Positions 1-34,173 of a stretch of DNA of 34,173 nucleotides are shown here, in pieces. Origin of the DNA: an uncultured Prevotellaceae bacterium (GTDB taxonomy: Bacteria > Bacteroidota > Bacteroidia > Bacteroidales > Bacteroidaceae). Location: contig ONSV01000013.1 of NCBI GenBank assembly GCA_900320585.1, forward strand, positions 1 through 34,173, given 5' to 3'. Each line of letters begins with the position of its first letter. Position 1 is the stretch's first letter. Under the pieces are notes generated by a model. It was not told the DNA's origin and searched no databases. It saw only the letters and a list, made by a program, of their open reading frames with translations. A program made the translations under genes and the position numbers.

Positions 1-264
1 GAAATCGTCATCAGTATTGTAAATACTTTTCATCATTTTCCGACATCTGCTTTTCTCGCCCACACCCAGTTTGTTGTTCACTGTAGGAACACGCAACGTG
101 GTCTTGAAAGTACGCAGGTCGGGAAGAGAAGCCAAGTTGGTAATACCGAATCTCTCGGCCAGGCATGCCTGGAAATACACCCTGACAAGGGTCATATAGT
201 CTTCAATACCTCCGACTTTGGTCTCTTCGCTCTTTTTTCCAAATAATCTTGAGAAAAAACTCAT
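1..264 (-). CDS. Conserved hypothetical protein, N-terminal 88 residues (runs off the left edge)
   Basis: A leftward reading frame begins with ATG at 264 and stays open for 88 codons to the edge of the window. The protein starts MSFFSRLFGKK and continues with GGIEDYMTLVRVYFQ and, further on, VPTVNNKLGVGEKSRC. I recall this pattern from an uncharacterised cytoplasmic protein family that is widespread in Bacteroides and Prevotella, but I know of no function. There is no signal peptide: the short Phe-rich start is followed by charged residues. A good promoter (TTTG, 21-base spacer, TAACTTTG) lies just upstream, which supports both the start and independent transcription. The rest of the gene is outside the window, so its full length and C-terminal domains are unknown. 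Confidence 0.75.
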   Translation of the reverse strand, partial: MSFFSRLFGKKSEETKVGGIEDYMTLVRVYFQACLAERFGITNLASLPDLRTFKTTLRVPTVNNKLGVGEKSRCRKMMKSIYNTDDDF

Positions 265-306
265 AATATGTTTAGAATTTTGAATATAACAAAATAGATT
301 TGTGCA

Positions 307-339
307 CAAAGTTACAACAAAAAAAGGAAAAACGGCAAA
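307..339 (-). promoter_or_regulatory. Bacteroidales-type promoter of the leftward hypothetical gene
   Basis: On the minus strand a TTTG (-33 element, 336-339) is followed after 21 bases by TAACTTTG (-7 element, 307-314). The ATG at 264 lies about 40 bases downstream. This matches the primary sigma factor consensus of Bacteroidetes. No transcription data are available. Confidence 0.6.
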
Positions 340-485
340 GAATAGTCGTGAAAATCTGTCGTTCGTCGGCCTTGTTCCTGCTTGGCCATGTCATGATGAA
401 GTGTTGGAAACAACGTCAGTCGGAGAAGCGGCGCCAATAGATTCTAAACAAATAATAAAAAAAGCACAAAATCAACAGATAAGTT

Positions 486-516
486 TTTTTATTTACAACA
501 TTTATTTGTAACTTTG
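486..516 (+). promoter_or_regulatory. Probable promoter of the rfbA module
   Basis: TAACTTTG at 509-516 fits the Bacteroidetes -7 consensus. About 19 bases upstream, in a T-run, is TTTT rather than the usual TTTG. The leader to the rfbA ATG at 610 would be about 90 bases, enough room for regulation of the kind known at Bacteroides polysaccharide loci, but no specific structure was recognised. Confidence 0.5.
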
Positions 517-609
517 CACGCAAATTTTGAGTAAGGCGTCCATTTCCGCACCCCAAGGTGCCGTGATGGCGCGTTAAGTTATGCCCAAATATCCAGAAAT
601 TACAAGAAC

Positions 610-1500
610 ATGAAAGGAATAGTATTGGCAGGAGGGTCTGGCACCCGCCTCTACCCAATCACCAAAGGTATCAGCAAGCAACTCATCCCCATCTTCGACA
701 AGCCGATGATATACTACCCCATATCAGTATTGATGCTTGCCGGCATTCGCGAGATATTGATTATCTCTACTCCCCACGACCTTCCGGGCTTCAAGAGGCT
801 GTTGGGCGATGGCCATGAGTTTGGGGTGAGTTTCTCCTACGCCGAGCAGCCCAGTCCCGACGGTCTTGCCCAGGCCTTCATCATCGGAGAGGAGTTTGTG
901 GGCGACGATACGGTTTGCCTTGTTCTTGGCGACAACATATTCCATGGCACCGACTTTACCCAATTCCTGCGCCGCAGCGTAGTGTCGGCCTCTGAGGGCA
1001 AGGCCACGGTATTCGGCTACTATGTGAACGACCCACAGCGATATGGCGTGGCAGAGATTGACAAAGAGGGCAATTGCCTGAGCATCGAGGAGAAGCCCGC
1101 CTGCCCGAAGAGCAACTATGCCGTGGTGGGACTCTATTTCTATCCCAACTCGGTGGTGGAAATAGCGAAGCATATCAAGCCCAGTGCGCGTGGTGAGCTG
1201 GAGATTACCTCGGTGAACCAGGCCTATCTGGAAAAGGGCCAACTGAAAGTGGAGAAGCTGCCGCGCGGCTTTGCCTGGCTCGACACCGGCACACACGACA
1301 GCCTGGCCGAGGCCAGCACCTTCATCGAGGTGATAGAGAAACGGCAAGGCCTGAAGATAGCCTGTCTTGAGGAGATAGCCTACCTGAATGGTTGGATTGA
1401 CCGTGCCACGCTCCTTGAGAGTGCCCGCGTGATGGAGAAGAACGACTATGGCAAGTATTTGATGAAACTGGCCGATACCAAAGACAACAACAACAAATAA
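610..1500 (+). CDS. rfbA: Glucose-1-phosphate thymidylyltransferase (RfbA/RmlA)
   Basis: This enzyme joins dTTP and glucose-1-phosphate to make dTDP-glucose, the first step towards dTDP-L-rhamnose for cell-surface polysaccharide; it acts in the cytoplasm. The 296-residue protein is a normal full length for RmlA. It has the nucleotide-binding motif [11 protein letters not shown] at residues 8-18, KQL at 23-25, GLAQAF at 85-90 and the metal-binding Asp in VLGDN at about 108. It is followed after only 8 bases by the Wzc-like gene, which indicates an operon and a role in exopolysaccharide or capsule. The later-step gene rfbD lies 23 kb away in this window; rfbB and rfbC are not seen. Confidence 0.96.
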
Positions 1501-1508
1501 AATAAGAA

Positions 1509-1964
1509 ATGGAAGAGAACAAAAATGTAACAACGAATGAAATCTTGCGGGATCAGAACGAAGAGAGGTCATTCTTCAATTTCCGCACACTTTTCGAGAC
1601 ATTCATTCTAAACTGGCAATGGTTTGCCCTCTCGGTGATCATCTTGCTTGGCATCACCGCCATTTATTTAAGGTACACAACACCGAGATACTCAGCACAG
1701 TCGAAGATGCTGATCAAGGACGAGGACAACCGTGGCCGAAACAATTCGATTCTCAATATGACCAACCTGGGTATGATGTCGAATTCCGAGGGTATTGACA
1801 ATGAGATGGAAATTCTCTCCTCACCTGAAGCTCTACACCTCATATATTCTCAAGGGCCGTGTGAAGAACACCATTCTCTACAAGAACCAGCCCGTGACCG
1901 TAGACATCGACGCACCTCACTTGGAGCGGCTGAGTCAGCCCATCCACCTCACCATAGAGCGTGA
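1509..1964 (+). CDS. Wzz/BY-kinase, N-terminal fragment before a frameshift
   Basis: This frame encodes the first part of a polysaccharide co-polymerase with a fused tyrosine autokinase. Residues 36-55 form the first membrane helix, followed by the start of the periplasmic Wzz domain (YTTPRYSAQSKMLI). The frame is family-like up to EILSS at residues 101-105 (about 1823). After that the sequence becomes low-quality (HHSLQEPARDRRHRR) and stops at 1964, while the proper continuation, LKLYTSY, resumes at about 1825 in the next frame. From family members I remember, about ten residues are missing at the junction, so a deletion of about 29 bases plus loss of frame is the simplest reading. As it stands the protein would be a short membrane fragment. 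Confidence 0.7.
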   Translation: MEENKNVTTNEILRDQNEERSFFNFRTLFETFILNWQWFALSVIILLGITAIYLRYTTPRYSAQSKMLIKDEDNRGRNNSILNMTNLGMMSNSEGIDNEMEILSSPEALHLIYSQGPCEEHHSLQEPARDRRHRRTSLGAAESAHPPHHRA

Positions 1965-4005
1965 CAAGAGCAACTACAAGGTGAAGGGAAGCTACTTTGT
2001 GTCGACCGACGACAACAGAGTTGCGGGTCCCTACAGCATTGACAAAGTGTTCACCTCGCTGCCCCAGACGCTGAAGACCAAGGCTGGCGACATCTCGTTT
2101 GTGGCCAACGGCAACAGCACCCTGAGCGACGGCAGCAAGATGATGGTCACCATCCAGTCGCCCTACAACGCTGCTTACAAATACCAGAGCGCCTTCCATG
2201 TGAACCCCACATCGAAGAGCACAACCATCGTGAGGATGATCTTGGTCGATGAGATTCCTCGCCGTGCCATGGATTACCTCAACCAGATAGTGATCTGCTA
2301 CAACCGTCAGGCCAATGAGGACAAGAACGAAGTAGCCAAGCGCACCGAGGAATTCATCAACGCCCGTCTGGAGAAGATCAATGCCGAGCTTGGCGAGACA
2401 GAGAGCCAGCTGGAGTCATACAAGCGCAGCCAGCACATGACCGAGCTCCGCATGAACGCCACCCAGGCCATGAGCGGTGCCGGTGAGTACGACCAGCGCC
2501 TGGCCGAGGCCAACACCCAGATGCAGTTGCTTAACAGTATCGGCGACTACATGGACCGTCCTGAGAACAAGTACCAGACATTGCCCTCCAACGTAGGTTT
2601 GAGCGATGCCACCGCCTCGAGCCTGATCAACAAATACAACGAGATCGTGCTCCAGCGCAACAAGCTGCTCCGCACGGCTTCCGAGGAAAGCCCCGCCGTG
2701 ATTCCCCTCACCGCCCAGCTCGATGACCTCTCGGGAAGTATCCGTCGTGCCATGGCCCAGAGCCGCAAGAACATGGAGATCCAGCGCAACTCCATCTCCT
2801 CACAGTTCAGCAAATACGCCACTCAGATTTCGGCCACTCCCGAACAGGAGCGCATGCTGACCAAGATTGGCCGCCAGCAAGAAGTGAGGTCGGGTCTTTA
2901 CCTGATGCTTCTCCAGAAACGTGAGGAGAACTCCATCTCCCTGGCCTCTACCGCCGACAAGGGCAAGGTGGTGGAACTGCCCGAGCCGGGTGGCCGCGTA
3001 GCTCCCCAGCCATCGGTGATCATACCTATTGCCTTGGTCATCAGTCTGCTCCTGCCGGGTATCGTTCTGTTCTTGCTGAAGTTCTTCAGATACAAGATTG
3101 AAGGTCACGACGATGTGGCCAGTCTCACCCAGTTGCCCATCATCGCCGATGTGGCTGTTGCCAGTGAGACCGCCAAGACGAAAGCCGACATCGTGGTGCA
3201 CGAGAACAAGAACAACCAGATGGAGGAGATCTTCCGTGCCATGCGTACCAATGTGCAGTTCATGCTCCGCGAAGGCCAGAAGGTGATCATGTTCACCTCC
3301 ACCACTTCGGGTGAGGGCAAGACATTCAACTGTGCCAACCTTGCAGTGAGTTTCGCCCTGCTTGGCAAGAAAGTGGTGCTCGTGGGTCTGGATATCCGCA
3401 AGCCCCGTCTGGCAGAGCTGTTCGAGATTGACGACCACAAGCATGGTATCACGCCACTGCTTGCCCAGGAGCACCCCAGCGAGGACGACGTGAGGTCGCA
3501 GATTATCCCCTCTGGCGTGAACGGCAACCTCGACTTGCTGCTTGCAGGTCCGGTGCCCCCCAACCCCTCGGAGTTGATCTCACGTCCGTCGCTTGAGGCC
3601 GTTATCGACATTTTGAAAGACAACTACGACTACGTGCTCATCGATACCGCTCCTGTGGGTCTGGTAACCGATACGCTGCAAGTGGGCCGTGTGACCGACG
3701 CCACTATCTATATGTGTCGTGCCGACTACACCCCGAAGTCGAGTTTCGACTTGGTGAACTCGCTCTCCAACGAGAAGAAGTTGCCCAACATGGCCATCGT
3801 TATCAATGGTATCGACATGTCGAAGAAGAAGTACGGCTACTACTATGGCTATGGCAAGTATGGCAAGTACAGCCGCTACACCAGCTATGGAAAGTATGGC
3901 AACTATGGTTCGTCGTATGGTGGCAGCTATGGCACATACGGTTCGTATGGCAACTACAGCAACAGCCACTACGGCAACAAGAACGACACCTCTATTAAAC
4001 TCTAA
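1801..4005 (+). CDS. Wzc-like tyrosine-protein kinase, C-terminal part (frameshifted from 1509)
   Basis: This frame carries most of a Wzc/BY-kinase, which controls chain length and export of surface polysaccharide through cyclic autophosphorylation at the inner membrane. It holds the rest of the Wzz periplasmic domain with a coiled-coil segment (about 2290-2960), the second membrane helix (VIIPIALVISLLLP, about 3016-3090) and the cytoplasmic kinase: Walker A TSTTSGEGKT (about 3297), Walker A' VLVGLDIRKP (about 3378) and Walker B YVLIDTAP (about 3631). The tail contains 17 tyrosines among Gly, Ser and Lys (about 3835-3975), the usual autophosphorylation cluster. The frame is open from a TTG at 1795; the ATG at 1801 is given as the only plausible internal start, but nothing shows it is used. 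Without the first membrane helix the product would probably not be correctly inserted. Either a true pseudogene or a sequence error. Confidence 0.8.
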   Translation: MRWKFSPHLKLYTSYILKGRVKNTILYKNQPVTVDIDAPHLERLSQPIHLTIERDKSNYKVKGSYFVSTDDNRVAGPYSIDKVFTSLPQTLKTKAGDISFVANGNSTLSDGSKMMVTIQSPYNAAYKYQSAFHVNPTSKSTTIVRMILVDEIPRRAMDYLNQIVICYNRQANEDKNEVAKRTEEFINARLEKINAELGETESQLESYKRSQHMTELRMNATQAMSGAGEYDQRLAEANTQMQLLNSIGDYMDRPENKYQTLPSNVGLSDATASSLINKYNEIVLQRNKLLRTASEESPAVIPLTAQLDDLSGSIRRAMAQSRKNMEIQRNSISSQFSKYATQISATPEQERMLTKIGRQQEVRSGLYLMLLQKREENSISLASTADKGKVVELPEPGGRVAPQPSVIIPIALVISLLLPGIVLFLLKFFRYKIEGHDDVASLTQLPIIADVAVASETAKTKADIVVHENKNNQMEEIFRAMRTNVQFMLREGQKVIMFTSTTSGEGKTFNCANLAVSFALLGKKVVLVGLDIRKPRLAELFEIDDHKHGITPLLAQEHPSEDDVRSQIIPSGVNGNLDLLLAGPVPPNPSELISRPSLEAVIDILKDNYDYVLIDTAPVGLVTDTLQVGRVTDATIYMCRADYTPKSSFDLVNSLSNEKKLPNMAIVINGIDMSKKKYGYYYGYGKYGKYSRYTSYGKYGNYGSSYGGSYGTYGSYGNYSNSHYGNKNDTSIKL

Positions 4006-4015
4006 TTGCTGAGCC

Positions 4016-4447
4016 ATGGTCATAGCAGTGGATTTCGACGGCACCATAGTGGAGCACCGCTATCCTGAGATAGGCAGGGAGATTCCGTTCGCCATCGACA
4101 CGCTGAAGATGCTGATAGCCGACCGCCATAAAGTGATATTATGGACTGTTCGCGAAGGTAAGCTGCTCGACGAAGCCGTGGAATGGTGTCGTGAGAGGGG
4201 CGTGGAGTTCTATGCCGTCAACAAGGACTATCCCGAGGAGAAGAAGGAATACAACAACCATTTCTCCCGGAAGATCAAGGCCGAAGTATGGATAGACGAC
4301 CGCAACCTTGGCGGACTGCCCGACTGGGGCGAGATGTACACCATGATTAAAGAGCACAAGTCGTTTGAGGACATGATATCCGAGGCGCGCAAGACCCGTC
4401 TGAGCGACCATTCCGCTCCCAAGCGCAAGAGCTGGTGGAGCAAGTGA
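4016..4447 (+). CDS. HAD-superfamily hydrolase, BT0820-like
   Basis: A 143-residue cytoplasmic protein of the small HAD phosphatase type common in Bacteroidetes. The catalytic motif DFDGT is at residues 6-10 (Asp6 nucleophile, Asp8 acid/base); motif II is Thr44 in ILWTVREG; the acidic motif is IDDRN at 93-97. There is no cap domain of note. It begins 10 bases after the kinase gene and is followed by a strong terminator, so it is the last gene of the rfbA module. The substrate is not known; the position suggests a sugar-phosphate or nucleotide-sugar related phosphate, but that is inference. Confidence 0.85.
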   Translation: MVIAVDFDGTIVEHRYPEIGREIPFAIDTLKMLIADRHKVILWTVREGKLLDEAVEWCRERGVEFYAVNKDYPEEKKEYNNHFSRKIKAEVWIDDRNLGGLPDWGEMYTMIKEHKSFEDMISEARKTRLSDHSAPKRKSWWSK

Positions 4448-4475
4448 TATCACCACATTACTACATGATACAGAT

Positions 4476-4515
4476 AAGGTGCGGTATGCTCAATTTGCAT
4501 ACCGCACCTTTTTTT
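4476..4515 (+). terminator. Intrinsic terminator after the polysaccharide module
   Basis: A perfect 13-bp stem, AGGTGCGGTATGC (4477-4489) with its complement at 4497-4509, encloses a 7-base loop and runs into seven T residues. It closes the rfbA-kinase-HAD transcript. Confidence 0.9.
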
Positions 4516-4792
4516 ACAAGAAGAGCAGAAAGGCTGCCCCAAAAGGCGGTTGTTGACTTTTTCTTTACATCGGCAACTTGTGGATTTTTCGTTGTCACAT
4601 CTCCCATTTATCAAGATAACCCATTATAATAGTGGGAATTAGGTAAAAAAAATGGCCGTGAGGTGATTTTGAATTGTTTTTTTCAAAAAATACAAAGATA
4701 AATTTCCAAATCACGGCAAAAACTTGTATATTTGCAATCCCTTTTGAGAACAAAGTAAAAATATACAACAATAGTAAAAAAAGAACAAGAAA
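4516..4792. other. 277-bp AT-rich region upstream of the HU gene
   Basis: Between the terminator and the HU gene the sequence is AT-rich. It contains a rightward -7 box at 4727-4734 and a weak inverted GTGATTT/AAATCAC pair around it. No protein-like open frame was found. Confidence 0.5.
4727..4734 (+). promoter_or_regulatory. -7 element of the HU gene promoter
   Basis: TATATTTG matches TAnnTTTG and lies 58 bases before the HU ATG. A clear TTTG at the usual distance is not present, so the -33 element is weak or replaced. Confidence 0.5.
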
Positions 4793-5089
4793 ATGACCAA
4801 GGCAGATATTATCAATCAGATCTCAGCCTCGACAGGCCTCGCCAAGAAAGACGTGGCCATTTCGGTGGAGTCGTTCATGGAAGTGATCAAGAACAGTCTT
4901 CTCAACAAAGAGAATGTTTACCTGAGAGGATTTGGCAGTTTTGTTGTGAAGCACCGCGCCGAGAAGACCGCCCGCAACATTTCGAAGAACACCACTATCG
5001 TGATTGCCGCCCACGACTTCCCCAGTTTCAAGCCCGCCAAGAGTTTTGTTGGCCGCATGAAGGGTGAGATTGTTGAAGACGAGGATTAA
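4793..5089 (+). CDS. HU-family DNA-binding protein
   Basis: A 98-residue histone-like protein that bends and compacts DNA as a dimer. The signature GFGSF is at residues 46-50, followed by the beta-arm segment RNISKN...IAAHDFPSFKPAKSF that contacts the minor groove. Length is normal for HU/IHF, with a short acidic end (EIVEDED). It has its own promoter-like box and lies just upstream of the mini-protein and RNase G genes; I recall the same HU-small ORF-Rng order from Bacteroides. It could be HU or an IHF-like paralogue; the sequence alone does not decide. Confidence 0.94.
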   Translation: MTKADIINQISASTGLAKKDVAISVESFMEVIKNSLLNKENVYLRGFGSFVVKHRAEKTARNISKNTTIVIAAHDFPSFKPAKSFVGRMKGEIVEDED

Positions 5090-5149
5090 TCTTTGCGTCA
5101 ATCGAATTAGAACAACCATATCATAAATTCAAATTCAATTCATTTATTT

Positions 5150-5239
5150 ATGCCAAACGGAAAAAAGAAAAAGGGCCACAAGATGGCTACTCACAAAAGA
5201 AAGAAAAGACTGAGAAAGAACAGACATAAGAGCAAGTAA
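5150..5239 (+). CDS. 29-residue basic mini-protein, bS22/AURKAIP1-COX24-like
   Basis: A short frame beginning with ATG at 5150 encodes MPNGKKKKGHKMATHKRKK followed by RLRKNRHKSK: 29 residues with nearly two thirds Lys, Arg or His. This composition and the KMxxHKRKKRLRKNRHK pattern match very small proteins I remember as AURKAIP1/COX24-domain proteins of Bacteroidetes, related to the mitochondrial ribosomal protein mS38 and to mycobacterial bS22 on the small ribosomal subunit. It is too short for ordinary gene finders. It sits 60 bases after HU and 110 bases before rng, in the same direction. Family membership is a recollection from pattern; a ribosomal role is inference. Confidence 0.72.
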   Translation: MPNGKKKKGHKMATHKRKKRLRKNRHKSK

Positions 5240-5349
5240 GCCATTGCGCAGAACACTCCACAGCCTGTTCGGCTGAATGGCGTGTCGCGGAGTCCCTCTG
5301 GGATTTTGGGGCATGCCCTTTTTGGTTACATCAATTAAGCTATCAAGAA

Positions 5350-6924
5350 ATGACCAGCGAAGTAGTGATTGATGTCCGTGCGAAAGAGATTTCGATAGCC
5401 CTGCTTGAAGACAAGAAACTTGTAGAGTATCAGAACGAGACCCGCTCGGCATCCTTTTCAGTAGGCAACATCTACATTGCAAAGGTCAAGAAGCTCATGC
5501 CAGGCCTGAATGCCTGTTTTGTGGATGTTGGTTTTGAACGCGACGCTTTTCTTCATTATCTTGACTTAGGTAGCCAATTCAACTCTTATGCCAAGTACCT
5601 GAAACAGGTACAGAGCGACAGAAAGAAGCTTTATCCCATCACCAAAGCCACCCACCTGCCCGACCTGAAGAAAGACGGGAGCATCGCCACCACGCTTACA
5701 GTGGGTCAGGAGGTGCTGGTGCAGATTGTAAAAGAACCTATCTCTACGAAAGGTCCACGCCTTACGGGGGAATTGAGTTTTGCAGGCCGATACCTGGTGC
5801 TCATACCCTTCGGTGATAAAGTTTCAGTCTCTACAAAGATCAAGAGCGGTGAGGAGCGTGCCCGCCTGAAGCAGCTGATACAGAGCATCAAGCCCAAGAA
5901 CTTTGGGGTTATCGTTCGTACAGTGGCCGAAGGCAAGCGAGTGGCCGAACTCGACACCGAGCTCAAGGTTCTTCTGAAAAGATGGGAGGATGCCATCACC
6001 AAGGCTCAGCGCACGCAGTCGCGCCCTCAACTGGTGTTTGAGGAGACCGGCCGTGCCGTGGCCCTACTTCGCGATTTGTTCAACCCCTCGTATGAGAACA
6101 TATTCGTCAACGACGAGGAGGTTTTCAATGAAGTGAAGCACTATGTCACTCTAATAGCCCCTGAAAAGGCGGGCATAGTGAAGTTCTATTCAGGCAACGT
6201 GCCGATATTCGACAATTTCAATGTGACGAAACAGATCAAGTCGGGTTTTGGCAAGACGGTGAACTACAAGCACGGTGCCTATCTGATAATAGAACACACC
6301 GAGGCCATGCACGTAGTCGACGTGAACAGCGGCAACCGCACCCGTGGGGCAAATGGCCAGGAAGCCAATGCCCTCGACGTGAACTTAGGTGCCGCCGACG
6401 AGTTGGCTCGCCAGCTCCGTCTTCGCGACATGGGTGGCATCATCATTGTCGACTTCATCGACATGAACGTGGCAGAAGACCGTCAGATGCTCTATGAGCG
6501 GATGTGCAAGAACATGCAGAAAGACCGTGCGCGCCACAACATCCTCCCCTTGAGCAAATTTGGCTTGATGCAGATTACGCGTCAGCGTGTGCGTCCGGCC
6601 ATGGATGTGAATGTAGACGAGACCTGTCCCACCTGTTTTGGCAGAGGCAAGATTAAGTCGAGTATTCTTTTCACCGACCAGTTGGAGAGTAAGATTGACC
6701 ACTTAGTCAACAAGATTGGCGTTAAGACCTTCTACTTGCACGTTCATCCATACGTGGCAGCCTACATCAACAAGGGACTGATGTCCCTGAAGCGCAAATG
6801 GCAATTCAAATATGGATTTGGCGTGCATGTCATCTCTTCGCAGAAGATGGCTTTTTTGCAGTATGAGTTTTATGACTCAAAAAAGCAGTACATTGACATG
6901 AAGGAAGAGATCGAGACGAAGTAA
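5350..6924 (+). CDS. rng: Ribonuclease G/E family endoribonuclease
   Basis: A 524-residue Rne/Rng-type endonuclease that cuts single-stranded AU-rich RNA and matures rRNA. An S1-type RNA-binding region covers about residues 38-125 (SVGNIYIAKVKKLMPGLNACFVDVGFERDAFLH). The catalytic metal site is Asp324 in HVVDVNSG and Asp368 in IIIVDFIDM. The Zn-link cysteines are in CPTC at 426-429, needed for dimer/tetramer assembly. It lacks the long C-terminal degradosome scaffold of RNase E, so it is an RNase G-length protein. The 110-base leader contains small GC-rich hairpins, where autoregulation by self-cleavage is conceivable but unproven. Confidence 0.95.
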   Translation: MTSEVVIDVRAKEISIALLEDKKLVEYQNETRSASFSVGNIYIAKVKKLMPGLNACFVDVGFERDAFLHYLDLGSQFNSYAKYLKQVQSDRKKLYPITKATHLPDLKKDGSIATTLTVGQEVLVQIVKEPISTKGPRLTGELSFAGRYLVLIPFGDKVSVSTKIKSGEERARLKQLIQSIKPKNFGVIVRTVAEGKRVAELDTELKVLLKRWEDAITKAQRTQSRPQLVFEETGRAVALLRDLFNPSYENIFVNDEEVFNEVKHYVTLIAPEKAGIVKFYSGNVPIFDNFNVTKQIKSGFGKTVNYKHGAYLIIEHTEAMHVVDVNSGNRTRGANGQEANALDVNLGAADELARQLRLRDMGGIIIVDFIDMNVAEDRQMLYERMCKNMQKDRARHNILPLSKFGLMQITRQRVRPAMDVNVDETCPTCFGRGKIKSSILFTDQLESKIDHLVNKIGVKTFYLHVHPYVAAYINKGLMSLKRKWQFKYGFGVHVISSQKMAFLQYEFYDSKKQYIDMKEEIETK

Positions 6925-6927
6925 ACT

Positions 6928-6961
6928 AAAAATGGATGTACCCGCGGGCACATCCATTTTT
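6928..6961. terminator. Bidirectional terminator between rng and the C10 protease gene
   Basis: A perfect 12-bp inverted repeat (6928-6939 AAAAATGGATGT with 6950-6961) has A/T runs at both ends, so it can end transcription from rng on the plus strand and from the convergent protease gene on the minus strand. The loop (6940-6949) contains the GC palindrome CCCGCGGG. Confidence 0.8.
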
Positions 6962-7000
6962 CTTGCCTTTGTATATCTTCCCGGCTTCAATGCCGGTAGC

Positions 7001-9031
7001 TTATCTCACCACCATTTTCTTCCCGCCCATAATGTAGACACCGGGGCGGAGCCCCCGGGTTCCCTCATGGGCGTATCTGACCTTACGTCCGTCGACGGCA
7101 TAGACGTCGTCCTCGGCAGGAACGCCTGCAATGCCGGGCGCTATGCCCTCGGTCTCCGCGTCGAACTCCACGATGCGGCCCTTGTACTTCTTCCATCCTG
7201 GGGCGGTCTTGTATTTAGATGACGTTCCCCGGGGCACATAGAGGTGCCTCAACGACAAATCCAGGTCGTCGATGGCCGACGGGTCGATTTGTGGCGGCTC
7301 TTGAGCGAAGACATACGTACGGCTCAGGTCGAAACACCTGTTGAAGGCATAGGCACCGATTTCCTCCACACTCTGCGGGATGCTGACGCGCTCGTAATGG
7401 TATCTGGCCGAGAAAGCATAGGGATGCACCACCCTCACGCCATCAGGAATGACCAGTCCTATCTCCTCAGAGGGCAGTTGCTCAATGAGCTGGGTACGGT
7501 CGGCACTGAGCACCTGGTTGTCAACCACCACGAATTCGCTCTCGTTGCCAGTCTCCAGCCTCACCCTTTCGAGGTTGTTGCATTGGGCGAACACGCCATC
7601 GGCATATCGCACGAGGCTACTGGGGAGGGTCACGTCGATGAGCATCGTACACTTGTAGAAAGCCTTGTAGGGCATCTCGTTGTCGGAGGTCACCAACTGT
7701 TCGTCGCCATCGATGAGATAGGGCTCGCCCCCGGCCACTACCGAGGCGTCGGACAAATCGAGCACGGAGAGATTTCCCCATGTGCCCTTTGCCAGTTCGT
7801 TGCTCCCGGCCATACATCTCAAGGTTCTGAAGTCGGTGCTGTTGATCGGTCCGTTGACCTTGAGCCAAACCACCGTGTCGCGCTGCGCATCGGTAAGCAA
7901 GTCGGCCAGTGTTCCAGGAGTCTCCACCATCACTTCTACCATCTCGGTAGAGATGCGCTGTGGATTGACCCTGAGCACCATGTTCTGATAAAGATTGAAA
8001 TTATAGATTCCCCAATAAATGAGAAGCGAGGCCAGGTCGAAATAGCCATCTTGCTCTCCGCCCCAACCCCAGTTGATATAGACCTTTCCTTGTTTGTTAT
8101 AGCCATGCAGAACGAACTCATGGCCCATGTACGACTCGTCTGAACCGCCGTAGATGATAGGCAGTCCGCTACTGATGCAATGGAAAATCATGTCCATCCA
8201 CTCCTCCTCGGTATAGTTGTCCTTGTCGACAGTCACCGCATAGGGATAGCCCAGGTTCATGCGCAATCCGTGAGTAACCGACTCATTGTACGAGCCTGTG
8301 CCCGACGATTCGTACATGGCCTTCATGGCCAGTCCCACATGATACATCAGTTTGGCCACAGCATTCTTCTGGTTTCTCGATGTTAACCCATTATAGCTGT
8401 TGGCCATCAGACCATAATCGTATTCCGTGCCCGTGATGTCCTCCTCGTATTTCCGTCCATCGAAATCGCCAAAGGGCACGTAAGTGAAGACGAGTCCCTC
8501 TCCCACTTTCGGCCACTCCAGGTATCTGATTACCTGGGCAGTGGCAGTGGCCACACATCCCGTGGGACATCCGCTCGGGCAGAGGTCGTTGTAGGGGCTG
8601 TCCTGGTCCCATTTCGTTTTCATGAGCGGACTGACGTGGTCGGGATATTTTTCGGGGTCGGGGGTGATGTTCTTGAGTGGTTGCGTTCTCGCCATCCCTG
8701 CCACCTGCTCCACGGCATGCAGCCACCATTTGAAGTTCTCGTTATCTGTCTCGGGATTATATTTGCTTTCTGAGCAACCCAGCACGGCCGGATACATGTC
8801 ATCGGTAGCCATCACCACGAATCCGCCATCGTCGTAGCCGATGACGGCCACCGACTGTCTGTCGTCGAGCACCCGCATCGTCTTTTTCGCTTTTCTCATC
8901 ACCGTTCCCACGTCGGTGGTGGAGAGTTCGTCGTATGCCAATCTCAACAATTCCTGCATGCTGCGCGGCTTTGCACCAACGCAGAGCGGAATGGCGGCCA
9001 CCAAGGCCAACAGAACCAAGAACTTTCTCAT
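7001..9031 (-). CDS. Secreted C10-family cysteine protease (streptopain/interpain-like) with BspA-type LRR and sorting tail
   Basis: A 676-residue exported protease. Start: ATG at 9031, giving MRKFLVLLALVAAIPLCVGA as a clear signal peptide; an earlier in-frame TTG at 9040 is less likely. Residues about 22-110 resemble the C10 inhibitory propeptide (GFVVMATDDMYPAVLG). The catalytic Cys is Cys159 in PTGCVATATAQV, the catalytic His is His304 in MGHEFVLHGY, followed by the INWGWGG motif. Residues about 410-600 form LRR_5/BspA-like repeats (IPDGVRVVHPYAF, IPQSVEEIGAYAF). The C-terminal part (VYAVDGRKV...LRPGVYIMGGKKMVVR) resembles type IX secretion tails. It starts 19 bases after the alaX stop. 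Likely surface-exposed or released; the substrate is unknown. Confidence 0.9.
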   Translation of the reverse strand: MRKFLVLLALVAAIPLCVGAKPRSMQELLRLAYDELSTTDVGTVMRKAKKTMRVLDDRQSVAVIGYDDGGFVVMATDDMYPAVLGCSESKYNPETDNENFKWWLHAVEQVAGMARTQPLKNITPDPEKYPDHVSPLMKTKWDQDSPYNDLCPSGCPTGCVATATAQVIRYLEWPKVGEGLVFTYVPFGDFDGRKYEEDITGTEYDYGLMANSYNGLTSRNQKNAVAKLMYHVGLAMKAMYESSGTGSYNESVTHGLRMNLGYPYAVTVDKDNYTEEEWMDMIFHCISSGLPIIYGGSDESYMGHEFVLHGYNKQGKVYINWGWGGEQDGYFDLASLLIYWGIYNFNLYQNMVLRVNPQRISTEMVEVMVETPGTLADLLTDAQRDTVVWLKVNGPINSTDFRTLRCMAGSNELAKGTWGNLSVLDLSDASVVAGGEPYLIDGDEQLVTSDNEMPYKAFYKCTMLIDVTLPSSLVRYADGVFAQCNNLERVRLETGNESEFVVVDNQVLSADRTQLIEQLPSEEIGLVIPDGVRVVHPYAFSARYHYERVSIPQSVEEIGAYAFNRCFDLSRTYVFAQEPPQIDPSAIDDLDLSLRHLYVPRGTSSKYKTAPGWKKYKGRIVEFDAETEGIAPGIAGVPAEDDVYAVDGRKVRYAHEGTRGLRPGVYIMGGKKMVVR

Positions 9032-9049
9032 TATCGTCAAATTCTGTTA

Positions 9050-9520
9050 CTATTTGCTCACTACTTTAAACCTCACCCTGAATGTCCGGGCATGCTCATC
9101 CCAATTCGTTCCCAGGAGTTCGAACTTGCCTATCTGCGAGGTGGACCTCACATGCTTTCCGATGCAAGGGCACACGTCATAGTCGCCAATCCTCACCAGC
9201 CGTATGGTATCTGAGGCATCGTCAGGCAACCTGTCGAGTCGGATTTCCTCTGGCAAATTGTCTCTGTCGACATATTCGCAGGTCACGTCAAGGTCATCGT
9301 CGATGAGTTGGTTCATCCGTTGCTCGATTTCTCTCTCCTGCTTACGGTCGGGTTTTCTGTCGAGCAAGAAGGTCATCTTGCTTTTTTTCCGCTCGATGTG
9401 GGCCACTACGGCTCTCTCGCAACCAAACATTCTGATCATGGTCTGGTTGAGCAGATGCTCCGCCGTATGTGCGGGTGGGAACTCATCTTTGTTGTGGTCG
9501 TTAAGTATAGGATCTTTCAT
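9050..9520 (-). CDS. AlaX-like tRNA editing protein (AlaRS/ThrRS second additional domain)
   Basis: A 156-residue free-standing editing domain that is expected to hydrolyse mischarged tRNA (typically Ser-tRNA-Ala). The zinc ligands are visible: HTAEH (His18, His22) and CxxxH in CPCIGKH (Cys119, His123). The start at ATG 9520 (MKDPILNDHNKDEFPPAHTAEH) is preferred, because an upstream extension would overlap the end of the amylase gene and adds non-family residues. It lies 22 bases after the amylase stop and just before the protease, all leftward. Threonyl-tRNA or another mischarged tRNA as substrate cannot be excluded. Confidence 0.88.
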   Translation of the reverse strand: MKDPILNDHNKDEFPPAHTAEHLLNQTMIRMFGCERAVVAHIERKKSKMTFLLDRKPDRKQEREIEQRMNQLIDDDLDVTCEYVDRDNLPEEIRLDRLPDDASDTIRLVRIGDYDVCPCIGKHVRSTSQIGKFELLGTNWDEHARTFRVRFKVVSK

Positions 9521-9542
9521 TTGCTGTGATAAGTATGTAGCT

Positions 9543-11207
9543 TTACAATTTGACTCGAAGCACCAGTCCGCCACACGGTGGCACATTCAGCCGTAAGGGT
9601 TGCTTGTCGGTAATGGATAGTTGCTGCTGGCTGTCGGTGAGCAGTTCCACAGCCTCGTAGTCGGCAGGCCTGAACTGGAGGTACTCGAATGCATGCGTGG
9701 GAATGTTCACGTCGACCACTGCCGGCATCTCATCGAAGTTGGCCACGACCACCATGAGCTGGCCTTCAGCTTTTCTCAAGAAAGCGAACTGCTTGTCGGC
9801 CATCTGTGGGTTCACGTACATCAGGTCATAGAGTTTTCCCTCCCTGATGGCCACCTCCTTGTTGGCAGCCGTCAGTATGCGTGTATAGAGCCTCTGCCAC
9901 TCACGCTCAGGCTTTCTCAGTGTCCTTCGGTCGAAGAATCCCCTTCGGAGCGTATCGACCGACCAATAGTCGAAGATTGTAGTGCGCCCGTCACGGCCGC
10001 TGAATCCTTCCTCGTCCATGCCTTTCTCACCAAATTCCTGTCCGGCATACACCATCACGGGGTTGGTATTAAGGAGTGCGCTCACTATCATTCCAGGAAT
10101 ACCTTTTTGTGCGTCGCCTGCGAAGAACTCACTGGCTATGCGTTGCTCATCATGATTCTCGAGGAAGTAGAGCATATGTTGGAAGATATCGTCGTTGACC
10201 TGCCACTGGCTCGTGATGTCACCGGCAGCCCTTCTGCCGCACATCACGTCGCGCACGCAGTCATACATCCCCACCTTGTCGTAGAGATAGTCGAATCCGG
10301 CACGGATATAGTTTCTATATTGTGCGGGGTCGTACACCTCGCCGATGAACTGTATACGTGGATATGCGAATTTCACCTTGTCGGTGGCCCAACACCAGAA
10401 AGCATCGGGCACCATCTCGGCCATATCGCACCTGAAGGCGTCGATGCCTTTCGAGGCCCAGAACATGAGGATGTCGGTCATCTTGCTCCAGGTATCGGGA
10501 ATGGGCGTGAAATGGCACGACCGTCCTCCGGCATCGCAATAGTCAATGCCATAATTTAGTTTCACCGTCTCATACCAGTCGTCGCGGTGGGGATGGTTGT
10601 CGAAATGGTCGTTTCCTGTCGCCTTGGCCGGACACTCCTCATACCTCTCCTCCCCGTCGAAGGGGATATCGGAGGTGTCGAGTGGCATTCCCCAGCAGTA
10701 ATAGAAATTGTTGCCAGTAGAGAAATGCATCTTGTTGTCGTCGTCGGCACCGAGGTCTCTCACCAGTTCGGGTTTGGCTACCGAATGGTACTCACGCGCC
10801 ACATGATTGGGCACGAAGTCGATGACCACCTTCATCCCGGCCTCATGTGTTCTCCTCACCAGGGCCATGAACTCCTCCATTCTTTTCTCCACATTGGTGG
10901 CAATGTCGGGATCGACGTCGTAATAGTCGGTGACAGCGTAGGGTGAGCCCGCCTTTCCCTTCACCACCTGGGCGTGCTGCCTTGGAATGCCAAACCCCGA
11001 ATAGTCGGTTGTCGTGGCATGCCGGATGATTCCGGTATACCAGACATGGGTGGCCCCCATTTTCCGGATTCTCGACAGCACATCGCTGTTCAGGTCATCC
11101 ATTTTTCCACAGCCATTCTGCTCTATACTTCCGTTGGGCACCAAGGATTTGTTCTTGTTTCCGAAGAGTCTGGGCAGTATTTGGTAAACGACAGGTTTCA
11201 CTTTCAT
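9543..11207 (-). CDS. Alpha-amylase family glycoside hydrolase (GH13), cytoplasmic
   Basis: A 554-residue GH13 enzyme acting on alpha-glucan or malto-oligosaccharide. The four conserved regions are present: DFVPNH at 130-135, DAFRCDMAEM with nucleophile Asp261, FIGEVYD with acid/base Glu290, and ENHDEQR with Asp353. A beta-sandwich domain with VVVANFDEMP follows near the C terminus. There is no signal peptide, so it probably works inside the cell on stored glycogen or imported oligosaccharides. The Cys-rich insert around 170-232 is notable. The subfamily and product specificity cannot be told from sequence reading. It sits 79 bases downstream of fabD with a hairpin between. Confidence 0.92.
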   Translation of the reverse strand: MKVKPVVYQILPRLFGNKNKSLVPNGSIEQNGCGKMDDLNSDVLSRIRKMGATHVWYTGIIRHATTTDYSGFGIPRQHAQVVKGKAGSPYAVTDYYDVDPDIATNVEKRMEEFMALVRRTHEAGMKVVIDFVPNHVAREYHSVAKPELVRDLGADDDNKMHFSTGNNFYYCWGMPLDTSDIPFDGEERYEECPAKATGNDHFDNHPHRDDWYETVKLNYGIDYCDAGGRSCHFTPIPDTWSKMTDILMFWASKGIDAFRCDMAEMVPDAFWCWATDKVKFAYPRIQFIGEVYDPAQYRNYIRAGFDYLYDKVGMYDCVRDVMCGRRAAGDITSQWQVNDDIFQHMLYFLENHDEQRIASEFFAGDAQKGIPGMIVSALLNTNPVMVYAGQEFGEKGMDEEGFSGRDGRTTIFDYWSVDTLRRGFFDRRTLRKPEREWQRLYTRILTAANKEVAIREGKLYDLMYVNPQMADKQFAFLRKAEGQLMVVVANFDEMPAVVDVNIPTHAFEYLQFRPADYEAVELLTDSQQQLSITDKQPLRLNVPPCGGLVLRVKL

Positions 11208-11234
11208 AGTAGATCAGTAAAATTGTATATAAGC

Positions 11235-11270
11235 ACGCAAAGCCATTCCCACGAAAGGATGGCTTTGCGT
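11235..11270 (-). terminator. Hairpin between fabD and the amylase gene
   Basis: A perfect 12-bp inverted repeat, ACGCAAAGCCAT (11235-11246) with its complement at 11259-11270, sits 16 bases beyond the fabD stop. There is no T-run on the minus strand, so it may be a weak terminator, an mRNA end-protecting stem or an attenuator separating fabD from the downstream genes. Confidence 0.5.
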
Positions 11271-11286
11271 ATGCGATGTTAATGAA

Positions 11287-12171
11287 TTAGATACCGTGGG
11301 CAGCCACGGTCTTGTCGATGCGAGAGATCATTCCCTGGAGCGCCTTTCCGGGGCCGCACTCCGTGAAATCGTCGGCACCGTCGGCAATCATGTTCTGCAC
11401 GCTCTCTGTCCATCTCACACTGCTGGTAAGCTGGGCAATGAGGTTGGCCTTGATTTCAGCAGGGTCGGTATGGGGTTTGGCATCCACGTTCTGGTATACC
11501 GGACATTTTGGAGCCTTGATTTCGGTGTTCTCGATGGCCTCCTGCAACTCATCCTTAGCCGGTTGCATGAGCGGAGAATGGAAAGCGCCACCCACCTTCA
11601 GCGGCAGTGCCCTTTTCGCACCGGCCTCCTTCATTTTCGCGCAGGCCTCGTTCACGGCCTCGATGTTACCCGAAATCACCACCTGTCCGGGGCAGTTGAG
11701 GTTGGCGGCCACCACCACGTTGCCTTCGGTACTTACCTGCTTGCAAATCTCCACCACTTGCTCATCGGGCAGACCGATGATGGCAGCCATGGTCGACGGA
11801 GCGGCCTCGCAAGCTTTCTGCATGGCCATGGCCCTTGCGTAGACAAGCCGGAGTCCGTCTTCGAAACTCAGGGCCTCAGCAGCCACGAGTGCGGAGAACT
11901 CTCCCAGCGAGTGTCCTGCTGTCATGGCAGGCTTGAAGTCATCGCCCATGCACATTGCGCTGATCACACTGTGCAGAAAGACTGCGGGCTGTGTAACTTT
12001 GGTCTGCTTGAGGTCTTCGTCCGTTCCCTCGAACATGATGTCGGTGATGCGGTATCCAAGGATTTCGTTGGCTTTCTCGAACAACTCCTTTGCCATGGGA
12101 TTGGCCTCATAGAGGTCTTTCCCCATGCCAACAAACTGTGCTCCCTGACCGGGAAAAACAAATGCTTTCAT
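11287..12171 (-). CDS. fabD: Malonyl-CoA:ACP transacylase
   Basis: FabD moves the malonyl group from CoA to acyl carrier protein, the chain-extender step of type II fatty acid synthesis in the cytoplasm. The 294-residue protein begins MKAFVFPGQGAQFVGMG, has the nucleophile elbow GHSLG at 86-90 (Ser88), the substrate-binding Arg113 in YARAMAM, and the catalytic His198 in GGAFHSPLM. Length is typical. It is transcribed leftward from a well-formed promoter at 12266-12296, with an 88-base leader. No other fab gene is adjacent. Confidence 0.97.
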   Translation of the reverse strand: MKAFVFPGQGAQFVGMGKDLYEANPMAKELFEKANEILGYRITDIMFEGTDEDLKQTKVTQPAVFLHSVISAMCMGDDFKPAMTAGHSLGEFSALVAAEALSFEDGLRLVYARAMAMQKACEAAPSTMAAIIGLPDEQVVEICKQVSTEGNVVVAANLNCPGQVVISGNIEAVNEACAKMKEAGAKRALPLKVGGAFHSPLMQPAKDELQEAIENTEIKAPKCPVYQNVDAKPHTDPAEIKANLIAQLTSSVRWTESVQNMIADGADDFTECGPGKALQGMISRIDKTVAAHGI

Positions 12172-12265
12172 CTTTTTACTTTAAAAAACAGTTTTTATAC
12201 TACCCTCCATGGGGCAGTAACAATGAATGATGTTATCCCTAATCGCCTAAAGCGCTTCGGGGCTA

Positions 12266-12323
12266 CAAAGTTACGAAAAGTCGAGTGGAGAACAAAACAA
12301 ACTCGTTGGTTTTTTATCCCGAG
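12266..12323 (-). promoter_or_regulatory. fabD promoter, carried on a 58-bp dispersed repeat
   Basis: On the minus strand TTTG (12293-12296), a 19-base spacer and TAACTTTG (12266-12273) form a complete Bacteroidales promoter. The whole 58-base segment recurs at 27182-27239 with 51 identical positions. Three short complementary blocks, CTCG, CGAG, CTCG, could form alternative hairpins. Confidence 0.7.
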
Positions 12324-12357
12324 ACAACTAAACCACGACGTTTCTGTCGATGTTACG

Positions 12358-12395
12358 AAAAAAATCATCCCGGCGGGTCCAAGCCCGTCGGGATG
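12358..12395 (-). terminator. Terminator of the rpsF-rpsR-rplI operon
   Basis: On the minus strand CATCCCGACGGG, a 6-base loop and CCCGCCGGGATG form a 12-bp stem with one G-U pair (12366-12395), followed by a run of seven T residues after one A. It lies 26 bases beyond the rplI stop. Confidence 0.9.
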
Positions 12396-12421
12396 TTTCT
12401 TATTTAGGTTGTTACTCTTGA

Positions 12422-12961
12422 TTACTCAGCAGTGGGAATATCCTCCTCGTCGAAGTCCTCCTCTACGGGAGCCTCTTCTACTGCTGCGGGGGTCTCCTCG
12501 GCAGCGGGAGCCTCTTTCACGCCCTCAGCCACGACGATAACAGGAATCTTCACCTCCACATCCTTGAAGAAGTGCACGGTAGCCTCATACTCACCCACGT
12601 TCTTGATGTCGTGCATGGTGATGATTTTGCGGTCGACCTCGATGCCTTTCTTTGCGAGTTCCTCAGCCACGATGCCAGCATTGACAGAGCCATAGAGCAC
12701 GCCAGTGGAGCTCACCTTGGCCTCTACCTTTACCTCCACACCCTCGAGCTGGGCGGCACGTTTCTGTGCAGCAGCTTTCTGAGCCTCGATTTTGTGGGCT
12801 TGCTGACGCAGGTTCTCAGCGAGGATTTTCTTTGCCGACGGAGAAGCGATCACACCTTTTCCTGAAGGAATGAGGTAGTTGCGTCCGTAACCCGGCTTTA
12901 CGTCTACGATCTCGTTCTTATAACCCAGACCGATGATGTCTTCTTTCAAAATAATCTGCAT
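12422..12961 (-). CDS. rplI: 50S ribosomal protein bL9
   Basis: A large-subunit protein that binds 23S rRNA near the L1 stalk. The N-terminal domain is clear (MQIILKEDIIGLGYKNEIV, then PGYGRNYLIPSGKG), followed by the long connecting helix (residues about 50-75) and the C-terminal domain. At 179 residues it is about 30 longer than E. coli L9; the excess is an acidic Ala/Glu/Pro-rich tail from about residue 150 (EETPAAVEEAPVEEDFDEED), a feature of many Bacteroidetes L9 proteins. It is the last gene of the bS6-bS18-bL9 operon and has a strong terminator. Confidence 0.97.
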   Translation of the reverse strand: MQIILKEDIIGLGYKNEIVDVKPGYGRNYLIPSGKGVIASPSAKKILAENLRQQAHKIEAQKAAAQKRAAQLEGVEVKVEAKVSSTGVLYGSVNAGIVAEELAKKGIEVDRKIITMHDIKNVGEYEATVHFFKDVEVKIPVIVVAEGVKEAPAAEETPAAVEEAPVEEDFDEEDIPTAE

Positions 12962-12979
12962 GCTGTGTCCTCCTTTTCT

Positions 12980-13249
12980 TTATTTCATCAAATCAGTAAC
13001 GTAAGGCAGCAATGCGATTTGGCGTGCGCGCTTGATAGCGGTGGCCACGCGGCGTTGGTACTTCAGAGATGTACCAGTGATGCGCCTTGGGAGAATCTTT
13101 CCCTGCTCGTTGAGGAACTTCTTCAAGAACTCGGGATCTTTGTAGTCGATGTACTTGATGCCACTCTTCTTGAAACGGCAGTACTTTTTCTTTTTGGTGT
13201 CGACCGACGGCGGGGTCAAATAGCGGATTTCAGTATCTTTCTCTGCCAT
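12980..13249 (-). CDS. rpsR: 30S ribosomal protein bS18
   Basis: An 89-residue small-subunit protein that forms a platform heterodimer with bS6 on 16S rRNA. It shows the family core [19 protein letters not shown] and [24 protein letters not shown]. The start at 13249 follows the bS6 stop by 2 bases; bL9 begins 18 bases after its end. The conserved order bS6-bS18-bL9 confirms the assignment. Confidence 0.97.
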
Positions 13250-13251
13250 GA

Positions 13252-13596
13252 TTAAGCCTCCTCTTTTTTACCTAATTTAATACGTCTTTTCTCAGCATAC
13301 TGTGCGGCATACTTGTCGAGTCTCACAGTGATAAAGCGGATGACCTTCTCGTCGCGACGATAAGCGGTCTCGAGCAATTTGATCACTTCTGGCTCAGCCT
13401 TGAACTCAAGCAGGCAGTAGAAACCTGTTGATTTCTTCTGAATAGCGTAAGCCATTTTTTTCAGTCCCCAGGTCTCTTCGTTCAGAATTTCAGCGCCTTT
13501 TTCAGTAAGCAGGTTTCTGAATTTTGCGACCGTTTCCTTCATCTGTTCATCAGACAAAACGGGAGTCAAAATGAAAACGGTTTCGTATTGATTCAT
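13252..13596 (-). CDS. rpsF: 30S ribosomal protein bS6
   Basis: A 114-residue small-subunit protein, partner of bS18. It begins [18 protein letters not shown] and contains [18 protein letters not shown] and the motif [15 protein letters not shown]. It is the first gene of the operon, transcribed leftward from a consensus promoter at 13641-13671. In many bacteria bS6-bS18 bind their own mRNA leader; the leader here is only about 40 bases and no clear copy of that RNA motif was found. Confidence 0.97.
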
Positions 13597-13640
13597 ACTA
13601 AAAATTGAATTGAAAAATGTTGTTTTTGCAAAATGCGGTG

Positions 13641-13671
13641 CAAAGGTACTCTTTTTTCGTCACCCCACAAA
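13641..13671 (-). promoter_or_regulatory. Promoter of the rpsF-rpsR-rplI operon
   Basis: Minus strand: TTTG at 13668-13671, a 19-base spacer, then TACCTTTG at 13641-13648. The fit to the Bacteroidales consensus is exact. The rpsF ATG is 45 bases downstream. Confidence 0.8.
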
Positions 13672-13713
13672 ATTTTTTTTGTTTTTTTGCGTCGGATATC
13701 GGATAATAGTGAT

Positions 13714-13721
13714 TACCTTTG
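13714..13721 (+). promoter_or_regulatory. -7 element upstream of the small membrane protein gene
   Basis: TACCTTTG at 13714-13721 matches the -7 consensus. The nearest TTTG (13686-13689) is 24 bases upstream, a little far. The ATG at 13782 is 60 bases downstream. It is back to back with the rpsF promoter. Confidence 0.5.
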
Positions 13722-13781
13722 CCCCTTAAAGGTGGTTTCAGGGGTTTATGCCCCACATTTTATGGCCACAAACGTAAAGCT

Positions 13782-13961
13782 ATGAGGAAATTGCTCACCC
13801 GGTGTGGTTTGCCGATTTTGTTTTTGGGCATGGTGATGCTGTTGGCCGGCATCCCCAGCCATTTGTGCGACCACAATGCCTATTTGGCGTTGTGCGTGGT
13901 GCTGATGCTTTCGGGACTGGTGTGGTATGTGGTCTGCCTGAAGCGACGAAGCAAATATTAA
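13782..13961 (+). CDS. Small two-helix membrane protein, uncharacterised
   Basis: A 59-residue frame starts with ATG at 13782 (MRKLLTRCGLPILFLGMVML). It has two hydrophobic segments, residues about 8-25 and 34-52 (ALCVVLMLSGLVWYVV), and ends with basic residues (CLKRRSKY), predicting an inner-membrane hairpin with both ends in the cytoplasm. I recall similar short two-helix proteins of unknown function in Bacteroides and Prevotella. A longer frame from 13719 adds residues without membrane or family character and is not preferred. It stands alone between the ribosomal operon and rprXY, with its own promoter box. Confidence 0.6.
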   Translation: MRKLLTRCGLPILFLGMVMLLAGIPSHLCDHNAYLALCVVLMLSGLVWYVVCLKRRSKY

Positions 13962-14139
13962 GTTTTTGAAGATTCACATTCGTTCAACTTCTTGGAGTTC
14001 AGGAGTTCAGACAATATTCCGAATTCACCTTGTTAGGTTCAATGGTTGCAGGCTGTTGTAAGGTCTAAATTTATGAACTCGTGCACACCTCTCAATTTAG
14101 GACAATGACTTAACCTGTCAAAAATGGCTGATTCATAAT

Positions 14140-14167
14140 TAAGCCCCTGACTTTCGGCAGGGGCTTA
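14140..14167 (-). terminator. Probable terminator of rprXY
   Basis: A 10-bp perfect stem, TAAGCCCCTG (14140-14149) with its complement at 14158-14167 and an 8-base loop, lies 11 bases past the rprY stop. The following minus-strand sequence is AT-rich but lacks a long T-run. The 170 bases before it (13962-14139) show no other feature. Confidence 0.6.
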
Positions 14168-14178
14168 GTCTATTGGTT

Positions 14179-14877
14179 TCATTCGCCGTCGGGTGTGATG
14201 AGTTTGTATCCCTTTCCGTGAATGTTGATGATTTCTATCTGCTCATCATCTTTCAGGTGCTTGCGCAGTTTGGTGATATACACGTCCATCGACCTGGCAT
14301 TGAAGTAGTTGTCGTCGATCCAGATGGTCTTGAGAGCAAAGTCGCGCTGCAGAATCTCGTTGGCATGCGAGCAAAGCAATGCCAGCAGCTCATTCTCCTT
14401 GGTGGTGAGCTTGGTTTGCTTCTCGCCGATGGTGAGGAGTTGTTTTTGCGTGTCGAAGGTAAACCTTCCGATGTGATAGAGGGTCGACTCCTTCACTTTC
14501 TTTCCCCTCACGCGCCTGAGGATGGCCTCAATACGGAACACGAGTTCCTCCATCGAGAAGGGTTTGGTGATATAGTCGTCGGCACCTATCTTGAAGCCCT
14601 CGAGGATATCATCTTTCAGCTGCTTGGCAGTGAGGAAGATGATGGGTATGTCGGCATTGGCCTGTCTGATTTCCTGTGCCAAGGTGAATCCGTCTTTCTT
14701 CGGCATCATCACATCGAGCACACAGATGTCGTACTTGTTCTTGAGGAACTCTTTATATCCGGCCTCACCATCAAGGCAGAGCTCGGCCATATATCCTTTA
14801 GCCTGGAGGTATTCGCGAAGCAGCATTCCGAGGTTCTCCTCGTCTTCGCACAACAGAATTTTAAGTTTTTCTTCCAT
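14179..14877 (-). CDS. rprY: OmpR-type response regulator (RprY-like)
   Basis: A 232-residue DNA-binding response regulator. The receiver domain covers about residues 5-118, with the acidic pair Glu11/Asp12, phospho-acceptor Asp55 in VLDVMMP, Thr83 and Lys105 in TKPF. The winged-helix domain (about 130-228) ends with SMDVYITKLRKHLKDD and the HGKGYKLI wing. It begins 5 bases after the rprX stop, so the pair is co-transcribed and translationally close. Its likeness to RprY of Bacteroides fragilis, first described through tetracycline-related regulation, is recalled from the family; its regulon here is unknown. Confidence 0.92.
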   Translation of the reverse strand: MEEKLKILLCEDEENLGMLLREYLQAKGYMAELCLDGEAGYKEFLKNKYDICVLDVMMPKKDGFTLAQEIRQANADIPIIFLTAKQLKDDILEGFKIGADDYITKPFSMEELVFRIEAILRRVRGKKVKESTLYHIGRFTFDTQKQLLTIGEKQTKLTTKENELLALLCSHANEILQRDFALKTIWIDDNYFNARSMDVYITKLRKHLKDDEQIEIINIHGKGYKLITPDGE

Positions 14878-14882
14878 AAAGC

Positions 14883-16427
14883 TTATTCTTTAATGATTGG
14901 TAATAATATTGTAAATTTTGTTCCTTTTCCCAGTTCGCTCTCCACCTTGATATCGCCTTTGTGCAAGTCGACCATCTTCTTCACGTAGGCCAGGCCGAGT
15001 CCGAATCCTTTCACGTCGTGCAGGTTGCCGGTATGCACCCTGTAGAATTTCTCGAAGATTTTCTTCAGGTTGTCTTTCTTGATACCTACTCCGTCGTCCT
15101 TGATCGAGAAGCACAGGTGGTCGTTGGTGTTCCACGTCTTGATGAAGAGGTTGACGGGCTGGTCGGGTTTCCTGTATTTGATGGCATTGTCGATAAGGTT
15201 GAAGATGACATTGGTGAAATGCATCTCGTCGACATAGCACTTCGAGTCTACCGCCTCGATGTCGGTGATGATTTTCCCACCGGTGTGCTCCACGCGCAGC
15301 GTGAAGGTGTTGGCCACGCTCTCTATCATCTCGTTGAGGTCGAGCTCCTTCTTCTTGAAGATGGCGTCCTTCTTGTCGAACATCGACATCTGCAGCACTT
15401 TTTCCACGAGGAACCTCAGTCGTTTCGTCTCATCCTGGATGGCGCCTCCGATATGCTTCATCATTGCCGGGCTCTTGGTGAGCGAGTCGTCGTTGAGCAT
15501 CTGCGCCGCCAGCGAGATACTGGATATAGGCGTCTTGAGCTCGTGGGTCATATTGTTGATGAAGTCGTTCTTGATCTCCGAGTACCGTTTCTGCCTGAAC
15601 ACCACGACGATAGTGAAGATGAAGGTGATGAGCAGGATGATGGTGAAGACGATGGCAGGAATCATGAACCTGATGCTCGAGAAGATATACTTGTTCATCT
15701 GCGGGAAGTGTATCTTCACCACACCCGACATGTTGTCGGGGTCGTTGCGGTAGAGTTGCTGCTCATAGGTGTATTCCTCCCCATTCTCGTCATAGTCGGG
15801 ACATCTGTAGACCTCCCTGCCATCCTGGGTGCAGACGGTAAAGTGGTAGGCCAGTCCTATGCCGTTGTTCTGCAGCTCGGCCTTCAAGTCATGATCGAGC
15901 AACTTGAAGTTCACTCTCTCATTCAACGGTTTCTCAGACGCCGAGTAGAGGATATTCATCACCACCTGGTCGAGCAGGGCCTTCTGGTAGATATAGCGGT
16001 TGCGCACAATTTCCTGCATCGACTTGTTGGTCTGCGACTGCGTGTTCTTGTCGTTTCTCACGATAAGCACTTTGGGCACCGAGGCTGGGTTCACCTTCGA
16101 CGTCTTCATATCGAACGACGAGAATCCTGCTCCAGTGTTTCCCACACCACGATGCGACACGTGGGCAGTACTGTCGTTGTCGAGGGACTCCTCGGGCTCT
16201 TTCGCGGCATTTCTCGCCACATTGCTGATATCCTTCTCAAGGAACCTCAGTGTCTCGTTAAGTTCCAAGTTTCGGGATGCCTGGTAAAGCGACCTTTTCA
16301 CCGACTCGTCGAACTGCTCCTTTTTCATTCTCACCATCTCGCTGATATATTTCAGCTGCAAGAAGAGGAGAGCGAGAAACGACAAGCCCATGATAATCGC
16401 AATCATCCATATCGTTTTCTTTTTCAT
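14883..16427 (-). CDS. rprX: Sensor histidine kinase (RprX-like)
   Basis: A 514-residue membrane kinase, partner of the adjacent response regulator. Membrane helices are at residues about 6-25 and 254-277 and enclose a periplasmic sensor of about 225 residues with no recognised fold. Then follow the phospho-acceptor His295 in NMTHELKTPISS, the N box NVIFNLIDNAIKY, and the ATP-binding G boxes DDGVGI and GFGLGLAYVKKM. All catalytic motifs are present. A TATTTTTG box (16432-16439) sits only four bases before the ATG, so the mRNA may be almost leaderless, or the real promoter is further up. The 76-bp repeat array lies on the other side of the intergenic region. Confidence 0.93.
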   Translation of the reverse strand: MKKKTIWMIAIIMGLSFLALLFLQLKYISEMVRMKKEQFDESVKRSLYQASRNLELNETLRFLEKDISNVARNAAKEPEESLDNDSTAHVSHRGVGNTGAGFSSFDMKTSKVNPASVPKVLIVRNDKNTQSQTNKSMQEIVRNRYIYQKALLDQVVMNILYSASEKPLNERVNFKLLDHDLKAELQNNGIGLAYHFTVCTQDGREVYRCPDYDENGEEYTYEQQLYRNDPDNMSGVVKIHFPQMNKYIFSSIRFMIPAIVFTIILLITFIFTIVVVFRQKRYSEIKNDFINNMTHELKTPISSISLAAQMLNDDSLTKSPAMMKHIGGAIQDETKRLRFLVEKVLQMSMFDKKDAIFKKKELDLNEMIESVANTFTLRVEHTGGKIITDIEAVDSKCYVDEMHFTNVIFNLIDNAIKYRKPDQPVNLFIKTWNTNDHLCFSIKDDGVGIKKDNLKKIFEKFYRVHTGNLHDVKGFGLGLAYVKKMVDLHKGDIKVESELGKGTKFTILLPIIKE

Positions 16428-16630
16428 ACCGCAAAAATAGGGAAAATCTTAACTGATTAACACATTTATGTTAATTAAAAACGAAAAATAAATAGTATTT
16501 AACAAAAATATATGTTTGATATTGATAATTATCAATTACATTTTACATATACTTACTTTGTGTTCCTTAAGTTGGCGTGCGACATTTGATATTTTTTTCT
16601 CTCGCCTTGCACTATCTTTGGCCTTCGGCC
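16428..16630. other. AT-rich region between rprX and the tandem repeat array
   Basis: About 200 bases, strongly AT-rich up to 16560, with no protein-like frame. A TATCTTTG box (rightward, 16613-16620) lies just before the first repeat and is followed by the 14-base palindrome CCTTCGGCCGAAGG (16622-16635). Confidence 0.5.
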
Positions 16631-16926
16631 GAAGGTACTCACGCTCGGAAATGCTCAAATAAATTTGGCATTTCGCTCACTTAATCGGACTTTGCCGCTG
16701 CGCGGCGAAGGTACTCACGCTCGGAAATGCTCAAATAAATTTGGCATTTCGCTCACTTAATCGAACTTTGCCGCTGCGCGGCGAAGGTACTCTCGTTCGG
16801 AAATGCTCAAATAAATTTGGCATTTCGCTCACTTAATCGTTCTTTGCCGCTGCGCGGCGAAGGTACTCTCGTTCGTAAATGCTCAAATAAATTTGGCATT
16901 TCGCTCACTTAATCGTACCTTTGCAC
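16631..16926 (+). repeat. Four copies of a 76-bp tandem repeat with nested hairpins and promoter-like elements
   Basis: Copies begin at 16631, 16707, 16783 and 16859 (the last is partial), each starting GAAGGTACTC. Copies 1 and 2 differ by one base; copies 3 and 4 differ from them at a few positions. Each full unit holds an AT-rich hairpin, GAAATGC-T-CAAAT-AA-ATTTG-GCATTTC, and a GC hairpin, CTTTGCCGC-TGC-GCGGCGAAG. Each also holds TTTG followed 19-20 bases later by an xxxCTTTG box. The box is degenerate in copies 1-3 (GGACTTTG, GAACTTTG, GTTCTTTG) and consensus in copy 4 (TACCTTTG). There are no unique spacers, so it is not CRISPR. Confidence 0.92.
16892..16923 (+). promoter_or_regulatory. 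Promoter of the nucleotidyltransferase gene, formed by repeat copy 4
   Basis: TTTG at 16892-16895, a 20-base spacer and TACCTTTG at 16916-16923. The ATG at 16931 is only 7 bases beyond the -7 box, so the transcript would be nearly leaderless. The TTTG lies in the right arm of the AT-rich hairpin of the repeat. Confidence 0.65.
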
Positions 16927-16930
16927 ACTG

Positions 16931-18010
16931 ATGGACAAGTACACGGCATATTTGGAGTTTTTACGCTGGAGTCTGGACGAAAGTGCCCCTCTTCCCTCAT
17001 CCGTCGACGATTTCGACTGGTCGGACTTGTATGTGTTTTCGCGCAAGCAGACCGTAGTGGCGACCATGTGGAAGGGTATAGAGCGTCTCGACCTTTCGCA
17101 CAAGCTATCTCTCACCGAGACAGAGGTCCTCACCTGGATGGCACGTATCAAGAAGGTTGAGCGCAGCAACAAGATGGTGTTTGAGAAAGCGGCATGGGTG
17201 TGGAACAATTTCCGCCGTGAGGGCTTCCGCTCTTGCCTGTTGAAGGGCCAGGGCAATGCCCTGCTCTACCCCACCCCCTACATGCGTACCCCTGGCGACA
17301 TCGACATCTGGGTGGAAGGCGGTGACGACAAGGTCATCGGCTATGTCAACTCCCTTCGTCCTGGCCGCAAGATTACCTATCACCACACCGAATTCCTGAA
17401 AACCGGCAAAGTTGCCGTAGAGGTTCACTACCGTCCATCGTGGATGAGCAATCCCTGGCATAACAAGCGTCTGCAGGCATGGTTTGTGGCGCATTCCGAG
17501 GAATGCTTCTCCAACGAGGCCAAAGGCTGGGGATTCTGCGTGCCCACATTTGAGTTCAACACCATTTTCCTTCTCTCGCATCTCTATTCCCATCTCATCC
17601 GTGAGGGTGTGGGACTACGCCATGTGGTGGACTACTACTACCTGTTGCGCAACAACCCTGGCAAACCACTACCCAGCGAGCAAGAACTGCGCTCACTGGG
17701 TCTGTGGCATGTGGCAGGGGCCTTGATGTGGCTATTGAATGAGGTTTTGGGCTTGCCCGACAACCTGTTGGTCTGTCCGCCCGACGAGCGCCGTGGCCGG
17801 GTGCTGCTCCACGAAATCATCAAAGGCGGCAACATGGGCAAATACGACGAGCGAGCCTTTGGTGGTCTGACAGAAGACAGCGTCCGCAACAACATCCGTG
17901 TTTCAACACGCGACATCCGGTTGCTGCTATACTTCCCCTCAGAGTGTCTGTGGGAGCCATGGTTCCGCGTCAAGCATTATTTCTGGCGCAAGAAACACCA
18001 ACCGAAATAA
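16931..18010 (+). CDS. Nucleotidyltransferase-fold protein (PF14907/NTP_transf_5-like)
   Basis: A 359-residue soluble protein. The segment CLLKGQGNALLYPTPY followed by MRTPGDIDIWVEG (residues 102-130) is typical of the uncharacterised nucleotidyltransferase family PF14907, with Asp123/Asp125 of GDIDIW as likely metal ligands and Lys105 before the conserved Gly. The remainder is mostly helical (FNTIFLLSHLYSHLIREGVGLRHVVDYYYLL). Family members often occur near polysaccharide or modified-peptide genes, but no such neighbour is seen within the flanking genes here. The substrate is unknown. The gene is transcribed from the end of the tandem repeat array and converges with fmt. The ATG at 16931 is chosen because the first residues look family-like and it follows the promoter. 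Confidence 0.85.
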   Translation: MDKYTAYLEFLRWSLDESAPLPSSVDDFDWSDLYVFSRKQTVVATMWKGIERLDLSHKLSLTETEVLTWMARIKKVERSNKMVFEKAAWVWNNFRREGFRSCLLKGQGNALLYPTPYMRTPGDIDIWVEGGDDKVIGYVNSLRPGRKITYHHTEFLKTGKVAVEVHYRPSWMSNPWHNKRLQAWFVAHSEECFSNEAKGWGFCVPTFEFNTIFLLSHLYSHLIREGVGLRHVVDYYYLLRNNPGKPLPSEQELRSLGLWHVAGALMWLLNEVLGLPDNLLVCPPDERRGRVLLHEIIKGGNMGKYDERAFGGLTEDSVRNNIRVSTRDIRLLLYFPSECLWEPWFRVKHYFWRKKHQPK

Positions 18011-18014
18011 ATGA

Positions 18015-18062
18015 GGGTTGCCAATCCACAACCCGAGCAGTGTGGCCTTTGACAGGTCACAC
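18015..18062. terminator. Weak hairpins between convergent genes
   Basis: Two small stems, GGGTTG/CAACCC (18015-18034) and GTGTGGCC/GGTCACAC (18040-18062, overlapping the fmt stop), fill the 46-base gap between the convergent genes. Neither has a proper T-run, so termination here is only plausible. Confidence 0.3.
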
Positions 18063-19043
18063 CAAGATGAAGTCGGCAGCATTCTTGAAGCCATTGAGGA
18101 AGTCGCGTGCCTCCATTCGCTTCTTTCCCGCCATCTGCAAGACGTCCACACGCAGCATTCCATCGCCAGTAGCCACGAGGAGCATGTTCTTCTCGGTGAG
18201 AATAGTGCCTGGCTCGCCTGTTGTCGTCATGCCATCCATCTTCGTGGTGCGGTAAATCTTCACCACTTTTTCCTCTCCACCCTCCACGGGCCGCATAGTG
18301 GTCCATGCTCCTGGCACCGGACTCAACCCACGCACGAAATCATAGATTCGCTTCGCCGGTCTTGTCCAGTCAATCTGGCAAGTCTCCTTGAATATCTTCG
18401 GAGCGTTCCTCAGCGGGGTATTGCCTTCGACAAGCGTATCCTGCGGCAAGGCCTCCACCTTCCCGTCGTTTTCCAGCAACATGTCGATGGTGTCGATGGC
18501 AGCCTGTGCGCCAAGTGCCATGAGTCCGTCGTAGACATATTCCACGTCGGCATCGTCGGGAATATCGAAAGGCCGTCTCAGAATCACCTTTCCTGTGTCG
18601 ATGTCGTGGTCGAGGAAGAACGTGGTGACTCCCGTCTGTGTCTCACCATTGATGATGGCCCAGTTGATGGGCGCCGCACCCCTGTATTGAGGCAACAGGG
18701 CGGCATGAACGTTGAAGGTACCCATCCGTGGCATGTTCCACACCACTTCTGGCAACATGCGGAAGGCCACCACCACCTGCACGTCGGCATTGAACTGTCG
18801 CAGCTGTTCGACAAACTCAGGATCCTTCATCTTCTCGGGCTGCAAGACGGGAATACCTTTCTCGAGAGCATATTTCTTCACTTCGGGTGCCTGCAGCACA
18901 CTGCCATGGCGCCCTACGGGCTTGTCGGGCTGCGTGACCACCGCCACTACGTTATACCCCCCTTCTACCAGTCGCTGCAGGGTAGCGACGGCAAACTCAG
19001 GCGTACCCATGAAAACGATTCTCAATTGTTCGCGTGTCATCAT
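18057..19043 (-). CDS. fmt: Methionyl-tRNA formyltransferase
   Basis: Fmt formylates initiator Met-tRNA with 10-formyl-tetrahydrofolate, in the cytoplasm. The 328-residue protein is a normal length. It has IVFMGTPEFAVATLQ at the start, the catalytic core FNVHAALLPQYRGAAPINWAI with Asn111 and His113, and Asp149 in DHDIDTG; the C-terminal OB-like domain follows from about residue 215. The start may be either of two adjacent ATGs (19043 or 19040). It is 27 bases after the chloride channel gene and is the last gene of the leftward tsaC-clc-fmt string. Confidence 0.96.
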   Translation of the reverse strand: MMTREQLRIVFMGTPEFAVATLQRLVEGGYNVVAVVTQPDKPVGRHGSVLQAPEVKKYALEKGIPVLQPEKMKDPEFVEQLRQFNADVQVVVAFRMLPEVVWNMPRMGTFNVHAALLPQYRGAAPINWAIINGETQTGVTTFFLDHDIDTGKVILRRPFDIPDDADVEYVYDGLMALGAQAAIDTIDMLLENDGKVEALPQDTLVEGNTPLRNAPKIFKETCQIDWTRPAKRIYDFVRGLSPVPGAWTTMRPVEGGEEKVVKIYRTTKMDGMTTTGEPGTILTEKNMLLVATGDGMLRVDVLQMAGKKRMEARDFLNGFKNAADFILV

Positions 19044-19070
19044 AATCTTTTTTACAGGCTTGCGCCTTGG

Positions 19071-20876
19071 TTATTCTTGCGACATGTCGGCCACCATCTT
19101 TCGATAAGTGGCATACATGCGTGTGCGGCTGATGTATCCTATAAGATGTCCGCTGGTGGTAACCACCGGCAACACGGCCGCCTCGGTCTCGTCGAATTTC
19201 CGCATCACATCCTCCATGGGGTCCTCCACGCCCAATGTTCCGGCAGGCGGGGTCATGAGCTGTGACACCGTGAAATGGCCGTAAAGCTCGGTCCTGAACA
19301 TGACGTTCCTTATCCTGGTCAGGTCGACCTCACCCAACAGGTTTCCCGCATCGTCGAGCACTGGCAGGAAACTCGTGGTACTCATGCTGATCACGTTCAC
19401 CAGTTTGCCCAAGGGCATGTCTAGTCTTACGGCCGTGAAATGCCTGTCGATGATGCTCTCCAGGCTCATGAGCGTGAGCACCGCCTTGTCGGTGTGGTGA
19501 GTGATGAGTTTCCCTTCCCTTGCCAGTCGCATGCCATAGATGCTGTGAGGCTCGAACACGATGATGGTGAGATAGGCACATATACTGACAATCATCAATG
19601 GAATGAACATCTGGTATCCACCGGTAATCTCGGCAATGAGGAAAATGCCGGTGAGCGGCGCATGCATCACGCCCGCCATCACGCCTGCCATACCCAAGAG
19701 TGCGAAATTCTTCTCTGGCAGATAGATGCTTATACCATTGTCGTTCCATAACCGAGAGAAGAAGAACCCGGCGAAGGCGCCGATAAAGAGCGAAGGCGCG
19801 AACGTTCCGCCGCAGCCGCCACCACCATTGGTGGCCGAGGTAGCCAGCACCTTTGTGGCCAACACCAGTCCGATATACACCAGTAGCAGGTTGCCGTGTC
19901 CGTAGAAGAGCGAATTGTTGAGAATAGCGTCCCAATCGGCCTCTGTCCTTCCGTTGATCAGGATGTTGATACTGGAGTATCCCTCGCCATATAGTGAAGG
20001 GAAGAGGAAGATGAGGCTGCTGAGCACACATCCGCCCAGGGCCAACTTCAGATAAGGCTTGTTGCGCAGTTTGGCAAACACCCCCTCGCAAGCCGTCATC
20101 AGCCTGATGAAATAGAGGCTAACGAGTCCGCAGAAGATACCGAGCAGGATGGTTGCGGGCACCCTCTCCACCTGCCATGCCGAGTCGAGGGTGAAATGGA
20201 AGAGCGAGTCGCTCCCTACGAGGATGTAAGTGAAGCAGGTGGCGGTGACGCAGGCGATAAGGATAGGCAGAAGCGACGCCATGGTAAGGTCGACCATCAG
20301 CACCTCGATAGTAAAGACCAGTCCGGCGATGGGTGCCTTGAAGATACCGGCTATGGCCGCCGAAGCTCCACAGCCCACGAGCACCATGAGCGTCTTCCCA
20401 TCCAGTCGGAAAGCCTGTCCCAGATTGCTGCCAATGGCCGAGCCAGTGAGCACGATAGGCGCCTCGGCTCCCACACTTCCACCGAATCCGATGGTGAGTG
20501 CCGACGCGATGACCGAGCTCCAGCAGTTATGCCCCTTCAGCTTGCTCTTCTTCTGGCTGATGGCATAAAGAATACGGGTGATGCCATGGCTAATGTCATC
20601 TCGCACCACGAGTCTCACGAACAACGACGTGAGGAAGATGCCCACCACGGGGAACACCAGATAAAGCCAGTTGTAGGAGCGGAAATTGAATCCCGCTGTG
20701 AGCACCAACTCGATCTCATGGATGAGCCAGTGAAGCACGAAGGCGGCCACGGCGGCCAGCAGCCCCACGAAGAAGCTGAGCAAGAGCATGAACTGCTTGT
20801 CGGCCACGTATGGTTTTCTCCATTCGTTCAGCCGTTCAAAGAAGCCTGGTTGTCGTTCGGTATTGGTGTCCTGCAT
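19071..20876 (-). CDS. CLC-type chloride channel/transporter with C-terminal CBS pair
   Basis: A 601-residue membrane protein of the CLC family, either a chloride/proton exchanger or a channel. About ten to twelve hydrophobic segments lie in residues 30-430. The selectivity motifs are FGGSVGAEAPIVLTGSAIG (the gating Glu is kept, although the canonical GxEGP reads GAEAP) and GGGGCGGTFAPSLFIG. After the membrane part two CBS domains occupy about 450-595 (VISMSTTSFLPVLDDAGNLLGEV; MRKFDETEAAVLPVVTTSGHLIGYI), which usually bind adenine nucleotides. The start is taken as ATG 20876; an upstream TTG at 20903 adds nine residues. It begins 35 bases after the tsaC stop. Confidence 0.94.
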   Translation of the reverse strand: MQDTNTERQPGFFERLNEWRKPYVADKQFMLLLSFFVGLLAAVAAFVLHWLIHEIELVLTAGFNFRSYNWLYLVFPVVGIFLTSLFVRLVVRDDISHGITRILYAISQKKSKLKGHNCWSSVIASALTIGFGGSVGAEAPIVLTGSAIGSNLGQAFRLDGKTLMVLVGCGASAAIAGIFKAPIAGLVFTIEVLMVDLTMASLLPILIACVTATCFTYILVGSDSLFHFTLDSAWQVERVPATILLGIFCGLVSLYFIRLMTACEGVFAKLRNKPYLKLALGGCVLSSLIFLFPSLYGEGYSSINILINGRTEADWDAILNNSLFYGHGNLLLVYIGLVLATKVLATSATNGGGGCGGTFAPSLFIGAFAGFFFSRLWNDNGISIYLPEKNFALLGMAGVMAGVMHAPLTGIFLIAEITGGYQMFIPLMIVSICAYLTIIVFEPHSIYGMRLAREGKLITHHTDKAVLTLMSLESIIDRHFTAVRLDMPLGKLVNVISMSTTSFLPVLDDAGNLLGEVDLTRIRNVMFRTELYGHFTVSQLMTPPAGTLGVEDPMEDVMRKFDETEAAVLPVVTTSGHLIGYISRTRMYATYRKMVADMSQE

Positions 20877-20911
20877 AATCGGTGCGGGGTTGGAAGCCGC
20901 CAAATATTGAT

Positions 20912-21484
20912 TTATTTTCTCACCACCATCACCTCGCCATCAGACTTGAGCCTGATGATGCCCGATGGTGTGTGGGGTTTCTTTTCCTGTCGTCGTGAAG
21001 TGCACACATAGTCGACTGCTTCGAGCAGCTGGGGATCGATATCGCAGTAGTTGGAGGCAGGAGGCTCACCACTGAAGTTGGCACTTGTCGAGACGATGGC
21101 TTTCTGGAACCGGTAGCAGAGTTCCTTTGAGAAAGGCTCGTTGGTGACCCTCAGCGCCACCGACCCATCCTCAGCAATGAGGTTGGGGGCCAGGTTCACG
21201 GCTCCATCGAGGATGATGGTGAGCGGTTTGGTGGCCAGCTCTATCACATCCCATGCCACATTGGGCACCTGCCTGACATAGCGTTGCAGTCGGGCATCGC
21301 TGTCGACCAGACAAATCATCGCCTTGGAGTCTTCCCTCCGCTTGATCTTGTATACCTTAGCCACGGCCTCTGGATTGGTGGCATCGCAACCGATACCCCA
21401 CACCGTGTCGGTGGGATAAAGGATGACACCCCCCTTGCGCATCACCTCGATGGCCGCCTTGATGTCTTTTTCGTAAATACTCAT
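20912..21484 (-). CDS. tsaC: L-threonylcarbamoyladenylate synthase (Sua5/YrdC/TsaC family)
   Basis: This enzyme condenses threonine, bicarbonate and ATP to threonylcarbamoyl-AMP for the t6A modification of ANN-decoding tRNAs. The 190-residue YrdC-type protein has GGVILYPTDTVWGIGCDA near the N terminus, KIKRREDSKAM for nucleotide binding, and IVSTSANFSGEPPA as the C-terminal family signature. It lacks the extra Sua5 domain, so it is the short TsaC form. Its ATG is 20 bases after the hairpin that follows glk. Confidence 0.93.
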   Translation of the reverse strand: MSIYEKDIKAAIEVMRKGGVILYPTDTVWGIGCDATNPEAVAKVYKIKRREDSKAMICLVDSDARLQRYVRQVPNVAWDVIELATKPLTIILDGAVNLAPNLIAEDGSVALRVTNEPFSKELCYRFQKAIVSTSANFSGEPPASNYCDIDPQLLEAVDYVCTSRRQEKKPHTPSGIIRLKSDGEVMVVRK

Positions 21485-21499
21485 TCGTTATCCTTAGTT

Positions 21500-21525
21500 A
21501 AAAAGGCGCTCCCGGAAGAGCGCCT
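21500..21525 (-). terminator. Terminator-like hairpin between glk and tsaC
   Basis: Minus strand: AGGCGCTC, 6-base loop, GAGCGCCT, followed by TTTT (stem arms at 21504-21511 and 21518-21525). It lies 14 bases beyond the glk stop and 16 bases before the tsaC start codon, with no promoter of the usual type in between, so it may only partly end transcription. Confidence 0.75.
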
Positions 21526-21539
21526 GAATCATTGTCGTA

Positions 21540-22517
21540 TTAGATTTCCCATCCGATGGCCGAGGCGCCCAGCACGGCAGCCGATGCGCCATCGAGTCCG
21601 CTGATGAGGAATTTTGCCTTTCCACGGAAGATGGGCAGCACATTGGCATCGTATGCACGCTTGATAGGCTCCATGATAAGGTCACCGGCTTTCACCAGTC
21701 CGCCGAAGAAGATGAATGCCTCGGGCGAGGAGAAAGCGGCGAAGTCGGCGCAAGCAGCGCCCAGCATCTCTCCGGTGAACTCAAACACCTCATTGGCCAG
21801 CTCGTCGCCCTTTCCGGCAGCTATCGACACATCGAGCGATGTGATGTCCTCGGCCTTCATCTCTCTGAGCAGTGACGGGCGGTCGGTGGAATGGAGCAGC
21901 TCGCGTGCCGACCTGGCCACGCCAGTGGCCGAACAGTAAGCCTCCAGACAACCTTTTCGTCCACATCCACAAGGTCTGCCGTTCTCACGCTTCATGATCA
22001 CATGGCCCAGTTCACCTGCAAAGCCATCGCACCCATACACCAGTTGCCCGTTGATAACGATACCCGAGCCCACGCCTGTGCCAAGAGTGATGACGATGAA
22101 GTTTTTCATGCCCCTGGCCACGCCGTAGGTCATCTCGCCGATGGCTGCGGCATTGGCGTCGTTGGTGAGTGCCACGGGGATACCCAGACGGTCGCTGAAG
22201 AGTTTGGCGAGAGGCACCACGCCATTATGTCCCCACGACAAATTGGGAGCGAACTCTATTGTACCATTATAATAATTGCCATTGGGAGCACCGACACCCA
22301 TTGCCTTGATGAGCTCTATGCCGCCCACTTGCTCGATAATCACCTTAAGCGCATCGACCGATGCGTCCACATAGTCCTCCACTTTGTCGAAGCCCTGTGT
22401 CTTGATGGCGGTAGTAGCCTTGATTTCGCCTCTGCTGTCAACGATACCGAAGACAGAGTTCGTGCCACCCAAGTCCAACCCTATCACATAGGGTTTCACT
22501 GTTTCCTGTGTATTCAT
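21540..22517 (-). CDS. glk: ROK-family glucokinase
   Basis: A 325-residue sugar kinase of the ROK family that phosphorylates glucose with ATP. Motifs: the phosphate-binding loop VIGLDLGGTNSVFG near residue 12, the ROK glucose-binding region GVGSGIVINGQLVYG and ELGH, and the zinc motif CGCGRKGCLEAYCS. Length fits glucokinase rather than ROK repressors, since there is no DNA-binding N-terminal domain. It is transcribed leftward from an exact consensus promoter at 22573-22603, back to back with the LysE-type gene. Activity on a related hexose such as mannose or N-acetylglucosamine cannot be ruled out. Confidence 0.9.
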   Translation of the reverse strand: MNTQETVKPYVIGLDLGGTNSVFGIVDSRGEIKATTAIKTQGFDKVEDYVDASVDALKVIIEQVGGIELIKAMGVGAPNGNYYNGTIEFAPNLSWGHNGVVPLAKLFSDRLGIPVALTNDANAAAIGEMTYGVARGMKNFIVITLGTGVGSGIVINGQLVYGCDGFAGELGHVIMKRENGRPCGCGRKGCLEAYCSATGVARSARELLHSTDRPSLLREMKAEDITSLDVSIAAGKGDELANEVFEFTGEMLGAACADFAAFSSPEAFIFFGGLVKAGDLIMEPIKRAYDANVLPIFRGKAKFLISGLDGASAAVLGASAIGWEI

Positions 22518-22572
22518 GATTGTTTGATTTATGAATGATTAATAATGTTTTTGTCTCTCAGAACACGTTTTG

Positions 22573-22603
22573 CAAAGATATTAAAAATCGGGCACAGCAC
22601 AAA
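22573..22603 (-). promoter_or_regulatory. glk promoter
   Basis: Minus strand: TTTG at 22600-22603, a 19-base spacer, TATCTTTG at 22573-22580, then 55 bases to the ATG. An exact match to the Bacteroidales consensus. Confidence 0.8.
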
Positions 22604-22618
22604 GTTTTACACGCAAAA

Positions 22619-22650
22619 TTTGTTGCTTTCACATTTTTTTAGCAATTTTG
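22619..22650 (+). promoter_or_regulatory. Probable promoter of the LysE-type gene
   Basis: TTTG at 22619-22622, a 20-base spacer, then CAATTTTG at 22643-22650 (one mismatch to TAnnTTTG). The ATG at 22659 is 8 bases beyond the box, so the leader is very short. It starts 15 bases from the divergent glk promoter. Confidence 0.55.
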
Positions 22651-22658
22651 CAAACGAT

Positions 22659-23327
22659 ATGCCCATAGAGTTCCACATCGATATTGTAGACACCATCATC
22701 AAGGGATTGATTATTGGCGTGTTGGCATCAGCTCCCATGGGGCCGGTGGGCATTCTTTGCGTACAACGCACACTGAACAAGGGCCGCTGGTATGGTTTCG
22801 TCACCGGTTTGGGTGCCACGGCAAGCGACCTGTTCTATGCCACGATCACCGGTGTGGGCATGAGTTTCGTGATGGACATCGTAAACAACAGCTCCTATCG
22901 TTTCTATCTTCAGATTCTTGGAAGTCTGATGCTCCTGACGTTCGGCATCATCAGCTATCGCTCCAACCCCACCAAGAACATGCACCGCAGCGGCTACGTG
23001 AAGGGCACCCTCATCCACAATGGCGTAACAGCCTTTCTGGTGACCATATCCAACCCCCTGATCATCCTGCTCTTCATGGCCTGTTTCGCACAGTTCGCAT
23101 TCATCATCCCCGACCAGCCCTTCGTGATGGCCATCGGGTTTTTGAGCATCGTGGCAGGAGCCATTCTGTGGTGGTATGGACTAACCTGGCTAATCGACAA
23201 GATCAGGACCAATTTCCAGGAATATGGCATCGTACTCATCAACAGGCTGATAGGTGCTTTGGTCATTGCCATATCCATCATTATTCTTTTTGGCACGGTG
23301 TTCAACTTGTTCACCATCCATTACTGA
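22659..23327 (+). CDS. LysE/RhtB-family exporter
   Basis: A 222-residue inner-membrane protein with about six hydrophobic segments. The N-terminal signature GLIIGVLASAPMGPVGILCV, followed by QRTLNKGRWYGFVTGLGA, is typical of LysE-type amino-acid exporters, and a second conserved stretch is LVTISNPLIILLFMACF. The start at ATG 22659 is preferred: the frame is open further upstream (to 22545), but that part overlaps the glk promoter and has no family likeness. The exported solute is not known. Downstream genes DUF4924, rfbD and prfC run in the same direction and may share the transcript. Confidence 0.86.
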   Translation: MPIEFHIDIVDTIIKGLIIGVLASAPMGPVGILCVQRTLNKGRWYGFVTGLGATASDLFYATITGVGMSFVMDIVNNSSYRFYLQILGSLMLLTFGIISYRSNPTKNMHRSGYVKGTLIHNGVTAFLVTISNPLIILLFMACFAQFAFIIPDQPFVMAIGFLSIVAGAILWWYGLTWLIDKIRTNFQEYGIVLINRLIGALVIAISIIILFGTVFNLFTIHY

Positions 23328-23403
23328 CCGTCCTGCCTGCCCCCGCTATTTCCGGTGTGCCATGCCTCGACGGCCACATCTCTATTATTCTCACATCAAC
23401 ATC

Positions 23404-23949
23404 ATGTTTATCGCTAAAGAACTACGAAAGAAAAGCATTGCCGAATACCTGCTCTATATGTGGCAGGTAGAGGACATCATACGCGCCTATGGCTGCAATC
23501 TCTCGAAGATACGCCGTGAGTATATCTCCCGTTTCGACTATTCCGAGGAAGACAAAGCGGAACTTACTGACTGGTATGGCAATCTCATCAGCATGCTCAC
23601 CCGTGAAGGTTGCCGCGAACAAGGTCACCTGCAAATCAACAAGATTGTGGTGCAAGACCTTTCCGAACTGCACGCCCGCCTGCTCGACAGCCCTCGTTTT
23701 CCTTTCTACCGCTCCGAATACTACAAAGTGCTGCCGTTCATTGTAGAGTTGCGCAAGCGTGGCAGCGACACCAGCGCCAACGAGGTGGAGACATGCCTGA
23801 ACGCCCTCTATGGCGTGATGTTGCTCAGGCTGCAGCAGCGTGAGATCTCACCCGACACGGAGCATGCCGTGAAGGAAATCAGCACACTGATGGGAATGCT
23901 CTCCGACTACTACCTGAAAGACAAGTCGGAAGGCTTGGAATTCGACTGA
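23404..23949 (+). CDS. DUF4924-family protein
   Basis: A 181-residue soluble, mainly helical protein starting MFIAKELRKKSIAEYLLYMW. The start pattern and the following QVEDIIRAYG match the DUF4924 family, which I know only from Bacteroidetes and without a function. The ATG at 23404 is chosen because the earlier part of the open frame (from 23254) overlaps the LysE-type gene and looks non-coding. It is 76 bases after the exporter and 39 bases before rfbD; conserved linkage would be worth comparing across genomes. Confidence 0.8.
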   Translation: MFIAKELRKKSIAEYLLYMWQVEDIIRAYGCNLSKIRREYISRFDYSEEDKAELTDWYGNLISMLTREGCREQGHLQINKIVVQDLSELHARLLDSPRFPFYRSEYYKVLPFIVELRKRGSDTSANEVETCLNALYGVMLLRLQQREISPDTEHAVKEISTLMGMLSDYYLKDKSEGLEFD

Positions 23950-23988
23950 ACCGACCTGACATTTTTCGATCAACATTTTCCACTCAAT

Positions 23989-24846
23989 ATGAATATACTC
24001 ATCACAGGTTGTAACGGCCAACTGGGCAGCGAGCTTCGCCTGCTGCAGCCGGCCCATACCAACCACACATTCTTCAACACCGATGTCGAGGAGCTCGACA
24101 TCACCAACCAAGAGGCTGTTGATGCCTTTGTGGCAGGCCACCATATTGAAGGCATCGTCAATTGCGCCGCCTTCACCGCTGTCGACCTGGCAGAGACTGA
24201 ACGTGAGAAATGCACCACACTCAACACACTTGCACCGGCCTACCTCGCCACCGCCATAGAGAAGCAAGGCGGCTGGATGATACAACTCTCCACCGACTAT
24301 GTGTTCAACGGGAAGAACCACCGCCCATATCTGGAAGACGACACGCCATCGCCCGACAGCGTCTACGGCAGCACGAAACTGGCTTCCGAGCTTGGCGTCT
24401 CGAAGTTCTGCAAGCGGTCGATGATTATCCGCACGGCATGGCTCTACAGTTCGTTTGGCAAGAATTTCGTGAAGACGATGCTCCGACTGGGCCGTGAGAA
24501 GGAAGCCCTGGGTGTAGTCTTCGACCAGGTAGGCACCCCAACCTATGCCCGCGACTTGGCCAAGGCCATCATGGAAATCATCGAGAAAGGCGTCCAACCC
24601 GGCGTGTTCCACTACACCAATGAGGGAGTGGCCAGTTGGTACGACTTCGCCAAGTGCATCCACCACATCGCCGGCATCAACACCTGCAAGGTGAGTCCGC
24701 TGCACACCGAGGAATATCCCACCCCCGCCAAGCGTCCCCCCTACTCCATTCTCGACAAGACAAAAATCAAACAGGCCTACGGCTTGGAGATTCCCCACTG
24801 GGAAGACTCCCTGCGCGAGTGCCTCTCAATCCTTAACCAGCAATGA
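23989..24846 (+). CDS. rfbD: dTDP-4-dehydrorhamnose reductase
   Basis: RfbD/RmlD reduces dTDP-4-dehydro-L-rhamnose to dTDP-L-rhamnose, the last step of the pathway that begins with RfbA. The 285-residue short-chain dehydrogenase has the Rossmann motif [12 protein letters not shown] at residues 5-16, the family-specific [16 protein letters not shown] and STDYVFNG, and the catalytic YGSTK (Tyr/Lys). Length is normal. Its stop overlaps the prfC start by four bases (ATGA), so the two are translationally coupled. Most relatives lie in polysaccharide loci; here it is linked to a translation factor gene instead. Confidence 0.95.
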
Positions 24847-26411
24847 ATCAAGAAATCGAACGCCGCCGCACCTTTGCCATCATCTCGCACCCTGATGCCG
24901 GCAAGACCACCCTTACCGAGAAATTCCTCCTCTTTGGTGGCCAGATACAAGTGGCCGGCGCAGTAAAAAGCAACAAGATACGCAAGACCGCCACATCCGA
25001 CTGGATGGACATTGAGAAACAGCGCGGTATCTCTGTCTCCACCTCGGTGATGGAATTCGACTATGAGGGTTACAAGGTGAACATCCTCGACACTCCTGGC
25101 CACCAAGACTTTGCCGAGGACACCTACCGCACGCTCACCGCCGTCGACAGTGCCATCATCGTAGTTGACGGTGCGAAAGGCGTGGAGACCCAGACACGCA
25201 AGCTGATGAATGTGTGCCGTATGCGCAACACCCCCGTCATCATCTTCATCAACAAGATGGACCGTGAGGGCCGCGACCCCTTCGACCTGCTCGACGAACT
25301 GGAGAAAGAACTCCAGATACAGGTACGCCCCTTGTCATGGCCCATCAACCAAGGTGTGAAGTTCAAGGGGGTGTACAACATCTATGAGCAGAAACTCGAC
25401 CTCTTCACCCCCGACAAGCAGAGGGTGACAGAGAAAGTGGAGGTGGATATCGACAGCGAAGCCCTCGACCAGCGCGTGGGCGCCCAGGACGCAGGCCAGC
25501 TGCGCGACGACCTGGAGCTCATCGACGGCATCTATCCCGAGTTCAACGTCGACGACTACCGTGCCGCCACCGTGGCGCCCGTATTCTTCGGCAGCGCGCT
25601 CAACAACTTCGGTGTGCAGGAACTGCTCAACTGCTTCGTGAAGATAGCGCCCTATCCCCGGCCGACGAAGGCCGAGGAGCGCGACGTGACCCCAGAGGAG
25701 CCCAAATTCACGGGATTCGTGTTCAAGATCACCGCCAACATCGACCCCAACCACCGCTCGTGTATCGCCTTCTGCAAAGTGTGCAGCGGCAAGTTCGTTC
25801 GCAACCAGCCCTACCTACATGTGCGCCTGGGCAAGACCTTGCGCTTCAGCTCACCCACCCAGTTTATGGCACAGCGCAAGTCAACCGTTGACGAGGCCTA
25901 CCCTGGCGACATCATCGGTCTGCCCGACAACGGCATCTTCAAGATTGGCGACACACTGACCGAGGGCGAGCCACTCCACTTCCGCGGCCTGCCCTCCTTC
26001 TCGCCCGAGATGTTCAAATACATCGAGAATGACGACCCGATGAAGGCCAAGCAGTTGGCCAAGGGCATCGAGCAGCTCATGGACGAGGGTGTGGCACAAT
26101 TGTTTGTCAACCAATTCAATGGTCGCAAGATCATCGGAACGGTCGGACAGTTACAGTTCGAGGTCATCCAATACCGTCTGGAGAACGAGTACAATGCCCG
26201 TTGTCGCTGGGAACCCGTCCACCTTCACAAGGCCTGTTGGATAGAGTCTGACGACGAGAAAGAACTGGAGAATTTCAAGAAGCGCAAATACCAGTACATG
26301 GCCAAAGACCGTGAGGGCCGCGACGTGTTCCTCGCCGACAGTGGCTATGTGCTCAGTATGGCCCAGGAAGACTTCAAGCACATCAAGTTCCACTTCACCT
26401 CGGAGTTCTGA
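24843..26411 (+). CDS. prfC: Peptide chain release factor 3
   Basis: RF3 is a GTPase that removes RF1/RF2 from the ribosome after termination. The 522-residue protein is close to the E. coli length. GTPase motifs: G1 SHPDAGKTT (residues 15-23), G2 region [11 protein letters not shown]3 DTPGHQDF and G4 NKMD. Domains II and III follow, with [15 protein letters not shown], a segment that separates RF3 from EF-G. The start codon overlaps the rfbD stop. It ends before a strong terminator shared with the convergent upxY-like gene. Confidence 0.97.
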
Positions 26412-26453
26412 AACAAAAAAGCCATTCTTGTTTAAGAGGAATGACAAGATAAA

Positions 26454-26491
26454 CGAAAAACCCTAAGGATTCTTCTCCTTAGGGTTTTTCG
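26454..26491. terminator. Bidirectional terminator between prfC and the upxY-like gene
   Basis: A perfect 16-bp inverted repeat (26454-26469 with 26476-26491, 6-base loop) has GTTTTTCG on both strands. It serves prfC on the plus strand. On the minus strand it overlaps the last codons and the stop of the upxY-like gene, so the C-terminal residues KNPKEKNP are encoded within the terminator. Confidence 0.9.
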
Positions 26492-27068
26492 TCTCAATGG
26501 GCTGGCAGCACCATCGCGACACTTTGAGCATGACGCCCAGTCCCGGCACCTCCTTGAGCAGGAAATACTTGTGACTTTGCCTCACAAGGCGCCCTGACAG
26601 TCCCTTCAATGGTCCATGCTTCACCAAAACGGGAGTACCCACCTTCAGCCGAGACTCTTCTGAACTAAGGAACTTGCGCATCTCGATATCTGGATTGCAC
26701 ATGGCCTGGAACTCGTACATCTGCTTGGCCGGAATCTCATAATAATCGCGTGTTGTGCGGTCGCGAGTAATCACCGACATTTTGTATTGGCAACGGATGA
26801 GGAGTTCGGACATGGCCTGCTGCCTGATGGTTTTCTTCACGAAAATCAGGTTGCTCACCACGGGCCTCAACTTTCGCCTGTGTTTGCCATTCTCGTCCAT
26901 ATATTCGCGATACTGCATGGGAATGAAAGACTCCAATCCATTTTCCTTGAAATAGTCGGCCACTTTACTCAGGCTATTTGAGTAAAGGCGGATGGCATAC
27001 CAAGGTGTCAGGTCGCGCTCTTCGTCGATGGCAGCGCCCAAGAGTGGATTATCGTTTTTCTCGTCCAT
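26463..27068 (-). CDS. UpxY-like transcription antiterminator (NusG paralogue)
   Basis: A 201-residue NusG-type protein. The NGN domain covers about residues 20-120 (LTPWYAIRLYSNSLSKVADYF; VVSNLIFVKKT), and a KOW segment follows (VGTPVLVKHGPLKGLSGRLV). The divergence from housekeeping NusG and the length fit the UpxY family, which in Bacteroides lets RNA polymerase read through the leaders of capsule operons. Such genes are normally first in a capsule operon; here the gene stands alone between prfC and the trp operon. It starts 27 bases after a TAACTTTG box, one of three stacked upstream. The target operon is unknown; the rfbA module or a distant capsule locus is possible. Confidence 0.87.
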   Translation of the reverse strand: MDEKNDNPLLGAAIDEERDLTPWYAIRLYSNSLSKVADYFKENGLESFIPMQYREYMDENGKHRRKLRPVVSNLIFVKKTIRQQAMSELLIRCQYKMSVITRDRTTRDYYEIPAKQMYEFQAMCNPDIEMRKFLSSEESRLKVGTPVLVKHGPLKGLSGRLVRQSHKYFLLKEVPGLGVMLKVSRWCCQPIETKNPKEKNP

Positions 27069-27095
27069 GAAGAACAGTCAAAATGGTTTGGGCTG

Positions 27096-27272
27096 CAAAG
27101 TTACGAAAAGTCGAGTGAAATGAGAAAGGAAAGCTTGCTTTTCTTTTCATTTCCGAGACGAAGTAACTTCGACGTTTACATCAAAGTTACGAAAAAACGA
27201 GAGCAGAGCAAAACAAACTCGTTTGTTTTTTATGCCGAGTGAAAGTAACTTCGCCTCACAGAGGCAAAGTTA
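27096..27272 (-). promoter_or_regulatory. Three stacked TAACTTTG promoter modules upstream of the upxY-like gene
   Basis: On the minus strand TAACTTTG occurs at 27096-27103, 27182-27189 and 27265-27272, spaced 86 and 83 bases apart, each inside the identical string TTTTCGTAACTTTG and each preceded by an inverted repeat. Only the middle one has a TTTG at the right distance (27209-27212, 19-base spacer). The proximal one is best placed for the gene. Confidence 0.6.
27182..27239 (-). repeat. Second copy of the 58-bp promoter-bearing repeat
   Basis: It matches 12266-12323 at 51 of 58 positions by direct comparison, in the same orientation. Both carry TTTG-N19-TAACTTTG and the CTCG/CGAG/CTCG blocks on the minus strand. 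Confidence 0.8.
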
Positions 27273-27274
27273 CG

Positions 27275-27311
27275 AAAAGACGGGAAAGGAAAGCAGCTTT
27301 TCTTTCCCGTC
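27275..27311 (-). terminator. Terminator at the end of the trp operon
   Basis: Minus strand: GACGGGAAAG...CTTTCCCGTC, a stem of about 15 bp with one mismatch (27279-27311), followed by TTTT. It lies 9 bases beyond the trpG stop. Confidence 0.85.
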
Positions 27312-27319
27312 TTCGAATG

Positions 27320-27901
27320 TCAGCAATTATTGCATGGGGCCTCCAGCCAATTCCTTACCATTTGCCCGCCCATGGGGGTGAGCACGCTCTCGGGATGGAA
27401 CTGTATGCCATGGACATCCAGCTGCTTGTGCCTCAGCGCCATAATCTGTCCGTCGTCGCTCACAGCTGTCACTTGCAGGCAGTCGGGGAAACCGGCCCTG
27501 TCGACCACCCAACTGTGGTATCTGCCCATCACGATGCGCTGAGGCAATCCCTCGAATACCACATCGTTGTTGAACTGGGTACCCTCGGTAGCCACGCCAT
27601 GATACACTTCGGCCAGGTTGGTGAGCCGTGCCCCAAACACCTCGGCTATGGCCTGATGCCCCAGACAGACACCAAGGATAGGCTTTCGACCGGCATAGGT
27701 GCGGACGACATCGAGCAGCAGTCCGGCCTCTGAGGGTATTCCAGGTCCGGGACTCAGGATAATCTTGTCGAAGGGTTCGAGTTGAGACATCTCGAACTGG
27801 TCGTTGCGGTAGACGGTGACCGATGCTCCCAACTGTCTCACCAGATGAGCCAGGTTATAGGTGAAGGAGTCGTAGTTGTCGATAATAACGATATTCATCA
27901 A
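27320..27901 (-). CDS. trpG: Anthranilate synthase component II (glutamine amidotransferase)
   Basis: TrpG supplies ammonia from glutamine to TrpE for anthranilate formation. The 193-residue class I amidotransferase has IIDNYDSFTYNL at the start, the oxyanion region LSPGPGIPSEAG, the nucleophile Cys79 in GVCLGHQ, and His169/Glu171 in QFHPESVLTP. It begins 11 bases after trpE and is the last gene of the operon, followed by a terminator. A shared role in p-aminobenzoate synthesis, known in some bacteria, is possible. Confidence 0.96.
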   Translation of the reverse strand: MMNIVIIDNYDSFTYNLAHLVRQLGASVTVYRNDQFEMSQLEPFDKIILSPGPGIPSEAGLLLDVVRTYAGRKPILGVCLGHQAIAEVFGARLTNLAEVYHGVATEGTQFNNDVVFEGLPQRIVMGRYHSWVVDRAGFPDCLQVTAVSDDGQIMALRHKQLDVHGIQFHPESVLTPMGGQMVRNWLEAPCNNC

Positions 27902-27912
27902 TTTTTCCCTTT

Positions 27913-29361
27913 CTACATTTTCTGTGCCATGTCGATGGCCCGGCGCAGTGCGCCCAACTTGTTGTTCACTTCCTGCAATTCATACTCCTCGTTACTCCGC
28001 GCAACGATGCCCCCACCAGCCTGGAACCACAGTTCGCCATTGCGGCTCACGAAAGTTCGGATGGTGATGGCCTGGTTGAGGTTGCCATCGAATCCGATAT
28101 ACCCGATGCACCCACCATAAGCACCTCGGTTGTGAGGCTCATACTCGCTGATGAGTTGCATGGCCCTCACCTTAGGCGCGCCACTGAGCGTGCCCGCCGG
28201 GAAGGTGTCGATGAAAGCCTTCACGGGGTCGGCATCGTCGTTCAGCTGGCCAGAGACCCTGCTCACCAAATGGATTACATGGCTGTAGTATTGCAAGTCT
28301 TTGTAGAAGTCCACCTTCACGTCGTGACAATTTCGGCTCAGGTCGTTGCGTGCTAGGTCGACGAGCATCACGTGCTCTGCATTCTCCTTTGGGTCGTTCC
28401 TGAGGAACTCCGCCCCTTGCCTGTCGGCCTCAGCATCTCCCGTACGCCTGGTGGTACCTGCGATAGGGTCGATGAAAGCCCGTCCATTCTCGATGCGGCA
28501 ATGCGTCTCAGGACTGGAACCAAAGATGCGGAACCCTCCCATGTCGAAATAGAAGAGATAGGGTGAAGGGTTGATGCTGCGCAGCGCACGGTAGAGCTTG
28601 AAGTCATCACCCTCGTAACGCTGCACGAAACGCCGTGAGAGCACAATCTGGAACACATCGCCTCTGAGGCAGTGCTGTATGCCTTTCCGGATATTGGCCT
28701 TGTGCTGCTCGTCGGTGATGGTCGACTCCACCTCGCCCACCGCGCGGAATCCGTAGGGGTGCACATTGTCCTTGTTCATCAGGCGCTGCAATAGGTCGAG
28801 ATGATCGTTGGCAGCCTTCTGGGCATCGGCAGCATGGTTGTCGGCGAGCGTCACGATAGAGAGCCTGCTGTTGAAATGGTCGAACACAATAACGTCGCGG
28901 AAGAGCACATAGAGCATGTCGGGCGCGTCGTTTCGCTCCATTGTCTCGTCTTTAACCTCGATGTGCTCAAAATAGCGCACGGCATTGAACGAAGTGTATC
29001 CATAGAGTCCACAGCAATCACTGAACTCGCCCTCGATATGGAATTGCGCCATGAAATGGCTGATGGCTTGATGGCACTTGTAGTCGTCGGCCACATCGCG
29101 CGATGTGACAGAGCCGTCAGGGAAACTGCACTCTATCCTTCCATGGCCTATAGCGATGCTGGCGATGGGATTGATGCCTATGAACGACCGGCTGTTGTTC
29201 TTGTCGTGATAGTCGGAACTCTCCATGAGAGCACTCTGTGGAGAGGTGTCGCGCAAGCGCATGTATACCCCCACGGGGGTGTAGAGGTCGCCCAAGACCG
29301 ACCTGTGAACGGCGGTGTAACAAAACGATGCCACCGCGCTGTTTTTCTTAGAATTGTCCAT
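27913..29361 (-). CDS. trpE: Anthranilate synthase component I
   Basis: TrpE converts chorismate and ammonia to anthranilate, the first committed step to tryptophan. The 482-residue protein starts at ATG 29361 (MDNSKKNSAVASFCY), overlapping the trpB stop by 14 bases; an earlier start would reach further into trpB and adds non-family residues. Catalytic features include DPIAGTTRRTGDAEAD, EHVMLVDLARND, FPAGTLSGAPKVRAM and GGCIGYIGFDG. The feedback site appears as ALMESSDYHDKNNSRSFIG, close to the LLES-type motif that binds tryptophan, so end-product inhibition is likely. Confidence 0.96.
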   Translation of the reverse strand: MDNSKKNSAVASFCYTAVHRSVLGDLYTPVGVYMRLRDTSPQSALMESSDYHDKNNSRSFIGINPIASIAIGHGRIECSFPDGSVTSRDVADDYKCHQAISHFMAQFHIEGEFSDCCGLYGYTSFNAVRYFEHIEVKDETMERNDAPDMLYVLFRDVIVFDHFNSRLSIVTLADNHAADAQKAANDHLDLLQRLMNKDNVHPYGFRAVGEVESTITDEQHKANIRKGIQHCLRGDVFQIVLSRRFVQRYEGDDFKLYRALRSINPSPYLFYFDMGGFRIFGSSPETHCRIENGRAFIDPIAGTTRRTGDAEADRQGAEFLRNDPKENAEHVMLVDLARNDLSRNCHDVKVDFYKDLQYYSHVIHLVSRVSGQLNDDADPVKAFIDTFPAGTLSGAPKVRAMQLISEYEPHNRGAYGGCIGYIGFDGNLNQAITIRTFVSRNGELWFQAGGGIVARSNEEYELQEVNNKLGALRRAIDMAQKM

Positions 29362-30559
29362 ATTCTCCTGCTTTAGACTTGTTGTTGAGATAGGTTTCCA
29401 CATCCTTGTCGCCCCTGCCACTCACGGTGAGCACCACCACGTCGGAGGGCTTGAACTTGATATGCTGCAACGCCGCCACGGCATGTGCGCTCTCTATGGC
29501 CGGAATGATGCCCTCCATGCGGGTGAGCTCGTATCCGGCACGGATGGCCTCATCGTCGGTGATGGCGAGCACCTTGGAGCGCTTCCTCATGGCCATGTTG
29601 GCATGCATGGGACCGATGCCGGGATAATCGAGTCCGGCAGAGATGGTGAACGCCTCCTTGATCTGGCCGTCATCGGTCTGCATCACGAGCGTCCTGGCGC
29701 CATGGAGAATACCCTCGGTGCCACAATGGATGGTGGCTGCCGTGTAGTCGGTGTCGACGCCATGGCCTGCCGCCTCGGCCAGGACAATGTCGACGCGATT
29801 GTCGTCGACATAGTGGTAGATGGTGCCCGCAGCATTGCTGCCACCACCAATACAAGCCACGAGCATGTCGGGATAGTCGCGCCCGGTCTTCTCCATCAAC
29901 TGCCATTTGATCTCCTCGGAGATAACGCTCTGCATCCTGGCCACGATGTCGGGATAGGGATGCGGCCCCATGGTGGAGCCTACGATATAGAACGTGTCGG
30001 AGGGATGGCAGCACCAGTCGCGGATGGCCTCGGAGCAGGCATCGCTGAGCGTCATGTTGCCTGTAGTCACGGGATGCACCTTGGCGCCAAGCATCCTCAT
30101 CCGCTCCACATTGGTATGCTGCCGCTCAACGTCGGTCTTTCCCATGAAAATCTCACACTCCATGTTCATCAGCGCACACACGGTGGCGGTGGCCACACCA
30201 TGTTGTCCGGCTCCTGTCTCGGCGATGATGCGCGTCTTGCCCATCTTCCGCGCCATGAGAATCTGTCCGATGGTATTGTTGATCTTGTGCGCGCCCGTGT
30301 GGTTAAGGTCTTCCCTCTTCAGGTAGAGCTGGCACCCATATTTCTCGCTCATCCTCCTGGCGAGATAGAGCGGCGAGGGACGCCCCACGTAGTCGCGCAG
30401 CCACTGGTGATACTCGCTTTTGAACTCCTCGCTCTCCAAGATGGGCAGATAGGCCTCCTGAAGGTCGTGCACACACTTATATAATATTTCGGGCACATAA
30501 GCCCCGCCAAACGGACCATAGAATCCGTTTTCGTCGACGAAAAAACTGTTTTTTTCCAT
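29348..30559 (-). CDS. trpB: Tryptophan synthase beta chain
   Basis: TrpB is the pyridoxal-phosphate enzyme that joins indole and serine. The 403-residue protein has the cofactor lysine Lys92 in HTGAHKINN, the beta-site ETGAGQHGVATA, the phosphate-binding GGGSNAAG and SGRGDKD near the C terminus. The length and sequence fit the major TrpB1 type that pairs with TrpA. It follows trpA by 76 bases and overlaps the start of trpE, so coupling of trpB and trpE is likely. In the Bacteroides order I recall, trpB is the first gene of the operon; here it is fifth. Confidence 0.97.
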   Translation of the reverse strand: MEKNSFFVDENGFYGPFGGAYVPEILYKCVHDLQEAYLPILESEEFKSEYHQWLRDYVGRPSPLYLARRMSEKYGCQLYLKREDLNHTGAHKINNTIGQILMARKMGKTRIIAETGAGQHGVATATVCALMNMECEIFMGKTDVERQHTNVERMRMLGAKVHPVTTGNMTLSDACSEAIRDWCCHPSDTFYIVGSTMGPHPYPDIVARMQSVISEEIKWQLMEKTGRDYPDMLVACIGGGSNAAGTIYHYVDDNRVDIVLAEAAGHGVDTDYTAATIHCGTEGILHGARTLVMQTDDGQIKEAFTISAGLDYPGIGPMHANMAMRKRSKVLAITDDEAIRAGYELTRMEGIIPAIESAHAVAALQHIKFKPSDVVVLTVSGRGDKDVETYLNNKSKAGEYGQF

Positions 30560-30635
30560 TTCTGATAGCCTTGATAAATAATGTTCTCTCTTCCGGATCG
30601 TCAGGTTTCACCCGATTGTGGCGGATGATATCTGA

Positions 30636-31412
30636 CTACGCCTCCAAAGCCTGATAGAGTTGGTCGATGGCCTCGGCCGGATTCTGTGTCTGGCGGAGAA
30701 GGGTCACGAACTTGCTTCCGATGATGGCCCCAGCGGCATTGTCGTAGGCACTTTGCAAAGTCTGACGGTTGGAGATACCGAATCCGATCATCCTCGGATT
30801 GCGCAGGTTCATCTGGTCGATGCGCCTGAAATAAGCTTGCTTGGCCTCATCGAAACGCTGCTGCGCACCGGTGATGCTCGCCGAGCTCACCATGTAGATG
30901 AAACCCTGTGTGTGCTGGTCGATGAAGCGGATGCGCTCTTCGGAAGTCTCGGGCGTGATCATCATGATGATGCGCAGGTCGTACTTGTCGGCGATGGGCT
31001 TCACCACCTCCAGATAATCGCTGAAAGGAAGGTCGGGGATGATGGCCCCCGAAACTCCGCACTCCACGCAGCGCTGGCAGAAGCGCTCGATACCGTAGTG
31101 CATCACCACGTTGAGATAGCCCATCAGCACGAGTGGTATGCGCACGCGGTCCTTGATTTCCTCCAATTGGCTGAAAAGAAGGCTGAGCGTCATGCCGTTC
31201 TTGAGGGCCATGGTGCCGGCACTCTGGATGACCGGCCCGTCGGCCAGTGGATCGCTGAAGGGGATACCCACCTCTATCATGTCGATGCCCCTGTCTTGCA
31301 GGGTGAGAATAACCTGTGCCGTTCCATCAAGTGTTGGACATCCAGCACAGAAATAGAGAGAGAGCAACTTCCGGTCGCCTCTCAAGGAAAACAGTTTGTT
31401 GATTTGATTCAT
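30636..31412 (-). CDS. trpA: Tryptophan synthase alpha chain
   Basis: TrpA cleaves indole-3-glycerol phosphate to indole and glyceraldehyde-3-phosphate. The 258-residue TIM barrel starts at ATG 31412 (MNQINKLFSLRGDRK); the open frame extends upstream into trpF but without family likeness. The catalytic residues are Glu47 and Asp58 in IEVGIPFSDPLADGP. The loop segment SSASITGAQ and the phosphate-binding GFGISNRQT are present. It starts 19 bases after the trpF stop. Confidence 0.96.
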   Translation of the reverse strand: MNQINKLFSLRGDRKLLSLYFCAGCPTLDGTAQVILTLQDRGIDMIEVGIPFSDPLADGPVIQSAGTMALKNGMTLSLLFSQLEEIKDRVRIPLVLMGYLNVVMHYGIERFCQRCVECGVSGAIIPDLPFSDYLEVVKPIADKYDLRIIMMITPETSEERIRFIDQHTQGFIYMVSSASITGAQQRFDEAKQAYFRRIDQMNLRNPRMIGFGISNRQTLQSAYDNAAGAIIGSKFVTLLRQTQNPAEAIDQLYQALEA

Positions 31413-31431
31413 TAAGGGTGGTCGTTGAGAC

Positions 31432-32136
31432 CTATGCCCGCAGTGCCTCGACGAAAGTCTTGAGTTTATCCACGTCCTTGACAGCAGGTTCTGTCTCGAA
31501 CTTGGAATTGACGTCGATGCCGGCAAACTGCGGATGGCTGATGGCCTTCACAGCCTCCACATCGTCGGGACCAATCCCGCCGCTGATGAGGAAAGGCACG
31601 TCGAGTTTGTACTCGTTGAGAATGCTCCAGTCGAACTTCTGGCCGGAGCCACCTTTCTGCTCACACTTGTTGTGGAACAAGAAATAATCCACCAACCCCA
31701 CATAGGGTGTACATTTTCCGAAGTCTGCGGCCGTCTCCACCGGTATCGTCTTGATGATCTTGACGTTGGTAGAGATATCAGGATTGAGCGTAGCCTTAAG
31801 GTTCTCTATCATCACCGTGCTCTCCTCGCCGTGCAGCTGCACGAAGTCGAGATGGTAGATAGCGACCTTGGTCACGATGGTCTGGGGCATGTCGTCGACG
31901 AAGACGCCCACCCGTTTGGGGTGATTTTCCAAGTACTGGAAGATGGGCTTGCCCCCCAATTTGGGCTGCTCGGCCTCAAACGACGAGTAGTCGGGCACGA
32001 ACCCTCCCCTGGAGAGAACCTGTGAGACATACCTCGGGCTTTCCGGACAGAACACCAGTCCTATCCAGTCGACGTCGAGCTCACTTACCTGGCGTATATT
32101 CTCGGCTACACGCATGCCGCAAACTTTAATAATCAT
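31432..32136 (-). CDS. trpF: Phosphoribosylanthranilate isomerase
   Basis: TrpF isomerises phosphoribosylanthranilate to CdRP. The 234-residue TIM barrel begins MIIKVCGMRVAENI with the catalytic Cys6, contains WIGLVFCPESPRYV, FVQLHGEE, and the phosphate and acid motifs FLISGGIGPDDV and FAGIDVNSKFE. It is slightly longer than E. coli-type domains owing to an insert around residues 45-75, usual in Bacteroidetes as far as I recall. An 80-base gap to trpC contains a TATCTTTG box on the minus strand (32172-32179) without a well-spaced TTTG, a weak candidate for an internal promoter. Confidence 0.95.
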   Translation of the reverse strand: MIIKVCGMRVAENIRQVSELDVDWIGLVFCPESPRYVSQVLSRGGFVPDYSSFEAEQPKLGGKPIFQYLENHPKRVGVFVDDMPQTIVTKVAIYHLDFVQLHGEESTVMIENLKATLNPDISTNVKIIKTIPVETAADFGKCTPYVGLVDYFLFHNKCEQKGGSGQKFDWSILNEYKLDVPFLISGGIGPDDVEAVKAISHPQFAGIDVNSKFETEPAVKDVDKLKTFVEALRA

Positions 32137-32216
32137 ATATCAAATCTTTATATAGACCATGAAATGTGTGGCAAAGATAATCATTTTTTTCCAAACATCC
32201 ATCATTGTCAAAGATT

Positions 32217-33032
32217 TTAAGAGAGTCGGGCTTCGATTTGCCGTAACAAACCGGCCAGTTGTTGCTCAGGCCTTTGGGCCTTCATCAAGAATTCGCCGAT
32301 GAGGAACCCGCGGAATCCCACCTCGCGCAGACGTACCACGGTGTCGGGATGCGATATGCCACTCTCACTCACCTTGCACATCCCGCCGGGCAGTTGGGCG
32401 GCAAGGCGGAACGAGTTGTCGACATCGGTGACGAAGGTGCCCAGGTGGCGGTTGTTGACGCCACACATGTCGGGCTGCAAGTCCACATAGTCGAGTTCAT
32501 CCTCACCATGCACCTCGAGCAGCACCTCGAGTTGCAGGTCGTGGGCCCGGCCAAGCAACATGCGGCACTCGTCGAGTGTGAGGTCGGCGGCGATGAGCAA
32601 TACTGCAGAGGCGCCACACAAACGGGCCTGGAACAGCTGATACTCGTCGATGACAAAATTCTTGTAGAGTACGGGGAGCGTGAGTCCGGCCTCCCGTGCA
32701 GTGGTGACGAACTCGTCGGCTCCTCCGAAGAACCGCTCGTCGGTGAGAATGCTCACGGCGGTAGCTCCCTCCTGCTGATAGCCGAGGGTCACCATCTCGG
32801 GGAGTGCGGCCTGGTTGATCCATCCCTTCGAAGGCGACTTGCGCTTGAACTCGGCAATAATACCCGTAGCAGAACGCATGAGCGCCTCTCTCATCGAGGG
32901 TGGTGGCTGGGCCTCGGCCACGACCTTGCGCTCCACTTGCCGGGCCAGCATGGAGAGCGGCAAGATGGCCTTGCACTGCTCCACCTCCACCCGTTTCCAT
33001 GCCACGATTTCTTCTAAGACATCTTTTTTCAT
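32217..33032 (-). CDS. trpC: Indole-3-glycerol phosphate synthase
   Basis: TrpC closes the indole ring from CdRP. The 271-residue TIM barrel has the active-site segment IIAEFKRKSPSKGWIN, then AVSILTDERFFGG, LPVLYKNFVIDEYQ, LLIAADLT, LEVLLEVHGEDEL, GVNNRHL and SESGISH, which together cover the known catalytic Lys/Glu positions. Length is normal. It follows trpD by 52 bases and precedes trpF as a separate gene; trpC and trpF are not fused here. Confidence 0.96.
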   Translation of the reverse strand: MKKDVLEEIVAWKRVEVEQCKAILPLSMLARQVERKVVAEAQPPPSMREALMRSATGIIAEFKRKSPSKGWINQAALPEMVTLGYQQEGATAVSILTDERFFGGADEFVTTAREAGLTLPVLYKNFVIDEYQLFQARLCGASAVLLIAADLTLDECRMLLGRAHDLQLEVLLEVHGEDELDYVDLQPDMCGVNNRHLGTFVTDVDNSFRLAAQLPGGMCKVSESGISHPDTVVRLREVGFRGFLIGEFLMKAQRPEQQLAGLLRQIEARLS

Positions 33033-33084
33033 CTTTTTGCTATGCTTTGGTTTGTAATGTTGTCTTTCAGACGCCGCGGAATCT

Positions 33085-33975
33085 CTATGAGTTCACCTCG
33101 ACGAACTTCTTGAGTGCCCGCCATGCCTTTCCGCTCTCTATCGACTCGCGTGCGATGTCGGCACACTCGTCGATGTTTTTCTCCTGGTCGAGCACCTGGA
33201 TGGCGAAGGCCGCATTGGCGATGACCACCTCTTTCTGGTCGCGCTCGGCACGGTCGAGCAATATGTTGTCGAAAATGGCCTTCGCCTCTTGTGGCGAACT
33301 GCCACCCACGAGTTTGGCGGGGTCGGCCACATGCAGTCCGAGGTCGGCAGGCTTGAAGATGCGCTCGTAGTTGTTGGTGGTCACCTTGAAATTACTGGTG
33401 AGCGATATCTCGTCGTAACCGTCGATGCTGTTCACGATGCCATAGTCGATGCCCAGCCGCTGGTAGACATTGTTATATAGCCTCATCTGGTCGAGATTGG
33501 CCACTCCGAGCAACTGGCACTGGGTGTGCGAGGGATTGACGAGCGGCCCAAGCAGGTTGAAGCATGTGGGGAACTGGAGAGCCCTCCTGATAGGTCCCAC
33601 AAACTTCATGGCCTTGGCGAAGAGCTGGGCGTGCAGGTAGACCATCCCACTCTGTTCGAGTGAGCGGTTGAGTTGGTCGATATCGTCGGAAAAGCGTGCC
33701 CCATGCGCCTCGATGATGTTTGAGGCCCCACTTACCGATGTGGCGGCATAGTTACCATGTTTGGCCACCTTGTATCCCGCCCCTGCCAGCACGAAGCACG
33801 AGCAGGTGGAGATGTTGAAGGTGTTCTTCTGGTCGCCACCCGTTCCTACGGCGGTGAGCAGGGCGGTGATTTGCTCGTTGGGATACGCACTCTTGGTGAT
33901 GTTAACCAAGATGTCGTGAGTTTCTTCCCTACTCAGCGACTCATGGTTGAGCATCCGGTGCAAAATGTCTTTCAT
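33085..33975 (-). CDS. trpD: Anthranilate phosphoribosyltransferase with an internal deletion
   Basis: TrpD transfers phosphoribose from PRPP to anthranilate. Recognised by VGTGGDQKNTFNIS (PRPP loop), KHGNYAATSVSG and FNLLGPLVNP. The start is ATG 33975 (MKDILHRMLNHESLSREE), or 33981; the frame extends further but runs through the attenuator. The protein has 296 residues against about 330 in Bacteroides. The missing part is sharp: ITALLTA is followed directly by VGTGGD, with loss of about 35 residues that normally contain the helix with a MRG-EEL-GFRDAL pattern and the segment ending PIDI. The reading frame is kept. This removes part of the helical N-terminal domain, which forms the dimer interface, so activity is doubtful, or the gap is a sequence error. 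Confidence 0.88.
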   Translation of the reverse strand: MKDILHRMLNHESLSREETHDILVNITKSAYPNEQITALLTAVGTGGDQKNTFNISTCSCFVLAGAGYKVAKHGNYAATSVSGASNIIEAHGARFSDDIDQLNRSLEQSGMVYLHAQLFAKAMKFVGPIRRALQFPTCFNLLGPLVNPSHTQCQLLGVANLDQMRLYNNVYQRLGIDYGIVNSIDGYDEISLTSNFKVTTNNYERIFKPADLGLHVADPAKLVGGSSPQEAKAIFDNILLDRAERDQKEVVIANAAFAIQVLDQEKNIDECADIARESIESGKAWRALKKFVEVNS

Positions 33976-34057
33976 TTCCATAATCTCGAAGAGTTTTTTA
34001 CGGTTGCCGAAGATGTTGTCTTCCCGTAGGTTTGTAATTTTTTTATTTGAATTGAGC

Positions 34058-34095
34058 AAAAAAGAAAAAGGCCTGTCGTAAGAACGGCAGGCCTT
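34058..34095 (-). terminator. Attenuator terminator of the trp operon
   Basis: Minus strand: AAGGCCTGCCGT, a 4-base loop, ACGACAGGCCTT (12-bp stem with one mismatch, 34068-34095), followed by TTTTTCTTTTTT after the stem. It lies between the leader peptide stop and trpD, the position expected for transcription attenuation. An antiterminator pairing was sought but not clearly identified. Confidence 0.85.
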
Positions 34096-34128
34096 GATAT
34101 GGTATATGTTCACACACGGCGTTGCTGG

Positions 34129-34150
34129 CTCACGACTTTAGGGTCTTGAG
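34129..34150 (-). promoter_or_regulatory. Candidate pause hairpin over the trp leader stop
   Basis: Minus strand: CTCAAGAC (34143-34150) and GTCGTGAG (34129-34136) pair with one mismatch, and the leader peptide stop codon lies in the loop. This resembles the 1:2 pause stem of classical attenuators. Inferred by eye only. Confidence 0.45.
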
Positions 34151-34173
34151 TAGCGCCACCACCATGCGTTGAA
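34138..34173 (-). CDS. trpL: Tryptophan operon leader peptide, C-terminal part (runs off the right edge)
   Basis: In one minus-strand frame the edge of the window reads FNAWWWRYSRP and stops with TAA at 34138-34140. Three consecutive Trp codons (34156-34164) just upstream of a terminator and the first trp gene are the hallmark of a ribosome-mediated attenuator: with little charged tRNA-Trp the ribosome stalls there and the terminator does not form. The start codon lies outside the window, so the length is unknown. Confidence 0.75.
   Translation of the reverse strand, partial: FNAWWWRYSRP

Follow-up and report, generated by a model that had tools for sequence, protein, structure and literature searches.

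Tandem palindromic promoter-like cassettes ahead of a nucleotidyltransferase gene in an uncultured Prevotellaceae bacterium

Ahead of a nucleotidyltransferase gene, the window (i.e., the whole stretch of 34,173 nucleotides that was analysed) carries an array of nested palindromes which can be read, with a probability of roughly 0.7, as a dispersed palindromic promoter cassette of ~65-75 bp amplified locally in tandem, similar to a mobile promoter, the last copy of which would promote a near-leaderless mRNA. The comparison of genomes establishes, at the level of the sequence, the structure of the cassette, its dispersal before unrelated genes and its turnover between sister species, as well as a -7 box that stays in place between these species and a partner arm that often still pairs with it.

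In the mechanism proposed here, the nucleotidyltransferase gene would be transcribed from the gene-proximal unit, which would serve as its housekeeping-sigma (-33/-7) promoter, into an mRNA with a leader just a few bases long. Slippage or recombination between the hairpin-rich repeats may have left the units upstream as by-products, and their boxes would often be broken because extra promoters are useless or harmful in that position. The cassettes would also be swapped between loci, by recombination or by transposition, with breaks near the arms of the outer stem.

Architecture of the array and of its relatives in the window

The tandem organization, given as four head-to-tail copies of 76 bp in an earlier sequence-only reading, is confirmed by Tandem Repeats Finder, which reports a period of 76, 3.9 copies and 96% matches at 16630-16924, with a score of 525 that is the top of its five rows in the window; units 1 and 2 differ, by eye, at a single base. 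Each copy combines an AT-rich hairpin (S2), which reads GAAATGC-TCAAATAAATTTG-GCATTTC and is found four times, with T as the first base in the fourth copy, and a GC-rich hairpin (H1), which links the neighbouring units and is found as GCCGCTGCGCGGC three times and as GGCCTTCGGCC once, in agreement with the two hairpins per copy that had been described. The core of S2 contains TAAATTTG, itself a match to TAnnTTTG, in every copy.

An outer stem (S1) is formed by CGAAGGTAC and GTACCTTTG, in which the -7 box TAnnTTTG pairs with an arm located ~50 bases upstream, and the right arm of this stem in unit 4 is the -7 box itself. The best fold of the last unit contains both S1 and S2, and the folding exceeds that of shuffled sequences both in unit 4 alone (z -3.4, 0/200) and in the whole array as single-stranded DNA with DNA parameters (z -7.0, 0/100).

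Table 1. Features of the array, its downstream gene and the related loci in the window
Feature	Position	Strand	Basis
Symmetric member CAAAGGTA..TACCTTTG, AT-rich centre, TAnnTTTG boxes on both strands	13641-13721	.	
Intact -7-type box TATCTTTG ahead of the first unit; also the 5' arm of the first GC-rich hairpin	16613-16620	+	sequence
GC-rich hairpin H1, type GGCCTTCGGCC	16613-16637	+	
Unit 1: left arm 16630-16638, inner stem S2 16648-16674, broken box GACTTTG	16630-16705	+	
H1 core joining units 1 and 2	16691-16709		
Unit 2: left arm 16706-16714, S2 16724-16750, broken box AACTTTG	16706-16781	+	
H1 core at the unit 2/unit 3 junction	16767-16785		
Unit 3: left arm 16782-16790, S2 16800-16826, broken box TTCTTTG	16782-16857	+	
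H1 core at the unit 3/unit 4 junction	16843-16861		
Unit 4, gene-proximal, nested palindrome: S1 left arm 16858-16866 (CGAAGGTAC), S2 16876-16902	16858-16923	+	
-33 element TTTG, within the 3' arm of S2	16892-16895	+	sequence
Intact -7 box TACCTTTG of the gene-proximal unit	16916-16923	+	sequence
Downstream gene: nucleotidyltransferase, 359 aa, PF14907 NTP_transf_5, E 3.1e-27	16931-18010	+	
Gene behind the second locus: NusG-like	26463-27068		
Second locus, same architecture: three intact TAACTTTG boxes, complementary arms CGAAGTTAC, other S2 sequences	27096-27272	-	

The Bacteroidota housekeeping-sigma promoter has a consensus which we take to be TTTG at -33 and TAnnTTTG at -7, with a spacing of ~19-21 bases, and unit 4 agrees with it in both boxes and in the 20-base spacer between them, a pair that the sequence-only reading had already placed at promoter spacing. 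Given that the ATG follows the last box by 7 bases, the mRNA should be almost leaderless under this assumed consensus, and transcription would be expected to start at ~16927-16930; the Pfam match of the gene bears out the assignment that had been made for it (Table 1). As had been noted, intact boxes are present in the last copy (TACCTTTG) and before the first (TATCTTTG), where the stretch GCCTTGCACTATCTTTGGCC is common to the window and the sister species RUG280, and the three inner sites have an altered TA; one C is also absent in each. The resemblance to an array of promoter units is supported.

The breakage of the inner boxes extends beyond this array. When the units were sorted blind to the box, it was found intact in 60/61 gene-proximal units and in 24/39 inner ones (Fisher p 1.2e-6), a contrast that this sorting weakens, and does not create, by over-calling chance hairpins as inner units, and from which the analysis excluded nine G017-type palindromes that lack the promoter spacer, together with one unit too close to a contig end. 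L052, the only 'final' unit with a broken box, has, by eye, a hairpin and an arm behind it. On the other hand, the inner boxes of several arrays are intact, including those of the second array in the window (27096-27272), which makes the loss of the box common and not a rule; in G308, a genome of another genus whose loci were picked for intact boxes, the inner boxes are often TCTG. The description of these promoters as decaying does not hold as a rule, as the second array shows.

A search of the window for a box with a complementary upstream arm returned five matches at three loci, the shuffled windows having a mean of 0.05 and a maximum of 2. At the second locus, this combination was found at 27096-27182 on the minus strand. 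The third, symmetric member (13641-13721) has the S6 gene (rpsF) on its minus side and only an 80-aa ORF without a Pfam match on its plus side, and it looks like a two-way promoter of the cassette family. These two loci, together with the outer stem S1, the TAnnTTTG match inside the S2 core and the dispersal described below, are absent from the sequence-only reading.

Dispersal of the cassette family and the genes behind it

A search of the unit across the genus, which had been suggested, found the S2 pattern at 12 places in this genome (<=3 mismatches) and in 36 of the 150 genomes searched, this one included, with 0 matches of the reversed-pattern control in either case. A second pattern, made up of the spacer and the box (CTCRCTTAWTCGTANYTTTG), is present at <=2 mismatches in 34 copies here and in 41 in RUG280 (0 for the reversed pattern), and at one mismatch in 63/201 genomes of the family, from 9/30 genera, this genome included. 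It has 119 matches at one mismatch in G308, listed as 100% complete, and is found outside the family in 3/117 genomes, with one match each. This patchy abundance among genera fits either a mobile or a strongly lineage-bound repeat.

No match to the cassette was found in phage records, and a single one among 72,556 plasmid records (L248). It lies at ~43678-43733 of OY725997.1, a record without annotation that is labelled as a plasmid of Phocaeicola massiliensis, in which one unit with the exact S2 of the window stands before a short ORF.

A different dispersed palindrome, which has the core CTCAAATAAATTTGG in common with the cassette, is present in G017 and G012 (L013, L014, L043-L049), with the arms GCAATG/GCATTGC, an outer CGTTTTC..GAAAACG and no promoter box; L014 and L045 have downstream sequence in common and look like one place in two genomes. 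Most of the genomes used are draft assemblies, this one (G000) being 87.8% complete, and in three of its contigs (C209, C239 and C186) units lie within ~140 bases of the ends, which is what short-read assemblies broken at such repeats would give.

The box stands at a fixed offset in 77 of the 93 units classed as final in a first sorting, a class that includes six with another hairpin behind them by eye (L015, L027, L033, L040, L052 and L100). The relation to genes was assessed with units chosen by S2 alone, of which 72 have an intact box that is not followed by another unit, 2 of them too near a contig end and 70 usable. Within this set, an ATG-ORF lies ahead within 300 nt in 69/70 and within 60 nt in 61/70, and the latter distance was observed for 24% of random positions of the same loci and in 5/63 cases when looking upstream.

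Of 21 units of this genome, 20 have a downstream ORF, and 19 of the proteins were scanned (L161 left out), 18 of them with a Pfam match at E 1e-6, of which the one of L001 is below the family cut-off. The products include a Glu/Gln-type and a Trp/Tyr-type tRNA ligase, gyrase A, RlmN-type and pseudouridine enzymes, transporters and hydrolases. Relative to L148, L001 of this genome contains an additional 23-base direct repeat, which brings a second -7 box (GCGCATTTATTCGTACTTTTG) immediately ahead of the gene.

The ten closest homologues of the nucleotidyltransferase are 59-66% identical to it, and in the 9/9 that have the start in the contig (L108 being without it) TAnnTTTG is located 4-8 nt before the ATG, with distances taken by eye. 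An array of another cassette was seen by eye before the gene at L103, L105, L106 and L109, and none was visible at L102, L104, L107, L110 and L111. Among six loci from a named collection (L132-L137), the box is present in four, and it is absent from L132 and L137, where the gene follows closely behind another coding-looking stretch; the sequence upstream of the gene in L135 and L136 is the one found in L110 and L111.

Turnover between sister species and pairing of the stems

The nucleotidyltransferase of RUG280 (contig ONGG01000007.1, L131/G299) is 94% identical as a protein, and its gene is preceded by two units, compared with the four of the window. The first of these matches unit 3 of the window, including the same broken box (GTTCTTTG), and window units 1 and 2 have no counterpart there, with the result that the recent expansion proposed for them looks like a lineage-specific gain, or else a loss in the relative. 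The last unit of RUG280 is of another subfamily, with an S2 of GAAAGTGCAAAA..TTTTGCACTTTC, and it has the box TATCTTTG and the left arm CGAAGATAC where the window has TACCTTTG and CGAAGGTAC, i.e., the change of the box is matched by a change of the opposite arm. Given that units closely similar to it are also present at L169 in this genome and at L190 in RUG280, the difference looks like the exchange of a whole unit.

The number of copies, as counted by S2 stems, also differs between the sister species at L007/L150 (3 vs 1), at L197/L180 (1 vs 3) and at L193/L175 (1 vs 2, plus one box without a stem). The box dinucleotide and the left arm differ together at L101, L006 and L200 among 24 orthologous pairs, a set in which L203/L215, L198/L181 and L194/L177 are poorly anchored at the box and L196/L182 has no recognised box on the RUG280 side. 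At L153, L012, L151 and L169, the identity is 0.79-0.88 over the 60 bases after the box and 0.39-0.45 over the 60 before it, these being global alignments in which ~0.4 means unrelated sequence. The upstream cassette of L191 also differs by eye, its comparison with L213 having no computed upstream identity and a unit 59 bases from the contig end, and at L169/L212 a stretch similar to the 3' arm of S2 is common and displaced, which means that the upstream part is not wholly foreign. No inverted unit was found among the 24 pairs, all of which were oriented by their box.

At L210 and L212 of RUG280, two genes on different contigs have the stretch ATGTCGCAAACTTAGAGTATCTTTGCA in common where this genome has the palindromic cassette, and we read this as another promoter stretch that may be re-used.

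An exchange of cassettes with breaks near the arms of the outer stem would mean that the family behaves as a mobile promoter, and ordinary recombination among the repeats can produce the same pattern. Clean empty sites with a target duplication were not found, and the search for transposases of the Y1 family tied none to the cassette; at six further orthologous loci, the sites without a unit have unrelated upstream sequence, so that a duplication is unreadable there.

A repeat of the REPIN or MITE type is another candidate, in which a trans-acting transposase would read the outer-stem arms as terminal inverted repeats and the promoter would be a side effect, and we regard it as a possible, if unlikely, source of the family. 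The outer stem does have the form of such repeats (CGAAnnTAC..GTAnnTTTG, with a complementary dinucleotide in the units that have the left arm), and this candidate would agree with the 119-120 copies reached per genome, which are patchy among the genera of the family and almost lacking outside it, with the subfamilies common to several loci, with the breaks near the arms where the unit differs between sister species, and with the exact S2 core on the Phocaeicola record. The differing arm sequences found in one genome are, however, unusual for ends bound by a single enzyme, and random insertion without selection would not result in 69/70 gene-proximal copies facing an ORF.

The movement by RAYT transposases was rejected here, as the Y1 family (PF01797) has 0 matches in this genome and in RUG280. 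It is absent from G035 too, and present in 6/7 other unit-bearing genomes and in 5/14 control genomes; no cassette unit was found at the 4 Y1 loci read, of 13 found. In the excerpts of PMC8049555 and PMC3733652, REPINs and REP-BIMEs are moved by these transposases and are palindromic, dispersed and locally amplified, as the cassettes are. Unlike them, the cassette has no GTAG-tagged foot noticeable by eye, its position is tied to gene starts and its two sister genomes lack Y1.

The pairing of the outer stem persists through much of this sequence change. In the intact-box units of this genome and of RUG280, all of them picked by spacer and box, the left arm is recognisable in 16/31 and 20/34, and the box dinucleotide is complementary to it in 15/16 (shuffle mean 3.8, max 11) and 18/20 (shuffle mean 4.5, max 12), respectively. 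Genus-wide, the left arm is complementary in 36/53 units (shuffle mean 9.5, max 20, 10,000 shuffles) and not so in 17/53, and the pairing is weaker in G308 (11/18, shuffle mean 5.7, reached in 3/10,000 shuffles); as the units within one genome are related, these shuffles overstate their independence.

The fully paired arms of S2 are GAAAAGC/GCTTTTC in 29 units, GAAATGC/GCATTTC in 18 and GAAATAC/GTATTTC in 16, in addition to others. The hairpin exceeds composition-preserving shuffles (p<=0.05) in 45/63 units chosen by spacer and box, and in 38/96 control TAnnTTTG sites, which may include TAAATTTG within S2 and other cassette families. Two repeated units at L145/L160 show concerted differences in their S2 arms between the species, with GAAAACA..TGTTTTC in the former and GAAATAC..GCATTTC in the latter (RUG280), which has one mismatch in S2 and one in S1, repeated in both left arms and in the S2 stems.

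A purely mutational origin without function, in which template switching during replication perfects imperfect palindromes and amplifies them and the promoters merely supply the 3' arms, may be considered rather improbable for this family. It would account for the arms of many sequences that stay complementary, for the concerted difference at L145/L160, and for the same-core palindromes without a promoter box in G017, but it leaves unexplained both the near-identical cassettes at unlinked loci and a left arm that mostly keeps CG where full pairing needs CA. The arms begin with CG, i.e., with a T-G mismatch, in 58/71 cases and with CA in 4/71. As CG turns the reverse box TTTG into TTCG, the left arm would be a poor reverse promoter, an effect drawn from few cases, such as the symmetric member at 13641-13721 and L172, a full palindrome with a CA arm between divergent genes.

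A more speculative possibility, which we hold to be improbable in its full form, is that these are DNA-structure promoters, a class within this part of the Bacteroidaceae that would require the -33 element in one stem and the -7 element in another, either in an extruded cruciform or in a folded single strand. Supercoiling or strand opening would set their use, the stems would be kept by paired changes as their sequences turn over, the reverse -7 would be kept disabled (CGAA for CAAA), and essential genes such as gyrA would depend on mobile cassettes.

Remaining alternatives, known systems and biological meaning

The sequence-only reading had also proposed a switch of phase or level, in which slippage between the 76-bp units would alter the number of promoters and turn the gene up or down. 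The different copy numbers of the sister species, at this and at the other three loci, and the near-identity of units 1 and 2 are in line with this proposal, which nevertheless appears very improbable. Both species have an intact box adjoining the gene, with four units as with two, which leaves the switch unsupported; furthermore, the inner boxes are broken here, the 9/9 closer homologues, including those without any array, keep TAnnTTTG, and the downstream genes are of many kinds, housekeeping enzymes among them.

Even less probable is a palindrome to which a regulator binds, with the downstream genes as its regulon. The inner stem overlaps the -33 element, a frequent position of repressors and activators, and one subfamily has the constant core CAAATAAATTTG; this core was, however, the search key, so that its constancy comes from the selection of the units, and S2 is diverse and yet usually paired in units chosen by spacer and box. 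The regulon was discarded, as the 19 scanned downstream proteins have no common theme.

The least probable is an RNA element, the stems of which would form in RNA transcribed from a promoter further upstream and would govern termination, processing or translation: the array folds strongly (with DNA parameters) and G-U pairs would fit the outer stem, but the units lie upstream of the expected start, the Rfam scan of the window gave 0 matches above the gathering score, and the mismatches of S2 (22 antisense-wobble, 3 sense-wobble and 21 other over 101 units) are opposed in kind to those of S1, which speaks against one folded transcript and favours no transcript strand.

The reading as an amplified, mobile-promoter-like cassette has its nearest counterparts in two known systems, and the cassette may work like both of them, by functional likeness. 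Mobile promoters, or promoter propagation, were reportedly described by Matus-Garcia, Nijveen and van Passel in 2012-2014 as near-identical promoter stretches before unrelated genes, and this distribution within one genome is what the cassette resembles. It differs from those reported cases in its nested palindromes, in the tandem arrays with often broken inner copies, and in a break at the -7 box, upstream of which the sister species differ.

The Correia elements of Neisseria (CREE/NEMIS), as presented in the excerpt of PMC2649163, are short inverted-repeat elements of >120 copies per genome which can form promoters at their ends and which differ between strains at some places. The likeness is that of dispersed inverted-repeat promoter elements and is functional only, no relation of sequence being claimed. 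In the cassette, by contrast, the box is itself an arm of the outer stem, the arms vary by copy and yet often pair, tandem arrays are formed and no target duplication was found.

Within the Bacteroidota, the BrickBuilt MITE of Porphyromonas gingivalis is also intergenic, with tandem repeats and promoters, and the excerpt of PMC4596501 mentions a 23-nt repeat between leader and tail sequences and transposase-like hits; the nested -33/-7 palindrome is a feature of the cassette, and none is described for BrickBuilt in that excerpt. Promoters prone to cruciforms, such as hupA of E. coli and the 77-bp inverted repeat before the capsule operon of P. gingivalis (PMC3969353, in the part available), have a palindrome over or adjoining the promoter as well, and in that part they are single loci, unlike a family found before many genes. 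Finally, the cassette departs from the invertible Bacteroidales promoter, as 69/70 gene-proximal units have the ORF on the promoter's side instead of standing in two orientations. In the open-licence literature, no title or abstract was found that describes this element.

If the reading as a mobile-promoter-like cassette is right, short-read assemblies of such genomes may break or collapse at the units, and ordinary as well as essential genes of a gut lineage would have exchangeable cassettes as promoters, whose turnover between sister species outpaces that of the genes, with the break point at the -7 box. The sister genomes already offer matched pairs, in which the same gene is found behind different cassettes. 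Promoter replacement would leave a natural record in this way, and the pairs would make it possible to test directly if DNA palindromes play a part in transcription in the Bacteroidota.
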